Shown here piece by piece: positions 1-64,000 of a DNA stretch of 64,000 bases (positions are counted from its first letter, which is position 1; each line of letters starts with the position of its first letter). The notes under the pieces were generated by a model. That model was not told where the DNA came from, did no database searches, and was given only the letters and a program-made list of their open reading frames with translations. The position numbers and the translations under genes are program-made. The DNA comes from Pyrinomonadaceae bacterium (GTDB taxonomy: Bacteria > Acidobacteriota > Blastocatellia > Pyrinomonadales > Pyrinomonadaceae), in NCBI GenBank assembly GCA_036277115.1, contig DASUNM010000023.1, positions 62,001 to 126,000 of the forward strand. The letters run 5' to 3'.

Positions 1-206
1 GTTTCAAGCGCAAGGAACACCATCGTTCACTGGTGGTACTGCATTACTTTGGCTACCTGCGGCGCAATCCCGACGACTTGCCGGACGGCAACTTAAATGG
101 AATGCGTCATTGGCTAAACGCCGTCGAGCGATCAGGCGACATTTCGCGTCTCTCGGTAGCTTTCAAGGCTTCGTTTGAATACGAAAAGCTCCATCAAAAG
201 AAATAA
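1..206 (+). CDS. C-terminal end of a DUF4214-type protein (5' truncated by window edge)
   Basis: An open frame enters from the left edge (codons in phase with position 3) and stops with TAA at 204-206. The 67 visible residues contain the motif HYFGYLRRNPDDLPDGN, then a WL...R.GD segment and a final SFEYEKL. This matches the last part of the DUF4214-type domain of the proteins at 226, 5774 and 11817 in this window. Only 19 bases separate it from the next gene, so the two are probably co-transcribed. The function of the missing N-terminal part cannot be seen. The domain assignment rests on the motif and on comparison within the window. Confidence 0.75.
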   Translation, partial: FKRKEHHRSLVVLHYFGYLRRNPDDLPDGNLNGMRHWLNAVERSGDISRLSVAFKASFEYEKLHQKK

Positions 207-225
207 CGTTTCCGCGGGCAACTGA

Positions 226-2760
226 ATGCTGGGAATCCTCTTACTCGCCGGCTCCTGGTTAACAGGATTCGCTATCGTGCGCAGGCTGGCGAGCGAGCAT
301 TTCAGTCTTCCTCAACAGATCCTCTCCGGACTGGTTATTGGCTGGGTGTTGTCAGTGGCACTCACGTATTTGGCGGCTCGAGCGATCGGCAGACTGAGCT
401 TTTCACTCATTATCGCTGCGACGGTCGTGGGTTGGTTCGTCGCACTCGCTCTTTCTTTCACGAAGATTAGATCACTTCGGACGCACTTTGAGCGCGGATT
501 CTCGTGGCGTCGCGAACACACCGGTTTGGCGTTTGTGCTGGTGGTCCTCGCGCCAATCTTTTGGAAAGTTTTTTCCGCGCAAATGTTCGCGCGCGACGTG
601 GACGGAGTTTATTCTGGTGGCTCGAGCCTCTACGACCTGAGCTTTCACGCCGCGATTGCATCATCGTTCGCCTACGGCGAAAACTTTCCACCTGTCTATC
701 CGCTGCTCCCTCCTGAGCCGCTGCTGTATCCACCGCTGCCGGACTTTCACGCGGCAATGTTGATGGCCGCGGGCTGGGGTATTCGCGCGGCATTCATAGT
801 GACTGCGATTCCTTTAGCGTTGGCAATTGCCGGACTCTTCTATTTTTTTGCGCTGCGTCTGGCGCAATCGGTACGCGCGGCAGTCATCGCAACTTTTCTG
901 CTCCTCTTCAATGGCGGATTGGGTTTCATCTATTTTTTCCGCGATTGGCGTGCCAGCGGCCACGGCTTATTCGCCGCGCTGTCGCATCCGGCTGACAACT
1001 ATTGCAATTCACCCGCGCACGGCCTGCATTGGGTAAATATCATCGCAGACATGCTCGCGCCACAGCGCACTAGTCTTTACGCCCTGCCGCTGGCGCTGAT
1101 AGTACTCACGACCCTGGCGATTATTTGGCAGAGACTTGCGGAAAATAAATCGAACGAGCCGAAGTCGCGCACAATCGTTCTGCTTAGCGCTACCGGTTTG
1201 TTGGCGGGCGCGATTGCATATGTGCAGCCACACATTTTGATTGCTGTCGCGATTGTCGCGCTGGCGCTGTTCGCACTGAAACCGCGGCGCATTTGGTTTG
1301 CCTTTTTCGTTCCCGCAATCTTGATGGGCCTTCCGTTTCTTATCACTGCCGTTAGGCACGCTACCGGCGGCGGTTTCCTGCGGTTCCAGCCCGGCTGGCT
1401 GGGACGCGACGAACCAATCCAAATCATTTACTGGCTGCGCAACCTCGGCGCGCCTTTATTGCTGCTGTTTTTTGCATACTTTACCGCTCCGCTGCACTGG
1501 CGCCGGTTCTATTTGGCGTTTGCAGGTTTAATGCTCGTCACCGTGCTGTTTGTGCTTTCGCCGAACGATTACGACAACCTGAAGCTGATGTATGTGTGGT
1601 ACGCGCCGACGTGCGTGCTGATCGGCATGTGGCTGGCGCGCTTGTCCAGAAAGAGATGGCTGGCACCGCTCGTCGCAATCACACTGGTAGTAAGCATGGC
1701 GTCAGGCGTCCTCGCGGTGCGTCGTGGGATGATCGAGCGAGAGATGATGTTTACCGCTGAACAGGCACAAGCGGCTGCTTATGTCCGCGAACACACGGCC
1801 CCGCGCGCGCTGTTTCTCGCCGCGCCCACGTTTCATCAACCAGTCTTGAGTCTCGCGGGCCGCCCCGTCGTGCGCGGTGTGACTGACTGGCTCTGGAGCC
1901 ACGGCTACAATTTTCAGGACCGCGAAGCGGACGTGCGACGAATTTATGCGGGCGCTGAAGATGCCGCCGAATTGCTTCGCTATTATCGGATCGATTATGT
2001 CTACCTGGGCGATGCGGAACGCGCCGACATGAAAGCGGACTCGGCTTTTTTCGACCGTCACTTTTCGGTCTTCTATCGCTCCCGGTCAATTACTATCTAT
2101 GACACGCGCAGTGCCTTTCAATCCTCGCCTGCGTTCACAAGACCTGAGCCGCGCGAACTTGCGTCGCGCATTGATAAAGACCCGTATGCGCTGCTAATCG
2201 AATTTCCACGCACAAGCTTTTTCGTTTATCGACTTTACAAGACTTCGTACGCGCGGCTGCCGCGCCGCGACGAATTCATGGCGGCCATGAAGAAGCTCGG
2301 TCAAGGAGTGTTTGTTGGCTCCCCGAACGGGGAAAGCCAATTGAGCGCCAACCAGACATCTCTGTTGAACGAGTGGATGCAAGGTGCCGAGTTCAAAACA
2401 CTTTACGAATCCAGGTCAAACGCAGAGTTTGTCGATATGCTGCTGCGGAATACTAATGAACAATTGGGTGGGGCTGCGCGGGACCAACTAGTAAACCGAT
2501 TGGACTCCGGAGCAGACACTCGCGCATCGGTACTGCTCCGATTTATTGAAGATGAACGTTTCCGAACGCGCGAATATAACTCGGCGTATGTGCTGGCGCA
2601 TTTCTTTGGTTACTTGGGTCGAAATCCCGGTGACCCGCCGGACAAGGATTTGAGTGGATTTAACTACTGGCTTTCAGTTCTTGATCGGACGGGTGACCGT
2701 CGCAGCCTGAGCCGTGCATTTCTGGAATCATCCGAATACAAATCACGGCCCGTAAATTAA
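226..2760 (+). CDS. GT-C-like polytopic membrane protein with C-terminal DUF4214-type domain
   Basis: Residues 1-500 carry many hydrophobic helices (roughly 1-20, 32-52, 58-78, 99-117 and others after 190), so this is an inner-membrane protein. After the first helices comes a luminal loop with an acidic DVDG motif (D124, D126) and a Pro/Tyr-rich LLPPEPLLYPPLPD stretch, the layout of GT-C lipid-phosphosugar-dependent glycosyltransferases. Around 500-640 is a soluble domain, and about 645-844 is a DUF4214-type domain with FFGYLGRNPGDPPDKDLSGF near the end. The start is ATG without an obvious ribosome-binding site. Its stop overlaps the stop of the convergent gene on the other strand. A sugar-transfer role is inferred from topology and from the neighbouring glycosyltransferases; no substrate can be named. 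A membrane protein ending in DUF4214 is unusual beside the two secreted DUF4214 proteins here. Confidence 0.7.
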   Translation: MLGILLLAGSWLTGFAIVRRLASEHFSLPQQILSGLVIGWVLSVALTYLAARAIGRLSFSLIIAATVVGWFVALALSFTKIRSLRTHFERGFSWRREHTGLAFVLVVLAPIFWKVFSAQMFARDVDGVYSGGSSLYDLSFHAAIASSFAYGENFPPVYPLLPPEPLLYPPLPDFHAAMLMAAGWGIRAAFIVTAIPLALAIAGLFYFFALRLAQSVRAAVIATFLLLFNGGLGFIYFFRDWRASGHGLFAALSHPADNYCNSPAHGLHWVNIIADMLAPQRTSLYALPLALIVLTTLAIIWQRLAENKSNEPKSRTIVLLSATGLLAGAIAYVQPHILIAVAIVALALFALKPRRIWFAFFVPAILMGLPFLITAVRHATGGGFLRFQPGWLGRDEPIQIIYWLRNLGAPLLLLFFAYFTAPLHWRRFYLAFAGLMLVTVLFVLSPNDYDNLKLMYVWYAPTCVLIGMWLARLSRKRWLAPLVAITLVVSMASGVLAVRRGMIEREMMFTAEQAQAAAYVREHTAPRALFLAAPTFHQPVLSLAGRPVVRGVTDWLWSHGYNFQDREADVRRIYAGAEDAAELLRYYRIDYVYLGDAERADMKADSAFFDRHFSVFYRSRSITIYDTRSAFQSSPAFTRPEPRELASRIDKDPYALLIEFPRTSFFVYRLYKTSYARLPRRDEFMAAMKKLGQGVFVGSPNGESQLSANQTSLLNEWMQGAEFKTLYESRSNAEFVDMLLRNTNEQLGGAARDQLVNRLDSGADTRASVLLRFIEDERFRTREYNSAYVLAHFFGYLGRNPGDPPDKDLSGFNYWLSVLDRTGDRRSLSRAFLESSEYKSRPVN

Positions 2761-4706
2761 TTCCGAGACAGGCTTTGCATTGGCAGACGCAAAGGCTGGG
2801 AGCCGTTCTGCGAAAACCAATTGTTCGGTTCCTGCACGAGATCAATTTCCAGAAGCGATGCGCCCAACGGCGGCGAAGTGACCGGCAAATCGACGTCGTT
2901 TACGTCTCCGGGTTCCAAATCGTAATTCAGCTCAGTCCTGCCCGCGTCCGAAAGAAACGTGCCGTCAGGTATAAGCCAACGCGCACGCACCACCACCGCA
3001 TGCCGACCCTGACTATCGCCCACGCATGACCACGGCGCGTCGCTTGTGTTCTTCACCGTAACCCGCAGAGTTTCGCCACTACCAGTTTGCAGGATCTTCG
3101 GCGTGTGTCTCAGAGCAATTTGGGCGCGAAATGCTTCGCGAGGCAATGCGGCAACTTTCGGTTCAGCGTTCGAAGGCAGGACTACGTAGACAATGTAGTT
3201 CAAACTGCGCGCCAGCAAGCGACAACTGTCACATGTTCTCTCAGTGCTTATCACCACACTGTCCGCCGGTATGAGCTCGCGGCGGTCCGCGCGAACAAAC
3301 CTGCCCGCATCAACATCGGTCAGGAGGCCGTGCCAAAGCGACTGGATGTAACCGGATTCGCCGGGCGGATCAAACAAGTAAATGCGGTCACGATGCAACG
3401 CGAGCGCCGGGGTCAGGACCTTGCGCGCGAACCGCGCGTCCATGAAATACCAGCGCGACGGGGACTCACGATGAAACAGAAATTGAAAGTACAGCCCCTG
3501 AAGAACAATGAGCGCAACTGTGGCCACCAGTAATGACGGTTGCAACCTTCCCTTTGCCGCGATGCTGTGCGCGCTGTCTTTCGCATTTGCGCCGGATGAT
3601 AAGCGTTTGAGTGCCGGCACCATCAACACATGCAGAAACACCGGAAAGGCAACCAGCCGGAGCTGCGGAAACTCATTTACGGTCAGCGCGGCGGGCACGA
3701 CTGAAACGAACAGCGCATAAACAATGAACCTCCACCACGCGTCGCGACGCAGCGTAGTAATGACGATCGCTAAGCCTGCTACTGCGATCACAAACGTCAC
3801 CAGCAGCACGCTGCCCATGCCGCTTGTGTGATCTCGTGGATTGTTCTCGCCCAGAACCAGCATCGTCCAGGGGTTGATGTCCTGCAGGTAATGAAGGAAG
3901 AACTGCCAAACCTTTGCGAACGCCGATTCGTTGGCGCCGAGATAACTGATTGTTTTGAAGCGCGCAGACAACGCTCCCGGGTGCCTGAACGCAAAGACCA
4001 TCATCGGCAAAAGAGTTACTGCATATGCCGCGAGGGTGCTCGCGACCGCGCGCCGGTTACCTTTGCCGGCAAATAAGATGAGACCTAACGCCAGCAACGG
4101 GCCGAGCAACCTGCCAATCGAATAGCTGTAGGTGAGAAGCGCGAGGGTTACGGCGATAAGAACCACGTCGCCTGCGCGCCAGGCAACTCGAACAGTGGCG
4201 CGACTCAACGCCAGCAGAAAGGCCACCACGATCAGTGGATAAGCAGCCGCTTCGAAGACCAAGCGGCTGCTTTCATAAAGCCATGGAGTTAGCGTTGCGG
4301 ACAATCCGACGATCATTCCGGACATGAATTGGCCCGAGATTTTCCAGGCGAGCACCGCCAGAAGTAACGCCGCCGTCACGCCCAATAGGGCGCAAAGCGC
4401 GCGCGCCACAAACATGCTCGGGCCGGTGGCTTTAAAAACCAGAGCGAGCAGATAGATCAGTGTCGGATTTTTGAATTCTCCGAACGCCTGGAAATAGAGC
4501 GGCCAGGCCACGCCGGATTCGTCACGTCCGGATTGAGAAATGGTGTAAGCGTTGTAAGCGATCGATGACTCGTCGATGTAAAAGCCGGGTGGATCGGCGG
4601 GAACGCGATAGAAATAAATGGCGAGGGCAAACGCGATCAGTCCGGCACAGAAAAGGTAACGCCAAATCGACTTTGCCTCGCGCCAGCGATGAAGTTGAGT
4701 CTGCAA
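2757..4706 (-). CDS. GT39/ArnT-like membrane glycosyltransferase with C-terminal beta domain
   Basis: The N-terminal half is polytopic. After the first helix a luminal loop carries GFYIDESSIAYNAY, with the adjacent acidic pair D45-E46 typical of PMT/ArnT-type GT-C enzymes, which move sugars from polyprenyl-phosphate donors on the periplasmic face. Some twelve hydrophobic segments run to about residue 410. The last 130 residues are soluble and look like an Ig-like beta domain (LRVTVKNTSDAPW...). It is the last gene of the leftward run, 8 bases after the GT4 gene, and its stop overlaps the stop of the convergent gene (2757-2760). The start is TTG; I see no better one. The family call is firm; donor and acceptor are unknown, and glycan building is inferred from the locus. 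Confidence 0.8.
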   Translation of the reverse strand: MQTQLHRWREAKSIWRYLFCAGLIAFALAIYFYRVPADPPGFYIDESSIAYNAYTISQSGRDESGVAWPLYFQAFGEFKNPTLIYLLALVFKATGPSMFVARALCALLGVTAALLLAVLAWKISGQFMSGMIVGLSATLTPWLYESSRLVFEAAAYPLIVVAFLLALSRATVRVAWRAGDVVLIAVTLALLTYSYSIGRLLGPLLALGLILFAGKGNRRAVASTLAAYAVTLLPMMVFAFRHPGALSARFKTISYLGANESAFAKVWQFFLHYLQDINPWTMLVLGENNPRDHTSGMGSVLLVTFVIAVAGLAIVITTLRRDAWWRFIVYALFVSVVPAALTVNEFPQLRLVAFPVFLHVLMVPALKRLSSGANAKDSAHSIAAKGRLQPSLLVATVALIVLQGLYFQFLFHRESPSRWYFMDARFARKVLTPALALHRDRIYLFDPPGESGYIQSLWHGLLTDVDAGRFVRADRRELIPADSVVISTERTCDSCRLLARSLNYIVYVVLPSNAEPKVAALPREAFRAQIALRHTPKILQTGSGETLRVTVKNTSDAPWSCVGDSQGRHAVVVRARWLIPDGTFLSDAGRTELNYDLEPGDVNDVDLPVTSPPLGASLLEIDLVQEPNNWFSQNGSQPLRLPMQSLSRN

Positions 4707-4714
4707 GCTTCGGA

Positions 4715-5764
4715 TCAGGCCGCGCTGATGATCTTATCAACTACGTTCGACCAGCCAAGATTCATGGATGAGATTTTTTCCAGCCCTTTTTCGCCCATCA
4801 GACGCGCGCGGTTGCGATCGGCGTAAAGCTGATCGATTGCTTCAGCGATTGCTTTGGGGTCGGGTTGCACGATCCCTCCAGTGATTTGATCTTCAACGAA
4901 TTCCGTCGCGCCGCCGCTGTCGCTCGTCACGATCATGGGCTTGGCTGACAACATGCCCTGCAAAGTTACGTAACCATAATCTTCATCAAAGGGCAGGTAA
5001 CAAACGCCCAGCGAGTTCGCATACAGTCCGATCAGATCGTCCTCGGAAACAAAGCCGCGAAAAGAAATTCGATCGGCGACGCCATGTTGACGGGCCAGCG
5101 CCTGGTAATGCGAGGCGTCGCTTGAGCTGCCGGCAAAAACTGCCTTGACGGGCGCGCCTACATACTTCATGGCTTCGATCAGCAAGGTCTGTCGCTTCTG
5201 TGGTTCGAGGCGGCTGGGATAAAAGAGGTAATCGCTTTGCTCGCCCGCGCGCAGGCGATCAGCCAATGGCGGCGGATGATACAGCACCTCGCTTTCGAGG
5301 TTGTTGTATTTCTTCAGGCGGTCAGCAACGGTGCGCGAATTGGCGAAAACCTTTTTCGCGTCGGGAATCAGTTTCTCGTCACAGTGTTTGATCCACTCGC
5401 GGACGCGGGGGCCTTCGGGAAAGGTCGAAAGATCGTCGAACGCCGTACCCCAAAGGTTATAAGCCGAGCGATGCTGGTGCAAAATCCAAAGAACTTTATT
5501 TGGGTGCGCCACGAGGTAGGCCGGAAACTTCATTCCGATCACTAAATCGACGGGCCGTCCGTTCGCGGCCGACAGATCGAGCATGCGCCAGGCCATGGCG
5601 CCGCGCATGATTTCCATCGGTGGGTACCACTTGAAGGGCAGGGCTACGACCTCCGTCGCGTGCCCGGCGGCGACCAGCGCGCGCCGCAAGCCTTCGACGT
5701 GGTCTTCTGCGCCACCGCGTGTGAAAGGAACCTGGGTCGTGCAGATTAGGACATTTCGAATCAT
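4715..5764 (-). CDS. GT4 (GT-B fold) glycosyltransferase
   Basis: A 349-residue cytosolic-type protein. The N-terminal half begins VLICTTQVPFTRGGAEDHV, the usual acceptor-side opening of GT4 enzymes. The C-terminal half has FYPSRLEPQKRQ, VFAGSSSD, RISFRGFVSEDDL and a donor-site segment DEDYGYVTLQGMLSAKPMI. GT4 enzymes are retaining and use nucleotide-activated sugars. The usual EX7E motif reads EX7Q here (LQGM in place of LEAM). The ATG start lies 9 bases after the preceding gene and the next gene starts 8 bases on, so translation is probably coupled. In context it would extend or start a surface glycan; the sugar cannot be told from sequence. Confidence 0.9.
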   Translation of the reverse strand: MIRNVLICTTQVPFTRGGAEDHVEGLRRALVAAGHATEVVALPFKWYPPMEIMRGAMAWRMLDLSAANGRPVDLVIGMKFPAYLVAHPNKVLWILHQHRSAYNLWGTAFDDLSTFPEGPRVREWIKHCDEKLIPDAKKVFANSRTVADRLKKYNNLESEVLYHPPPLADRLRAGEQSDYLFYPSRLEPQKRQTLLIEAMKYVGAPVKAVFAGSSSDASHYQALARQHGVADRISFRGFVSEDDLIGLYANSLGVCYLPFDEDYGYVTLQGMLSAKPMIVTSDSGGATEFVEDQITGGIVQPDPKAIAEAIDQLYADRNRARLMGEKGLEKISSMNLGWSNVVDKIISAA

Positions 5765-5773
5765 CGAGTGAAC

Positions 5774-8050
5774 TTAGGGCGGGCCAAAACGTGAACGATA
5801 TTCTGTCGAGCTAATGAACGCCTTGACCATTTCCGATCGAATGTAGTCGCCATTAAACGAGTTTAGCTTGGTCAGCCAGGAGTTGAACCCGGTAAAGTTG
5901 TTATCGGGCGGGTCGTCCGGGCTTCTGCGCAGATAGCCGAAGTACTCCATCAGTACAAATAAATTATTGAACTCTTGTTGTTTGAACGACGCCCTCTCAG
6001 ATATTTCTCTTAGCACCGTCGCGCGTGTTTTCGTACCGCCGTTCAGTCCCGCCACCCACGCATCGCGATCGCTCGGAGGAAAGCCGCCACCCGCGTTCTG
6101 AATCAACCGGTCAACGTATTGCGCGTTGGACATCGCCGCATACGTATGCACGAATTCAGGCCGGGCAATAAAGTCGTTGAAATACTCCTGCTTGTTGGCA
6201 GCGAGCTGGGTCTCAAAGCTCCCGTTATCAAAAATGAGATTGCGCTGAAGCTGCTGCACGTCGCGCATGAACTGGCCGTACCGGACGGGCACGGGCGCCC
6301 CCGGAAGGTTTCCAAAGGCAGCCTTATTCGCCAGATACGAGATCGGGCCAGTGCGCTGAAATTCTATGGCCAGAAAGAACGCGGCTGAGACGTTGATCCG
6401 TTTGACTTCTCGGCACTGCTCCGTCAAGCAAGACGTGATTTCATTCGTCCAAAAATCCCAGCCCGAGGAGTCGGGTTCGCGATTTAGGAAATCGAGATAG
6501 TGCTCGCGCACAAACAGCCTTGCATCATCGTTCGTGTTGGGCGGTTGCCGCGGCGTGTCAAACTCGTTGTCCATTATCGACAACGTCGCCACCGAGGGCG
6601 CAACAATCTCTGCTCCGGTAGAGTTGCTCAGTGCGAGAAACAAAGGAGGTGCTGTGCCGCCGCCGATCTCATGATCGTCGATAATCAGAACGCGAAATGT
6701 CTTGCTGGTCTCTCCCGGATTGAAAGTTATTTTGCCCAGCGCAATTTCGTAGTCGCGGCCTTGCTGCGCGCTGTCGTCTACCGTTGCGTAATTCACGGTC
6801 GCCGGATCGCCGACGACGCCCGAACGAGTCACCGTAATGTCGACGAACGGATCTGTTTCGGAAGCAGAGTAAGACGCCGCACTAAATTTGATCGTGGTCG
6901 GCGGGATCCCGGTTACTGGTTTTAGCGATCCGAAGAGCCCGTGCCGTTGGCCGAAAATTCCTGCGGCGAAATACAGAACGTTGGCGTCACCACCGTTAAC
7001 ACCATTGCCAAACGTGAATCCGTGGAGATTGTCGATTTGCAATGCGGCCCCGGTAGCGTCACTCATGACGCCGATATGCTCACCGGTAGCCGTAAAGGCA
7101 TTAATGCTGGCGCGGAAGGGTACGTTGATTACATTACCGACCAGCAACAACCCGCTGAACCCGCCGGAACCATCTGGTGCAATTGCGAGTCCCCAGGGGC
7201 CAGCCAGTGGCCCGTTGTCGATCGCGAAACTGGTTATGCGATTTCCGTCGAGATCGAATTTACGCACATAGCCGCTGGCCGAAGTTAAATCGGCGTAGGT
7301 GACATAAAGCGCGCCGCCAAGATTCTGAATATTGAATGGACGAAAACTGCCCGGGACGGTCAGGTCGGCGAAATTTCCGGGCAGCGATGCCGGGTTGAAC
7401 GAACTATCGAACACATCGATCTTGCCGTTGGTGAAATCAGCGGCCAGCAGAAACGTACCCGATGCGGTGGTGGTGATTGCCACACCCGTGTAGTTATGAC
7501 CGGGGACGAAACGCTGCACCGTGGCCATGTCGCCCATACCGGGCTGCCAGGCGTTAATCGCTCCGTTGCGGGTCACAAAAATGAAACGTGCAGGAGCTGC
7601 GGGAGTCGTAGGTGTCAACGACGCGAGGAACCCGCTGGTCGTGTTCGCGACCACCGCAGTCGCGGCTACCGGTATTGCAACGACACTCTCTGGCGGAACA
7701 ATTGAAATTGAACGAAGGTCCGGATTGGGGACTAAGGGACCACCCGAAACGTCACCTACATAAAGACTCGCAGACGAACCCCCGTTGTTCACGACGCAGA
7801 ACGGCGTATCCGGTCCGACTGAAACGCCCCAGGGGTTCCGAAGCAATCGATCTTCAATCAGGGCCACGCCCGGAAGATTTGCGACCAGGTTTGTTTGACG
7901 AAAGATCACTCCAAATGTAAGGGCGGCAGGATTTCGCTTATCAGTTCGGAGTTGTGCGACGGAAGTGAAAGAACTGACGAAAATCGCCGCGATCAAAGCC
8001 AGGCTGATTGTCGTGAATCGGAACGGATAAAAATTTACCTTCTTGACCAT
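5774..8050 (-). CDS. Secreted TIGR03118 / Calx-beta / DUF4214 protein
   Basis: A signal peptide (hydrophobic run IALIAAIFVSSF-like, cleavage near SVAQ) is followed by a TIGR03118-type region of about 330 residues with beta-propeller-like blades (NPWGVSVGP, GLLLVGN, LYFAAGI.GQRHGLFG). Then comes a Calx-beta domain (ITVTRSG...FNPGETSKTF) and about 250 residues of DUF4214-type helical sequence ending GYLRRSPDDPPDNNF and EYRSRFG. An open frame extends upstream to a TTG at 8068, but the ATG at 8050 has a GGGGGA ribosome-binding site 6-7 bases ahead, so I start there. It lies 14 bases after the methyltransferase gene inside the glycan run. TIGR03118 proteins elsewhere often end in PEP-CTERM; this one ends in DUF4214. 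Function is unknown; surface display is inferred. Confidence 0.85.
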   Translation of the reverse strand: MVKKVNFYPFRFTTISLALIAAIFVSSFTSVAQLRTDKRNPAALTFGVIFRQTNLVANLPGVALIEDRLLRNPWGVSVGPDTPFCVVNNGGSSASLYVGDVSGGPLVPNPDLRSISIVPPESVVAIPVAATAVVANTTSGFLASLTPTTPAAPARFIFVTRNGAINAWQPGMGDMATVQRFVPGHNYTGVAITTTASGTFLLAADFTNGKIDVFDSSFNPASLPGNFADLTVPGSFRPFNIQNLGGALYVTYADLTSASGYVRKFDLDGNRITSFAIDNGPLAGPWGLAIAPDGSGGFSGLLLVGNVINVPFRASINAFTATGEHIGVMSDATGAALQIDNLHGFTFGNGVNGGDANVLYFAAGIFGQRHGLFGSLKPVTGIPPTTIKFSAASYSASETDPFVDITVTRSGVVGDPATVNYATVDDSAQQGRDYEIALGKITFNPGETSKTFRVLIIDDHEIGGGTAPPLFLALSNSTGAEIVAPSVATLSIMDNEFDTPRQPPNTNDDARLFVREHYLDFLNREPDSSGWDFWTNEITSCLTEQCREVKRINVSAAFFLAIEFQRTGPISYLANKAAFGNLPGAPVPVRYGQFMRDVQQLQRNLIFDNGSFETQLAANKQEYFNDFIARPEFVHTYAAMSNAQYVDRLIQNAGGGFPPSDRDAWVAGLNGGTKTRATVLREISERASFKQQEFNNLFVLMEYFGYLRRSPDDPPDNNFTGFNSWLTKLNSFNGDYIRSEMVKAFISSTEYRSRFGPP

Positions 8051-8064
8051 TGCATCCCCCAAAT

Positions 8065-9420
8065 TCAACCGGCGATCGACGCCGTGGTGGCAACTATGTT
8101 GCAGACCGCGACCGACAACTCACGATCATCGCGAGTTTCATCCTGTCCCGGTCGCGGTTGCCATGTCCGGTCTGCGCGCAGCTCGAGCTCGAAGCGGTCA
8201 GCAGCACTGTTCGAGAGCTCATCAGGAACAGCCAAAGACATTTCGACCCAACCCTGATGAAATATGGATAGATACCCAATCCTAAAGCCGTTTAGCAGGA
8301 CTTCGAGAGTCAGCGGTCGAGCGCGAAGCTCAGGCAGATGCGTAGTTAGATCGAATTCAATTAGTGAAACAGCGGGAGCGGAGAAGATCAGCTTAGCGGT
8401 CTTGCTCATCCACCGCGCGACCGGCGGCAGCATGTTGGGTTCGTACCAACCGTCGTCAAAGAGAGCGTCCGAATCGCGATCAAGTGAGATGGTTTGGCTC
8501 TCGCCGTTGTTAGTGTGTGCCTTTGGATACAGCGCGCGTCGATCGCGGTGCTCGTTGTAGAAACGGCCGAGCGGTTTGTCAGACGCCTTCAAAAAAACAT
8601 ACAGCCCGCTCTTTGGCAGCGACAAATCGAGATCGGAAATCTTCCCGAACACATACCCCATGGCCATGTCGAACGCGCGCCGTTCCTTGAACGACAACCC
8701 GCGCAGGTAATCCAGGAAATCTGATTCGAATCTGAGTCCGTATTTGTCGGACTGTTTTATGAATTCTTCACTACTCAAACAGAGGGCGTAGCGTGGCTCC
8801 CACGCGACATGCTTGAACAGGCGGAGAAAGCGTTTACCGTGCTCCTGTTCTTCCTCGAGGCCAACGTGGCCGTCGATATCTACAAATTTTCTGAGTTCCT
8901 CGGCGCTCATTTCGTCATAATTTCTTTGCGCGGCGTGATCGACGCACTCAATTCCATGCATCGTCACGCCGTCCGGACGCAGCACACGTTTGATCTCTGC
9001 CAGCACGGCGTCTTTTTCCTCGAAGCCGACATGGCCCAGGACATCCAGGCTGACGACATAATCAAAACTATCTTCCGGAAAAGGCAGGCGCATCAGTTCA
9101 CTTGTGACTGTCACATCGTAGCCATTGCGCCGCGCCGCGAGCGAACATTCAGCAGACAAGTCCACGCCGGTGAGCTTTACCCCTTTCCGTTTCAGCAACG
9201 CGAGCATTCCGGCGCCGCAACCAAGATCCAGCACTGAAGCTCCGGCGCGCACGTTGTCGTAAATCCACATGGTGCGCGCGAAGCGGATATCAAACCGGTC
9301 CAGGGCTTTGAAGTAGCGCGCATCCAGCACTTCATCGGAGACAAATTTAGTGCGGTAGAAATCGCTGCGGTCGTAAATGCCGGCGCGGTTATAAAGGTTG
9401 TCGTCTCGGTCTGGCATCAC
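8065..9420 (-). CDS. Class I SAM-dependent methyltransferase with C-terminal beta-rich domain
   Basis: SAM-binding motif I is VLDLGCGAGM (residues 63-72). Asp in LTGVDLS follows the second strand, and FDYVVSLDVLGHV is the post-II region, so this is a Rossmann-type methyltransferase. Residues 320-451 form a separate part starting DDGWYEPNMLPPVARWM and rich in beta strands (LEVLLNGFRIGYLSIFHQGW). I take it as a carbohydrate-binding-like accessory domain by motif style only. The stop of the coiled-coil gene overlaps its start (GTG at 9420 or ATG at 9417, in the string GTGATG), a translational-coupling arrangement. Placed next to a coiled-coil protein and a Wzt-type ATPase, it may cap glycan chains; the acceptor is not shown by sequence. 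Confidence 0.85.
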   Translation of the reverse strand: MMPDRDDNLYNRAGIYDRSDFYRTKFVSDEVLDARYFKALDRFDIRFARTMWIYDNVRAGASVLDLGCGAGMLALLKRKGVKLTGVDLSAECSLAARRNGYDVTVTSELMRLPFPEDSFDYVVSLDVLGHVGFEEKDAVLAEIKRVLRPDGVTMHGIECVDHAAQRNYDEMSAEELRKFVDIDGHVGLEEEQEHGKRFLRLFKHVAWEPRYALCLSSEEFIKQSDKYGLRFESDFLDYLRGLSFKERRAFDMAMGYVFGKISDLDLSLPKSGLYVFLKASDKPLGRFYNEHRDRRALYPKAHTNNGESQTISLDRDSDALFDDGWYEPNMLPPVARWMSKTAKLIFSAPAVSLIEFDLTTHLPELRARPLTLEVLLNGFRIGYLSIFHQGWVEMSLAVPDELSNSAADRFELELRADRTWQPRPGQDETRDDRELSVAVCNIVATTASIAG

Positions 9421-10211
9421 CCAGAGTTTCGCTGCTCCAATTTTTCCACCCGCGCATCGAGGGCACGCCGGCCTCGATCCTCGAGGATCGCTGCCTCACT
9501 GACTTCCAACGAAAGCTGCTTAAACAACACGCGCTGCTCATCGCGCAGTTCGTTGGCTGTTTCGGCTATCTGTTGCGCGAGGCTGGTTTCAGTCAGGCGC
9601 TGCTCCGCGCGCAGTGTGTTGGCAGTTTCCGCACTCTGTTGCGCCAGGCCGTTCAGCATGTCATTGACGCGCGCCAGCGCGGCCTTAGTCTCAGTCAATC
9701 GAGTTTGGACCTCGGTGCGATCCTTTACCTGAGCTGCACGCAGCCGCTCTAATTCCGGCGCCTGTTTTTCGAGTAGCGAGCGCAACGAGTGAACTTCGCG
9801 CTCGAGGGCTTCCAATTTCTGATCGCGTGCGGCCGCGTGTTCGCGCTCCGCCGCGACCACAGTAAGAATATCCTTCAAGGCGTGATGGACGGCTGCGTTA
9901 AAGTTGACCTGTTCCCAGGTAAACCACCGCGTGAGGCCCTTGAACGAGTTCTTTATCCACAATTCCGCCCGCGCCAGAGCGCCGCTCCGATTGCTGACTA
10001 CCGGGGGCAGCCGGTCCCAGGCCCGCGCGGTCACGCTCAAGTCAGCTGCCACTCGCTCCAGATTTTCATTACGAGCTACTGCCGGTTCCATCAATCCATT
10101 TGGTGATGGCTTCGGCTGGGTGACGTCTGCCGGAAGTGTGGCGGCGGTACGCTCTTCAGCCCGAACGCGCTCGCGAATCTCATTAAGGATGGTTTCCACG
10201 TCGCTGCTCAT
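9417..10211 (-). CDS. Coiled-coil protein of the glycan locus
   Basis: 264 residues. The first 110 hold a conserved-looking block (WDRLPPVVSNRSGALARAEL, then TRWFTWEQVNFNAAVHHAL). From about 115 to 260 the sequence is almost continuous heptad-type helix rich in Glu, Ala, Leu, Arg and Gln, a long coiled coil. There is no signal peptide or membrane segment, so it is likely cytosolic. It overlaps the start of the methyltransferase gene and sits 78 bases after the Wzt-like gene. In E. coli O9a a coiled coil within the methyltransferase WbdD acts as a ruler for chain length. Here coiled coil and methyltransferase are separate, adjacent genes, so a similar job is a reasonable but unproved guess. 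Confidence 0.75.
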   Translation of the reverse strand: MSSDVETILNEIRERVRAEERTAATLPADVTQPKPSPNGLMEPAVARNENLERVAADLSVTARAWDRLPPVVSNRSGALARAELWIKNSFKGLTRWFTWEQVNFNAAVHHALKDILTVVAAEREHAAARDQKLEALEREVHSLRSLLEKQAPELERLRAAQVKDRTEVQTRLTETKAALARVNDMLNGLAQQSAETANTLRAEQRLTETSLAQQIAETANELRDEQRVLFKQLSLEVSEAAILEDRGRRALDARVEKLEQRNSG

Positions 10212-10289
10212 GTTTTCAATAGGTGACGCAAAACTTCGAAGCGCTTGCAGGCAACAAAGCGATAAGAACGTCGAGCCAACTCCATATGC

Positions 10290-11636
10290 TCAGACGGCCG
10301 TCACGGGTTCGGCAGCCGAATCAAGTTGGTGAGCGTCGAGCGTTTTCGAACTGCCCTGTTCGATTCGCCGCGCGGTTGCGGTCGCATTCAGATTGGCGAC
10401 GCCTTCAGTCAATATCGCACTGGTTACGCGAAAGAAAATTACACCGTCCATCCAATCATATGCCTCGCCGTCCCGGCTGTGAATGGCGCAGGAGATCGAA
10501 TACTGATCCACACCCAGCCAACAGTTGAAAGCGAACTTCACCTCGAGCGCGTCGCCACGTTGGATTGCGCCAAACTCGATCTGCTGCTCCTCCGTATTGG
10601 TGCCAAAGGCGCTGATGCCGTGCCGGTTGCGAATCAGGAAGCCGATGACCGGATTATCTATGTGGCGATTTGCCCGAGCCACGATGCGCATCGTGACGGC
10701 AGCTCCTGTCTCAACGATTTCGACGCGCCGGTGATTTGCGTCCTTCAGTTCGGCAGCGACCAGTTCAGCGGCGTGATTTCCATGACGATAGGTATAAGCA
10801 GGCGGCTCAAAAATTTGAAGTTCCGCGAGCTCGGCGTCAGTCGTGCGCTCTGTTTCGGCGTCGAAAGCGAGCTCGCGGTCCATAATGATCTTCTGGTAGA
10901 GGTTCAGTACGTCAGGCGGCGCCCCGTCGGCGATTATCTTCCCATGATTCATCAGGATGGCGCGCGAGCACAGCGCTCGTACGGCTGCCAGATCATGCGA
11001 AACGAATAACACGGTGGTGCCGCGCTCCTGCAATTCGTCGATGCGGCGCAGGCAGCGATTCTGAAAAACGGAATCACCCACCGCCAGCGCTTCGTCCACC
11101 AGGAGAACATCCGGTTCGATGGTGGCCGCAATGGCAAACGCGAGCCGCACGTACATGCCGCTGGAATACGTTTTGACGGGTTGATGAACGAAGTCGCCAA
11201 TTTCGGCGAAGCGCTCGATTTCCGGCAGCAGCTTTTCGGTCTGAGAGCGTGAGAAACCCATGAGCGACGAATTCATGAAGATGTTCTCAATGCCCGTGAA
11301 CTCAGGATTAAAACCGGCACCCAACTCGAGCAGCGCGGCGATCCGTCCGTCGTAGTGGACGCTGCCGTGCGTCGGCTCGAGCGTGCCGGTGATGATCTGT
11401 AACAGCGTCGATTTACCGCTGCCGTTCGGTCCGATGATTCCGGTTGTGGTTCCCTTTTCAATTTCGAAGCTGACGTCTTGCAGTGCCCAGAACTCCTGAT
11501 GGCGCTTAAGACGTCCGCGCGTGAGCGACTCTTTCAGGCGGTCGATCGGCTTCGCATAGATGCGATATTGCTTGGAAAGATTTTCGACGCGGAGGGCCAA
11601 ATTCACATGGTGGAATTTAGCAGAAGTGACCGGCAA
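10290..11636 (-). CDS. wzt: ABC transporter ATPase with Wzt-like C-terminal glycan-binding domain
   Basis: Residues 1-255 are a complete ABC ATPase: Walker A GPNGSGKST (69-77), signature YSSGM (157-161), Walker B LLVDEALAVGD (178-188), and switch His in FVSHDLAAV. The LLELGAGFNPEFTGIENI segment is typical of polysaccharide-export ATPases (Wzt, KpsT, TagH type). Residues about 270-430 are a beta-rich C-terminal extension (VTMRIVARANRHIDNPVIGFLIRN...), matching the Wzt domain that recognises the modified end of the glycan before export. The longest start is a TTG at 11636 without a clear ribosome-binding site; a GTG at 11606 is an alternative. Its membrane partner (Wzm) is not in this window. 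Family assignment is firm; substrate unknown. Confidence 0.9.
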   Translation of the reverse strand: MPVTSAKFHHVNLALRVENLSKQYRIYAKPIDRLKESLTRGRLKRHQEFWALQDVSFEIEKGTTTGIIGPNGSGKSTLLQIITGTLEPTHGSVHYDGRIAALLELGAGFNPEFTGIENIFMNSSLMGFSRSQTEKLLPEIERFAEIGDFVHQPVKTYSSGMYVRLAFAIAATIEPDVLLVDEALAVGDSVFQNRCLRRIDELQERGTTVLFVSHDLAAVRALCSRAILMNHGKIIADGAPPDVLNLYQKIIMDRELAFDAETERTTDAELAELQIFEPPAYTYRHGNHAAELVAAELKDANHRRVEIVETGAAVTMRIVARANRHIDNPVIGFLIRNRHGISAFGTNTEEQQIEFGAIQRGDALEVKFAFNCWLGVDQYSISCAIHSRDGEAYDWMDGVIFFRVTSAILTEGVANLNATATARRIEQGSSKTLDAHQLDSAAEPVTAV

Positions 11637-11816
11637 AGCGGTAAGGGCGAGGCGCAGAAGGCAAACGGGCGAAGGGCAAGAACCCGGAGCTAAAAGCTAG
11701 GCAGCAAAGACTGACCGCAATTTCCGGGCGCTAAGCGGAATGTCAACAACCAAAGAGAAAGGGCCAGGAGTAGGATTTTCTCCCACCCCTGGCCCATAGC
11801 TCTTTTCCCTTGCTGT
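11637..11816. other. Gap between wzt-like gene and TIGR03118/CHRD gene
   Basis: 180 bases. The right half holds a rho-independent terminator for the upstream minus-strand gene (separate entry). I see no convincing promoter for the wzt-like gene, which must nevertheless start its transcript here. Confidence 0.5.
11755..11794 (-). terminator. Rho-independent terminator after the TIGR03118/CHRD gene
   Basis: Read on the minus strand, a 15-bp stem beginning GGGCCAGGGGTGGGA pairs across a short GAAAA loop with TCCTACTCCTGGCCC (two G-T pairs) and is followed by TTTCTCTTT. It lies 22 bases past the stop at 11817, which separates this gene from the wzt-like operon downstream. Confidence 0.85.
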
Positions 11817-14669
11817 TTAGCTTGGGCCGAAGCGCTGGCGGTACTCGGCCGACGAGATAAAGGCCTTGACCATCTCAGCCTTGATGAAGTCGCCATTGAA
11901 CGAATTCAACTTATTGAGCCAGAAGTTGAATCCAGCGGTGTCCGGGTCGCGGCGCAGGTAACCGAAGTACTGCATCGCAACGAAGGCCGTGTTGAATTCG
12001 CGTGTCTGCATCTCTTCGGCCTCGGCTACGGCGCGAAGCACTTGCGCGCGCGTCAAAGTAGCGCCGTTCAACCCTGCCACGAGTGAGTTGCGGAAGGCGT
12101 CGGCCGCGGGGAAGTTGCCGCGGATCTCGCCCCCCGGGAACTGTGTCGTGTGGAAGTTGAGGTAGGCGCGCCCCTCACGGAGGTTACTGAGCTGCGCGGC
12201 GAGCGTCGTGGTGTTGCCTTCCGGCGCATCCCATTTACCTCTGAACGTGCCGCCGACGCCGGGAGCGAAGGGCGTCACCACCGCGTCGTTCGGATTGTTG
12301 TCGTTAAAGGGCGTGCCGATGAATCCCCAGACCACGGGGCCGTTGACGCCAGGCGCGACCGCCGCGCCCGCATGGATGTGCGCCGCGGTCAGGTTGTCGT
12401 TGGTGTCAGCGGTCTGCGCGCCGGTGAAGTCGATGTTGTTGACTGTCCCCGTCACCGTCAGCGCGGTCTGGGCGCTGTTGAACTGAAGCCGCGCCGTGCC
12501 GGACGATATGGGTCGCGCCGCGCCCGTCGTGGTTGTCGGGGTCACCGTTCCAGGCTCCTGCGCGTTCGTCATCTGCAGAACGAAGAGTCTTACCTGGCTC
12601 GGCGAAAGTCCCGCCGAGGCGAGCAGGTTGTCCACGTATTGCTCGTTCGTCAGCGTCGACGGATAAGCAGCGACGAACTGGGGACGCGTCACGAACTGGT
12701 TGAAATACGCGACCTTGTTCGCTTCGAGCACCTCATCATCGTCAGGCGCGCCGAAAATGTAATCCCGCTGAAGCGCCTGCGTGTCGCGCATGAAGTCACC
12801 GTAGAGGACTGGCGCGGGCGAGCCTGAAGCGTTTGCGCCAAAAGCCACGCGGTGCGTCAGATAAGCGAGGTACCCTGTACGTTGAAACTCGAGAGAGAGG
12901 AAGAAGGCTGCCGAGACGTGAATTCTCTTCACCTCACGGCACTGTGCAGACGCGCCGCATGACTCGATCTCGTTGGTCCAGAAGGCGAGCCCAGCCGCAT
13001 CGGGCTCGCGATTGAGAAAGTCCAGGTAGTGCTGGCGGACGAAGAAGGCTGAGCCGTCGATGACGTTACTAGCGGGCAAGCCAATATCGTTGTCGAGGAT
13101 GGTGATCTCGGCCGTGTTCGGGCTTCCCAGTCCAACACCCGCGCCCGTCGGGTTCGAGAGTTGGAGGTGGATAATCTCGTCAATTTCGTCGCGCGTGTCG
13201 TTGACGAGCAGGAGGCGGAAGGTCTTCGAGGTTTCGCCCGGAGCGAAGGTGAGCGTGCCGAGCGCGATCTCGTAGTCACTCTTCTGATTGGCGTTTATGT
13301 CTGGTGCGGGCGTCGGGGTCGGTGACGGCGTCGGCGTCGGTGACGGGGCCGCAAAAAAGTCGAAGGTGTTGTAGTTGATCGTAGCCGTGCCCGACACGTC
13401 GCCCGTGCGCGTCACCGTCACATCAATGTGGCCGGAGCCCTCGTCGATGGCGAATTCGGTGTCGGCGAACTGGATGAGCGAGGTGGCCGAGGCGGTCGTC
13501 GGGTTGAGCTTGCCAAAGACGCCATGCTGCTCCTCGCCGATGCCGGCGGCGAAGTAGAGCGTATCCACGTTGCCGCCACTTCCACCATTACCGAACTTCA
13601 AATCCCACAGCTCGTCGATGACGATGCCGTTGCCCGACTCGTCCTGGAGCGTGCCGAGAAAGGCGCCGGTCGTCGGGTTGTAGGCATGGATGGACGGGTT
13701 GCCCTCGCCGAAGTTGCCGACGAGGAGTGCGCCCCCGAAGATGCCGAAAGACGCGGGCGCTACAGTCACGCCCCACGGTGAGTTGAGCGCGCCGTTGTTG
13801 ATACCGAAGGTCAGGTCGCGGACGCCGTTGGCGTTGAAGCGGCGGACGAAACCGTTGCCGACACCCGCCTCGTCAAACCCGTCAGGGCCGACCTTGGCGT
13901 AGGCGACATAGAGCGAGCCGCCGATGGCCTGAATGTTGAAAGGGTGAAAGGTGTTTCCCATCGTCGCCGGGATGGTCGGGTCGGCGAAGGGGAAGCTGGC
14001 CGCGGGCTGCAAAGCGAACGAAGTGTTGAAGACATCAATCTTGCCGTTGGCGAAGTCGGCCGCATAAAGGAAGTTGCCCGAGCCGTTGTTGGCGTAGGCC
14101 AGACCCGTGTAGACATGACCGGGGTGACTGGCCGCGGTGACGGCGGTTACCGAACTGGCGGCCGGCGCGTTCGGGTCCCAGCCCGTGATATTGCCGGTGA
14201 TCGAGGCGAAGAGGAAATTCGCCCCGCACGGCGCGCTGGCGCAAGGCCCGGGCAAAACGAACTCTGTAGCGACCGGGTTGGCAACTGTCCCCGTCGGCAG
14301 GCCACCGGGGATGGTCACGGTCTGCGGACTTGGGTTGAGCGTTACGGGCGCGCCCGAAGGTTGGTCGCCGCGAATGAGTTGCGTCGTACTCGTCCCGTTG
14401 TTGGCGACCCAGAAGGGGCTACTCGCAGTCAGCGAAATGCCCCACGGGTTGACGAGCAACGGGTCGAGGACGGGCGCATAGCCAGGCACGTCCGAGACGA
14501 GCGTCGTCAGCCGGTAGGCTGAACCAGGAGCGATAACGGGAATATCTGGCTGTTGCGCAGTCACCCGGCGGTTAAGCCGCGAAGAAGACAGCATTAACGT
14601 CAATGAGCCGGCCAGTATTAGGCCGATCAGAATGTAGGGACGACGTGCAGCCCGACGAATTTCGCGCAT
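11817..14669 (-). CDS. Secreted TIGR03118 / Calx-beta / DUF4214 protein with an inserted CHRD domain
   Basis: A signal peptide (about residues 1-38) leads into a TIGR03118-type propeller-like region (50-390: NPWGISLTA, HVYTGLAYAN, GGALLVGNFG, LYFAAGIGEEQHGVFG). A Calx-beta domain (400-528) follows, with a Thr/Pro linker (442-456) in one of its loops. DUF4214-type sequence spans 540-690 and again 856-950. Between the halves, residues 718-853 form a CHRD domain (AAHIHAGAA..., YLNFHTTQFPGGEIRG). The 764-residue paralogue at 5774 has the same DUF4214 region without interruption, so CHRD is a nested insertion. The ATG start has a strong AGGAGGA site 7 bases upstream. A terminator follows. A role on the cell surface is inferred; molecular function is unknown. 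Confidence 0.85.
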   Translation of the reverse strand: MREIRRAARRPYILIGLILAGSLTLMLSSSRLNRRVTAQQPDIPVIAPGSAYRLTTLVSDVPGYAPVLDPLLVNPWGISLTASSPFWVANNGTSTTQLIRGDQPSGAPVTLNPSPQTVTIPGGLPTGTVANPVATEFVLPGPCASAPCGANFLFASITGNITGWDPNAPAASSVTAVTAASHPGHVYTGLAYANNGSGNFLYAADFANGKIDVFNTSFALQPAASFPFADPTIPATMGNTFHPFNIQAIGGSLYVAYAKVGPDGFDEAGVGNGFVRRFNANGVRDLTFGINNGALNSPWGVTVAPASFGIFGGALLVGNFGEGNPSIHAYNPTTGAFLGTLQDESGNGIVIDELWDLKFGNGGSGGNVDTLYFAAGIGEEQHGVFGKLNPTTASATSLIQFADTEFAIDEGSGHIDVTVTRTGDVSGTATINYNTFDFFAAPSPTPTPSPTPTPAPDINANQKSDYEIALGTLTFAPGETSKTFRLLLVNDTRDEIDEIIHLQLSNPTGAGVGLGSPNTAEITILDNDIGLPASNVIDGSAFFVRQHYLDFLNREPDAAGLAFWTNEIESCGASAQCREVKRIHVSAAFFLSLEFQRTGYLAYLTHRVAFGANASGSPAPVLYGDFMRDTQALQRDYIFGAPDDDEVLEANKVAYFNQFVTRPQFVAAYPSTLTNEQYVDNLLASAGLSPSQVRLFVLQMTNAQEPGTVTPTTTTGAARPISSGTARLQFNSAQTALTVTGTVNNIDFTGAQTADTNDNLTAAHIHAGAAVAPGVNGPVVWGFIGTPFNDNNPNDAVVTPFAPGVGGTFRGKWDAPEGNTTTLAAQLSNLREGRAYLNFHTTQFPGGEIRGNFPAADAFRNSLVAGLNGATLTRAQVLRAVAEAEEMQTREFNTAFVAMQYFGYLRRDPDTAGFNFWLNKLNSFNGDFIKAEMVKAFISSAEYRQRFGPS

Positions 14670-14873
14670 GGACAGTTCCTCCTGAGTAGTTTGGACGTGA
14701 CGCAGAAAATGGGGGGATTATTTCTGACAGGAGAGAACTCCCGTCGCTAATTTTACTGAACCTCAATAAAGCCGAATGCGCGAAACTTTATGCTCGAACA
14801 TTCAACCCTGTCAAGTAATTCCGTCAATTTGTTGAACGGCCTTCTCAAACCTCTGATGTCGAACTGAAAACAG

Positions 14874-14908
14874 AAAAGCCCGCGCAAGTTTTCATCGCGC
14901 GAGCTTTA
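14874..14908 (-). terminator. Rho-independent terminator after the PD40-like protein gene
   Basis: On the minus strand AAAGCTCGCGC pairs with GCGCGGGCTTT across an 11-base loop and runs into CTTTTCTGTTTT. It lies about 26 bases past the stop at 14934. The rest of the 14670-14933 gap shows no gene. Confidence 0.75.
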
Positions 14909-14933
14909 AGTCGAACCGAGAGTCCATTAACGA

Positions 14934-17468
14934 TTAGGGATTGATCTTCACCAGTGGCGGACTATCACCCGGCGTGGGCCGGCTGGTTGCTGCGCCCACT
15001 CGTACAACGACGGGAAGATTATCACCGCGATCGACTGTTGACGGCAGCGTGAACGTTACCAGATCAAAGCCGGGCTGGTCCGTTGGTACGTTCGATGTGG
15101 CCACAATCGGGGTGGTCCCAATAATCACACTGATAAGGCTGGCCGTGGTGGCGCGCACTCCGGTCAGATGCAACTCAAGTACTGTCGGCACCGGAGACCC
15201 GCTGGCGTTTGGCGAAGTGACGTTGAATGGTTCCATCTGGCATCCGGATACCGCCGGATTTGTAACGTTACAAATCACGGCGCGGCCGTTGGGGCCATTC
15301 GTAGTTGTTTCAATGTCAGGCTGCGCGGCGACAATCGCAATGTTGCCCCGAATCACAGTGCCATTGTTGTTGATGACGATCGGATAGACGCCGGCGGGAA
15401 GACCGCGCGGCACCACAAACGAAATCGCGGACGAACTCACTGAATAAATTCCGGCGGCGGCGCCCCTGATTGAAACCGACACGCCTTTAAGCTCGACCGG
15501 CAAGGCCGGCCCGAAACTCGTCACTGATGCGTTTACCGTTGCCCCGGCTGCAGGCGCGAGGCTCGCACTTGAAGTGATCCGGGCCAACTCGCCCGCGGCC
15601 AATCCCGGCGCAACCAGTGGTCCGGCCGCCGGACTTCCAGTGGGGCTGGGACTCGGTGAAGGCGAAGGACTACCGCTGGGACTGGCAGTCGGCGATGGAG
15701 AAGCGACGGGAGCGAGACTCGCGCCCGTGAGTACTGAAATCGTCGCCGATGAATCCGTGGTCGCAAGCGGCACCAGATTGTAGTAAACCTCAGCCGAGAA
15801 ATCTCCGTTACCGCCACCCAATTCAGCGCCGCCGTAGGTGAACGCCACGCGCCGTCGTGAATTGCTCGGCAAAGAGTTCAACGGTGCAAGCACGTTAGTT
15901 GAGGTGATGTTGGTTAATCGGGTAAACGGACCGGCTGTCTGCGCCGGCAGTGACGTCGCGAATAGCTGCGTCACGCGTCCGGGATTCATTCCCGTGAGGT
16001 CCTGATCGCTTGTCGGGAACGTGCCGTCGCTTTTGAAGTTAAGGGCTGAACTGAACACGACTGTTCCCGGACTGGTGCCGGTATAGTCGGTGAATCCCGG
16101 GAAGTGGGTGACGGTTATCTCGAGCGCTGACGTAGAGCGTGGTCCCACCTGCGCAAATGTATCGCTCAGGCTGTCATAGACGAAAGCCGCGAAGAAGTCT
16201 TTGTTGGTCGCGCTATTCGCCTTGGGATCATCTGCCAGCGACGCGAAGACAATGTATCGCCCATCGCGACTCAAGCGTCTGCCGAGCGTAAACAAAACCG
16301 CACTCGTGTTTCTTGTCTTGGTTACCTGGCGCAGACTGCCGGCGACGATCGCTGCGCCGTTATAAGTGGCGAGGTAGATCTCACTGTTACCTTTACCCCC
16401 GCCGTCGTCATTGTTCGCTGTCAAGTTGGCGTTCGATGAAAAAGCGAGCGTAAAAGCGCCGCCACTACCCGCAATGTTCGCGTTCCCGTTGCGGATCGGG
16501 GACGCATTATCTGTCGTTATCGTGCTCGTGGCTTGCGTGAAAATACCTGTGCCGCGATTGAAGAGAAAGATTTCAGGATTCGGGATTTGGCCCGTATCGA
16601 CATTACCGGGCGGCACAAGATCGCGAGTCGAAACGAACGCAATCACATCGCCGGCATCGCTGATTGTGGCGTCGAGGTTATCGTCGGCGTAGAAAGGAGC
16701 ACATACGCCTAGTGGACAATTCGGATTAGCTGAACCCGGCAGCGGCGCGCGACTGGCAGGCGTATTCGTCACTCGAGTAAACGTTCCCGTGCTCAAGTCC
16801 TGAAATGCGAGGTCCGCACCTTCAGCCAAATTCACTGCATCAGGAACGGTGAACTGGTAGGTCCAGATCTCGGTATTCATGTCCGTGTTCGTCGGCGCGC
16901 CCGGGTCCGTCCCGTCAAACAGAGCAGGCGTCACGGGTGCATTCGAGCTGAACACAATCGTGTACGTTCGGTTACCCGCCGAGAGCACCGGCTCAGCACT
17001 GATCATCGGCCGGCGGTTCGTGATTTCGATCTTAATACTGGTGGGGTCGATCGGAGTTGGCGTCGGACTGGCCGTCGGCGACGGGCTGACGGACGGGCTT
17101 GGACTCGGACTAGGAGAAGGCGACGGACTGCCCGCGGGATTCAGCACACTTCGCGTGTTCGTCAGTTGAAAAATTCGCCGCTGAGCGTAGTCATACAGGA
17201 AAATCTCGCTGTTCCCGTCGGTGTTAGCCGGGCTCTTGGTGGCCCCAGTCTGTCCCGGCTTAAGTGTCGACGCGTCGGCAACAGATTCAAACACGACAAA
17301 TCGTCCGTTGGCCGAAATGTCTGTCGCGAACGAATTGCCGTTCGCGCTGGTGACCTGCGCGACAAATGCGTCGGGAGTGGTAGCGGTTGTTTGGGCCGAA
17401 GAAAGCGCGCCCGCAACCAGCATGCACGCGGCTGCGGCACACAAAATGGCAAATAGAAGTCTCAGCAT
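14934..17468 (-). CDS. Secreted PD40/TolB-like propeller protein with Ser/Pro linkers
   Basis: A signal peptide (LLFAILCAAAACMLVAGALSS, cleavage near SAQ) starts the protein. Blades such as DISANGRFVVFES, ISDAGDVIAFVSTRD and LSRDGRYIVFASLADD with NSEIFLYD or NPEIFLFN partners are PD40 (WD40-like, TolB-type) repeats. Two low-complexity linkers, repeated Ser-Pro units around 113-140 and 595-620, separate domains. The last 200 residues (LPVELKGVSVSIRG..., ISFVVPRGLPAGVYPIVI) resemble the TIGR03437-type Solibacter C-terminal domain. It is followed by a terminator and looks like a single-gene unit. Ligand and function are unknown; an extracellular or periplasmic location is likely. Confidence 0.75.
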   Translation of the reverse strand: MLRLLFAILCAAAACMLVAGALSSAQTTATTPDAFVAQVTSANGNSFATDISANGRFVVFESVADASTLKPGQTGATKSPANTDGNSEIFLYDYAQRRIFQLTNTRSVLNPAGSPSPSPSPSPSPSVSPSPTASPTPTPIDPTSIKIEITNRRPMISAEPVLSAGNRTYTIVFSSNAPVTPALFDGTDPGAPTNTDMNTEIWTYQFTVPDAVNLAEGADLAFQDLSTGTFTRVTNTPASRAPLPGSANPNCPLGVCAPFYADDNLDATISDAGDVIAFVSTRDLVPPGNVDTGQIPNPEIFLFNRGTGIFTQATSTITTDNASPIRNGNANIAGSGGAFTLAFSSNANLTANNDDGGGKGNSEIYLATYNGAAIVAGSLRQVTKTRNTSAVLFTLGRRLSRDGRYIVFASLADDPKANSATNKDFFAAFVYDSLSDTFAQVGPRSTSALEITVTHFPGFTDYTGTSPGTVVFSSALNFKSDGTFPTSDQDLTGMNPGRVTQLFATSLPAQTAGPFTRLTNITSTNVLAPLNSLPSNSRRRVAFTYGGAELGGGNGDFSAEVYYNLVPLATTDSSATISVLTGASLAPVASPSPTASPSGSPSPSPSPSPTGSPAAGPLVAPGLAAGELARITSSASLAPAAGATVNASVTSFGPALPVELKGVSVSIRGAAAGIYSVSSSAISFVVPRGLPAGVYPIVINNNGTVIRGNIAIVAAQPDIETTTNGPNGRAVICNVTNPAVSGCQMEPFNVTSPNASGSPVPTVLELHLTGVRATTASLISVIIGTTPIVATSNVPTDQPGFDLVTFTLPSTVDRGDNLPVVVRVGAATSRPTPGDSPPLVKINP

Positions 17469-17643
17469 GAAGATACCAACGAAATAATCAGTTGCTCACC
17501 GGGGATTGAGCCAAAATTAGAAACCGCAGTGTACTAACGGTCAGAGTGCGCCATTGTAATGGTTAGGCCGCGTGACAGCAAGCGAGCCTTGATCCAAGTC
17601 CTCACGCTTCGGATGCGCGAAAAACCGCCGCGGTTTACCGGAT

Positions 17644-20157
17644 TTACCTGAATCCCTGGCCAATCTGCTCAGTCCCGAAAGTGCCGAGGCCGTTGAGGCG
17701 GAAGGCGAAGACCATGCGGTTCTCGCTCCGCAATGCCAGATTGAAGGTGAAGTACTGCATGGTGACGGCGCAGCACTTCCATGTGTAACCGAGCGTCGCG
17801 GTCGAGCTGACCAGCGCGCGCTCGCCGGCGAACGGATGCTTCTGAAAATCGAAGAACAGTGAGAGACCGCCGAATAATCCATTTTCACGATCACCAAAAA
17901 ATACAGACGGGCTCCATTGTGAGCCCCGCAATGTTCCCGGCTCAGCGCCCTGCGGGTTTGCAAACTGCCTGAGCGACGGCACCAGTTCAACCGCACGCGT
18001 GTAGTAGAAAGTTGAAAACGCTTCGATGATAGCCGTGCGATTGAAGCCCACCGTAGCCGCCATCGCCCGCAGCCCGCCGCCGCGCGTGTCGATGTCGCTG
18101 CGAAAGTCAGCGAACGTGTGCTGTGTCGGCCGATAACGCACGTCGATGTTCAGGGGCGAGAAGCGCCGCGGCACCGCGCCATAGCTAAAAGCCGAGAATG
18201 TGTCGATCGGATAGAACTGATTGCGCTGTCCGGGAATTAGCGCGCCGCCAAAGAACCGATCGAAGAAATACTTTCCGCGTAAGGTGATGGTCAACGCTTC
18301 GTAGGGCTGGGTCGCCAGCGAGTCTTTCTTCTCGCGCGCGAGTCGCGCTGCGGTCGGCCCGACACTTTCCGTGGAGCGACGCGTGAAGAAACGATTGGTT
18401 AAGCCGAACTCAATCTCGTTCGTGTTAGCGATCGCATCGACATAATCGAAACGAATGATCCGGTGAAAATCATCGATGCCTGCAATGCGACGATAAGTGA
18501 TGTACGGCTCGATCACGTGACGAAAGCGAACTGAGCCGTCGTCGCGGCGGAAGTTGCGGGCGAGCGCCGGCGGCCGCACGTCTAATTCAAATTCGCCGTA
18601 ACCGCGCACGACGTCGCGAGGCGTCACCAACTGCGTCACCGGGTCGAATGAATTGGAATAATAAGTGCCGCGCACGCCGGCCGTTGCGGTCACGGACCAG
18701 CCCGCAAACGTCAATGGCACCGAAACGACGGGATGAAAATCAAAACGCTGCACAATCGACGGAGTGAAGATTGGATCGCGACCCACCTCATCGCGGAAGA
18801 GGGCAAGGTCACCCGCGGTTTCTTTGCGGCTGACGCCTTCGACGCCACTCTCCCACGACAGATATACGGGCAGCTCCTTCAGCCAGCGCACAATCGATGG
18901 ACGGCGATCGAAATTAAGACTGGGCAGTTGACGAAGACGAATCTGGGAATTCTGAAGCGAGGTTGCTTGCGAATTCATCCGAAAGTTCAGGCTGTACGCG
19001 TTGTAGTTCTTGTTGATGAAAACCTGCGAACGCTCTTCCGGTGAAATCGCTTTCTGAATCGTGTCCGAAAACCTCTGCCGGAACGCCAGGTTCGAAGTGA
19101 TATTCACGTCGGCCGCCGCCAGGAAGCCATTGGGAAAGTAGTGCACCGCGTCGACGTAGAAGCTCGAGCCGCCCTCATCCGGATGATCCGCGTCTTCTTT
19201 CGGCCCGAGCACGCGATCTTTAACGATGAAAAATCCGAGGTTCATGAACGAGCGCGAGTTGGCTCGCGTCCGCAGGTCGCCACCGATTCCGTAACCGCGC
19301 TTCGAATACAAGTCTCCGCGCAGAGTGAAATCAGCCGACCGGCCGAGCGTCAGGTAGTAAGCCTCAGAAATTCGAAAGCCTTTTTCTCCCGACGCGCTGA
19401 AGGTCGGGGTTAAGAATCCGGAAGATCGATCGCGATGCTTGATCGAAATCGACACGTAGGGCATGAAGATCACCGGCAGGCGCTTGATGCGAAACGACGC
19501 CGACTTAATCCGCACTCGATCGCCCGTCTTGATCGTGGCTCTCTTTGCGCGAAAGCTCCACTTCGGAACTTCTTCGTCGCAGGCGGTGATTTCGCCGTTA
19601 ATGACGACAATGGTCGTCAGGTTGACCTTCTCGACACGATCGGCCGTGAAGTACATGCGCGTGCCGTCTTGCGTCTGGTTCGTATAGCCGGTCGAGTTGA
19701 CGAAGAAGCCTGTCTTCGTCCGGTAATTCCATTCCGCGTGACTGCCGGTGATGCGCTGCTGATCGCCCTGATCGAAAACTACGTTGCCTTCCGCGATTAC
19801 TTTGTTCGTCGCGTCGTAGACAGTTACTTTGTCGGCTTGCAAGCGATACGTGCCGATGCGGGCGTCAACGTTGCCTTCGCAAATCGACACCCGATTTTCT
19901 GCCGGCCCGGAAATGCTTTCCCGGTTACAAACGACGCTGAGCGATTCCGTGCTCTGCGCGCCTGGCTGCTGAGCGGTCACCGTCGGCCGGATCGGTTGAT
20001 CCTGTTGCAAAGGATTTACGTTCGGCGTGTCGGTAATCGGGTTCTCGACTTTGCGATCGACCGGATTGGGTTGTTGCGCTGCAACGCGCGTGACGACAAA
20101 AAGCGCCAGCAAGAGGCATGAGAGAATGGTCAGTACGCGCGAGCTTCGCAGCAGCAC
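17644..20157 (-). CDS. lptD: LPS-assembly protein LptD (OstA)
   Basis: LptD is the outer-membrane barrel that places LPS in the outer leaflet. After a signal peptide (LLLALFVVTRVAAQQ) comes the periplasmic OstA/LptA-like beta-taco (YRLQADKVTVYDATNKVIAEGNV..., ITGSHAEWNYRTKTGFFVN), then a long barrel region with alternating strands ending NRMVFAFRLNGLGTFGTEQIGQGFR. The open frame extends to an ATG at 20232, but that stretch is a dispersed repeat read as protein (LSPHPDPLPQGEG). The GTG at 20157 sits after a purine-rich GGGAGAGGGC and directly begins the signal peptide, so I start there. The pairing of lptD with divergent lpxB fits LPS biogenesis. Identification is confident; the start is inferred. 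Confidence 0.9.
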   Translation of the reverse strand: MLLRSSRVLTILSCLLLALFVVTRVAAQQPNPVDRKVENPITDTPNVNPLQQDQPIRPTVTAQQPGAQSTESLSVVCNRESISGPAENRVSICEGNVDARIGTYRLQADKVTVYDATNKVIAEGNVVFDQGDQQRITGSHAEWNYRTKTGFFVNSTGYTNQTQDGTRMYFTADRVEKVNLTTIVVINGEITACDEEVPKWSFRAKRATIKTGDRVRIKSASFRIKRLPVIFMPYVSISIKHRDRSSGFLTPTFSASGEKGFRISEAYYLTLGRSADFTLRGDLYSKRGYGIGGDLRTRANSRSFMNLGFFIVKDRVLGPKEDADHPDEGGSSFYVDAVHYFPNGFLAAADVNITSNLAFRQRFSDTIQKAISPEERSQVFINKNYNAYSLNFRMNSQATSLQNSQIRLRQLPSLNFDRRPSIVRWLKELPVYLSWESGVEGVSRKETAGDLALFRDEVGRDPIFTPSIVQRFDFHPVVSVPLTFAGWSVTATAGVRGTYYSNSFDPVTQLVTPRDVVRGYGEFELDVRPPALARNFRRDDGSVRFRHVIEPYITYRRIAGIDDFHRIIRFDYVDAIANTNEIEFGLTNRFFTRRSTESVGPTAARLAREKKDSLATQPYEALTITLRGKYFFDRFFGGALIPGQRNQFYPIDTFSAFSYGAVPRRFSPLNIDVRYRPTQHTFADFRSDIDTRGGGLRAMAATVGFNRTAIIEAFSTFYYTRAVELVPSLRQFANPQGAEPGTLRGSQWSPSVFFGDRENGLFGGLSLFFDFQKHPFAGERALVSSTATLGYTWKCCAVTMQYFTFNLALRSENRMVFAFRLNGLGTFGTEQIGQGFR

Positions 20158-20161
20158 ATCG

Positions 20162-20195
20162 CCCTCTCCCTGTGGGAGAGGGTCGGGGTGAGGGC
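20162..20195 (+). repeat. Dispersed palindromic repeat, family C (CCCTCTCCC type), copy 1
   Basis: CCCTCTCCCTGTGGGAGAGGG is an internal hairpin followed by a GTCGGGGTGAGGGC tail. It overlaps the 5' end of the long lptD frame. The same unit is found inverted at 20294-20327 and degenerate at 26172-26264. This element is widespread in bacterial genomes (recognised through its translated form SPHPDPLPQGEG). Confidence 0.85.
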
Positions 20196-20293
20196 TTAGC
20201 GCACCGTTCGTCTCTTGGATCTTTATTCTCAACTAACCGAACCACAAACGATGAAAGAAAGTTTCGTTCTTTGTTTACGGCAGCACTAGCTTC

Positions 20294-20327
20294 GCCCCTC
20301 GCCCTACCCTCTCCCAAAGGGAGAGGG
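20294..20327 (-). repeat. Dispersed palindromic repeat, family C, copy 2 (inverted)
   Basis: GCCCCTCGCCCTACCCTCTCC followed by CAAAGGGAGAGGG is the reverse complement type of copy 1, with the same CCCTCTCCC/GGGAGAGGG hairpin. Together the two copies make a 166-base inverted structure upstream of lptD. Confidence 0.85.
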
Positions 20328-20483
20328 AAACACAATTTTTTGAGAGCCTTGCAAATAGTCAATCGCGCCTTCTGCGAAGCGATGAACCCGCAGCCGGCGC
20401 GCCGTTTTCACTAAGCAAGTGCGCCGATGCTAACATGCGCGCGCGATGGGGAACAAGCGAGTTGCTGACGAACCGAAAGCGTG

Positions 20484-20632
20484 ATCATTTGACATTTGGC
20501 ATTTGAGATTTTTCATCTGGTCATTGCAATCTCGATGTTCCTTGCGATGTCGAACGGCAACCTTCTCTAAACGAGAACGCTCGCGACTTAAATGGCCACG
20601 TGACAAATGTCAAATGCCAAATCTCAAATTGA
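20484..20632. repeat. Word array (AAATGCCAAAT type), two inverted blocks
   Basis: Block 20484-20520 carries ATTTGACATTTGGCATTTG with AGATTT after it. Block 20598-20632 carries AAATGTCAAATGCCAAATC with TCAAATT after it. The 25-base cores are near-perfect inverted copies, and each core is itself built from the iterated word CAAAT/ATTTG. The second block encodes the first residues of the long lpxB frame. Confidence 0.75.
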
Positions 20633-21800
20633 TCCCACTTCGCTCCGCTTAATGCTCGTCGCCGGTGAAGCTTCCGGCGATGCCCATGGCGCATCATTGG
20701 TGCGTGCCCTGCGCGAAGCGTCATCTCAAACGAACTTCGAATTCTTCGGCGCCACAGGCGCACAGATGCGCGCGGCTGGAGTCGAGTCGATTGTTGATAC
20801 AGACACGCTGTCCATCATGGGCCTTTGGGAGGTCGGCAGTGTGCTGCCAAAATTTCTGCGCGCGTTCGGCGATCTGAAACACGGCGCAATGGAGCGCCGT
20901 CCCGACGCGGTAGTTTTGATCGACTGGCCGGAATTCAATCTGCGACTGGCGCGTTGGCTACATCGGCGCGGCTTCCGTGTCATTTATTACGTGAGTCCTC
21001 AGGTATGGGCCTGGCGTTCATATCGCGCGCACAGCATCCGGCGCGACGTCGATCTGCTGCTCTCAATTTTGCCGTTCGAAAAAGACTGGTACGCCGCGCG
21101 TGGCATGAATCACGTTGAGTACGTCGGGCATCCGTTGGTTGGGACCGTGAGCCCAACCTTCGATCGTGAAGAATTTTGTCGCCGTCATGATCTCGATCCC
21201 GCGCAACCGATCATTACCTTCTTGCCCGGCAGCCGCCACAAAGAACTTATGCGCATCCTGCCATCAATGCTTGATGCCGGAGCGCGAATTTCAAAAACTC
21301 GACCAGACATTCAGTTCGTTCTCGTGATTGCACCCAATCGCGCCCTGACAGAGGTGCAACAGATCACTTCCCAAAGGCACGCCGGTTCGCTGCCTGGCAC
21401 GCTGCGGGTTATTCATCACGAAACGCGTGAAGCGCTGGCCGCATCCGATGCGGCGGCGATCGCCAGCGGCACGGCGACGTTAGAGGCGGCGCTGCTCGGC
21501 ACGCCGATGGTCATCGTTTACAAAGAATCGCCGATCAACTGGCATTTGCTGGGCCGGCTTATTCAGGTGGATAACTACGGATTAGTGAACCTGGTCGCAG
21601 GACGTGAAGTGGTGACGGAACTGATGCAGAACGATTTGAACGGCGAGCAGTTGGCGGGTGAACTGCTCGCCTTGCTTGAGCCTGCCCGTAACCAGGGAGT
21701 TCGAAATGAACTGCAGGAGGTTTCAGCGAAGCTTGGCGAGCAAGGAGCCTCGCAACGAGCAGCCGCAAGCATTCTGGAGTTCCTGCGCTCGAGAACCTGA
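20607..21800 (+). CDS. lpxB: Lipid-A-disaccharide synthase
   Basis: LpxB (GT19) joins UDP-2,3-diacylglucosamine and lipid X to form the lipid A disaccharide at the inner membrane. The protein opens LMLVAGEASGDAHGASLV and continues with the GLWEVGSVLPKFLRAF block, DWPEFNLRLARWLHRRG, YYVSPQVWAWRSYRAHSIRR, EYVGHPLVGTV, FLPGSRHKEL, ASGTATLEAALLGTPMVIVYK and NLVAGREVVTELMQ, covering the family end to end. Length (397) is normal. The first eight residues are encoded by a word repeat, and the ATG at 20652 is the only other candidate; it starts directly at the first strand, so I keep 20607 with low certainty. It is transcribed away from lptD. Confidence 0.95.
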   Translation: MSNAKSQIDPTSLRLMLVAGEASGDAHGASLVRALREASSQTNFEFFGATGAQMRAAGVESIVDTDTLSIMGLWEVGSVLPKFLRAFGDLKHGAMERRPDAVVLIDWPEFNLRLARWLHRRGFRVIYYVSPQVWAWRSYRAHSIRRDVDLLLSILPFEKDWYAARGMNHVEYVGHPLVGTVSPTFDREEFCRRHDLDPAQPIITFLPGSRHKELMRILPSMLDAGARISKTRPDIQFVLVIAPNRALTEVQQITSQRHAGSLPGTLRVIHHETREALAASDAAAIASGTATLEAALLGTPMVIVYKESPINWHLLGRLIQVDNYGLVNLVAGREVVTELMQNDLNGEQLAGELLALLEPARNQGVRNELQEVSAKLGEQGASQRAAASILEFLRSRT

Positions 21801-21863
21801 GCCGGCGACCTCGATCGTTTCTGAAGTGGACTCATTTCGTTCACAAACCTGTCACATTGGGTC

Positions 21864-21892
21864 TTGTACGCGCTCAGTCCGGCGGTTAGAAT
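21864..21892 (+). promoter_or_regulatory. Sigma-70-like promoter for the NlpC/P60 gene
   Basis: TTGTAC at 21864-21869 and TAGAAT at 21887-21892 are separated by exactly 17 bases. The position, about 70 bases before the gene start and clear of lpxB, fits. Seen by consensus only. Confidence 0.55.
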
Positions 21893-21965
21893 CACATTTG
21901 CTCAGCACCTCACGCATCGAGCAAGCAAGGCCCCACAAAGTTGAATAGGAGTCGATTACTTCCCT

Positions 21966-22607
21966 TTGAATTTTAGAAAACTGTTCCCCTGTCTGCTGAC
22001 TGCCGCCTGCGCGCTGTCTCTTTCCGTCACCGCTGTCGCCCAGAAAAGGAATCCTGATGATCGCCCGCGCTATGCGCTGGAGATTCATAATCCGCTTCCG
22101 GAAGCACCGACAGAAGAGCTCATCGACGACAGATCGCCAGCGCCTGCAAAGAACGCCTCTGCGGAGGTCCGCTTTCAGACGCAATTGTTCGGCGCGATTG
22201 AATCTCATTTGGGAGCCCCATATCGCTTTAACACGACCGGGCCGAACACCTTCGACTGTTCCGGTCTGGTGTGGCGCACGTTTAACGAGATCGGCGTGAA
22301 CTTCACGCGCGGTCCGGCACGCTCATACTGGGCGGTCTTTGAAGCGCCGCCGGCGAACGAGCGGTTCAAAGCCGGCACCCTGGTTTTCTTCAGTGGCCTG
22401 ACGCACGTGGGCATCGTCGCCGACGAAAAAGGTTTCTATCACGCCTCGCGCCGGAACGGTGTGATCTATTCCCCGTTTAGTGAATATTGGCTTTCGCGAA
22501 TTGACGGCTTCCGACGCGTGCCTTTGGAAGGGCTGCAGCCAATCGCGATGAAGCGTCAGCCGAAACCGGCAGTCGTTAACCTTAGCGACGAGGGAACGCC
22601 GCGCTAG
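21966..22607 (+). CDS. Secreted NlpC/P60 family cell-wall hydrolase
   Basis: A signal peptide (about residues 1-26, ending TAVAQ) leads a 213-residue protein whose C-terminal half is an NlpC/P60 papain-like domain. Catalytic Cys is C98 in TFDCSGLVWRTF, the His is H147 in LTHVGIVADE, and the third polar residue is H159 in GFYHAS. Such enzymes cut the gamma-D-Glu-diaminopimelate or nearby bonds of peptidoglycan stem peptides. The only start in frame before a stop is TTG at 21966, with an AGGAG 14 bases upstream, which is a long spacing. A promoter and a strong terminator flank it, so it is a single-gene unit. There is no SH3 or LysM domain for wall binding. Confidence 0.88.
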   Translation: MNFRKLFPCLLTAACALSLSVTAVAQKRNPDDRPRYALEIHNPLPEAPTEELIDDRSPAPAKNASAEVRFQTQLFGAIESHLGAPYRFNTTGPNTFDCSGLVWRTFNEIGVNFTRGPARSYWAVFEAPPANERFKAGTLVFFSGLTHVGIVADEKGFYHASRRNGVIYSPFSEYWLSRIDGFRRVPLEGLQPIAMKRQPKPAVVNLSDEGTPR

Positions 22608-22667
22608 CTCAGAACCACCTGCGGGACCGGGTGGTTTGTCTCACGGAAAGACTTCTATAAATGAGAA

Positions 22668-22698
22668 AGCCGTCGCGAGAGATCGCGGCGGCTTTTTT
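22668..22698 (+). terminator. Rho-independent terminator after the NlpC/P60 gene
   Basis: AGCCGTCGCGA and TCGCGGCGGCT form an 11-bp stem (one G-T pair) with a GAGA loop, followed by six T. Confidence 0.95.
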
Positions 22699-22704
22699 GT
22701 CTAA

Positions 22705-22766
22705 AGTGGCACAGACTTCAGTCTGTGATCTTCGTACTCATCAGCACCACTGAAGTCTGTGCCACT
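22705..22766. repeat. Dispersed palindromic repeat, family A (GTGGCACAGACTTCAGT)
   Basis: The 18-base arm at 22705-22722 is the exact reverse complement of 22749-22766, and each arm contains the small palindrome CAGACTTCAGTCTG or part of it. Further copies lie at 52587-52606 and 55942-56010. Confidence 0.9.
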
Positions 22767-22768
22767 TC

Positions 22769-22984
22769 TCAGTTCTTGAACACGAAACCCGGGTGGCGGC
22801 TCCTGTCTTTCTTCTCCCAAACCGCAACTATCTTATCGACGGCGATGTAAAAAACCTCGCCCTCATCATTTTTCAGCTGCAGCACGCTGTTCTCGACGCC
22901 CACACATTCGCCGCGCAGGGCTGAGGTGCCCGCGCAAATAACATCGATTTCGCGTCCGATCAGTTTTGCGAGAAGTTGTTCCAT
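22769..22984 (-). CDS. Small MM0924/LSm-like protein
   Basis: 71 residues starting MEQLLAKLIGREIDV, then SALRGECVGVENSVLQLKND and FYIAVDKIVAVWEKKD. The pattern of short strands ending in a KIVAVWEK segment resembles the small MM0924-type family and, loosely, an LSm/Hfq-like barrel; biochemical function is not established. The open frame extends upstream to 23035, but those 17 residues (RPQDAGAP...) are translated from a palindromic repeat, so the internal ATG at 22984 is the better start. There is no clear ribosome-binding site. The CxxxCxxCC gene lies 57 bases upstream on the same strand. Confidence 0.6.
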   Translation of the reverse strand: MEQLLAKLIGREIDVICAGTSALRGECVGVENSVLQLKNDEGEVFYIAVDKIVAVWEKKDRSRHPGFVFKN

Positions 22985-22987
22985 TTT

Positions 22988-23032
22988 CGGAGCGCCCGCA
23001 TCCTGCGGGCGGTTCGCAGGCATCCTGCCTGC
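22988..23032. repeat. Dispersed double hairpin repeat (GCATCCTGC type)
   Basis: GCCCGCATCCTGCGGGC and GCAGGCATCCTGCCTGC are two adjacent hairpins sharing the loop GCATCCTGC. No gene function is visible; it fills the gap between two minus-strand genes. Confidence 0.7.
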
Positions 23033-23041
23033 CACTGCGGA

Positions 23042-23476
23042 TTAGTCTTCGTCACGAAATGTAATCTGCACCAACGGCAGAACCGTCCGGTCGTTCTGCT
23101 GGCTACGTTCGAAGGTCAGCAGATCATAGTATGCGCAACGTTTGCGCGCGGGAAACTCGCGACAGGTCAGCGGACGCGCGTCGTAAATCGTGCAGCGGCG
23201 CGTTTCCAGATTGAGAAACTTACACGCTTCTCCGAGTACTGGATCTGATTTGCGGCGCAGAATGCGCTCGCCTTGCCAGGTGGTCGTGAAGCGCTTTTCG
23301 GCGGTCGCGTAGTCGACGGTGAAGTGCCTCGCCAGCCGCTTAATGTCGCGCGGCGTCACTTGCACGCGCTCGTAGATCGCGCAACAGTACGCCGGGCAAC
23401 TTGAACAATTGTAGTAGGTGCGATTCGGCACCGTTTCTATTTCGTTCGAAAGCTTTAGCCGTCCGTTGTTTCCCAT
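23042..23476 (-). CDS. YkgJ-type cysteine-cluster protein
   Basis: 144 residues with the cysteine pattern C24-x2-C27-x3-C31-C32 and a second set in CKFLN...RRCTIYDARPLTCREFPARKRC. This is the YkgJ/UPF0153 pattern, a putative zinc- or iron-binding cluster. RCTIYDARPLTCREFP is the family hallmark. No enzymatic role is established for the family. The ATG start lies 33 bases downstream of the deoxyhypusine-synthase-like gene, so the two may be co-transcribed. Confidence 0.85.
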   Translation of the reverse strand: MGNNGRLKLSNEIETVPNRTYYNCSSCPAYCCAIYERVQVTPRDIKRLARHFTVDYATAEKRFTTTWQGERILRRKSDPVLGEACKFLNLETRRCTIYDARPLTCREFPARKRCAYYDLLTFERSQQNDRTVLPLVQITFRDED

Positions 23477-23509
23477 CGTCCTTTTGAGCCTATCGCAGTC
23501 GGTCCTGAC

Positions 23510-24652
23510 CTATCGCCTGGTCGATCGTCTGTACTCAGTTAGCAACAACTCCATGAACTCTTCACGCCGGTCGTACAAGCGTCGTGGTGGCCGCGGCTTG
23601 TGCTTCGCCAGAGCGTACGCCGTAATAATCGGAAGGGCCACGGTTGAATCAAGGTAACAAACTACTGCATCGGGCAAGCGATCGGGATCCACTTTGCCCC
23701 ACGAAACGGCTTCGCCCGGCGTCGCACCGGAAAGGCCGCCCGTGTCCGGCCGCGCGTCAGTGACTTGCAGAAAATAATCGTGGCCGCGCTCATCGATGCC
23801 TAAAACTTCCTGGATCTGCGGTTCGGTTTGCAGGGCAAAATTCTTTGGCGAGCCTCCGCCGAGAATGAAGATGGCCGACTTGCCTCCGGATTTCTTCTTA
23901 TTTGAACCCTTGACCCGATCACGAATCAATCCGCGCTTCGCCGCCAGCACAATCGATGCAGTTTCATTCACGTCCAGCGAAGGATCGAAGGCGAGCTTGT
24001 TGCCTTGTAGAGCCTTCGCCGCGACGTTCATGCCAATCGATGAATCGCCAGGCGACGACGTGTAGAGCGGTACCGCATGTTCATGCGCCGCCGCCAGCAA
24101 CGATTTGTTCTTGATTCCCAGCTTTCGTTCGCGCTCCAGCACGTAACGGCCGGCACGATAGTGAAACTCGGCGGTGGACATCGGCTTTTGAAATTCGTCC
24201 GCTTCGATCATGCGGCGAAAGAACGCGTCGGTGTCGAGCAGAACTGAGTAATCAAAGAAGATGTCGTAGATCCTGACCACCTCTTCTTCGCGTAGAACGA
24301 CGTCCGAGGTCTGCGCGCTGCCTTCGTGCATCGAAAGGCCGAGACCAAAGTGCGTGTCGTGATAAAAGTTGGCGCCGGTTGAAATGATCCAGTCGATAAA
24401 GCCTGCTTTGATGAGCGGAATGAGGGCCGACATGCCGAGGCCCGCCGGCGTCAACGCGCCGGTCAACGTCACGCCGACGGTGACGTCGGGCTCGAGCATC
24501 TTCTCGGCAAACAATCCGCACGCTTCGCGCAGACGCGCCGCGTTGTAAGCGACGAACGCGTTATCGACCAGATCGACCAGCTTCGTCGTGCGCGTGATGG
24601 GCTTCGGATCGATCCGTCGCCCGCGCAGAAATTTACTTTGCTTCTTTGCCAA
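23510..24652 (-). CDS. Deoxyhypusine synthase-like enzyme
   Basis: 380 residues matching the DHS fold family: [66 protein letters not shown] and [16 protein letters not shown]. In eukaryotic DHS the Lys of the EAVSWGK motif forms the enzyme-butylamine intermediate with spermidine; that Lys is kept here (about K320). The NAD-binding and GGG segments are also intact, so the protein should be active on a polyamine. Bacteria lack eIF5A, so a polyamine product such as homospermidine or a related compound is more likely than protein modification. The start is TTG at 24652. Family membership is confident; substrate is not. Confidence 0.9.
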
Positions 24653-24750
24653 CGCTTCTCAGTTGAGGAGTGAATTTAACCGCGAAGAACGATAGTCAAC
24701 GAGGAGTGAATTGTTGTCAACGTAAAAAACACGTGCCCGCCGGTAAACAA

Positions 24751-26052
24751 TCAACCCGTCGCCGTCCCGACTGGCCGAGACTCAGGAGCTTGCTTCAATC
24801 TCAGTCGCCCGATCCGTTTCTCATCAGCGTTGAGCACTTCGACTTCGAGACCGCGAAGCGTCAGTTGTTCACCTACTCGCGGCACGCTTCCCTTCTCGGC
24901 CATGACTAAACCGGCAATAGTCGTAAAGTCGTCCGCTTCGATCTCCATGTCGAACAGCCGCTCGATCTTGCCAATCTCTGTGCTGCCCAGGACCTCGTAC
25001 ACCCCGTCGCCCACGGGAACGATCTCCTCCAGCTCCTGCCTGCTGATATCTTCGTCTTCGATCTCGCCCACGATCTCTTCAAGGATGTCTTCGACGGTCA
25101 CCAGACCCGCCACGCCGCCGTATTCGTCAATCACGATGGACATGTAGGTGCGCGCCTTCTGCATCTCCTGAAGCTGCTTGTCGACCGGCTTGGTCTCAGG
25201 GACAAAGAAAACGGGCCGAATAAACGGTGTGATCGGCGAATCCGATTTGCCCAGAGAGAGCAGCGGCAACAAGTCACGGACGTAGACGATGCCTTCGATA
25301 TTGTCGATCTGATCGCGATAGACCGGCAGGCGCGAGTGACGCGATTCGATAATGATATCGCGCGCCTGGCGCACGGTCGCGTTGTTCGGCAGCGCCACAA
25401 TTTCTGTGCGCGGCGTCATCACTTCGCCCACGCGCGTGTCGCCGAATTCGATCGCCGATTGAATCAGTTCGCGCTCTTCCTCTTCGATGATGCCTTCCGC
25501 TTCGCCGACATCGATTAGGGCTTCGATGTCGTCCCCGTTGTCTTCTTCATCCTCTTCCGAAACGTCCTCTTCCACATCAACCTTGCGCATCCGATCGAAC
25601 GAGCGGTGCCAGGGTTCAGCCGCGAAACTCAGCACGCGATAAAACGGCGCGACCCACGGCAACAGGCGCAGAAGTTTTGACTCCGGATTACGCAGGGAGA
25701 TCAGGCGCGGAATAAATTGACGAAAGATTGCGGCGAGGACCAGCGTCACGGCGAGGGATACAATCAGGCCGACGGCCGCGCGTGAAAACCAGCGCAAAGA
25801 TACGAATGTGACCAGGACCGTGAAGGCGACCAGCAGGATCTGAATCGCGGCTGAAAGAGTAAAACTGAACCGCGAACGATTCTCGAGAATCTCATTGAGC
25901 AGCGGAGCGTAGCGCGCTTTCGGCTGTTCCTCGGCTTCGGCCGCGAGCCGACGCAATCCGACGTCGCTCAACTGGCCGAAAGCCATGTCCACCGTAGCGA
26001 GAAATGTCAGCGCCAGCAGCAGGAGAAAACTGACGGCTAAAGCAATTTCCAT
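24751..26052 (-). CDS. CNNM/CorC-type (HlyC) membrane protein with CBS pair
   Basis: An N-terminal DUF21/CNNM region holds about four membrane helices (MEIALAVSFLLLLALTFLATVDMAF first). A charged acidic linker (VDVEEDVSEEDEEDNGDDIEAL) precedes a CBS pair (GEVMTPRTEIVALPNN, SRHSRLPVYRDQIDNIEGIVYVRDLL, YMSIVIDEYGGVAGLVTVEDILEEIVGEI) and a C-terminal CorC_HlyC domain. Members take part in Mg2+ or Co2+ transport or efflux. The longer frame to 26130 encodes a dispersed word repeat (YSRFTIYYLVAS), so I begin at the internal ATG. It follows ybeY and phoH, the common phoH-ybeY-corC (ybeZ-ybeY-ybeX) order. Confidence 0.9.
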   Translation of the reverse strand: MEIALAVSFLLLLALTFLATVDMAFGQLSDVGLRRLAAEAEEQPKARYAPLLNEILENRSRFSFTLSAAIQILLVAFTVLVTFVSLRWFSRAAVGLIVSLAVTLVLAAIFRQFIPRLISLRNPESKLLRLLPWVAPFYRVLSFAAEPWHRSFDRMRKVDVEEDVSEEDEEDNGDDIEALIDVGEAEGIIEEEERELIQSAIEFGDTRVGEVMTPRTEIVALPNNATVRQARDIIIESRHSRLPVYRDQIDNIEGIVYVRDLLPLLSLGKSDSPITPFIRPVFFVPETKPVDKQLQEMQKARTYMSIVIDEYGGVAGLVTVEDILEEIVGEIEDEDISRQELEEIVPVGDGVYEVLGSTEIGKIERLFDMEIEADDFTTIAGLVMAEKGSVPRVGEQLTLRGLEVEVLNADEKRIGRLRLKQAPESRPVGTATG

Positions 26053-26063
26053 AGAGGCGACTA

Positions 26064-26264
26064 AATAGTAAATCGTGAATCGTGAATAGACAAAGACTTG
26101 GAGTGCGGCGACTTGTCGCCGCTTTCCCAAAGCGCTGACAGGTCAGCCACTCCAAAAATACTCGAGTGGTTCACCTTCTCCGCATGCGGGGAGGGGCATA
26201 GGGGTGGGGTCGAGGCCGTGCCAACCTCTCCCCCTAACCCCCTCTCCGCTGCTGAGAGGGGAAC
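26064..26264. repeat. Repeat cluster between ybeY and the CNNM gene
   Basis: Three different elements are packed into about 200 bases. At 26064-26089 is a word array (AGTAAATCGTGAATCGTGAAT). At 26099-26154 is a palindromic unit with TGGAGTG/CACTCCA ends and an inner GCGGCGACTTGTCGCCGC hairpin. At 26172-26264 are two opposed degenerate copies of family C (GGGGAGGGGCATAGGGG and CCTCTCCCCCTAACCCCC). No gene is supported here. Confidence 0.75.
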
Positions 26265-26276
26265 CATCTTCCTCGA

Positions 26277-26702
26277 TCAAATTCCCAATTTCTTCCGTAA
26301 TTTAAGCTCCAGTCGATTCATCTCACCGTCGTCCGTCTCATGATCGTGGCCGCAGAGATGAAGTAAGCCATGCAGGATTAGCTGTTCGACTTCGTTGACC
26401 AGAGTCAATCCGTTTTCTTTCGCCTGGACCTGGGCGCGGTCTAGCGAGATCACGATTTCGCCGAGATTCGCTTCGGCTTCCGCCTCAAAAGACTCAGGCT
26501 GCGCCGGAAAGGAAAGCACGTCCGTGGCCGAGTCCTTCCCGCGAAACTGACGATTCAGTTTTCGCATCGCTGCGTCGGAAACAAAAACAATCACCGCGTC
26601 GCGCTTGCCGGCGCCGATTGCTTTTGAAGCTCCCGTAGCGAATTCGCGCCAACGCTTCGCCTGTACCTTGTGACGCCGCTGGCGATTGATGATTTCGATC
26701 AC
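26277..26702 (-). CDS. ybeY: Endoribonuclease YbeY (rRNA maturation factor)
   Basis: 141 residues. The metal-binding motif [11 protein letters not shown] near the C terminus is the diagnostic HGxLHLxGxDH of YbeY, a zinc-dependent endoribonuclease in 16S rRNA 3' processing and ribosome quality control. Upstream blocks [19 protein letters not shown] and TDVLSFPAQ are also family hallmarks. The GTG start overlaps the stop of phoH by four bases (GTGA), so translation is coupled. It sits in the phoH-ybeY-CNNM run. Confidence 0.95.
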
Positions 26703-27652
26703 ATCTCGATCTTCTTGGTGTGCGTCTCGTACGCTTTGATAATCATTTGCACGAGCTTGTGACGTACGACGTCTTTGTCGCTGAAGTAGATAAACTCGAT
26801 GCCCGCAATGTTGGCGAGGACACGTTCCGCTTCGACAAGTCCGCTCCGCTTTCCGGTCGGTAGATCGATTTGCGTGACGTCACCGGTGATTACCGCCTTC
26901 GAGCCAAAACCGATACGTGTGAGAAACATCTTCATCTGTTCGCTGGTGGTGTTCTGCGCCTCGTCCAGAATCACGAACGCGTCTGACAATGTGCGTCCGC
27001 GCATGAATGCCAGCGGCGCAATTTCGATGACGCGCTTTTCCAAAAGTCGCGTCACGCGCTCGTAATCGACCAGATCGAACAGCGCGTCGTACAGCGGTCG
27101 CAGATACGGGTCAACTTTCTCCTGTAAATCCCCGGGCAGAAATCCAAGTTTCTCGCCCGCTTCAACCGCCGGTCGCGCGAGGACAATGCGGTTGACTTGC
27201 TTCTGCATCAGCGCCTGCACCGCCATCGCGACGCCGAGATAAGTTTTGCCGGTGCCGGCCGGGCCGATCCCAAACACGATGTCATCTTTCTGGATGGCCT
27301 CGACGTAGCGGCGTTGCATGGCCGACTTTGGCGCTACCTGCTTCTTGCCCGCCGGGCTGAATCGCGAACGCGTGAAGTAATCGTGCAGGCTGTAAGCGCG
27401 ATCCTCGGCAATTTGCGCAAACGCTTCGCGCAACTCTTTGTCGTTGAATTGGCGGCCCTCGGCAAAGAGCGCGGCGAAATCCTGCAAGATTTGCTCGACG
27501 GTTTCGACGTCCTTCGGATTGCCGTCAACGGTGACGTTATGGCCACGCCCGTTAATCTGAACGTCGAGCAAAGACTCGAGGTACTTAATATTCTGGTCGT
27601 GAACGCCGAAGAGCGTTTCCAGGCCTCTGGGTGGAAGCTCGATTTGCTTCAA
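26699..27652 (-). CDS. phoH: PhoH family ATPase (YbeZ-like)
   Basis: 317 residues. Walker A is [17 protein letters not shown] and Walker B-like [11 protein letters not shown], followed by [27 protein letters not shown], all standard for PhoH/YbeZ. The N-terminal 110 residues look like a KH-type RNA-binding region ([24 protein letters not shown]). PhoH/YbeZ works with YbeY in RNA metabolism. The only start before an in-frame stop is TTG at 27652, with AGGAG 14 bases ahead, the same unusual spacing as the NlpC gene. First gene of the phoH-ybeY-CNNM operon. Confidence 0.93.
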
Positions 27653-27944
27653 ATGACTACGACGATCTCCTTACTGGTGAACGTTCTTGCAGAGGTGTTT
27701 GAGGAATGAATTGCGAAAGCAATTTGTCGCATAAGTGCGTAACCGCAAACTACTACAGGGCAGTAACAGTGTCAATTATCAAGCCTTCAACATGCCAACG
27801 TCCGCCCGACACTGAGCCACAGGAACTCAGTTTGGTACCTCAAGGCCTTGCTAAAGGCGGCGGCCAGATTCTAGGATTACCCGGATCGAGTGGCGTGAAA
27901 TCGCGCCACGGTTAACTTTAACAATCAGCCGTACTCTTACGTAA
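27653..27944. other. Divergent gap between phoH and the DHFR-like gene
   Basis: 292 bases. A 69-codon plus-strand frame (27706-27915) lacks a ribosome-binding site and any family likeness, so I do not call it. Promoters for both flanking genes are expected but I could not pick convincing ones. Confidence 0.4.
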
Positions 27945-28502
27945 ATGCGACCCCTTCGGTATGCCATCAACGTCACCCTGGACGGGTGCTGCGACCATCA
28001 AGCCGCGACCACGGATGAAGAGTTGCATCGTTACTGGGCCGAGAGACTCGCGCAAGCCGACGCGCTCCTCTTCGGCCGGGTAACCTACGAAATGATGGAG
28101 GCCGCGTGGCGACCGCCGGCCACGGGAGTGAGGCCGGATTGGATGGCCGATTGGATGGAGCCCTTCGCCCGGACGATCGACGCGGCAAAGAAGTACGTCG
28201 TGTCGAGCACCCTGGACCGGGTCGATTGGAACGCGGAGCTCGTGCGCGGGGATCTGGGGGAGGCCGTGCAGCAGCTCAAGCAGGAGTCGGGCAAGGGACT
28301 GTTCCTGGGAGGCGTGACGCTCGCGCTGGCGCTCGCGGAGCTGGGACTGATCGATGAATACGAGTTCGTCGTGCATCCCAGGCTAGCGGGCCATGGGCCG
28401 ACATTGTTCGCGGGGCTATCGAAGTATATCGACTTGAAGCTCGTCGGCCGGCTGGAGTTCGGCTCGGGAGCCGTGGCGATGCGGTATGAGCCGATAAGAT
28501 AA
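27945..28502 (+). CDS. DHFR-fold reductase (RibD C-terminal / YyaP type)
   Basis: 185 residues. RYAINVTLDGCCDH, ADALLFGRVTYEMMEAAW, KYVVSSTL, LFLGGVTLALALAELGLIDEY and FVVHPRLAGHGPTLFAGL are the motifs of the RibD C-terminal/dihydrofolate-reductase-like family of small NADPH-dependent reductases of unknown substrate. It stands alone between phoH (divergent) and a tRNA gene, and codon use towards the end looks more GC-rich than its neighbours, which would fit recent acquisition but proves nothing. Confidence 0.88.
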   Translation: MRPLRYAINVTLDGCCDHQAATTDEELHRYWAERLAQADALLFGRVTYEMMEAAWRPPATGVRPDWMADWMEPFARTIDAAKKYVVSSTLDRVDWNAELVRGDLGEAVQQLKQESGKGLFLGGVTLALALAELGLIDEYEFVVHPRLAGHGPTLFAGLSKYIDLKLVGRLEFGSGAVAMRYEPIR

Positions 28503-28650
28503 CCCCGCCTTGGTCTTCACATGTCGTCGCGCCCGGATCGCGGGGATTGCCACCTCTCGATTGAGAGATCGTAGATTAAAAATTCTCGCTTGCCAGTTTG
28601 GCGGTGGATGAAAGGTTGGCTAAGCTATAGCTCGCCTGAGCGCCCGTCAC

Positions 28651-28736
28651 GGAGGGGTAGCATAATTGGTAATGCAGCGGTCTTGAAAACCGCCGCCCGC
28701 AAGGGCTTGCAGGTTCGAGTCCTGTCCCCTCCGCCA
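28651..28736 (+). tRNA. tRNA-Ser(TGA)
   Basis: The acceptor arms GGAGGGG and CCCCTCC pair perfectly, the discriminator is G, and CCA is encoded. Anticodon stem-loop GCGGT-CTTGAAA-ACCGC gives anticodon TGA. The variable region has its own short stem (CCC/GGG), a class II tRNA as expected for Ser. The T arm CAGGTTCGAGTCCTG is standard. Length 86 with CCA. Confidence 0.93.
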
Positions 28737-28929
28737 CTCTTCCAACCCGCATTTTTCCTCACGAAAACCGCGCGACACAGTCTCGTGTAGAAGTCTTTAA
28801 GATTTCCGCAACATCAAATCTTGCCGTCAGGAATAGAATGCGAGGCCAAATTCGGGTTGAGGGGAGGTAGCAGTCGCAGCGGCTTGCTTGAGGGGTTAAG
28901 CCCGGGGCCAAAGCGATGCTCATCAGGAC

Positions 28930-29457
28930 ATGAATTCTAAATTCGAATATCCGATCAATACCGGCTCATTGGGCGGCCCCCGCCGCGCGAGTACGCCAGT
29001 CTCCCCATTTGAACCGCCGACGCCCAATCGTTTTACGTTTGAGCACGCGTGGTTGCCGGCAGTTTTGGCGCAGCAACGGCCTACTGTTTTAGTCGTCGAA
29101 GATAATGACGAGACCTCGTTCCTGCTCAGGACCGTTTTGACGCGCAAAGGTTATCGCGTCATCGAGGCCTGGGACGGAAAGCAGGCGATCGAAGTTGCGG
29201 AGACGGAAGAGGTGGATCTGATTCTGCTCGATCTGCAATTGCCACGGCTGAACGGTCTGGGCGTGATTCACCGTCTGCGGCAAAATCCAAACTTTGAGAC
29301 GGTGCCTATCGTGATCGTTACCGGCCAGGATCCGGAGAAGTATCGCACCAGCGCGATCGCCGAAGGCTGCGATGACTTCTTGTTAAAGCCTATCGATTTC
29401 GACCGGTTGGATGCACTGTTGGATTACTACGCGCCGACGGGAAAACTAGCAGCGTAA
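28930..29457 (+). CDS. Single-domain response regulator (CheY-like)
   Basis: 175 residues: about 50 unstructured Pro-rich residues, then one receiver domain. The acidic pair is E57-D58 (VLVVEDND), the phosphorylated Asp is D101 (LILLDLQLP), switch Thr is T130 (VIVTGQ) and Lys is K152 (LLKPID), so all active-site residues are present. There is no output domain or adjacent kinase, so it probably acts by protein contact. A CAGGA lies just upstream of the ATG. It is bounded by the tRNA gene and a convergent gene. Confidence 0.93.
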   Translation: MNSKFEYPINTGSLGGPRRASTPVSPFEPPTPNRFTFEHAWLPAVLAQQRPTVLVVEDNDETSFLLRTVLTRKGYRVIEAWDGKQAIEVAETEEVDLILLDLQLPRLNGLGVIHRLRQNPNFETVPIVIVTGQDPEKYRTSAIAEGCDDFLLKPIDFDRLDALLDYYAPTGKLAA

Positions 29458-29533
29458 AAATTCGCATATTGACGAAGCGTGGTTTGGAGGAGCATTGATC
29501 TGTTCCAGGCAGCCATTCGTGCGCCTGCACGAC

Positions 29534-32500
29534 TTAAGGGCTAATGCTTAGGACACCCGCATTGCTCGTCAAGCCGCGAAACGTGACTGAGACTGACACA
29601 TTACTGGAAAGCATTGGATCCAGCTTAACGATGATGTAGGAAATTCCTGGCACGCCTGCCAGCGTGCCGACAGCTTCCACTGTGAGCGGAATTCCTCCCG
29701 CCGTCACCGACAGATCGCTCGTCGGCTGCTTCAACCCGAGGTTCGAAGTGAAGATCATCACGCGTGTCCTCTGGTCCAAACTGAAATTGTGGGAACCAAC
29801 AACAGAAATCGGATCGCGGACCAACGTGACCGAATCGACCGCGATAGCATGATTATCGTCGTCTGTGATCAGGCGCGGCGAAGATTGATAGGCGACCAAT
29901 AAATTCGAAGCCGGCACGACAATCAGTCCGTCACCGGCGCCGAGTCCGGTGTGCGGCCGGGTGACCGGCGACTCGGTCGCCTGAACGGCCGCACCCAGGT
30001 TCCCCGTCCAGACGTTCGCCCCAGTATTCCCATCGAGAGCGTAGACCTTTCCGCTGCTCGAACCAATGTAAACGTAGCCGTTAACTACGATTGGCGCGGA
30101 AATGAGGGTGCCATCGCCCGTGAAGGACCACCGGATTGCCCCAGAGTAGGCGTCGCGCGCTCTTAGAATAGATCCGGAGAGGAAGAAACCTGTGGAGCCG
30201 CTGAATGCCGGAGGTGGACCTGCCGGGAAAGTGCCTAAAACCGCACCAGTGGGCGCATCGAACATCAGCTTTGGTGACAGAGAATCGCCCACATGCAAAC
30301 GCCCGCCGAAGAAGACTGGTGTACTTCCTCCTCCGCCGGTGCACCCCTCGGCATGTTCCCAGATCAGAGACCCGTCCTGAGGCGAAAAATCGTAAACGTT
30401 GTTGCAAGAAAATGCGACAAATACTCCATTTGAGGTTACGGCTGGTGAGCTGTCGTTGCCACTAAAGAGCAGGTTGGACCAATTCACTGTGCCATCCTGC
30501 TCATCAACGGCGTACAGTGTCACGCCCGAACCGGCCCCGACCACGTACACCACGCCATCTGACGCGGTCGGCGGTGAGTTGAACGAGTATTGCCCAGGAA
30601 GCTGCTTCGACCATAGCAGCGTGCCTGACGCTGCGTCGAAGGCGCGAAGGACGCCGTCGACATTTACCGCGAAGACGCGTCCCGAATCATAGGCGGCGTT
30701 GGACCAGCCATAGTTTCCTCCGAGATCGACGGGCCCCCACAACGTGGCGCCATTTGCCTCGTCGAGGGCATATAGTTTTGTGCCAGGGCTGGCTTGGTTC
30801 GCAACGGTGACGAAGATCCTGCCGCCGACGATTAGGGGATAAGAGATCTGACCGCCCAAGTCCCTGGACCACCGCTGCACCAGAGGTGGAACAACCGTGT
30901 CGAACTGCGCTCCGGTATGGGCGGCGTCGATTTGATAGGCCACTGCGCTCCCCTGCGTCGCCGGGGGTGTCGCCGCGGGAGTCGGCGCCGGGCAGAAGCT
31001 GCTCATTGACATCACCTGGAACGTGTAACTCCCTCCAAGTTCCGCTGTGCCGTTGACGGAGAAGACGACAATCGCAAAGCTGGTGTTGCCCGGAACCGTG
31101 AACTGGAACGACTTAATGTTAGGTGGGCTGCCACTACTAAGACCGGGATCACCAAGGTAACGGGATGCATTGGTGATGTCAGTCGCGACAAACGGCGCCA
31201 GGAAAGCCGCGATTTGATAGTTCGCGTTGGACTGGGAATTTACAGTCAACGCCGCTGATACACAGACTGGCGAGGGTGATGAGTTCGTTAGCGTATAAGC
31301 GTCGAATGGAAATGAGCCGGAACCAGTATTCCCGGGGAACGAATTGGTGCTGCAGGTGCCCTGCGCTTCGCCTCGAAACAATCGGGTTGTCATCGTACCG
31401 GTCGTTGCGGGTGCCGGCGGGCTGCCGAGGTTCGCTGTAAAACTGCAACTAGCGTTGGCTGGCGGTGTCGGACTCGGGGTCGGACTCGGGGTGGGTGTAG
31501 ACGGCAACTCGAATGTATAGGCCGCGCCAGTCTTGGAGTTCTTACCCACCGCACCGACCACCACTGTGTCGCCCTCGATCCCTACCGACGAACCAAACTG
31601 GTCCTGCGCCGCCGTATCACTCCCGGTGAGTTTCTGCACCTCTCCCCAGCCTTCAACGCCATTCTGATTGCGCTCGAAGATGTAGGCGGCACCACCAGTG
31701 GCGAGATTTATGGCCCAAGCTCCGACCACCAAGGTGTCGCCATCGATCGCTACGGAAATACCGAATTCATCCAGTAAATTCGCATCACTCGCAGTCAGTT
31801 CCTGCACCTGTCCCCAGCTTCCAACACCATTGTGATTGCGCTTGAAGATATAGACCGCACCACTAGTGGCGCGGTTCCCATGAATAGCTCCGACCGCTAA
31901 CGTGTCCTCATTGATCGCGACCGAGATACCGAATTGGTCGCCGCCTACACCATCACTCGCGGTTAGTCTTTTCACCTGTCCCCAGTTCCCAACTCCACCG
32001 TGATTGCGCTCGAAGATGTAGGCCGTGCCAGGGTTCTTGCCGTAAGCTCCGACCACCACTGTGTCACCGTTGATCGATGCCGAGTAACCGAAATACGCAT
32101 GATTTGCCGGATCACTGGCGGTCAGTTTCTTTACCTGTCCCCAGTTCTCAGCTCCACCCTGATTGCGCTCGAAGATATAGGCCGCGCCAACGGAGACATA
32201 GTCCGAGCTGGGGACAGTGCCGTAAGCTCCGACCACTACTGTGTCGGCGTTGATCGATACCGACGAACCGAAAAGGCCATTTGCGGCGGCATCACTGGCG
32301 GTGAGTTTTTTCACCTGTCCCCAGTTCTCAGTTCCGCCCTGATTACGCTTGAAGATATAAGCCGCGCCAGTGTTGGAGTTCTTAAGCCAAGCTCCGACCA
32401 CTACGGTGTCGACGTCGATCGCTACGGACCAACCGAACCGGTCATTTGCCGCCGCATCAACAGGAGTAACTACCTTCACCTGTCCCCAGTTCTCGGCTCC

Positions 32501-32929
32501 ACCCTGATTGCGCTCGAAGATGTACACCGCGCCAGTGTTGGAGTTTTTACCGTAAGCTCCGACCACTACTGTGTTGCCGCTGGTCGCTACCGAGTAACCG
32601 AATCGGTCATTTTCCGCCGCGTCGCTCGCCGTTAATTTCTTACTCTGAGTAATCTGGTACTGTGCCGCCTCGATCAAATTCTGCAGTCGAACATAAAGGC
32701 CATGCTCTTTCAGATAATCCTTGGCTGGCTTGCCTTGCAGGTTGAGCAGCGGTTGGGTCGATTGCGTCTGTGAGGCGTGAGCTAAATTATCCGAGGCCAG
32801 GCGTGTGGTCAGGCTGGGAACGCTGGTGGATGCGCTGTTTGCCTGAGAGTCGAACCGGCTCGTGGTTAATAGCAGCGCAAGGGCGACTAGAGCGAAGAGC
32901 GCCACGGAAACGACTGTGCGAGAGGGCAT
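29534..32929 (-). CDS. Secreted FG-GAP repeat / PQQ-like propeller protein
   Basis: 1131 residues with a signal peptide (VVSVALFALVALALLLT). Residues about 90-480 hold seven copies of a repeat of some 55 residues: LTASDAAxNDxFGxSVAI..DTVVVGA....GAAYIFERNQGG..NWGQV, which are FG-GAP/integrin-alpha-like blades. A Pro-Thr-Ser linker follows, then a domain of about 160 residues. Next are PQQ/BamB-like blades (KLYALDEANGATLWGPV, LRAFDAASGTLLWSKQL, LYAVDEQDGTVNWSN, VYALDGNTGANVW) and an Ig-like C terminus. The ATG has AGGAG 10 bases upstream. The repeats are also nearly identical at DNA level, so copy number may vary. Function unknown; cell surface or secreted. Confidence 0.82.
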   Translation of the reverse strand: MPSRTVVSVALFALVALALLLTTSRFDSQANSASTSVPSLTTRLASDNLAHASQTQSTQPLLNLQGKPAKDYLKEHGLYVRLQNLIEAAQYQITQSKKLTASDAAENDRFGYSVATSGNTVVVGAYGKNSNTGAVYIFERNQGGAENWGQVKVVTPVDAAANDRFGWSVAIDVDTVVVGAWLKNSNTGAAYIFKRNQGGTENWGQVKKLTASDAAANGLFGSSVSINADTVVVGAYGTVPSSDYVSVGAAYIFERNQGGAENWGQVKKLTASDPANHAYFGYSASINGDTVVVGAYGKNPGTAYIFERNHGGVGNWGQVKRLTASDGVGGDQFGISVAINEDTLAVGAIHGNRATSGAVYIFKRNHNGVGSWGQVQELTASDANLLDEFGISVAIDGDTLVVGAWAINLATGGAAYIFERNQNGVEGWGEVQKLTGSDTAAQDQFGSSVGIEGDTVVVGAVGKNSKTGAAYTFELPSTPTPSPTPSPTPPANASCSFTANLGSPPAPATTGTMTTRLFRGEAQGTCSTNSFPGNTGSGSFPFDAYTLTNSSPSPVCVSAALTVNSQSNANYQIAAFLAPFVATDITNASRYLGDPGLSSGSPPNIKSFQFTVPGNTSFAIVVFSVNGTAELGGSYTFQVMSMSSFCPAPTPAATPPATQGSAVAYQIDAAHTGAQFDTVVPPLVQRWSRDLGGQISYPLIVGGRIFVTVANQASPGTKLYALDEANGATLWGPVDLGGNYGWSNAAYDSGRVFAVNVDGVLRAFDAASGTLLWSKQLPGQYSFNSPPTASDGVVYVVGAGSGVTLYAVDEQDGTVNWSNLLFSGNDSSPAVTSNGVFVAFSCNNVYDFSPQDGSLIWEHAEGCTGGGGSTPVFFGGRLHVGDSLSPKLMFDAPTGAVLGTFPAGPPPAFSGSTGFFLSGSILRARDAYSGAIRWSFTGDGTLISAPIVVNGYVYIGSSSGKVYALDGNTGANVWTGNLGAAVQATESPVTRPHTGLGAGDGLIVVPASNLLVAYQSSPRLITDDDNHAIAVDSVTLVRDPISVVGSHNFSLDQRTRVMIFTSNLGLKQPTSDLSVTAGGIPLTVEAVGTLAGVPGISYIIVKLDPMLSSNVSVSVTFRGLTSNAGVLSISP

Positions 32930-33040
32930 TCGACGGAATCTCCTAATTGTCGACTACTGTTCAGGCATCCGTTAACGCCAAACGTGGGGCGAAAGGAAGG
33001 TACCGCCAGGTGCATGAGAAATCGGCATAAAAAGCCTCAG

Positions 33041-33046
33041 ACTATA
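33041..33046 (-). promoter_or_regulatory. Candidate extended -10 element (TGCTATAGT) upstream of the FG-GAP gene
   Basis: On the minus strand GCGCGTGCTATAGTCTG contains TGC-TATAGT, an extended -10 match, about 110 bases before the start codon. No good -35 at 17 bases. The yebC upstream region has the same arrangement (CGCGTGATATAGTCTG). Confidence 0.4.
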
Positions 33047-33132
33047 GCACGCGCTCGCGAGGTAGGGGTGTGTCCTGAAGCACAATCCACTGCCAAACGT
33101 TCTGCGTGCCAAGAATCCTGGCGCAGGTGGAA

Positions 33133-33684
33133 TCAGCGTCGGCGGCTAGCGGCCGCAACCCTCGGATTAAGCTGGCTGCGAGCTTGAGCTGCAACTAGTC
33201 TTTCGCTGATGCCCGCATGGTGAAAATGGCAAATGGCCACCGCAAGGGCGTCGGCCGCGTCGTGTGGCTCAGGCACTGAAGGCAGAGACAAAAGCAGCCG
33301 CACCATTTCCTGGACCTGTCGCTTCTCGGCATTTCCATAACCCGCCACCGTTTGCTTGATTGAACGCGGTGAGTACTCACCGATCTCTAACGCGGCACTT
33401 TCGGCAGCGAGTAAAGCGACGCCGCGCACCTGTCCTAACTTCAAAGTAACTTTCGGATTAGTGGCGAGGAAGGCTTCCTCAATCGCGCAGGCGTCCGGTT
33501 TCAGCCGCGAGATGACTTCGTCGAGGGCGCGACTAATTTTTAGCAGTCGTGAAGAAAAAGTCGCCGCGGAGTTGAGTCGCACCACCCCGAATTCGATCAA
33601 GCGATAGCTGCGGCCGTTCGTATCACCTTCAACGACGCCCCATCCGGTTACTTGACTGCCTGGATCGATTCCGAGAACACGCAC
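33133..33684 (-). CDS. ruvC: Crossover junction endodeoxyribonuclease RuvC
   Basis: RuvC resolves Holliday junctions. The RNase-H-like fold starts MRVLGIDPGSQVTGWGVV (catalytic D7), with AIEEAF (E69) and the C-terminal EPHDAADALAVAICH (D142, D145), so all four metal ligands are visible. The NPKVTLKLGQVRGVALLAA and YSPRSIKQTVAGYGNAEK blocks are also family standard. Length 183 is typical. ruvA and ruvB are not adjacent. It lies downstream of yebC with a small coiled-coil gene between, a variant of the common yebC-ruvC neighbourhood. Confidence 0.97.
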   Translation of the reverse strand: MRVLGIDPGSQVTGWGVVEGDTNGRSYRLIEFGVVRLNSAATFSSRLLKISRALDEVISRLKPDACAIEEAFLATNPKVTLKLGQVRGVALLAAESAALEIGEYSPRSIKQTVAGYGNAEKRQVQEMVRLLLSLPSVPEPHDAADALAVAICHFHHAGISERLVAAQARSQLNPRVAAASRRR

Positions 33685-33732
33685 GCCGCGACGTTAGCAC
33701 GGCACCGATCAAGCTGTCACCAGTTTTCGTAA

Positions 33733-34053
33733 TTAGGAGGATTGGTGGCCGAGAAGCCGCAGCACATCGGGGCGGTCTTTGCCGAGGACGTAGACAGCGC
33801 TGCGCAAGCGGGAGATTTCAGCGTCTAAATGCTCGTCTCTGGAAGAGATGCGATGCTCTATCGAGTCGAGCCGAAGATGAATCTGTTCAATGTCGCCACG
33901 AACTGCCGTAATAGAAGCGTCAAGATGCTCCTTAGTCACCATTCGCTGCGTGATTAAGTTGAGCCGATCGCTCATCGCCTCGAACCGCTCGTTCAGCGCT
34001 TCAAACCGGCCACCGATGAAACCAATTAACTCGCTGTTGTTCGAATCAGCCAT
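33733..34053 (-). CDS. Small coiled-coil protein between yebC and ruvC
   Basis: About 106 residues from the ATG at 34053. The middle is a heptad-type helix (FEALNERFEAMSDRLNLI..., VRGDIEQIHLRLDSIEHRI), so it probably forms a dimer or trimer. No signal peptide or known domain. In-frame alternatives are ATG 34074 (with GAGG 10 bases ahead) and TTG 34098. It sits in line between yebC and ruvC and is likely co-transcribed. I do not recognise a family. Confidence 0.6.
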   Translation of the reverse strand: MADSNNSELIGFIGGRFEALNERFEAMSDRLNLITQRMVTKEHLDASITAVRGDIEQIHLRLDSIEHRISSRDEHLDAEISRLRSAVYVLGKDRPDVLRLLGHQSS

Positions 34054-34110
34054 CGTGGACCAGGATCGTAACATTGATTCTGAACCTCGATGTCGCAAAC
34101 AATTGGCAAC

Positions 34111-34854
34111 CTAAGCCGCCGCCATGTCGGCGGCGCTCATATCAAAGTTCGCGGAGACCTTCTGAACGTCGTCGTGATCCTCGAGCGACTCCATCAGCTT
34201 GACCATCTGATTTGCTTGCGCACCTTCAAGCTTGATGTAGTTCTGCGGTAGCATCTCGACTTCGGCTACCTGCGGCGTAATTCCCGCTGCCTTGATGGCG
34301 TTTTGCACCGCTTCGAAAGTGTCGGGCGCGGTGATAATTTCCCAGTTGTCTTCATCATCGCGGATATCTTCCGCGCCGGCTTCGATCGCAAGATCGAAAA
34401 GCTCATCTTCGGCCTTCGCGGTTTTATCAACAACCAGGTAACCCTTTTTTTCGAACATCCAACCGACTGAGCCTGACTCACCAAGGTTGCCGCCGTTCTT
34501 CGAAAAGATGTGACGGATCTCAGCGACCGTGCGATTGCGATTGTCAGTCATCGCTTCGATGAGCAGCGCGACACCGCCGGGACCATAGCCCTCGTAAGTG
34601 ATCTCGTCGTAGTTGACGCCTTCTTCTTCGCCGGTGCCGCGGCGAATCGCGCGGTCGATCGTATCGTTCGGCATGTTGCCGGCTTTCGCGTCGGAGATGG
34701 CTTTGCGCAAGCGCGCATTTGCGTCCGGATCGCCGCCGCCGGTGCGCGCCGCGACGGTCAGTTCCTTGATGAACTTGGTGAAGAGTTTGCCGCGCTTGGC
34801 ATCTGCCGCGCCTTTCTTGTGCTTAATCGAATGCCACTTCGAATGTCCCGACAT
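34111..34854 (-). CDS. yebC: YebC/PmpR/TACO1 family protein
   Basis: 247 residues beginning [27 protein letters not shown], the invariant opening of the family, followed by [26 protein letters not shown] and [23 protein letters not shown]. Members were described as transcription regulators and more recently as translation factors for difficult peptide stretches (TACO1/YebC). AAGGA lies 8 bases before the ATG. It heads the yebC-coiled coil-ruvC run. Confidence 0.96.
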
Positions 34855-34893
34855 GGAAAGAGATCCTTATTGAGTTGGATTGATTGAGGCCAG

Positions 34894-34899
34894 ACTATA
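34894..34899 (-). promoter_or_regulatory. Candidate extended -10 element (TGATATAGT) for yebC
   Basis: Minus-strand CGCGTGATATAGTCTGGCCT ends about 40 bases before the start codon and matches the element upstream of the FG-GAP gene over CGCGTG-TATAGTCTG. No clear -35. Confidence 0.45.
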
Positions 34900-34932
34900 T
34901 CACGCGAGCCGCGCGTCGAGGTAGCAGGCGGA

Positions 34933-37884
34933 CTACTTCAACTTGTCGTATTCCTGGCGCGCTTCGGCGACAAAAGGGACCGTCGCATCAGCGTTTTTCC
35001 AGAGGTCGAAAAAGTCCTGGTAGGCCTTGCGAGCTTCGGCAGTGTTGCCGCTTTGCGCCGAAGCCCGGGCGTATCCCAGTCGCGCCAAAGCGTAGAGCGG
35101 CGACAGCGGGTGCCACCCGCGATGATCGAGGATATATCGGAATTCGTTTGCTGCCTGCAAGCCGTTCCCCTGTTTCGCATACGCCTGAGCGCGCACGTAC
35201 TGCGGCCAGTAATCGCCGTAGACTTCGTACTTCCGAGTCGCTTCGAGCTGCTGGATCGCTTCCGGGGTGTTACCGCGCGCGAGTTCAAGTTGAGCACGAA
35301 TCAAAGGAATCCACACATTGTGGAGCAGCGTGTCCCGCGGAAAGGCGTCCTGCATCTCCTTCATCAGCGATTGAGCCGCAGCACCCTGCCCGCAAGCGGC
35401 CAGCGCGTGGGCTGAGTGCTCCAGGTACAAGAGGTCGCGCGACAATGACAACGCCTTGCTGGTGAGCGCACTCACTTTTCCACAATCGCGAAACGTCGCG
35501 GCGCGCATCGCTTGTTGGGCGAGTAACTGAGGAGCCGCGTCGCTATTGTTATCCACGGCTTTGTCGGTGAACTGATTAGCCTCAGCCAACTTTCCATAAA
35601 ACTCCGCGGCGTGCGCTTGCCAGACGTTTAGCAGATATCTCGATGACCTGCTGGCAGCCCAGTCCAGTTGGTCCTTGATGCCCCCAGCGTCGTTGTTCAC
35701 GAACGCGAGATTGTAAAGGTGCTGGTGCATCGAGTCGGTTTCCATCTTCTGAGCCAGCGCGTTCCACAAAACCTGCTTTCCGTCGTCAAATCGATTCAGA
35801 CCGATAAACGCGTTGGCGCGGTTCGCGTGCACCTTCGGCTCCTTTGGATTCAAGTGCGCCGCTTCGCTGGCTTCCTTAAGCGCTTCATCGAACGGCCCAG
35901 TCAGCGTGTACCGAACGGCGAGCAGGTGGTGCGGCTCCCAATCGCGTGGAAAAGTTCGCTTCCACACATCGAGGGATTCTGCGGCTTTGACGATGTCACC
36001 AGTAACCGCGCCGTAGTAATTCCACTCTACGTAAAGCTTCTCGCGCTCGCTGGCGCGGTCGCGATATTCGTAGGCCTTTGATGACGCAGCCCGCGCCTGC
36101 TCTAACTTCTTCTTGACGTTGTAGCACGTCGCTAACCGCGCGTACGCGATCGCGAATCGCTGATCTACTTCGATCGCGTGCTCATAGAGCGGAATCGCGT
36201 CGTCATAGCGACCTCTCGAATGTTGCTGGAAACCCAGCGAGTAGTACCGCAGAGCCTCAAGCTTCGAGGTCGTAACTTGTTCAATCGGAGCGTCGAATTT
36301 CTTAATGTCATTAAGCGATTCGCCGAGCTTCTCGCGCAGGCGCGATGCCGCCTGTCCGAGCGCCTTTAGCACCTGTTCCTTGTTGGTCGCCTCAGCCTGA
36401 TCAGCCGCGATAGTGTCGCCCGTCTCACCGTTCAAAGCCTCCAGCGAAATCACGTAACCACTCCCGACGCTTGAAATCGTTCCGATCAGCATCGCCTTAA
36501 TACCCTGGCGCTGGCAGATGTCGCGTGCGATTTCGCGCGTTACGCGCTCGTCCGGAGACCGGTCCATGAGCTTCAGCGCGTCACGAACACGATCTTCAGA
36601 CACGATGTCGAGAAACGGTGACTGCCGCAGTTGCGCCGCCAGTGCCTGTTTCAGGGTCACATCAAAAACCGTATCGTCGGTCGTATTCACAAAGTCGGCC
36701 AGCAGAATATGGTCCTTGTCAGTCAATGCGGGGGTTGCACGACGGAAAGCCAGAAGCCAAACTCCACCAACCAGCAGTGCGATTCCGACGGCCACGGCTG
36801 CGACCTTGAGCTTGTGACGCTTGATGCCTTCAAAGATGTACTCAACACTCGAGGCCCGCGTTTGTGCGGCACTCTGAACAGTGCTGGTCGAGTGCATCGT
36901 CGACGGGAGCGCCGGTTGAAAACTCAAATGCGACGAGTGGTGCGGCACGTCCGTATCACCGAACGTCGTCATCGCGCCGGTGAGACGGTCGGGACCCATC
37001 GAGCGTTCCAGCTCTGTTTGAAACACGACTTTCTGTTTCAGCTTTTTGAGATCGGACTCGAGTTCTTTGATTGTCTGGTAGCGCTCGTCGGCGTTCTTGC
37101 GAAGCGCTTTCATGACCACCCACTCGAACTCAGGCGGAAGTCCGGGCGCGAAGCGGGCAAGCGGCGAAGGCTCACTTTTGGCAATCGCCACGATGATGTC
37201 GGTTTTCGTTTCGCCCATGAAGGGGGCGCGGCCGGCTGCCATCTCGTAGAGGATTACGCCGAGGCTCCAAATGTCGCTGCGCGCATCGACCCCTTTGCCG
37301 CGCGCTTGCTCGGGCGACATGTACAGCGAAGTTCCCATCACTACACCCGCGTCGGTTTGTACAAACGCGCGCGTCACGGCTTCCGTATCTGTCTGATCGC
37401 CCTCGACTGATCGGTCCAGCAGCTTTGCCAGACCGAAATCCAGAACCTTCACGTGACCATTCTTACGAATCATCACGTTCTCAGGCTTGATGTCGCGGTG
37501 AATGATTCCGGCGGCGTGGGCTTCCTCCAACGCGCCGGTAATTTGGATCGCGATGTCGAGAATCTCGGTGAGATCCATCGGTTGTCCGCTCAGCCGCTTG
37601 CGCAGAGTGATCCCGTCGATGTATTCGGTGGCGATGTAGTGACGGCCGGCCTCGTCACCCATCTCGTAAATTGTCAGGATGTTGGGATGATTCAGCGCGG
37701 AAGCTGCGTAGGCTTCCTGGTCGAACCGGCTCAGGCGATCTCGATTGTGAGTCAGCTCTTCAGATAACAGTTTGAGCGCGACTTTGCGGCCGAGCTTCGT
37801 ATCCTCAGCGAGATAAACTTCACCCATGCCGCCAGCGCCGAGCTTCTGGAGGATGCGATAACGGGAGATTGAAGTGAGCTCCAT
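34933..37884 (-). CDS. Ser/Thr protein kinase with TM segment and TPR repeats
   Basis: Residues 1-290 are a complete Hanks-type kinase: Gly loop LGAGGMGEVY, Lys K38 (VALKLL), HRDIKPEN (catalytic D131), DFG (149-151), GTSLYMSPEQ activation segment, SDIWSLGVILYEM. A single membrane helix follows near 360-380 (VAAVAVGIALLVGGVWLLAF). The outer part is a DUF-like beta region (LLADFVNTTDDTVFDVTLKQAL), then TPR-type helical pairs to the end (LEALRYYSLGFQQHSRGRYDDAIPLYEHAIEV, FAIAYARLATCYNVKKKLEQA). Signal sensing by the periplasmic TPR part is usual for these acidobacterial kinases. It lies 11 bases after the DUF167 gene. Confidence 0.93.
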   Translation of the reverse strand: MELTSISRYRILQKLGAGGMGEVYLAEDTKLGRKVALKLLSEELTHNRDRLSRFDQEAYAASALNHPNILTIYEMGDEAGRHYIATEYIDGITLRKRLSGQPMDLTEILDIAIQITGALEEAHAAGIIHRDIKPENVMIRKNGHVKVLDFGLAKLLDRSVEGDQTDTEAVTRAFVQTDAGVVMGTSLYMSPEQARGKGVDARSDIWSLGVILYEMAAGRAPFMGETKTDIIVAIAKSEPSPLARFAPGLPPEFEWVVMKALRKNADERYQTIKELESDLKKLKQKVVFQTELERSMGPDRLTGAMTTFGDTDVPHHSSHLSFQPALPSTMHSTSTVQSAAQTRASSVEYIFEGIKRHKLKVAAVAVGIALLVGGVWLLAFRRATPALTDKDHILLADFVNTTDDTVFDVTLKQALAAQLRQSPFLDIVSEDRVRDALKLMDRSPDERVTREIARDICQRQGIKAMLIGTISSVGSGYVISLEALNGETGDTIAADQAEATNKEQVLKALGQAASRLREKLGESLNDIKKFDAPIEQVTTSKLEALRYYSLGFQQHSRGRYDDAIPLYEHAIEVDQRFAIAYARLATCYNVKKKLEQARAASSKAYEYRDRASEREKLYVEWNYYGAVTGDIVKAAESLDVWKRTFPRDWEPHHLLAVRYTLTGPFDEALKEASEAAHLNPKEPKVHANRANAFIGLNRFDDGKQVLWNALAQKMETDSMHQHLYNLAFVNNDAGGIKDQLDWAASRSSRYLLNVWQAHAAEFYGKLAEANQFTDKAVDNNSDAAPQLLAQQAMRAATFRDCGKVSALTSKALSLSRDLLYLEHSAHALAACGQGAAAQSLMKEMQDAFPRDTLLHNVWIPLIRAQLELARGNTPEAIQQLEATRKYEVYGDYWPQYVRAQAYAKQGNGLQAANEFRYILDHRGWHPLSPLYALARLGYARASAQSGNTAEARKAYQDFFDLWKNADATVPFVAEARQEYDKLK

Positions 37885-37895
37885 CCCGGGAACTG

Positions 37896-38186
37896 TTACT
37901 GCGACTGAATCAAACGTTCGAGCGTGTCGGCGTCCACGCCCTGAACTCTAATAGTTTTGTTTCTTGAACTTGTGCCGGCAATTATCTCGACGGCATTCTG
38001 CGACACCTTTAGTGCTCTCGCGATCACCCGGGTCAATTCGCGATTGGCCGCGCCGTCTACCGGTGGCGCGGCTATTCTAACCCGTAAAGCGCCATCGTGC
38101 TCACCACTAATTTCGCTGCGGGAAGCTCGGGGCGCCACTCGCACCGCAAAAGTGAGGGTGCGGCCGTGCTGCGAATAACGAATCAC
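37896..38186 (-). CDS. DUF167 / YggU family protein
   Basis: 96 residues: LTFAVRVAPRASRSEISGEHDGALRVRIAAPPVDGAANRELTRVIA then EIIAGTSSRNKTIRV, which covers the whole DUF167 (YggU) domain. Function is unknown, but the gene commonly sits with yggS and yggT, as here. The start is GTG at 38186. A palindromic repeat and a word array separate it from yggT upstream. Confidence 0.93.
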   Translation of the reverse strand: MIRYSQHGRTLTFAVRVAPRASRSEISGEHDGALRVRIAAPPVDGAANRELTRVIARALKVSQNAVEIIAGTSSRNKTIRVQGVDADTLERLIQSQ

Positions 38187-38198
38187 TGGCGCGGAGAT

Positions 38199-38297
38199 AT
38201 TAAATCGCGAATCGTGAATAGTAAACGAAGCGCTAGAGTACCGACTTCAGTCGGGTATTTTCAACGATTGAAAGCCGACTAAAGTTGGCACTCTAAC
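38199..38297. repeat. Word array plus palindromic repeat family B between yggT and DUF167
   Basis: 38199-38227 holds TAAATCGCGAATCGTGAATA, the same word as at 26064 and 53421. 38234-38297 has arms TAGAGTACCGACTTCAGTCGG and CCGACTAAAGTTGGCACTCTA (inverted, about 18 of 21 matching). The second family B copy is at 54084-54142. The ACTTCAGT core links family B to family A. Confidence 0.82.
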
Positions 38298-38302
38298 GCT
38301 AT

Positions 38303-38920
38303 CTAGAAGAAATGAACCGGCCAGCCCTTCAATAGTGTCGCCGCGACAATGGCTTGCAAAACCCAAAGGATGAGAAAAGCGATGATCGGCGAGATATCAA
38401 ACATGCCCACGGGGCGGATGTGGCGACGCAGCGGGCCCATCAACGGCTCGGTGATGCGAATAAGAAAACGCATCCACCGATTTCCGTAGCCGAGAGCGCC
38501 ATAGGAAAGAAAGATCCGCATGAAAATCGCCAACGTGTAAAGTCCCAGCAGCCCGAAGACAAGATAACCAACAATGGCGATGGGAAAACCAGGAACGCCA
38601 CTGCTCACGGCATAGAGGATGCCCGCGATCGTGTTGAGCACGCTGCTCGCCACTTGAAATACAAAATAACCAACCAGAATGATCAGGAGAACGGCGATGA
38701 ACGGCGCTATTTTTGGCTCGAGCCGAAACGCGACCAGCAGGCGGCGAATCGGAAGAATCATCGGATCGGTTGCCCGCTTCAAAGAAATCGCTGAGCGCCG
38801 AAATGGGTTTACGTCGGCGTAGTTATAAATCGATCGCAAAATGATTAGCGCAATTGCGGCGATCGCTAAGGCCATCACACCCCACGTGATGAACAGATAA
38901 AGTGTTTTCAGGATTAGCAT
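38303..38920 (-). CDS. YggT family membrane protein
   Basis: 205 residues, with five or so hydrophobic segments. [25 protein letters not shown] and later [36 protein letters not shown] are two copies of the YggT motif, so the domain is duplicated. The family is linked with osmotic stress and membrane assembly, but its mechanism is unknown. The start follows the yggS stop by two bases, so it is in the same operon. Confidence 0.92.
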
Positions 38921-38922
38921 TG

Positions 38923-39645
38923 TTATGCCGTTTCGCGCGCACCGAAGATTGCCGTGCCGACGCGCACCATCGTCGCTCCTTCTTCAATCGCCACTTCGAA
39001 ATCGTTCGTCATGCCCATTGATAATTCACCCTGCGCGCCGCCGAACACGCCGCGGTCCTGATATTCGTCGCGCAAGCTGCGCAGCTTCGCAAAAAACGGC
39101 CGCGTCAATTCCGCATCTTCGAAGAAGGGCGGCAAAGTCATGAATCCGACCAGCTTTAGACGTGCGCTGCCGGTCACCGCGCCGATGAGTCCCGGCAGTT
39201 CTGTTTCGTCTGCGCCGGACTTCGTCGTCTCGTGTCCGAGATCGACTTGAATCAGAACCGGCAATTCTTCCCGATCTAGCTCGGCGCACGCACGATCGAG
39301 CTTTTCCACCAGTGCTGCAGAATCGATCGAATGAATCATGTCGAAGATCTGAACGGCGCGTCTGGCCTTGTTCGACTGAAGATGCCCGATCAAGTGCCAC
39401 CTCGCGGCTTCACGTCCCAGTTCGTCGATCTTCGGTTCCGCTTCCTGCACACGGTTCTCGCCGAGATCCGTCATGCCGACCTTGATCGCCGCGCGCAAAA
39501 CATCAACCGGATGAGTCTTGCTCACCGCAATCAGTTGGATCGCCTCGCGCGGTCTGCCGCTCCGTTTCGCCGCAGCCTCAATGCGCGACCCCACACCAAG
39601 CAAGCGCCGGCGCAACTCGTCCTCAATCGAATCCACCGAATTCAT
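38923..39645 (-). CDS. yggS: YggS family pyridoxal-phosphate homeostasis protein
   Basis: From the ATG at 39645 ([16 protein letters not shown]) the protein has 240 residues, the family's normal size. The PLP lysine is in [11 protein letters not shown], followed by [40 protein letters not shown] and [28 protein letters not shown]. Members bind PLP and keep vitamin B6 and amino-acid pools balanced, without a known enzymatic activity. The frame is open up to 39735, but a good promoter lies within that stretch, so the shorter start is preferred. First gene of the yggS-yggT-DUF167-kinase run. Confidence 0.93.
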
Positions 39646-39664
39646 TTTCTTAGGCCTTACGCGC

Positions 39665-39694
39665 ACTATAACAACGGTTTTCAAGGACCGGCAA
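39665..39694 (-). promoter_or_regulatory. Sigma-70-like promoter for yggS
   Basis: On the minus strand TTGCCG (39689-39694) and TATAGT (39665-39670) are 18 bases apart. The expected transcript start would lie about 13 bases before the ATG at 39645. Confidence 0.55.
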
Positions 39695-39894
39695 ATACGA
39701 CATCCATCAATATCGACGTCCGATATCGGCCCCAAGCGTCACGATATCGTGCGGCTTAAACCAATAAAATCGCCGCAATTCCCGCAAATGGGTGGCGATC
39801 TCCTGCGGCACGGCGGTTGACTTAATAACCATGTACCCCGCGCGACAACCAACTCGCAATAATTTTTGGATTTTCAAATTCGGAGGAACTGATA

Positions 39895-40305
39895 ATGAAC
39901 TTAACTAAAGGAAGCAAGTTCGCAAAAGCGATCTTGTTGGGACTAATTTTGCTGGTAGCGATGCCGGTCCTGACTTTCGCGCAAGGGCGCGGACGTGGCC
40001 GTGGCCAGGACAAGAAGAACGAGAAGTTCGTGAATGGTCACGATGCTCGCGATGGCCGCTGGGACGGACGTGGGCCAAACCGCAGCAACAACATCTATCG
40101 CAATCGCCGTTGGCGCGACCGCGATGACGATAATCGCTACGGGCGCAGCCGACGCGTAGACCGAGATGGCGATGGTGATTTCGATCGCAATGACGTGTTC
40201 CTTGGAAGACGGAATCGCGTCGACCGTGACGGTGATGGCGACTTTGATCGCAGGGACGTTCGGCTTAGCCGACGCGCGCGACGAACCACAAGCTGGAATC
40301 GATAA
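39895..40305 (+). CDS. Small secreted Arg-rich protein with two EF-hand loops
   Basis: 136 residues. A signal peptide (AILLGLILLVAMPVLTFAQ) is followed by a very basic, Gly/Arg/Asn-rich region (GRGRGRGQDKKNEK, NRSNNIYRNRRWRDRDDD). Two identical loops DRDGDGDFDRxD then fit the EF-hand calcium loop at every ligand position (Asp at 1, 3, 5, 9, 12 and Gly at 6). Calcium binding outside the cell is therefore likely. A GGAGGA site precedes the ATG by 7 bases. No known family was recognised. It is a single-gene unit before tRNA-Leu. Confidence 0.78.
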   Translation: MNLTKGSKFAKAILLGLILLVAMPVLTFAQGRGRGRGQDKKNEKFVNGHDARDGRWDGRGPNRSNNIYRNRRWRDRDDDNRYGRSRRVDRDGDGDFDRNDVFLGRRNRVDRDGDGDFDRRDVRLSRRARRTTSWNR

Positions 40306-40365
40306 CCGGCGGATTGAGTCTGCTTGACACTTCCAGAGACGCGTCCGTAAGATCACCTTCCGTTC

Positions 40366-40452
40366 GCGGATGTGGCGGAACTGGCAGACGCGCAGGTCTC
40401 AGAAGCCTGTGATGGTGACATCGTGGAGGTTCAAGTCCTCTCATCCGCACCA
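40366..40452 (+). tRNA. tRNA-Leu(CAG)
   Basis: Acceptor arms GCGGATG and CATCCGC pair fully, discriminator A, CCA encoded. The anticodon arm CAGGT-CTCAGAA-GCCTG reads CAG. The long variable arm (TGATGGTGACATCGT, with GATG/CATC pairing) marks a class II Leu tRNA, and the T arm GAGGTTCAAGTCCTC is standard. Confidence 0.95.
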
Positions 40453-40460
40453 AAAATCAA

Positions 40461-40487
40461 AAGGCGAGCTCAGGCTCGCCTTTTTTT
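40461..40487 (+). terminator. Rho-independent terminator after tRNA-Leu
   Basis: AAGGCGAGC-TCAG-GCTCGCCTT with seven T. On the minus strand the hairpin also runs into a T-rich stretch, so it may serve the convergent membrane-protein gene too. Confidence 0.93.
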
Positions 40488-40526
40488 CTTCGGTATGCTC
40501 GCGATCCGCGTGCATTTGCGCTCATA

Positions 40527-40543
40527 GCACGCCGGAGGCGTGC
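40527..40543. repeat. Short dispersed hairpin (GCACGCC-GGA-GGCGTGC)
   Basis: A perfect 7-bp hairpin with GGA loop, the type of small element commonly scattered in bacterial intergenic DNA. It lies just past the stop of the minus-strand membrane protein. Confidence 0.5.
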
Positions 40544-40550
40544 GTACCGC

Positions 40551-40994
40551 TCAAGTCCGCTTCTTTAACTTCCCACCAATCACCGCGCCCAGCGCGCTGA
40601 CAAACGGAAAAACGAACGGAGCCCAAACCGGCCAGGACGCCTTTTCCATGGCTTCCATCGCCGGAACATCGCCCACGCGAACCATGTCGGCGTTTGCCCT
40701 GCTCTTCATGATCGCCGGAATCGCCAGCAGTAACCCGACGACGAGGATTAGGCCCGCCAAAGCCAGGGTCGCTTTGCGTCCACGCGCAATCGCTGCGCAG
40801 ATGAGCCCGGCGATGATGCCTGACACGATCATGACCGCAAGTGCCATCACGAACCAGCGGTTCGAAGCGACGTACAAGCGCGGTTTGAATGCCTGGCTGG
40901 GGCCGACGACGGCGTACAGGCCGATGAAGCCCAATAAGTTCAGCACAAACATGGCGATGTAGCTGACGATTACGGCAATGATTGAACGGACCAT
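40551..40994 (-). CDS. Small integral membrane protein, unknown family
   Basis: 147 residues with four likely membrane helices (about 5-28, 48-70, 74-92, 122-140) and a basic tail GGKLKKRT. A GGAGG ribosome-binding site 7 bases before the ATG makes it a real gene. I do not recognise the family and see no catalytic motif. It ends about 60 bases from a bidirectional-looking terminator. Confidence 0.75.
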   Translation of the reverse strand: MVRSIIAVIVSYIAMFVLNLLGFIGLYAVVGPSQAFKPRLYVASNRWFVMALAVMIVSGIIAGLICAAIARGRKATLALAGLILVVGLLLAIPAIMKSRANADMVRVGDVPAMEAMEKASWPVWAPFVFPFVSALGAVIGGKLKKRT

Positions 40995-41033
40995 TGAGAT
41001 CCTCCTTCAGATAAGCTTAGTGGTGCGCGTTTA

Positions 41034-42059
41034 TCACACGGCGGCGCCGGCTCGCAAGCTTTGCGCGATCAGCGGAATGATTTTTCGTGGGATGTCGATG
41101 GCGGCTTTAATATGTCGCGCATGCGTGAAATGACCGGCAACGTAGAGGCCCGGCACGTTTGTCTCGAACGTTTCCGGATCGTAAACCGGAACTTCAGTGA
41201 GCTTGCCGGGCTCAGTCGTCACCCCAAGTTTCTTAATTAGAGTGAGATCGGCGTCGCTGCCCACCAACACGAATACCACATCGTTTGGGATCGACTTCGA
41301 TTCATCTGTATCTGTCGTCAGGCGCACAGATTGATGAGTTATTTCGTCGATCTGTTTGTAAAGAACGACCCGCAAGCGGCCTTCGGAAATTTCGCGTTCC
41401 AGCGGCGAGCGCACCCAATGCTTCATGGCGCCGGCTTTCGGATCGCGATTCTCCCAATCTTCACGCCAAATCGCCATCGTCGTGCGAGCGCCTTCTTCGG
41501 ATAAGAACAAAGCGGCTTCGGCAGCGCTGTTACCGCCGCCAACTACTAAAACTTCGCGACGCACGTAGGGATAGGGCTCGACGAAACGATGGTGGACTTT
41601 CGGCAGGTCTTCACCCGGAACGTTCAGCCGCCGCGGATGCTCCATGGCGCCGATGGCGAACAGAATTGTGCGCGCGTGGTAAGTGTTGTCCTGCTGACCT
41701 GCCTGAAAACTGCGGCAGTGCGTGCGTACCTCAAACCCATCCGAAGTCTCGCGCTCGACGTCGACGACTTCTTCACCTGTGTTGATGCGCAAATCGTTAT
41801 CGAGCACGAAATGGACGTAGTGCGAAAGCAGCTCTTCGCGCGTCGGCTTCTCGCGAATTGGTTTCAGCGATCCTGCGCGCATCTCAAGTTCGTTCGGCGT
41901 CGAGAACATTTCGCGACCCACCGGGTACTGCCGAATGGTGTTCGCGATCGTCCCTCTCTCGATGACGAGATAAGACAGACCTTCACGCGCCGCCGCGTCC
42001 GCGGCCGACAAGCCTGCCGGGCCAGCGCCGATGATTAAGAGATCGAGAAGGTCGGACAT
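41034..42059 (-). CDS. Thioredoxin-reductase-like FAD/NAD(P) flavoprotein (YpdA-type)
   Basis: 341 residues from the ATG at 42059. The FAD site is DLLIIGAGPAGLSAADAA, and the NAD(P) site VLVVGGGNSAAEAALFL; a late FAD motif is VPGLYVAGHF. There is no CxxC redox pair between the two nucleotide sites, which separates it from thioredoxin reductase and points to the YpdA-type group (bacillithiol disulfide reductase in Firmicutes). Bacillithiol use here is not shown. The frame is open to 42107, but those 16 residues translate a word array (GTCCAACGTCCAATGTCCAA), so the internal start is better. Confidence 0.87.
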   Translation of the reverse strand: MSDLLDLLIIGAGPAGLSAADAAAREGLSYLVIERGTIANTIRQYPVGREMFSTPNELEMRAGSLKPIREKPTREELLSHYVHFVLDNDLRINTGEEVVDVERETSDGFEVRTHCRSFQAGQQDNTYHARTILFAIGAMEHPRRLNVPGEDLPKVHHRFVEPYPYVRREVLVVGGGNSAAEAALFLSEEGARTTMAIWREDWENRDPKAGAMKHWVRSPLEREISEGRLRVVLYKQIDEITHQSVRLTTDTDESKSIPNDVVFVLVGSDADLTLIKKLGVTTEPGKLTEVPVYDPETFETNVPGLYVAGHFTHARHIKAAIDIPRKIIPLIAQSLRAGAAV

Positions 42060-42393
42060 TTTTCTTCTGACTGAATTGGATTGAATCGTCCAGAGTCCAA
42101 CGTCCAATGTCCAAAGCCTTCACCTTCGGGAAATACCGCCACGGTATTTCCGGTGAACGGCTGATCAGTAAACACGTGGAGTTGTATGAACCGATACTGA
42201 AGCAATGCCCGCACCTCTTTTCTAAATAAACATCATCATTGCCGCGTCAGCGGAAGGCGTCAAGCAGAACCAACGTAGTGTCCTGGTTGAGTGGCACGCG
42301 CATCTTGCGCGTGATTTCACACTCTTTCAGACTAGGGCACTCCTAACGGATCTTGACGAAGTTGGAGCGACAAGAGTTCGTCGTCGGGGTGAC
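42060..42393. other. Gap between patatin-like gene and flavoprotein gene, with hairpins
   Basis: 334 bases without a supportable gene. It holds a word array (42088-42115, GTCCAA repeated), a composite hairpin at 42119-42157 and a small hairpin CACGCGCATCTTGCGCGTG at 42295-42313. No promoter could be assigned with confidence. Confidence 0.55.
42119..42157. repeat. Composite palindrome upstream of the flavoprotein gene
   Basis: An inner 10-bp perfect hairpin GGAAATACCG-CCA-CGGTATTTCC (42129-42151) is flanked by TTCACC and GGTGAA arms. It lies about 60 bases before the start codon and could be an operator or a dispersed hairpin element; I cannot tell which. Confidence 0.55.
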
Positions 42394-45300
42394 CTACGGA
42401 CTGCGTGCGGGACTCGTCGGCGAAGGCGTAGCGGTGGGGCCCGCGGCAGGCGAGGAATTTGGCGATGCCGAGGGCTCGAGGGGCTTCGTCACCACGGGCT
42501 GGTCAACTAGTAAAACACGAATCGGCTCGGGTGCCGCGGGCGGCCCACCGATTCTCCCGTCCGTCCACTTGTAGATTTTGTGTGAGATTTTTTTCCGGAA
42601 CCCCGTGTTGGCCAGTTCATCGACACCAACAAAAGCGAAGAACACGATTGCGGCAAAAACCACCGCCGCGCCGACTCCCAGCCATCGGTTTTTGCCGCGC
42701 ATCAAATCGCGCAAAAGAAAGACGGCGAAATGCGTCGCCAATGTCAGCGCGAGTAAGTTCCACGCAAAGCTCGCCACGCCGGGCGTGGAAAGAACGAACG
42801 TCGCCAGAAACAACATGAGGATCTCAAACGCGTAGAGAAGCTTCAGCCAGTGACGGAAGAGCCGCGCGGCTGTGCTTTCCGGCACGGCGACCTCGACCAG
42901 GCCCGAAAAGATTTGGCCCGCCCGCGCGATCCATCGAATCGACTTACTATCAACCTGGTTTGACTGCGCGACGTCATCAAAGATTTTTCCCGTCACCTGC
43001 GTCGCACGTGCTATTGATCGCAACAACGGCTTTGGTTCAAGCTTGCGATTCACTTCGTAATGCTTTTTGACGAAATCCAAGAGTTTTTTGTCCTCGAGGC
43101 ACGACCGCATCGCGATCTCCATCCGCTTTTTGACCTTGGGACCTTTTAAAGGCCCCATCACTTTGACTAACGCATCCTCAAACGTTTCGCCGGAACTGGC
43201 GCGAATCAAAGCTTCCGACAACAGGCGACCTAGTTGCTCCTGTGACGCTGGCGGCATCTCTTCCTGAAGGATGGCAACATGGGCGTCGCTGATTAACTTG
43301 TCTCTGACCGTCTTGTGCTCGGGGTCCGGCATCAGCGCGGTGATCAGCCGTTCGGCACCGTCCAGGCGCCCCCACATGATGTCGTTTTCGCGCCACATGC
43401 GATCGAGAAAAGCCCCGAAGTGAAATAGAGAAATGCCCGCGAGTTTCCGGCGGCGGTCAGCGCCCGGCCCGGCTTCACGAATTAGACTCGGGGCGTCTTG
43501 CGGGCTGATCCGGAAAATCTCGACCAGGTCGGACTCGCCGACGTCGCTGCCGTAGAGGATCGGAAATCGCACTTGATCGTAATCATCGAACTGGCTGAAA
43601 TAACGCCAGAGAAACTCGCGAATGCTATCCGCGTGCTTCAGGGAGATTCCTTCGAGTAAAGCACTACACGTTCGAATTGGTTCCGGAAGAGGATGGAGTT
43701 CGACGGTTCCATCTTCCTTGAGCGACCCAGTTTTCAGCAGTGAACGGCCGCGAGTCCATACCGGGTCAACCACTTCTTTGTGCAACTCGCTGCTCAAGGC
43801 TCGCGCTGCTTCTTCGATAGCTGCGGCCGGATTCGGAACATCAGCGGGCCCTTTACCGGAGAAAAGATCCTTTGCCCGCGCGACACACTCGTCTTCGTTA
43901 AGCTTGCCCAAATCGAGGTCGCCATGCGAAGAGTGGACGTCCAGAATGTAATCGAGCAGTTTTGGTCCAATCTTAACGTTCTGAAGTTTTGCCGCGAAAC
44001 TGTTCGGGTCGGCGGCGCTGGACACACGTTGCAGCACCCGGCCGGCAACGCGCAACTCTCGATAGAGCTCACTGAATTCGCACTTCAAGTACGCCACAAC
44101 CGCTTGGAACTGTCCGCGTTCCTCCTCCGAAAGGCTTTCGTATTCCAGCGGGTTGAATTTCAACGCAGCCAGTCTCTCGATGGCGGCCGCCCGCCGCCCA
44201 GTGGCGTCTGTGCCGCTCGTCGTTCCGGCCTCGTTCAACCTAAGCAGATCGTCAATCTTCGAGCGAATGAAAGTCAGGCGGCGCAACCAGTACTTGAAAT
44301 CGAAATCGATCAGAAACTGATTTGCCGTTCGCTGGCTGGTTGGGGTCTCTCCATCCTTTGCGTGGTAATCAGGGTAATTCAATTCGCGCCAGGCTCGAAT
44401 CATCAGTCGCACGGCGGCGAAGTGCGCCGAGTTCTCTTCTAATCCGGCCACGCTCGATACCAACTTCGCCAGTTCATCAGTGGCTGATGCAATCCGCAGA
44501 CGCCGGTAAGGCAGGTAATAGCTCCCAAACTTCCTGACCATGCCGGCGAGATCCAACGTCTCCCACTCATCCTCTTTAATCGGCGGCCTTTTCCACTCCG
44601 CGTGGCTCAAGTCCCGTTCGATTGCATCGCCGATTCGGTTGACGCGGTTGAGCAGTCTATTCCGTTCGTTAACGCGCTCAATATCCTGTCGAATGGTTTC
44701 GTAGCCGGGCAGGTCGAGCAGTGCCGCCTTGGCGTTTCCAATCGCACTCGGAGTCTGGTTCTTCTCACGAGCATTTAGTTGTTCCGGAGAGGGTTCGATG
44801 TAAACGAGTTTTCGATCTACGGGGACGTACCCGCCGCGTCTGCTCAGCGTTTCCGTCGGATAAGAAAACGGCTTATTGTCCAGGTAGCCACCATCACCAA
44901 ATGCTCGTGTTTTGGTATCGGTAATAGGCTTCCCGGTATCGGGATCAACATACGATGAGAAGAACTTCTTCCATGTCGGGCTTTCCGATCGCGAGTCCTC
45001 ATAGCCCTCAAAGTTATCAACCACTTCGTCGATGTCTTCCAGTTTCATCGGCTCGAAAGCGAACGGAAACGAAGAAGTACAGCGCGCCGCAAACGCGAGG
45101 AAAGGGTTATGGCTCCGCTTCAAATCATTACAGTGCGCGCCAAATACAGATTCTTGCTTCGCATACTTGAAACGAAATACGTGGCGATGGCGGCGTTCGA
45201 GGACCTTCATATCGGACAGCCTGATAGACAGCGGCAAGCCCTGAATATCAGTGGCGGTTACGAACAAGTCCAACTCATCCACACAAGGCGAGATGTACGT

Positions 45301-45984
45301 TTCATCCCTTGGTGTCTGTCGATCCATTTCATGAAATGCATCGAGCAGTTTGAGATACATTCTGCGGCTGTTGAGCAATGACTGGGGAGGGTCCTGATTA
45401 TCCAACGGCAAGCCGGCTACTGATTTTTTGTCGTTAATGAGCAACTCGATGTCCCCTTCTTGAACCCACAGTTGCTTGAGCCGCTCGATCGATTGATTAT
45501 TCGCCAGGGCCTTCGCGAGGAAGATCGCATTAATGCCGCCCGCTGAAGTTCCTGACAATATGTCGATGACGAATCCGACGGGGATTGGTGGCGGACCGCC
45601 GCCAGCTGTCTTCTTAACCAGATAGTCGTCCATGAAATCGGACGGTGGAGCATCACTATCATTTTGATTACCAGGATTAAGTATTGACCTCTCGTATTTA
45701 TCCAGCAGCGCGTCGTCGCCTAATAAGTAACTGAGTTTCCGGTAGACTCGTTCGGTCCCGCTGAGCTTCCTTGCCTTGTGCGGATCGTTGTCAGTTATCC
45801 GTTCTGCGGAAAGCGTTGTGTCCCCGTCAGCGTTTTCGGATACGAGCGCCGTAGACCGCACCAGCCGGAGCAATTCCTGGGCAATTCCGTTGATATAAAT
45901 CGCCAGCGAGACTCCGCCATACATCACAACGGCAAAACGAACCTCTTTTTTGTAGTCAAGATTGGGGGTCGGCAGATCGGCCAT
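42394..45984 (-). CDS. Giant patatin-like (DUF3376-type) protein with C-terminal membrane helices
   Basis: About 1196 residues. The N-terminal patatin-like domain has an oxyanion-type segment VVMYGGVSLAIYINGI, nucleophile S147 in DILSGTSAGGINAIFLA (GXSXG) and the catalytic Asp in FGDGGYLDNKPFSYP. The middle (about 400-1020) is helical and matches the layout of TIGR03607/DUF3376 patatin-like proteins. Near 1040-1130 are three membrane helices, and the C terminus is Pro/Ser/Thr-rich. Patatins are lipid acyl hydrolases; the substrate here is unknown. The frame is open to 46092, but the ATG at 45984 has a GGAGG site 6 bases before it. It stands alone. Confidence 0.88.
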   Translation of the reverse strand: MADLPTPNLDYKKEVRFAVVMYGGVSLAIYINGIAQELLRLVRSTALVSENADGDTTLSAERITDNDPHKARKLSGTERVYRKLSYLLGDDALLDKYERSILNPGNQNDSDAPPSDFMDDYLVKKTAGGGPPPIPVGFVIDILSGTSAGGINAIFLAKALANNQSIERLKQLWVQEGDIELLINDKKSVAGLPLDNQDPPQSLLNSRRMYLKLLDAFHEMDRQTPRDETYISPCVDELDLFVTATDIQGLPLSIRLSDMKVLERRHRHVFRFKYAKQESVFGAHCNDLKRSHNPFLAFAARCTSSFPFAFEPMKLEDIDEVVDNFEGYEDSRSESPTWKKFFSSYVDPDTGKPITDTKTRAFGDGGYLDNKPFSYPTETLSRRGGYVPVDRKLVYIEPSPEQLNAREKNQTPSAIGNAKAALLDLPGYETIRQDIERVNERNRLLNRVNRIGDAIERDLSHAEWKRPPIKEDEWETLDLAGMVRKFGSYYLPYRRLRIASATDELAKLVSSVAGLEENSAHFAAVRLMIRAWRELNYPDYHAKDGETPTSQRTANQFLIDFDFKYWLRRLTFIRSKIDDLLRLNEAGTTSGTDATGRRAAAIERLAALKFNPLEYESLSEEERGQFQAVVAYLKCEFSELYRELRVAGRVLQRVSSAADPNSFAAKLQNVKIGPKLLDYILDVHSSHGDLDLGKLNEDECVARAKDLFSGKGPADVPNPAAAIEEAARALSSELHKEVVDPVWTRGRSLLKTGSLKEDGTVELHPLPEPIRTCSALLEGISLKHADSIREFLWRYFSQFDDYDQVRFPILYGSDVGESDLVEIFRISPQDAPSLIREAGPGADRRRKLAGISLFHFGAFLDRMWRENDIMWGRLDGAERLITALMPDPEHKTVRDKLISDAHVAILQEEMPPASQEQLGRLLSEALIRASSGETFEDALVKVMGPLKGPKVKKRMEIAMRSCLEDKKLLDFVKKHYEVNRKLEPKPLLRSIARATQVTGKIFDDVAQSNQVDSKSIRWIARAGQIFSGLVEVAVPESTAARLFRHWLKLLYAFEILMLFLATFVLSTPGVASFAWNLLALTLATHFAVFLLRDLMRGKNRWLGVGAAVVFAAIVFFAFVGVDELANTGFRKKISHKIYKWTDGRIGGPPAAPEPIRVLLVDQPVVTKPLEPSASPNSSPAAGPTATPSPTSPARSP

Positions 45985-46177
45985 GGGAAACCTCCGTGAG
46001 AATTGGGTCGCGACAGTTAAGCGGGTACGCTTTGGCAGAAAAGGCGGGCCGACACCCTGCTGCTTAAGGGAGCTTGCGGCCTGCGTCTGCACTCAACGGG
46101 AAAAGCGCGGGCAAGATATTAGCGACGCGGTGAAATGTCAACAGAGAGCCGGGTTTGCGGAACGGGCCGTATGGCAA

Positions 46178-46864
46178 TCAACTGAGTTTAGCTTTCAGCC
46201 AGTCCGCAATGTGATTCATCGCGAGGTCGTACACATCCTGCTGAGAAACACCGGCCGCCTTAGGCACTTTGAGAGAGTGGTCGCCACCTTCAATCGGAAA
46301 GAGGTCGGCAGGCAATTTGAGTTTCTTAATGATGCCCGCGATCTCCACTTTTGTTCCGAACGCGTCGCGGGAGCCCTGCATGAACAGCATGGGCGCCTTT
46401 ATCTTCGGCAAATGTTCCGAACGCATTTTGTCGGGCCTTCCGGGCGGATGCAGCGGATAGCCAAGGAAGACAAGGGCGGCGATGTTTTCGCCATTCTGAG
46501 CTGCGACTTGCGAGGCGATCCGTCCGCCCATCGATTTGCCGCCAATCACCAGCTGATTGCCTTTCAACTTTTTGTGCTTGAGCGCGGCATCGATGATCGC
46601 GCGATAACAGCCTTCGAGTCGCGGGGCGGGATCAGGAATCTTTCGTCCTTGTTCAGTGTAGAGGAAGTTAAAAGTCACAACGTCTACTCCGCGTTCCGCT
46701 AAGCCCCGGGCGAACAGGCGCATGAATCCGCTCAGCTGATTCGCGCCCGCGCCGTGACCGAGGACGAGTGTTACGCCGGCACGCTTCTGCCTCGCTGCCG
46801 AATACAACACCGCCGTGACGCTTTCGGCGTCAGTCACTTTAACTTTGATTTGAGCTTCTGACAT
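46178..46864 (-). CDS. Alpha/beta hydrolase (dienelactone hydrolase/KANL3-like)
   Basis: 228 residues. GHGAGANQLSGFMRLFARGLAERGVDVVTFNF, nucleophile Ser in VIGGKSMGGRIAS, acid Asp in MLFMQGSRDAFGT and His in GGDHSLKVPK complete the triad. Members of this KANL3/Tex30-like hydrolase group have poorly known substrates. The start is 9 bases after the alr stop, so it is probably in the dnaB-alr transcript. Confidence 0.9.
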   Translation of the reverse strand: MSEAQIKVKVTDAESVTAVLYSAARQKRAGVTLVLGHGAGANQLSGFMRLFARGLAERGVDVVTFNFLYTEQGRKIPDPAPRLEGCYRAIIDAALKHKKLKGNQLVIGGKSMGGRIASQVAAQNGENIAALVFLGYPLHPPGRPDKMRSEHLPKIKAPMLFMQGSRDAFGTKVEIAGIIKKLKLPADLFPIEGGDHSLKVPKAAGVSQQDVYDLAMNHIADWLKAKLS

Positions 46865-46873
46865 CTTGCGTTT

Positions 46874-48043
46874 TTAGACCCCGTTATCCCGGTAAACTCT
46901 CGGCACGCGGCCGCTAATGCCGCACGTGATTTCATAGGAAATTGTTCCGGCAAGCTCGCCGAGGTCTTCGGCCGTGATAGAGCAGTCACCGTCGTTCCCC
47001 AGCAAGGTTACCGGATCGTCATGCGCCACATCCCTTACGTCCGTCACGTCGATGATCGTCAAGTCCATTGAGATGCGACCGACAACCGGCGCAAACTGGC
47101 CGCGCACAATCACACGCGCGCGATTGCTGAACGCCCGACGGTAACCGTCATCGTAGCCAATCGGAATTGTGGCGATGACGGAATCTCGCGTCGTTTCGAA
47201 TGTGCCGCCATAGCCGAGCTTCGCGCCTTTCGGCACCTGCTTTAAAAGCATGATGCGCGAATACAGCGACATCACGGGACGCAAAGGGGGCGTGACTGAA
47301 GTTGCCGGCAGCACATCACGGGTGAATCCGTAGAGCGTGCCGCCGGGACGAACCATGTTGGCTCGCGATTCAGCGAACGTGAACAGGCCAGCTGAATTGG
47401 CCGCATGAATGTAAGTTGGTTCGAAGCCGTGATCGCGAAACGCGGCAAGGGCTTGCTCGAATCGTTGCAGCTGCGAGACTGTAAATTCTGTCTGCTCTTC
47501 ATCATCAGCCGAAGCCAAATGCGTCATAAGCCCGTCAACGCGAATGTTTGTGAATCGCTTCAGCGCGGCGCAGAAATCCCGAACCTCATCGGCTCGTACG
47601 CCCAGCCGACCCATTCCGGTGTCAATTTTCAGATGAACCTTAACAGTTGTTCCCGCAGCTTTCGCGGCCCGATCTAACGCCTCGACCACGTCGAGACGGT
47701 AAACAACCGGGGTGAGATGCTGCTGAATACACGCGTCTTCCTGCCCGGCCCAAATCCCGCCCATGCACAGGATCGGCTTTGCGATACCGGCATTGCGCAA
47801 CTCAATCCCCTCCTCCGGCAGAGCAACGCCAAACCAATCCACCCCTTCCCGATCCAGGCGCGTCGAGCATTCAACTGCGCCGTGACCATAAGCGTCGGCT
47901 TTGACTGCGGCGAGAATTTTGACGGCGGGACCGACGCGCTCACGAATCACACCAAAGTTGTGCGCCAGCGCGTCGAGATCGATCTCAGCCCAGGTTGGAC
48001 GACCGGCCGATTGATTCATTGATCCATCGCTCCATTGATTCAT
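46874..48043 (-). CDS. alr: Alanine racemase
   Basis: Converts L-Ala to D-Ala for peptidoglycan with PLP. The PLP Lys is K48 in ILAAVKADAYGHGA; GMGRLGVRADEV, GLMTHLASADD, YIHAANSAG, MVRPGGTLYG, KLGYGGTF (second catalytic Tyr) and GRISMDLTIIDV follow. The first residues (MNQWSDGSMNQ) are encoded by a TGAATCAA word array, so the true start may be the internal ATG at 48019 (GGAG 10 bases ahead). It lies 49 bases after dnaB. Function is confident; the start is not. Confidence 0.95.
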   Translation of the reverse strand: MNQWSDGSMNQSAGRPTWAEIDLDALAHNFGVIRERVGPAVKILAAVKADAYGHGAVECSTRLDREGVDWFGVALPEEGIELRNAGIAKPILCMGGIWAGQEDACIQQHLTPVVYRLDVVEALDRAAKAAGTTVKVHLKIDTGMGRLGVRADEVRDFCAALKRFTNIRVDGLMTHLASADDEEQTEFTVSQLQRFEQALAAFRDHGFEPTYIHAANSAGLFTFAESRANMVRPGGTLYGFTRDVLPATSVTPPLRPVMSLYSRIMLLKQVPKGAKLGYGGTFETTRDSVIATIPIGYDDGYRRAFSNRARVIVRGQFAPVVGRISMDLTIIDVTDVRDVAHDDPVTLLGNDGDCSITAEDLGELAGTISYEITCGISGRVPRVYRDNGV

Positions 48044-48095
48044 TGAATTGAATTATTGAGTCAATCAGTAAATGAATCAACGAATCAATGAATCA
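48011..48095. repeat. Word array (TGAATCAA/TTGATTCA) between dnaB and alr
   Basis: TTGATTCATTGATCCATCGC, then TCCATTGATTCATTGAATTG, then AATGAATCAACGAATCAATG, form a loosely palindromic string of repeated TGAATC/GATTCA words. It covers the start of alr and touches the dnaB stop. Same style of element as 26064, 42088, 53421 and 54854. Confidence 0.75.
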
Positions 48096-49523
48096 GAACT
48101 CGCCGCCACCGCGACCGATGCGGGGCGAGCCTTTCGAGCGATCAAAGCGGCTGAGGTATTGGCCGAGTGCTTCCCGTTCCAGATCGGTGAACTTGGCGAA
48201 TTGATTGAGGAAGGCGAGATAGACTGTGTCGGTGGGGCCGTTGCGCTGCTTGGCCACGATTAATTCGGCGATATTCTTGTTTTCGTCGCTGCGGTTATAG
48301 ACCTCTTCGCGGTAAATAAAGGCCACGAGGTCGGCATCCTGTTCGATCGCGCCCGACTCGCGGAGGTCGGCAAGTTGCGGTCGGTGATCGGTGCGGTTCT
48401 CCGGCGCGCGGGACAACTGTGACAACGCGATCAAAGGAACATTGAGCTCTTTCGCCAGCGCCTTCAGCTCGCGCGAGATTTGCGAGACTTCTTGCTGCCG
48501 CGATTCAGTCCGCCGCGACGAGCCCGACATCAACTGAAGATAGTCGACCATGATCAGGTCGAGCTGCTTTTGCTCAGTGGCCAGCCGCCGTGCTTTCGCG
48601 CGCATTTCGAGTACCGATATCGCCGCCGTGTCATCGATGAAGATGCGCGCGTCCGCCAACTTGCCGAGCGCTTTCCCAAGGCGCGCCCATTCTTCATTCG
48701 AAAGAAAGCCGCTGCGAAACTTCTGCGCATCGACGTTAGCTTCAGAACACAACATGCGCATCGCCAAAGCTTCCGCGGACATTTCCAGGCTGAATATGCC
48801 GACGACAGCGTTGCTTTCGATAGCCGCATGCTGCGCCAGCGCGAGCGCGAGGCTCGTTTTACCCATCGAGGGCCGCGCGGCGATCACGACGAGATCCTGC
48901 TTTTGCAGACCCGAAGTCAGCGTATCAAGCCCGCGAAACCCGGTGGCAACGCCGGTCACAACCAGATCGCGATGCTCCACGGATTCGGCCTTTTCCAGCA
49001 CGCGCTCAGCCGGATGTTTGATGTGCTCAAAACCCTGGCGAATCCGTTCGTCAGCCAGCGCGAAAATGGCGTGCTCGGCATGGTCGAGAATGTTCTGCGG
49101 CTCGTCTTCTTCTTCCAGCGCCTCAGCGGTAATTTTGTTCGCGACCCTGACGAGCTGTCGCAAAAGCGATTTCCCCCGAACGACCTTCGCATAAGCAGCT
49201 AAGCTGGTTACGTGAGGAAGACCAAATGCCAGGTTGCTGAGAAAGAGCATGCCTCCTGAAGATTCAAGTGAACCGTCGCGTCGAAGTTCCTCAGCTAAAA
49301 GAATTGAATTAATCTCGGATCCGCGTTCGAACAACGCAATCATCGCGGTGAAGATCCGGCGGTGCGAGGGCACGTAAAAATCCGACGGCTTCAACATCTC
49401 GATCGCCTGGGCAATGAGAGTATTGTCCAGAAGAATTGAGCCAAGTAGCGCTCGCTCCGTATCAGAGCTACTGGGCAGCGAACGTTCAAGAACTGGATCG
49501 CGAACAGGATCTGGGGTTGCCAT
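48093..49523 (-). CDS. dnaB: Replicative DNA helicase DnaB
   Basis: 476 residues. An N-terminal domain (SLPSSSDTERALLGSILLDN, PSDFYVPSHRRIFTAMIAL) is followed by the RecA-like helicase domain with Walker A ARPSMGKTSLALALA (about 216-230), FSLEMSAEALAMRML, Walker B-type LIMVDYLQLMSG, and ALSQLSRAPENRTDHRPQLADLRESGAIEQDADLV. The C terminus is short. In many bacteria dnaB follows rplI; here two genes lie between them. No intein is present. Confidence 0.97.
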   Translation of the reverse strand: MATPDPVRDPVLERSLPSSSDTERALLGSILLDNTLIAQAIEMLKPSDFYVPSHRRIFTAMIALFERGSEINSILLAEELRRDGSLESSGGMLFLSNLAFGLPHVTSLAAYAKVVRGKSLLRQLVRVANKITAEALEEEDEPQNILDHAEHAIFALADERIRQGFEHIKHPAERVLEKAESVEHRDLVVTGVATGFRGLDTLTSGLQKQDLVVIAARPSMGKTSLALALAQHAAIESNAVVGIFSLEMSAEALAMRMLCSEANVDAQKFRSGFLSNEEWARLGKALGKLADARIFIDDTAAISVLEMRAKARRLATEQKQLDLIMVDYLQLMSGSSRRTESRQQEVSQISRELKALAKELNVPLIALSQLSRAPENRTDHRPQLADLRESGAIEQDADLVAFIYREEVYNRSDENKNIAELIVAKQRNGPTDTVYLAFLNQFAKFTDLEREALGQYLSRFDRSKGSPRIGRGGGEF

Positions 49524-49624
49524 CGTTAAGAGTATGAGGAAACAAAAGGGTATCCGTTAGCGAGCATGTGCGCCACTTTTTTTGCCCGTTGAGCTGTTTT
49601 TTTTGAGAGGACCGACCTAATTGG

Positions 49625-49837
49625 CTACTGCCAGTCAGCTCCGGACTCTATTTTCTCCAGCACCTGTCCTTTTGCATCAATTCTGATCCAGTCTGCGCTC
49701 AGCGGGCAAGCACCCTTAGAATGTAACACGTAGAATTCACTCACTGGCCTGTTCTCCGTAGCGGTCACATGCAGCAAAACTCCGCACTCACGACACACAA
49801 GATTGGGCACTGGGAGATAATCATTCTGATCCACCAC
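49625..49837 (-). CDS. Small hypothetical protein with CxxC motif
   Basis: 70 residues: YLPVPNLVCRECGVLLHV, then SKGACPLSADWIRID. The CRECG pair with the later Cys may bind a metal but a second CxxC is absent. An AAGGAGGA ribosome-binding site ends right at the start, which favours the second of two consecutive GTG codons (49834). This supports a real gene despite the short length. It lies between dnaB and the VWFA fusion gene on the same strand. Confidence 0.6.
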   Translation of the reverse strand: MVDQNDYLPVPNLVCRECGVLLHVTATENRPVSEFYVLHSKGACPLSADWIRIDAKGQVLEKIESGADWQ

Positions 49838-49883
49838 TCCTCCTTAAGCTGATCGAGTGGTCTAATACCGCCCCTTCCGATCA

Positions 49884-51794
49884 TTACCGCTCTTCGCGCG
49901 CAAAGTAAGTCTTTTGCCCCCAAACCATGTATTCAGGGTGATTGCGGATCTCAATGTGGACTTTTCTGCGCTTACCGTCGCGCGCACGATTCGTCGGGTA
50001 ATAACCAATGACGTAACGACGATCAATATCCGTGAGGATGCGGGTGTAGATTTCGTCGGCCTGGCTCGGTTCTTCCAAAAACTCGGTCCACGCCCCGGTA
50101 AATCTCGCCACTGCTGCCAGAGCTGTGTGACGGCGCAGCCATGTGTTTGCCTGCCGTTGGAGAATCTCATCCGGCAGCTTCGTCGGCTCGGCACGCCCGG
50201 ACGAATTGTTTAAGGTCCGTTGCAGTTGCCCGTTGGCTTTGTTGCGGTTTCTCAAATCGGCCTCAGCACGCTGAAGCAACTCCGCTTGCGGGACACCGAA
50301 AAACCGGACGCCCGAAATCACCGAATAGACGGTGACGCGAGACCTCTCCGTCGCCGACAAAATATCTTCAAGGCCGAACTTGCGCGGAAGCGAATATGCA
50401 TTATATGGCTGAGGCGAGCCGCCTTTGAGCGATTCGAGTTCATCGCCGTCTGTCTGAAAAATAATAATTGGCCGAGCGTCTTCCGGGCTGAAGAGCTCAG
50501 TCATTGTCGCGAGCAACGCGTCGTATTGGTCGCTCGCGCCGAGTGCGCCCGACAGAGCGCTCTCTTTGAGAGTTTCCAGACGCTTTTTCAGCAAGTCTTT
50601 GTCGCTAGTGAAATCAACCAGAAGGTTCACGTCATCCGTTACCACTGCCATCCGGTCTTTCGGATTTAGCTTGTCCACCAGCATCTGGGCGGCTTCGATA
50701 CTGGTCTTGATATAAGGCAATTGGCTGCCGCTGTAGTCAATGACGAGGACAATTGACCGCGGCACATCCTGGCTGTCGCCCATAGAAACACTGGCCACCT
50801 GCTGCAACCCGTCATCCTCTTTCACGATGAAGTCTTCTTTGCTCAAGCCCCTCACAATCTTGCCCTCGGCGTCCAGCACCAGCACCGCCGCCACTACCAA
50901 ATCCGTGTCCACGCGAACCACATCGTCTTCGTCGGCGGCCTTTTTCTCAGAACGGAAGGCGCGTTCACCTGGGCTTAGAACGAGGCTCGATCCGAACCTT
51001 CGGCCGGCCGGCGGCGCCAGGGTTGGCACAATCGAATGTGATGACGTCGCCGTACTACCTGGCAAGGGAGCTATCGCGCGGTGCTCTGGCATCTTGAGCT
51101 GCAGACTCTCAGGCGAAAGATCGGGATTGAGTTTTGGTTTGAAGAGAACGGTTGATTCAACTTCGGAATCTCCGAAGGACACTTTGCGGGATAGCTTAAC
51201 GATTACGTACTGGGTCTTATCAATCCAGAGTTTGATCGGTTGCGTTCGCCACACCATTCCTTCGAGGCGAAATGTTTCGCGGCCGTCGACCTTGTCCAGT
51301 CCAGCCAGCCGGACGTCAGACATCGATGAGAGCAGATCACTTGTGCGGAATAAATCAGGAAGCAGCAACGGCGAAATAGTGAGCGACCCACCCGCAGATG
51401 GAAACGCGATTCGTTCAAGCGCCAGATCCAGCGGCGCTTCGCGTCGGTTGCTAAAGCCGGGTTGAATATATCGGGGCAGCCAACTATTGACCGCGTCCCC
51501 GTTCTTCCACACCACCCAGCCCCGTCCGCTCTCCTTATCCTCACGACTCAACCATAATTCAAACGCTAAGTGATTGGGCCTTACAAATGTGGTGCGAAAA
51601 TATCCGCTGCCAAATGCCTTCGACCCCGATTTAATCGTTCCCTCATCGTAATAGCTGCGACAGGACGCGTAAGTGGCTGCCACTTTATTCAGTATTTCGT
51701 TCGCATTGGGTTCTTGTGCCCACGACGGCGCAGACGCAGAGGTCAGGGCCAGCAGCGTGAAAAGGACTCTCGGTATGAAATTTCCTGGGAACAC
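49884..51794 (-). CDS. LolA-like domain fused to a VWFA-related acidobacterial domain
   Basis: From the GTG at 51794 the protein opens with a signal peptide (VLFTLLALTSASAPSWAQ). Residues up to about 230 resemble LolA/outer-membrane-lipoprotein-sorting sequences (ILNKVAATYASCRSYYDEGTI, FRTTFVRPNHLAFEL, KLWIDKTQYVIVKLS). The C-terminal part is the TIGR03436-type VWFA region (VRGLSKEDFIVKEDDGLQQ, SIVLVIDYSGSQL with a DxSGS MIDAS motif, AVVTDDVNLLVDFTSD, IIIFQTDGDE, RYVIGYYPTN). The longest frame starts at ATG 51905, but that codon lies in the loop of a terminator hairpin. Combination of the two domains is unusual. Periplasmic or secreted; the ligand is unknown. Confidence 0.8.
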   Translation of the reverse strand: MFPGNFIPRVLFTLLALTSASAPSWAQEPNANEILNKVAATYASCRSYYDEGTIKSGSKAFGSGYFRTTFVRPNHLAFELWLSREDKESGRGWVVWKNGDAVNSWLPRYIQPGFSNRREAPLDLALERIAFPSAGGSLTISPLLLPDLFRTSDLLSSMSDVRLAGLDKVDGRETFRLEGMVWRTQPIKLWIDKTQYVIVKLSRKVSFGDSEVESTVLFKPKLNPDLSPESLQLKMPEHRAIAPLPGSTATSSHSIVPTLAPPAGRRFGSSLVLSPGERAFRSEKKAADEDDVVRVDTDLVVAAVLVLDAEGKIVRGLSKEDFIVKEDDGLQQVASVSMGDSQDVPRSIVLVIDYSGSQLPYIKTSIEAAQMLVDKLNPKDRMAVVTDDVNLLVDFTSDKDLLKKRLETLKESALSGALGASDQYDALLATMTELFSPEDARPIIIFQTDGDELESLKGGSPQPYNAYSLPRKFGLEDILSATERSRVTVYSVISGVRFFGVPQAELLQRAEADLRNRNKANGQLQRTLNNSSGRAEPTKLPDEILQRQANTWLRRHTALAAVARFTGAWTEFLEEPSQADEIYTRILTDIDRRYVIGYYPTNRARDGKRRKVHIEIRNHPEYMVWGQKTYFAREER

Positions 51795-51894
51795 TCGAGC
51801 CTGAGAATCGATTCGGCCAAACCTCAATCGATTGTCGGCCTCACTGTGTAGCAGGATCTGGCCAGAGAGACAAGGGGTAATCAAAGCAAGAAGA

Positions 51895-51917
51895 GCCCTG
51901 CGCATTTAACGCAGGGC
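51895..51917 (-). terminator. Rho-independent terminator after rplI
   Basis: Minus-strand GCCCTGCG-TTAAATG-CGCAGGGC is an 8-bp stem followed by TCTTCTTGCTTT, 37 bases past the rplI stop. The loop contains the ATG that begins the longest frame of the next gene. Confidence 0.7.
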
Positions 51918-51954
51918 CCTAATTACTCGCAGTTATGAAAATGGGGACCGAAGA

Positions 51955-52533
51955 TCAGCTGGCGTCTTCGTTCGCAGACTCGTTCGCAGACTCGTTCGTG
52001 AGTTCGTTCGCAGGTTCCGGAGCTGCGTCGCCCGCGGTCCCCGCTTCGGCCTGTAGCGCCTCAACGTTCACTTCGACGCCGCCCTCGCCAACCACGCTGA
52101 CGGGCAGTTCCACCGTGACTTCACGATGCAGACGAACCGGAACTGTGTAATTGCCGAACCGCTTGAGCGGCTCACGGAGAGCGATCTTGCGACGATCGAT
52201 CTTGTAACCCTGCTCTTCCAGCGAGTGCGCAATGTCCATCGACGTGACTGAGCCGTACAGGACGCCCGCTTCGCCAACTTTGCGTTCGAACTTGAGCGCC
52301 AGATTGCGCAACTGATCGGCCTGCCCTTCAGCCGACGAGCGCTCTTTCGCTTCGCGCTTCATCAGCGCCGCGCGCTCGCCTTCAATTTGCTTAACGTTAC
52401 TGGCAGTCGCTTCGACCGCGAGATTTCGCGGCAGCAGATAGTTGCGCGCATAGCCGGCTTTGACGCGCACGATTTCGCCGCGCGCGCCGAGGTTATCGAT
52501 GTCTTCGCGTAAAAGAACTTGTTTGTTTCCCAT
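51955..52533 (-). CDS. rplI: Ribosomal protein bL9 with Asn/Glu/Ser-rich tail
   Basis: 192 residues. MGNKQVLLREDIDNLGARGEIVRVKAGYARNYLLPRNLAVEAT is the standard N-terminal bL9 domain; the long helix and C-terminal domain follow (GVLYGSVTSMDIAHSLEEQGYKIDRRKI). bL9 is normally about 150 residues; the extra C-terminal part ends in four-residue repeats NELT-NESA-NESA-NED, encoded by 12-bp tandem repeats. It is the last gene of the rpsF-rpsR-rplI run and is followed by a terminator. Confidence 0.97.
   Translation of the reverse strand: MGNKQVLLREDIDNLGARGEIVRVKAGYARNYLLPRNLAVEATASNVKQIEGERAALMKREAKERSSAEGQADQLRNLALKFERKVGEAGVLYGSVTSMDIAHSLEEQGYKIDRRKIALREPLKRFGNYTVPVRLHREVTVELPVSVVGEGGVEVNVEALQAEAGTAGDAAPEPANELTNESANESANEDAS
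51968..52015. repeat. 12-bp tandem repeat in the 3' end of rplI
   Basis: Four units TCGTTCGCAGAC, TCGTTCGCAGAC, TCGTTCGTGAGT, TCGTTCGCAGGT follow without gaps and keep the frame, so copy-number change would alter the bL9 tail by four residues at a time. Confidence 0.9.
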
Positions 52534-52586
52534 GAAAACTCCTCATCGAAGTGGCCAGTTTCCGTCTTGATTCCCAATCGGATTCT

Positions 52587-52606
52587 CAGACTGAAGTCTG
52601 TGCCAC
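52587..52606. repeat. Family A palindromic repeat, half copy
   Basis: CAGACTGAAGTCTGTGCCAC matches one arm of the family A element at 22705-22766 and 55942-56010. It sits between rpsR and rplI and does not reach either frame. Confidence 0.85.
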
Positions 52607-52613
52607 AAAACTG

Positions 52614-52913
52614 TTAATCAGCCGCGTACGGCAGCAGCGCGATATTGCGCGCGCGCTTGATGGCTTCGGCCAGCATACGTTGATGCGTCGCGCACACGCC
52701 GGAAATCCGCCGGGGCAGAATCTTGCCGCGTTCCGGCGTGTAGGACTGCAAGAGCTTCACGTCCTTAAAGTCGATGTAATCGACCTTGTCGATGCAAAAC
52801 CGGCAAATCTTTCGCCGCTGCATGCGGCGTGGACCACGGCCGGGCATGCCGGCTCGTTCGTATTCCCGTTCAAAACCAAACGGGCTGTCGCGCTCTTCAA
52901 AGTTTGATGACAT
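52614..52913 (-). CDS. rpsR: Ribosomal protein bS18
   Basis: 99 residues from ATG 52913 (AAGGAA site upstream). The core [64 protein letters not shown] is complete bS18, with a CxxC zinc-type pair. An N-terminal extension of about 35 residues precedes it. The frame is open to 53012, but that part overlaps rpsF and lacks a ribosome-binding site. Confidence 0.96.
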
Positions 52914-52974
52914 ATCTTCGTTCCTTATAAGTTCGCTTCCAATGCCGCCCCTACCCGGCGGTCGTGACTTCACG

Positions 52975-53403
52975 CTACGCGGCCGCTTCGACTCCCGACT
53001 CTGCGTCGTCATCGTTCGCGTTTACTTCCGCCTTGGCCTTGCCGCCCGTCGGACGCCGCTCAGCCTTGCGCGCGCGACGGTCTTTCAACTTCTGCGCGCG
53101 GCGCCGATATTCGTCAACGCGCACAGTCATGTAACGCAGGACCCGATCGTTCACGCGCATACGGCGCTCAAACTCGGCGATCTCGCGGCCCGAACCTTCA
53201 ACCTCAAGCAGCACGTAAACGCCATCGCGCTGATGATTGATCTCGTAAGCGAGACGGCGTTTGCCCATCATTTCGGTCTTGACGATGCTGCCGCCCTGGT
53301 CGGTGATGATCTTCTGCGCGGCTTCAGTCAGCCGCATCACTTCAGCATCTTCCGCGTCAGGGTTGATGATAAAAACTATTTCGTAACTTCTTTGTTCTGC
53401 CAC
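52975..53403 (-). CDS. rpsF: Ribosomal protein bS6
   Basis: 142 residues. [52 protein letters not shown] and [19 protein letters not shown] are bS6. The tail ([11 protein letters not shown]..., then acidic) is longer than usual. The start is GTG with a GGAGG site 6 bases upstream. First of rpsF-rpsR-rplI; no ssb lies between rpsF and rpsR as it does in some bacteria. Confidence 0.96.
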
Positions 53404-53420
53404 GCTAATCCTCCAAAACT

Positions 53421-53504
53421 GGTAAATCGTGAATGGTAAATGGTGAATAGAACGACGGTCCTAATTCACACATCCATTCACCATTTACGATTTACCATTC
53501 ACTA
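53421..53504. repeat. Word array (GTAAATGGTGAAT) between pth and rpsF
   Basis: GGTAAATCGTGAATGGTAAA then TGGTGAATAG, mirrored downstream by CATTCACCATTTACGATTTA and CCATTCAC. The array is a large inverted repeat whose words are the same as those at 26064 and 38199. Confidence 0.8.
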
Positions 53505-54065
53505 GTTAAAAAGCGACATCGCTTTCCGGATGCCGTCCCGCAAAACCGAATGCACGGCTTCAGCGGCCTTGTCTAAAATCTTTTCAACTTCAGCCCGCTG
53601 CGGCTTTCGAAAATTCTCAAGCACGAAAGCTTTCGAGTCACTAACCGGATGATCCGGCTGGATTCCAATCCGCAGCCGGATGAACTCGTTTGTGCCAATT
53701 GCCCCGATAATCGACTTCAGTCCGTTGTGCCCGCCGGCGCTGCCACGCTCGCGCAAACGAATCGTGCCGAACGGCAAGGCCAAATCATCACTGATGACGA
53801 TCAAGTCCCGCGATGTGTCGTCAACATTTTCTTTCGCGAGCAAACCTGCGACCGCTTCGCCGCTCAAGTTCATGAACGTTTGCGGCTTCACCAGCCGGAC
53901 ACGTTCACCCTCAATCACCGCCGACCCAATCAGGGACCGACATTCGCGCCGCTTGACGGTCACATCTGCTGCCGCAGCCAACTTGTCAATCAACATGAAA
54001 CCCAGGTTGTGGCGCGTCCACGTGTACTCTTCGCCCGGGTTTCCTAATCCAACGATTAACCGCAT
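53502..54065 (-). CDS. pth: Peptidyl-tRNA hydrolase
   Basis: Releases tRNA from peptidyl-tRNA. MRLIVGLGNPGEEYTWTRHNLGFMLID contains the catalytic His (RHN), and LVKPQTFMNLSGEAV, VISDDLALPFGTIRLRERGSAGGHNGLKSII and FIRLRIGIQP complete the family signature. The ATG at 54065 is the conserved start; the frame is open two codons further to a TTG. It lies between rplY and rpsF, the common order. Confidence 0.97.
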   Translation of the reverse strand: MRLIVGLGNPGEEYTWTRHNLGFMLIDKLAAAADVTVKRRECRSLIGSAVIEGERVRLVKPQTFMNLSGEAVAGLLAKENVDDTSRDLIVISDDLALPFGTIRLRERGSAGGHNGLKSIIGAIGTNEFIRLRIGIQPDHPVSDSKAFVLENFRKPQRAEVEKILDKAAEAVHSVLRDGIRKAMSLFN

Positions 54066-54083
54066 TGCCAATTGCGTGCGTTC

Positions 54084-54142
54084 AGAGTACCGACTTTAGT
54101 CGGGCTTTTCGCAAGTAAGAGCCCAACTGAAGTTGGTACTCT
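54084..54142. repeat. Family B palindromic repeat, copy 2
   Basis: Arms AGAGTACCGACTTTAGTCGGG (54084-54104) and CCCAACTGAAGTTGGTACTCT (54122-54142), inverted. Relative of 38234-38297. It lies between rplY and pth. Confidence 0.85.
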
Positions 54143-54158
54143 AACCGGATCGGCAATG

Positions 54159-54836
54159 TCACGACTTGGCGTCTTCGCCCTCGCCTTCGTCTTCCTTCTT
54201 GCCCTTGCCGATGACTTCGGGTTCGGCCGGCGCCTCGCCTTCCACCGGCGCAGCTTCGACGACTTCTTCCTTCACCAGTCCGACCGTAGCGATTACGGTT
54301 TCGGGAGATTCGAGAATTTCTATCCCCGCCGCGACCGGAATGTCGGAAACGTGCAGCACGTCGTGCACCCCGAGATTCGTCACGTCGACGTCTATGTGTT
54401 CAGGAATCTCGCGCGGCTCACAACGAATGTCGATGTTGCGCACGATCTGCTCGAGCACGCCCGACTCCTCGCGCACGCCAAGCGGCTCGCCAACCAGTCG
54501 CAGCGGAACTGTCGCTTCGATCTTCTCGCCCTTGACCAGTCGTTTGAAATCCGCATGAACCAGCCGCATGCGCACCGGATCAATCTGGCGATCCGCGAAC
54601 ATGACTTCGCTCGCACCCACGCCCTCGACATCCACCGTGAAAATCGTGTTGCGTCCGGTGTCCGAGCGAAGGATCGCGGCCAGTTCGCTGAGCTGCGCCA
54701 ACGCCGCTACGCTTTCGCCCTCGCCGCCGTAGATGACCACGGGGACTTGTCCGTTGCGACGCGCGCGGCGCGAATCATTCTTCCCACGTCCTTCACGCGC
54801 CTGCGCTTTGATTACAATGTCTTTCTTCTCTGCCAT
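54159..54836 (-). CDS. rplY: Ribosomal protein bL25 (CTC form)
   Basis: 225 residues. VIKAQAREGRGKNDSRRARRNGQVPVVIYGG is the bL25 N-terminal domain that binds 5S rRNA; NTIFTVDVEG, VMFADRQIDPVRMRLVHADF and the TL5-type C-terminal domain (VLEQIVRNIDIRCEPREIPEHIDVDVTNL) make it the long CTC form. A charged tail (KGKKEDEGEGEDAKS) ends the protein. GGAG lies before the ATG. Confidence 0.95.
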   Translation of the reverse strand: MAEKKDIVIKAQAREGRGKNDSRRARRNGQVPVVIYGGEGESVAALAQLSELAAILRSDTGRNTIFTVDVEGVGASEVMFADRQIDPVRMRLVHADFKRLVKGEKIEATVPLRLVGEPLGVREESGVLEQIVRNIDIRCEPREIPEHIDVDVTNLGVHDVLHVSDIPVAAGIEILESPETVIATVGLVKEEVVEAAPVEGEAPAEPEVIGKGKKEDEGEGEDAKS

Positions 54837-54853
54837 GATTGCTCTCCAAAAAT

Positions 54854-54979
54854 AAAGCTGTCAGTTTTCAGCGTTCAGCTATCAGCAAGCGAGAACACGA
54901 AACTAGTCGATGTTCCGCTCGCGACTATCTCAAATTGTTTTACTGAAAGCTGAGAGCTGACGGCTAAAAGCTGTTCAGT
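54854..54979. repeat. Word array (AGCTGA/TCAGCT) between prs and rplY
   Basis: AAAGCTGTCAGTTTTCAGCG with TTCAGCTATCAGC at 54854-54886, then TACTGAAAGCTGAGAGCTGA with CGGCTAAAAGCTG at 54941-54979. The two blocks are inverted with respect to each other. The word differs from the other arrays, but the architecture is the same. Confidence 0.75.
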
Positions 54980-54988
54980 TTTTGCCCT

Positions 54989-55936
54989 TCATACGAAGAG
55001 CGAAGAAACCGAAGTCTCTTCATGGATCGACTTAATTGCCTTCGCCAAAAGAGGCGCAATACTAAGAACCGTAATGTTCTTGAGCTCGGCTGCCTTAGAG
55101 TTTAGCGGAATTGTGTTCGTAACTACAATCTGCTCGATGTCCGAAGCCTCCAGGTGCATGGCCGCGCGGCCCGAAAGTACCGGGTGCGTGAAGCATGCGT
55201 GGACGCGTTCCGCACCTGCTTTTTTCAATGCTTTTGCGACCTTCGTGATCGACCCGCCGGTGTCGCACATGTCATCGACAATCAAGCAGTTACGGCCTTG
55301 CACGTCGCCGACAACGTTCATGATTTCGGCCTCGTTCGGCTTGTCCCGGCGCTTATCGCACAGGGCCAGTTCCGCATCCAGCCGTTTCGCGTAAGCCCGG
55401 GCACGTTCGGCCCCACCTGTATCCGGCGCTACAACCGTCAGATTCGGCATCCGATTCTCGAGATAGTGCCGAATCATCACCGGCGCTGCGTACAAGTGAT
55501 CCACTGGAATATCAAAGAACCCCTGGATCTGCGCGGCGTGCAAATCCATCGTCACAATGCGATCGGCGCCGGCGGTGCGAATCAAATTCGCGACCATCTT
55601 TGCCGCGATTGGCACGCGCGGCCGATCCTTTTTGTCAGAGCGCGCGTACCCGTAATAGGGCAGCACCGCCGTCAGCCGCTCAGCCGATGAACGCCTGAAC
55701 GCATCCAGCATCACCAGCAACTCCATCAAATGAGAGTCAGTCGGCGGGCACGTCGGCTGCACAATGAAAACGTCCGCACCGCGAACGTTCTCTTCAATCT
55801 GAAAATTGAACTCGCCGTCCGAAAAGCGCGCGGTTTGGGCGCTGCCCAAATCGCAGTGCAGCTCGTGGCAAATCTCTTTTGCCAGAGCGCGATTCGCATT
55901 ACCGGAAAAGACTTTTATGCCGCCGGTGGTGCTCAT
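54989..55936 (-). CDS. prs: Ribose-phosphate pyrophosphokinase
   Basis: Makes PRPP from ribose 5-phosphate and ATP. IKVFSGNANRALAKEI, RFSDGEFNFQIEENVRGADVFIVQPT, PYYGYARSDKKDRPRVPIAAKMVANLI, VTMDLHAAQIQGFF, the PRPP-binding loop CLIVDDMCDTGGSI and TNTIPL are all present, full length (315). An ATG start. It follows tRNA-Gln and ispE in the conserved ispE-prs-rplY-pth order. Confidence 0.98.
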   Translation of the reverse strand: MSTTGGIKVFSGNANRALAKEICHELHCDLGSAQTARFSDGEFNFQIEENVRGADVFIVQPTCPPTDSHLMELLVMLDAFRRSSAERLTAVLPYYGYARSDKKDRPRVPIAAKMVANLIRTAGADRIVTMDLHAAQIQGFFDIPVDHLYAAPVMIRHYLENRMPNLTVVAPDTGGAERARAYAKRLDAELALCDKRRDKPNEAEIMNVVGDVQGRNCLIVDDMCDTGGSITKVAKALKKAGAERVHACFTHPVLSGRAAMHLEASDIEQIVVTNTIPLNSKAAELKNITVLSIAPLLAKAIKSIHEETSVSSLFV

Positions 55937-55941
55937 TAACT

Positions 55942-56010
55942 AGTGGCACAGACTTCAGTCTGTGAGTTTTAATCCTCACGCTTGGATCCACAGACTGAAG
56001 TCTGTGCTAC
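55942..56010. repeat. Family A palindromic repeat between prs and tRNA-Gln
   Basis: Arms GTGGCACAGACTTCAGTCTG (from 55943) and CAGACTGAAGTCTGTGCTAC (to 56010), inverted with one mismatch over 22 bases. Confidence 0.9.
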
Positions 56011-56020
56011 GTGGAAAAAT

Positions 56021-56095
56021 TGGCTGGGGCGGAAGGATTCGAACCTACGAATGCCGGATCCAAAGACCGGTGCCTTACCACTTGGCGACGCCCCA
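56021..56095 (-). tRNA. tRNA-Gln(TTG)
   Basis: On the minus strand TGGGGCG pairs with the 3' arm CGCCCCA, discriminator G, CCA encoded. The anticodon stem-loop ACCGGTCTTTGGATCCGGC gives TTG. T arm GTAGGTTCGAATCCTTC. The first bases TGGGG are typical of tRNA-Gln. Confidence 0.95.
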
Positions 56096-56122
56096 ACATT
56101 ATCGGTCTAGTACAAGACCAAA

Positions 56123-57034
56123 TCACGAGATTTCGCCCGCCGCGCCCATCGCGCTTCGATAGCGGTTGCGCCCAACCGTCTTACAAGGAAACGCGCGCCA
56201 ACCAGTTTCGAGTTCGATCGCCTGAATGGCGCGCTCCTGAGCGTCCTGATTTTCAAAAATCCCGAATACCGCTGAGCCGCTGCCGCTGAGCATGGCCGCG
56301 CCTGCTCCGGATTTCAGCAAGGCGACTTTCGCACGTTCGATCTCCGGTTCAAGCTGAAAAACTACCGGCTCGAAATCGTTGTGCAGCGAATTCAAATCGA
56401 TTGAAGCGGAAGAGTCGCTCGCCTGCGAACGAAGTAGAATAGGTTTCGAGTCAGAGGATGTCAAGGCTGCCCGATTCAGCATACCGTACGCTTTTGCAGT
56501 GGAAATACTCGCGTTCGGTTTGATGACAAGAAGGTGCTTCGGCAAATCTTCGAGTGATTCAACTAGATTGCCACGACCTGTCGCGCGCGCGGTGCCTCCG
56601 TGAAGAAAGAAGGGCACGTCCGAACCGAGACCTTCGGCTACCAGGGCAAGATCGTCTGCTGAAATTTCGATTTTCCACAGTAATGCCAGGGCGAGCAGCG
56701 TTGCGGCCGCGTCAGACGATCCACCACCCAGACCAGCTTCCGCTGGAATGCGTTTTTCGAGACAAACCCTGACTCCCCGTCTGATCGAATAGCGTTCGCG
56801 CAGCGCCGCTGCGGCCCGCCAGACGAGATTGGTTTTATCAGCAGGAACCGACTGATCGTCGCACCACAACCGTATGACGTCGTCATTGGTTTCTTCGAAA
56901 GTTAGTGTGTCGTGAAGGCTGATGGTCTGCAGGACCGTGTCGATTTCGTGGTAACCGTCTGCCCGCTTGCCGGGAACGCGCAAGCTCCAATTGATTTTCG
57001 CGAACGCCGGGATTGTGATCGATCTTAAACCCAT
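56123..57034 (-). CDS. ispE: 4-diphosphocytidyl-2-C-methyl-D-erythritol kinase
   Basis: IspE phosphorylates CDP-methylerythritol in the MEP isoprenoid pathway. ITIPAFAKINWSLRVPGKRADGYHEIDTVLQTISLHD, the GHMP-kinase ATP loop PAEAGLGGGSSDAAATLLAL, GSDVPFFLHGGTARATGRG and MLSGSGSAVFGIF are all present. The frame is open to 57082, but the extra 16 residues are translated from a palindromic repeat (57042-57107), so the ATG at 57034 is used. tRNA-Gln and prs follow. Confidence 0.95.
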   Translation of the reverse strand: MGLRSITIPAFAKINWSLRVPGKRADGYHEIDTVLQTISLHDTLTFEETNDDVIRLWCDDQSVPADKTNLVWRAAAALRERYSIRRGVRVCLEKRIPAEAGLGGGSSDAAATLLALALLWKIEISADDLALVAEGLGSDVPFFLHGGTARATGRGNLVESLEDLPKHLLVIKPNASISTAKAYGMLNRAALTSSDSKPILLRSQASDSSASIDLNSLHNDFEPVVFQLEPEIERAKVALLKSGAGAAMLSGSGSAVFGIFENQDAQERAIQAIELETGWRAFPCKTVGRNRYRSAMGAAGEIS

Positions 57035-57041
57035 AGATGGT

Positions 57042-57107
57042 TTTAGAGGCGGGCTACCGCCCGCCAGCTTCTTGCGCATCACGGGCGGGCAATAGCCCGC
57101 CTCTAAA
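57042..57107. repeat. Dispersed palindromic repeat, family D (TTTAGAGGCGGGCT)
   Basis: Arms TTTAGAGGCGGGCT (57042-57055) and AGCCCGCCTCTAAA (57094-57107) are exact inverted copies; inside is a further GCGGGC/GCCCGC-type hairpin. The stop codon of the amidohydrolase gene lies within the right arm. A degenerate copy is at 62157-62209. Confidence 0.9.
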
Positions 57108-58440
57108 CGGATGTAGGTAGGTTTGCTCGCTCAGACAACGACTTCGCTTCGCGATTGGCGTCGGCGATCACTTCGGCTTCGTTCATTGTCTGCAACTCGC
57201 CGTCGCGCATGACGATGCGGCCGTCAATAATCGTGGTCCGCACGTCGCTCGACTGCGCTGAGTAAACTACGGAAGAGACGACATCGGTTTCGGGCGCTGC
57301 ATGCAGGCGATTCAGATTAACTATGATCACGTCAGCGCGTTTACCGGCTTCGATGCTGCCGATTTCGTCACCCACACCCAGCGCCCGCGCGCCGTCGATC
57401 GTTGCTATGCGCAACGCGCGCCCCGCCGGCAGCACCTCGGGTCCGTGTAGAACTTTTTGCAGCAGCGCCGCGGTTCGCATCTCGGTAAACATATCGAGGC
57501 GGTTGTTGCAGGGCGCTCCGTCAGCACCCAGCGAGACTGAAATCCCGCGTTCGAGCATCGCCGTCACTGGCGCGACTCCGGAACCAAGCTTCAAGTTCGA
57601 CGAAGGACAATGCGCCACGTTCGTTTGCGTTTTTTGCAGCGTTTCGAATTCACGATCACTGACGTGGACGCAGTGCGCCAACAAAACGTGCCGGCCTGAA
57701 ACGCCTAACGAATCCAGATATACGATATTCCGCAAACCGGTTTCGTTCTCGACCATTTCACACTCGGCCATGTTTTCGGATGCGTGCGTGTGAATCATCA
57801 CGCCTCGCTCGCGTGCCAGCTTCGCCACTTCTGTAAGCAGCTCGCGCGTGCAACTGACTGCGAATCGCGGCGCGAAGCAAACGCGAATGCGACCGTCCGC
57901 CTTACCGTGCCACTGATCGATCAGCTGGAGCGATTCATCGATCGAGTCCTGAGTTCTTTCAGCCAGTGCCGGTGGAGTGTCCTCTCCCTTGTCCATCATG
58001 CACTTGCCGACGGTGGCCCGGAATCCCGTTTCTTCAACCACGCGAAAGACTTCTTCGGTGTGGCTTACAGTTTCCATTGTCAGCGCGCACGTTGTTCCGC
58101 CTTTGATTAGTTCTGCTATTCCCAGACGCGCCGATGCGCGAATTGACTGCGGAGTGTGCGCCGCTTCCATCGGCCAGATGCGCTTTTTCAGCCAATCGAT
58201 GAGCGACAAATCGTCGGCCGCTCCGCGAAAGAGAGTCTGACAAAGATGAATATGCGTCTGAATAAATCCAGGCAGGACGGCGCAACCTTCAGCATCGATA
58301 ACTTCATCAGCGCTGCTTGTATTCTGCTCTCCGACCGCCGCAATTCGTCCCTCGCGAATCAACAGATCGCCGCGCACGATGGAATTTTCAGAATCCATCG
58401 TCACAATCGTGCCGTTCTTAATCAGAATTGATTCGCTCAT
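57103..58440 (-). CDS. Amidohydrolase (5'-methylthioadenosine/S-adenosylhomocysteine deaminase-like)
   Basis: 445 residues. Metal ligands are in [16 protein letters not shown] (HxH), [19 protein letters not shown] and [35 protein letters not shown] is typical of the MtaD/SAH deaminase group of the amidohydrolase superfamily, which deaminates adenosine derivatives. Other cytosine/guanine-type deaminases of this family look similar, so the exact substrate is uncertain. The ATG start is preceded by an inverted-repeat region; the stop lies inside a family D repeat. Confidence 0.88.
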
Positions 58441-58490
58441 GAAATCGCCGCGCGGATTATGCGGAGATTATGGGAGGACTGTAAAGGTGA

Positions 58491-58618
58491 GGTCAGTACC
58501 AGGAGCGGTAACGACCGGGTCTTTGCATAACGCCGAAGATGCCTGCCGTGACCCGGTCGCTACCACCACCCCACGCCGGCTGCCCGCGCGGGGACCCCGG
58601 TCCGCTCCCGGTACTGAC
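58491..58618. repeat. Dispersed nested palindrome, family E (GGTCAGTACC type)
   Basis: Outer arms GTCAGTACCAGGAGCGG (58492-58508) and CCGCTCCCGGTACTGAC (58602-58618), 16 of 17 inverted. Inner arms GGTAACGACCGGGTC (58507-58521) and GACCCGGTCGCTACC (58550-58564), 14 of 15. The left arms overlap by two bases, so two alternative hairpins can form. It fills the gap between recA and the amidohydrolase. Confidence 0.9.
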
Positions 58619-58630
58619 TCCATTGTCGCC

Positions 58631-59707
58631 CTACTTCTTCTCGCCTGCTGCCGCAGCTTTCTTTTGCTCGCCACCGTTCGGCGCAGCGGCTTCTTCACGC
58701 ACCGGAAATCCCAAGGCACGCTTCACATCGTTCTCAATCTTGCGCAGCAATTCCGGATGATCTTTCAGAGTCTGTTTTGAATTCTCACGGCCCTGGCCCA
58801 GGCGGTCGCCTTTGTAAGAGAACCACGCGCCACTTTTTTCGACCACGCGATTCGCAGTAGCGAGATCGAGCAAATCGCCCTCGCGCGAAATTCCCTCGCC
58901 GTACATGATGTCGAATTCGCATTCGCGGAATGGCGGTGCGACTTTGTTCTTTGCGACTTTGACCTTGGTGCGGTTGCCGACCACGCGGTCGCCGTCTTTG
59001 ATGGCGCCAATGCGACGAATGTCCAGACGCAGAGACGAATAGAACTTCAGCGCGCGTCCGCCGGTAGTCGTTTCGGGACTGCCGAACATCACGCCGATCT
59101 TTTCACGGATCTGATTGATGAAGATGAAGCAGGTGTTTGACTGGGAGACAATCGCGGTCAGCTTGCGCAATGCCTGAGACATCAGGCGCGCCTGCAGACC
59201 GGGAAGCGAATCGCCCATCTCGCCGTCGAGCTCCGCGCGCGGCACGAGCGCGGCCACAGAATCCACGACGATGACATCGACGCCATTCGATCGCACGAGC
59301 GCCTCGGCGATTTCCAGGGCCTGTTCGCCTGAGTCGGGCTGTGAAATCAGCATGTCATCGACATTCACGCCGAGTTTCTCAGCATATTGGGCGTCCATGG
59401 CGTGTTCAGCGTCAATGTAAGCGGCGACGCCTCCGGCCAATTGCGCTTGCGCCACGATATGCATCGCCAGCGTGGATTTACCCGAACTCTCCGGCCCATA
59501 AATCTCAACGATGCGTCCGCGTGGCACTCCACCAATCCCAATCGCCGCGTCCAGCGACAGCGACGTCGTCGAAATCGCCGGCACGTCCGAAACGTCACGC
59601 TCGCCTAGACGCATGATCGATCCTTTGCCGAAACGCTTTTCAATGTTGAGCAGCGCGGCTTCAATGGCGCGACTGCGATCTGCAATTCTGTCTTCTGACA
59701 TGGGCAT
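58631..59707 (-). CDS. recA: Recombinase RecA
   Basis: 358 residues. Walker [10 protein letters not shown] (71-79), [19 protein letters not shown], the [42 protein letters not shown] segment (Walker B, L2) and the TRNA-like C-terminal domain are all there. RecA forms the filament for strand exchange and LexA cleavage. The short Ala/Lys tail is common. No LexA-box of the CTGT-N8-ACAG or GAAC-N4-GTTC type is visible upstream. The starts at 59707 and 59701 (two codons on) are both possible. Confidence 0.98.
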
Positions 59708-60010
59708 CTCTTTCTTCTGCTCCTCTTCGTTAGCTCAATTTGTGTTTTCACGTCCACGACCGCTCAAGACCGTCGCTATCCCGACTTGTCGGGATCCTGA
59801 CACGAGCGGAGGATAACACAACTCAAGCGGGAATGGAACAGAGTTTCATGTGTGCAACACGGATTATTTCGGGAGGGTGGAAGCGTTTAGACTGCGCGTC
59901 TCGGCAGCCCTCTCTGCGCCTCCCGATGGGGAGTGAGAGCGCGCGTCGAATCATCAAGAATCCAACAGTGCCGCGCCAGCATACTCCAGTAGCGCCGCTT
60001 TGGTCGATGC
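59708..60010. other. Gap between recA and trpA with an 18-bp palindrome
   Basis: 303 bases with no gene supported. At 59778-59795 is ATCCCGACTTGTCGGGAT, 8-bp arms with a two-base centre, about 70 bases before the recA start. It may be an operator or a scattered repeat. The rest shows nothing I can name. Confidence 0.5.
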
Positions 60011-60802
60011 CTAGATTTTAGCTACCAACGATCCGGCAAACTGACCAACTTTACCGACCATGTTGGGCTCACCGGCATGCTGCTCAATGACCTGGACAAT
60101 CGCTGATCCGACGACCGCGGCATCAGCATAACGCCAAACATCCTGGACATGTTCGGGCCTTGAGATGCCGAAGCCGACGGCGACCGGCAGGTCAGAAAAT
60201 CCACGCAGGCGAACGACTAGTTTCTCCGCCTCCGCGCTCATTTTTTCGCGAGCGCCCGTAACTCCCGCACGCGACACAGCGTAGACGAACCCGCTGGCGC
60301 GTTCGGCAATCATCTGCAAACGAGCATCGGTCGAAGTGGGCGCCGCCAGAAAGATTAGGTCAATATCATGAGCGCGCAGCATCGCCGAGAAGCGGCCGGC
60401 CTCCTCCGGAATCAGATCGGTCACGAGAATGCCGTCGATTTCCGCGTGTTCAGCTTCGCGAGCAAGTTTCTCCAGGCCGAATTGCAGAAGCGGGTTGAAA
60501 TAGCTGAACAGAACGATGGGCACTGTCGTCTGCTTTCGGACAGCGCGCACCACGTCCAGGATAGCGGCCAAACCAAAGCCATGTCGCAAGGCGCGCTCAG
60601 AAGCTCTTTGAATCACCGGCCCATCAGCCATCGGATCGCTGAACGGGACGCCGAGCTCGATGACGCTGGCACCAGCGCGTGCGAGTTCGAGAATTAACTC
60701 TTCCGTAGTGCCGAGATCAGGGTCGCCGGCGGTGATGAAAGGAATGAAGCCCTTCTTGTCGTTGCGTTTGAGAGCCTCAAATGTGGCAGCGATCCGTGAC
60801 AT
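60011..60802 (-). CDS. trpA: Tryptophan synthase alpha chain
   Basis: Cleaves indole-glycerol phosphate. Catalytic E49 (VIELGVPFSDPMADGP) and D60 are at the same positions as in Salmonella TrpA. GFIPFITAGDPDL, GILVTDLIPEEA, LIFLAAPTS, VSRAGVTGARE and VAVGFGISRPEH complete the family. 263 residues. It follows trpB with a gap of 136 bases containing a repeat. Other trp genes are not in the window. Confidence 0.97.
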   Translation of the reverse strand: MSRIAATFEALKRNDKKGFIPFITAGDPDLGTTEELILELARAGASVIELGVPFSDPMADGPVIQRASERALRHGFGLAAILDVVRAVRKQTTVPIVLFSYFNPLLQFGLEKLAREAEHAEIDGILVTDLIPEEAGRFSAMLRAHDIDLIFLAAPTSTDARLQMIAERASGFVYAVSRAGVTGAREKMSAEAEKLVVRLRGFSDLPVAVGFGISRPEHVQDVWRYADAAVVGSAIVQVIEQHAGEPNMVGKVGQFAGSLVAKI

Positions 60803-60806
60803 TCAT

Positions 60807-60872
60807 GGCTCCGTAGGAGCCTGATGTTTATAGCTCCCGTCCAACCCAACAACACAGCCCCGTAGGAGCCGC
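60807..60872. repeat. Dispersed repeat (GGCTCC-GTA-GGAGCC type) between trpB and trpA
   Basis: GGCTCCGTAGGAGCC (60807-60821) is a perfect 6-bp hairpin; a degenerate second unit CCCCGTAGGAGCCGC follows at 60858-60872. A scattered repeat type, not a coding sequence. Confidence 0.7.
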
Positions 60873-60938
60873 AGAATTACGCCCCTCACGAGGCTGCCTC
60901 AAATTCAGAGCAGCCTTTTGACTGTAAACATTTTGTGG

Positions 60939-62144
60939 CTAACGGGACGGCAGAGCATCGCGAACACTGTCGACGTCTTTATCACCGCGACCAGAAAGAT
61001 TCACAATCAGAATTTCTTCGGATTTCAATTCACGCGCGACGTTCATCGCGTGCGCGACGGCGTGCGCCGATTCCAGCGCCGGAATGATTCCTTCCAAACG
61101 CGATAACGTTTTGAAGGCCGCCAGCGCTTCATCGTCAGTCACCGAAGTGTATTCGACGCGATGCTGGTCATGAAGATACGCATGCTCCGGCCCAATCGAT
61201 GGATAATCGAGTCCCGCCGAGACTGAATGCGTCGTCGCGATTTGTCCGCGCTCATCCTGCAAAACGTAACTCATGGTGCCCTGGAGAACTCCTGGTCGAC
61301 CACCGCCATTCGCATTGAATCGCGCCGCGTGTTGCCCGATTTCGCCCCCCATGCCGCCGGCCTCGACGCCAATCATACGCACCGATTCATCAGATAAGAA
61401 CGGGTGGAACATGCCGATTGAATTCGACCCGCCACCCACGCAGGCGACCAGGCAATCCGGCAGGCGTCCTTCCTTTTCGAGAATTTGTTCACGCGTTTCA
61501 CGTCCGATGACACTTTGAAAGTCGCGCACCATCAAAGGATATGGATGTGGCCCCAGCGCGCTTCCCAGCAGGTAGTAACTATCCTCAACATTCGTCACCC
61601 AATCGCGCAGAGCTTCGTTGATGGCGTCTTTCAAAGTGCGTGAGCCGCCATCGACTTCACGAACTTCGGCGCCCATGAGCTGCATGCGGAAAACATTCAA
61701 CGCCTGACGCTTCATGTCTTCGGCGCCCATGTAAACGACGCATTGCAGTCCGAACAAGGCACAGACTGTCGCAGTGGCGACGCCGTGCTGACCGGCGCCA
61801 GTCTCCGCGATGATGCGGCGTTTGCCCATGCGCCCCGCCAGCAGAATCTGGCCCAGCGTATTGTTAATTTTGTGAGCGCCGGTGTGAAGAAGATCTTCGC
61901 GCTTGAGATAAATGCGGGCGCCGCCCGAACGCTCAGTCAAACGTTGCGCAAAGAAAAGCGGAGTAGGCCGGCCAGCGTAGTCGCATAACAGCTTGTTGAG
62001 TTCGTTTTGAAAATTCTCGTCCGCGCGCGCAGATTCATAGGCCGCCGTTAGTTCTTCCAGCGGCGCCATCAGCGTTTCAGGCACGAACCGCCCGCCGTAG
62101 GGACCCCAGTGGCCGAGCGAATCAGGTTGTGTAATTGGCTTCAC
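60939..62144 (-). CDS. trpB: Tryptophan synthase beta chain
   Basis: Joins indole and serine with PLP. The PLP Lys is K92 in [75 protein letters not shown] and the C-terminal [12 protein letters not shown] are present. 401 residues. The start is GTG at 62144 without a clear ribosome-binding site; trpA follows, so the subunits are co-transcribed. Confidence 0.98.
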
Positions 62145-62156
62145 AAAAAACCAAAT

Positions 62157-62209
62157 CGTTTAGCGGGGCTACTACCCCAAATTCGGCAAGCGGTGGCCCG
62201 CCCTAAACG
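62157..62209. repeat. Family D palindromic repeat, degenerate copy
   Basis: CGTTTAG and CTAAACG ends enclose GCGGGGCTACTACCCC and GGCGGGCC-like strings as in 57042-57107, read in the opposite direction. It lies between the LptA-like gene and trpB. Confidence 0.65.
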
Positions 62210-62222
62210 ACTTCTGGAGCGG

Positions 62223-64000
62223 TTAAGGAGTTTTCTTAATCGGATGCGTCGAGCGCACCCGCCCCGGCGATTGCGAGCCACCCGGGTCGTCAACGACGAC
62301 GCGATTCTCGCGCCGGTACATGGTCAAACGATTGCCGTCGGTTGATCCTTGTTCGGCATCTTCGACGTGGGCCGGCTTCCCCTTCAAAACCGCAACTTCA
62401 TCAACGGCCGTGTATTGACACCAATCACCTGTCCCTCGCTTGCCGGGTTGAATCAACACCACGTTGCGTTGCGCGATCACTCTCTCAAGTTCGTTAACTT
62501 CCTTTTGCAGGTAAACGTCGGCAACGCCCGCTGTCATGCGGTCAGTTCCCTGCTTAATGTCGACGTTGGTTTCGTAGTGCACCACGCGCTCGGCATCCGA
62601 GTAACGCATGTACTCCGACGTCACGAACACCGGCACCACATTGATGGTGCTGCCCGTTTTTTGCTTTGCCTGATAGAGCGCGGTCTGGACGTGTCCGCGC
62701 GCATCCATCTGCTTTTGTTCTCGATAAAGATTGATGACATCGCCGCGGACGAAGTTATCGTCCTGCCACATCCGTCCGTTGCCGGTGTATGTCGCGTTGC
62801 CGGAATCATGGGTAATCTCGGCGCGATCGGCGAGCAGATACACGGGACTCTTCACCTTGCGGAAAGGCGCAGCCCCGTTTGTTTGTTCCTGGCTGTAGTA
62901 GGTCGTCTGGACTTTTCCGCGACAGTAAGAGACGCGGGTCGAGTTATTCGAATCGATCTCGACGGCTTGAGTGCGCGCGCGCGAATCCCAAACGGTGGGT
63001 TCACCGCCGCGCAAACGAATAGTTTCATCTGCCGCCGTGTAGACGGCCGCGTCAGCAGTTCCATTGCGATCCAGCTCGTTAAACTTCGCTTCGCCCGTCG
63101 CATCGACCTTCTCTACGTCCTGTGTTTCGCGGACGAAGTCAGCATTCATTTTCTGCGACGTGATAGTTCTCGTCCCACGTTTGTCACTCGTTTGATAAGG
63201 CTGAATGACCGCTTTGGCTCCCCCGGTCGCGACGCAATTTCGCGTGATGTTGCCCACCTCAAAGAAATCACAGTCGAACCGCGTCGCGGTCAAAGTCTTC
63301 GCGTCGGCCTTCGCCGTTTTCTGCACCGGCTCAACGTACAACTCGGCATTGCCGGCCGCTTCGGCCTTTTCCAGGTCTTTGCCTTTCAGTCGCCAGATCA
63401 TTTTGATCGAGTCCGCAGTCAAACGCTTGCTCGCGGCGCGCGGATCGCTTGCTCGCGTTTTCGGGGCCGACAGATTCACGACTGAGCGTCCCTCGCTCTT
63501 CATCTCTTTTATGACGCTGCGGTCACCCTGCGCCTGAAAGTTGATGTCCAAAATGTTCGCGCCGGAAAGCTGCACGTCCGAATCCGCATTCAGCGTTTGC
63601 GCGCGAATGTCGCGAACTGCGTAAGCGCGCTGCAATTGCTGATTTGCGTCAAGATAAAAGTCGATGTCGATTGCGTGAGCTTCCGCCGCATGTCCTTCAG
63701 TCAGCGAACGCAAATACGAGTTGCCGCGCATCTCGAGCTTCTGAAGCTTTTTCTCAGCATTGAGATTCGCGGTTAACGTTTCTCCGCTCATGATGTCCTG
63801 TTCCTGCTCGGCCGTGGCGCCGCCTGAGAAAATCAGACGCATTGACCCCTGCTCGAAAACGGCTTGCTTTGAACGGATCGTTACCGGCTTTGCCCGCGCG
63901 CCTTTTAAATTCGCGTTGTTCGTGGCTTCCGGTGCGACGGTGATTTCAACATCGTTCTTCAATTCGAGTCGTTTGTTCCTATCGTCGACGACTGCGCCCG
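62223..64000 (-). CDS. LptA/LptC-like (OstA) periplasmic protein, 5' part beyond the window
   Basis: The frame enters from the right edge and stops at 62223; 592 codons are visible. Repeated OstA/LptA-type beta segments run throughout (MSGETLTANLNAEKKLQKLEMRGNS, YLDANQQLQRAYAVRDIR, EVNELERVIAQRNVVLIQPGKRG), which is the slide along which LPS passes between membranes. A normal LptA has about 180 residues, so this chain is several times longer. The upstream codons (DDRNKRLELKNDVEITV) also look OstA-like, and the gene starts outside the window. An internal TTG at 63962 is not its start. It precedes trpB on the same strand, across a repeat. Confidence 0.8.
   Translation of the reverse strand, partial: GAVVDDRNKRLELKNDVEITVAPEATNNANLKGARAKPVTIRSKQAVFEQGSMRLIFSGGATAEQEQDIMSGETLTANLNAEKKLQKLEMRGNSYLRSLTEGHAAEAHAIDIDFYLDANQQLQRAYAVRDIRAQTLNADSDVQLSGANILDINFQAQGDRSVIKEMKSEGRSVVNLSAPKTRASDPRAASKRLTADSIKMIWRLKGKDLEKAEAAGNAELYVEPVQKTAKADAKTLTATRFDCDFFEVGNITRNCVATGGAKAVIQPYQTSDKRGTRTITSQKMNADFVRETQDVEKVDATGEAKFNELDRNGTADAAVYTAADETIRLRGGEPTVWDSRARTQAVEIDSNNSTRVSYCRGKVQTTYYSQEQTNGAAPFRKVKSPVYLLADRAEITHDSGNATYTGNGRMWQDDNFVRGDVINLYREQKQMDARGHVQTALYQAKQKTGSTINVVPVFVTSEYMRYSDAERVVHYETNVDIKQGTDRMTAGVADVYLQKEVNELERVIAQRNVVLIQPGKRGTGDWCQYTAVDEVAVLKGKPAHVEDAEQGSTDGNRLTMYRRENRVVVDDPGGSQSPGRVRSTHPIKKTP

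Follow-up and report, generated by a model that had tools for sequence, protein, structure and literature searches.

In the 64,000-nucleotide stretch of Pyrinomonadaceae DNA analyzed here (the window), the start region of lptD is occupied by a paired element of a dispersed repeat; the native start that is recognizable in relatives is missing, and the lptD reading frame stays open into the element. We propose that a paired miniature element, that is, two inverted TM/PIT hairpins around a variable interior, replaced the native lptD start region downstream of a conserved promoter-like box, with loss of the native GGAGG...TTG start in the source genome (G000, 4.85 Mb). Translation would now start at TTG 20232, inside the element, and run on through the second hairpin; the repeat-encoded stretch SPHPDPLPQGEG would extend the n-region of the signal peptide, and this added stretch would be cut off during export. 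Taken as a whole, this reading seems to us evenly poised between right and wrong. The features on which it rests are:

17644–20232, minus strand: lptD open frame (862 aa from TTG 20232, 837 aa from GTG 20157)
20155–20157, minus strand: GTG, the start proposed in a preliminary description of this DNA (predicted opening cost 29-32 kcal/mol)
20162–20195, plus strand: triplex motif, type B, CCCTCTCCC-TGT-GGGAGAGGG-TCG-GGGTGAGGGC, the tail run being longer by one G
20196–20293, no strand assigned: interior of the paired element, containing TTG 20232
20230–20232, minus strand: TTG, the favored start, aligned with GTG in the congeners G001, G005, and G006
20294–20327, minus strand: second, inverted motif copy, type A-like, with a decayed tail
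20426–20432, minus strand: extended -10-like box TAGCATC of TGTTAGCATC in the lptD leader, upstream of the element

The open frame matches the Pfam families LptD_2 (1.2e-11), LptD (2.2e-11), and LptD_N (1e-6), an lptD match is present in 38 of 40 genomes, and the divergent gene at 20607 is LpxB by Pfam. LptD is essential in Gram-negative bacteria. GTG 20157 opens MLLRSSRVLTILSCLLLALFVVTRVAA-QQ, a plausible signal peptide as judged by eye, and the frame stays open for 25 codons upstream of it, to TTG 20232. The minus strand from 20170 to 20155 reads GGGAGAGGG-CGAT-GTG; the hairpin CCCTCTCCC-ACA-GGGAGAGGG (20182–20162) has a perfect 9-bp stem and a 3-nt loop and ends 4 nt before GTG 20157, just ahead of that codon, as the preliminary description had it. 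The same description took the 25 upstream codons for repeat sequence; this is true of the paired element, which spans them, but the triplex motif itself (20162–20195) covers only about half, and 20196–20232 is element interior. The motif copy lies inside lptD or at its edge, depending on which start is used.

The plus strand at 20162–20195 is letter-identical over 34 bases to TM_ECO no. 20 of Escherichia coli MG1655, as given in Table 1 of Holder 2015 (PMC4666352). As in the motif described there, the lptD copy combines the hairpin CCCTCTCCC/GGGAGAGGG with a short second loop (TCG at 20183–20185, as in TM_ECO no. 20, which is listed as type B) and a GGGTGAGGG third strand, and it is paired with an inverted, type A-like copy, the decayed partner at 20294–20327 that reads TA-GGGCGAGGG; lptD carries the whole paired element. 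Judged by its letters, the repeat is a member of the known E. coli TM/PIT intrastrand-triplex motif. The TM motif was formerly called PIT; an intrastrand triplex in single-stranded DNA has been reported in vitro for the E. coli sequence, and the five inverted pairs known from E. coli each combine a type A with a type B motif (PMC4666352). According to the same source, the E. coli loci vary between relatives, some motifs lie 10-310 nt from gene starts, and the motifs are always intergenic. The likeness to that system thus includes the identical 34-mer, the inverted A/B pairs, the unstable loci, and the proximity of some copies to starts; unlike the intergenic copies of E. coli, the present copy is located where a conserved gene starts, possibly within its coding frame, and many of the pairs here carry further shared arms. 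Of 5426 E. coli genomes, 3102 contain similar DNA, the best places being 97.3% identical over 37 bases.

Hairpins were counted genome-wide with ≤2 mismatches allowed and with the reversed pattern as the control. The source genome contains 70 hairpins vs 0 for the control, and shuffles of the window give an expectation of 0.00 for the tail-plus-arm 21-mer, so the repeat is not a product of chance. The seven genomes of the genus (G000 to G006) contain 70, 142, 49, 27, 88, 301, and 11 hairpins, respectively, whereas each of 53 other genomes of the family and class contains 0-2 (control 0 throughout); because all seven members, and only they, contain 11-301 copies, we conclude that the repeat expanded in this genus. 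The hairpins sampled in G000 often form inverted pairs that are 45-286 nt apart and enclose a variable interior, and in many pairs the GGGTGAGGG tail is adjoined by the further arms GCGAAGCTTAGCG; the paired elements have the form of MITE-like terminal inverted repeats around a short interior. They resemble REP/REPIN sequences with RAYT (as described in PMC3733652) in being short, inverted-pair palindromes of high copy number in genomes that also encode Y1-type transposases (Y1_Tnp genes are present in all seven members of the genus); they differ in that the GTAG or CGTC tag is absent beside the lptD hairpin, which is flanked by CATCG and TCGGGG, and other copies of the palindrome are followed by TTA, CTG, TCG, and the like. 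Seven of the 60 sampled hairpins are tailless on both sides (loci L080, L088, L091, L096, L102, L106, and L108 of G000); such hairpins are what a pair would become by deletion between its identical arms.

The leaders of lptD orthologs locate the start that the element has supplanted. From 30 lptD loci we kept 27 distinct leaders (including L019), after dropping the duplicate L070 and the motif-less L071 and L072. The TAGCATC box is kept upstream in all 27, including the window, so the promoter-like box has been retained. GGAGG is present in 14 leaders, and in 13 of these (L003, L009-L013, L020-L022, L067-L069, and L073) an open, in-frame start follows at 11-17 nt (TTG; GTG in G002); in one of the 13, a further start occurs at 18 nt but out of frame. 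Modulo 3, the spacings include 0, 1, and 2, with every start in the lptD frame; because GGAGG falls in different frames, the stretch before the start is non-coding. The sole exception to the rule is G005, in which the element begins ~16 nt after GGAGG, close to the place expected for the start codon. In the element-free genomes G002 (GTG) and G004 (TTG; no GGAGG in the leader), the in-frame start lies 111 nt before a conserved NPVDR motif; in G000 the element occupies this position and the leader no longer contains GGAGG. The preliminary description suggested that the native start region had been replaced, and both the GGAGG rule and the comparison with element-free relatives speak for this; we regard displacement of the native start by the element as likely. 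The displacement need not be the insertion's doing, since starts have also been lost or moved in the element-free G004. The codon aligned with the ATG of G001 (78 nt before NPVDR) was considered as the native start and rejected, because the GGAGG rule gives 111 nt in G002. Family-wide, the lptD start seems to be TTG (GTG in G002) 11-17 nt after GGAGG, a spacing that is long but recurrent.

The leader alignment covers every genus member in which lptD was matched, six in all (G003 is without a match). In the lptD tree, G000 branches first within the genus, followed by G005, by G002, and then by G001 with G004 and G006; the element is present in G000, G001 (with the first hairpin decayed), and G005, is a relic in G006, and is absent from G002 and G004, so that the locus is unstable across the genus, as TM/PIT loci are in E. 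coli. Either one gain and two losses or several gains could have produced this distribution. The interiors of the lptD elements are alike (z 6.7 for G000-G001, 5.6 for G000-G005, 4.5 for G001-G005, 10.5 for G001-G006, and 3.3 for G005-G006), except for G000-G006 (z 0.7). This likeness suggests, at most, a single shared insertion, because the G005 interior is similar to those of other elements in G000 as well (z up to 7.9); such elements may resemble one another with z up to 10.6.

Where translation starts now is a question of TTG 20232 or GTG 20157. The latter could be served by the 3' arm GGGAGAGGG (20170–20162 on the lptD strand) of the triplex motif, which faces it with GAGG 5 nt away; the match to a Shine-Dalgarno sequence is good (AGGGAGAGG, hybridization -8.1, spacing 5), the resulting signal peptide looks normal by eye, and other conserved genes retain TM hairpins 7-10 nt ahead of their starts. 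The arm would have to be transiently freed, by breathing, by coupling to ribosomes that come from TTG 20232, or by co-transcriptional folding. It is base-paired in every predicted fold, whether the 46-nt local hairpin (-22.1 kcal/mol) or the long hairpin formed by the whole element is considered. Opening the region from the Shine-Dalgarno position to +12 is predicted to cost 31.6 kcal/mol (full leader) or 30.1 kcal/mol (local) at GTG 20157 and 6.2 or 3.9 kcal/mol at TTG 20232; the corresponding total energies are +23.4/+21.9 (+20.8 in a second computation) and +4.0/+1.7 (+4.1). Among 139 predicted G000 starts, a sample enriched in hairpin-bearing loci, GTG 20157 ranks at the 98.6th percentile for opening cost and the 97.8th for total energy, and TTG 20232 at the 64th and 35th. 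With a fixed window, opening gives 5.5-16.1 for the native starts of 13 orthologs, 29.0 for GTG 20157, and 11.7 for TTG 20232. The energy model is crude: for G002 it puts the native GTG at only +14.2/+10.0. With an opening cost of 29-32 kcal/mol and the arm paired throughout, these predictions lend no support to the preliminary description, in which the hairpin seems to supply the ribosome-binding site; as modeled, the hairpin probably hides that site rather than supplying it.

The congeners point in the same direction. In G006, the hairpins of which are decayed or lost, the GTG that aligns with TTG 20232 is the sole in-frame start, and G001 and G005 also have GTG at this position. In G005 there is no ATG, GTG, or TTG from the hairpin to the hydrophobic core of the signal peptide, so an arrangement like that of GTG 20157 is unusable there with these codons. 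On these grounds we regard a start at GTG 20157, with its transiently freed arm, as a tentative and less probable possibility. Several points speak against TTG 20232 as well: in G005, an ATC with AGGA 6 nt upstream could be the start instead; G001 has a good ATG with AAGG, 25 nt past the hairpin; and TTG 20232 is itself without a Shine-Dalgarno-like match, and TTG is weak as a start. Shine-Dalgarno-like motifs are in the minority here, being found at 29 of 105 predicted ATG starts vs 10 of 105 upstream controls. That the start is TTG 20232 rather than GTG 20157 or another codon is, in our estimate, an even proposition; we infer its use, translation of the hairpin, export, and cleavage from the evidence above.

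The paired element could instead regulate lptD in cis, as a translational valve or thermosensor whose long or local hairpins keep the start region closed until some condition opens it. Folding of the whole leader does surpass that of all 100 shuffles (z -3.85), and the Shine-Dalgarno-like arm is sequestered; such folding is expected of any hairpin repeat, however, two of the six congeneric genomes that have an lptD match are without the element and a third keeps just a relic, and the E. coli work in PMC4666352 gives no evidence for a general regulatory role or a general link with expression. We consider this very unlikely. We give as little credence to a neutral leader insertion with LptD starting downstream at CTG 20154 or CTG 20151 and the start codons of the element unused: these codons directly follow GTG 20157 and congeners differ in the positions of their candidate starts, but the codons are weak and the same closed structure lies just upstream.

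The positions of hairpins relative to other genes were surveyed for 60 of the 70 hairpins in G000 (those within the fetched stretches) and for 32 of the 49 in G002, using uncurated gene calls from a simple hexamer model. In G000, 51 of the 60 are intergenic; distances of ≤20 nt occur for 9 of 53 gene 5' ends and 11 of 49 3' ends, and in G002 for 2 of 34 and 4 of 29, respectively. Proximity to starts was considered as a sign of a ribosome-binding role, and we discard it as such: because the 5'- and 3'-end distances are similar in both genomes, hairpins near starts reflect tight packing. A hairpin precedes the conserved start of three other G000 genes by 7-10 nt, so a hairpin in this position is tolerated. 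Across the genus, a TM hairpin precedes the start of a sugar transferase gene (by 10-15 nt) in 4 of 7 genomes, of an FAD oxidoreductase gene in 2 of the 6 genomes read, and of a nuoN-like gene in 1 of 7; G004 may retain an eroded copy before the last of these genes. A broader proposal is that TM hairpins of this genus repeatedly settle at the ribosome-binding position of lptD and of the nuoN-like antiporter subunit, sugar transferase, and FAD oxidoreductase genes, bringing a buried Shine-Dalgarno arm or their own start codon and rewiring the starts of core genes genome-wide; we find this doubtful. For the sugar transferase (L106, with orthologs L140-L146), the start in G001 and G002 seems to be a CTG/TTG that overlaps the upstream stop codon. 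A tailless TM hairpin separates this stop from an ATG in G000 and G006.

The reading that we favor, replacement of the native start with translation from TTG 20232, would be a new case of a known kind, because in-frame fusions of MITEs with host genes are known from Rickettsia palindromic elements (RPE) and intragenic ERIC sequences (PMC10969869). Like those, the TM repeat is short, palindromic, and dispersed, and may become part of a host protein; unlike them, as described in that source, it has another sequence and would contribute a putative start and signal-peptide n-region rather than mature protein. In the open-access literature we found no paper on a TM repeat at lptD, nothing on a translated peptide of the repeat, and nothing on point for repeat-supplied start codons, ERIC-like cases, or the combination of lptD, TTG, and Acidobacteria. 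The case is neat but modest, its kind being already known; it provides a worked example of an unstable dispersed repeat that occupies the site at which translation of a core outer-membrane gene begins, and relatives that lack the element, carry it, or retain a decayed form of it can be compared directly. It also carries a warning to annotators: because the repeat is open in the lptD frame and carries GGGAGAGGG, gene callers can be misled to false or extended gene starts beside it.

Several other repeats were observed in the window. An Rfam search over the lptD region gave one sub-threshold match, RF04130 (28.3 bits vs a gathering score of 119), that covers an AT-rich inverted repeat. The first ATG of lpxB (20607) lies within the right arm of an imperfect inverted repeat, AAATGTCAAATGCCAAATCTCAAAT (20487–20511 and 20605–20629), that has one further copy elsewhere in the genome with 3 mismatches; MLVAGEASGD begins at a second in-frame ATG. 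At 57048–57107, another type of hairpin repeat, GGCGGGCTACCGCCCGCC / GGGCGGGCAATAGCCCGCC, overlies the start predicted near 57079 for a minus-strand ORF, and hairpins like it are found ahead of genes in congeners. At 31516–32641 there are six to seven tandem-like direct repeats (99-179 nt, ~165 nt apart, 62-80% alike), perhaps coding repeats.
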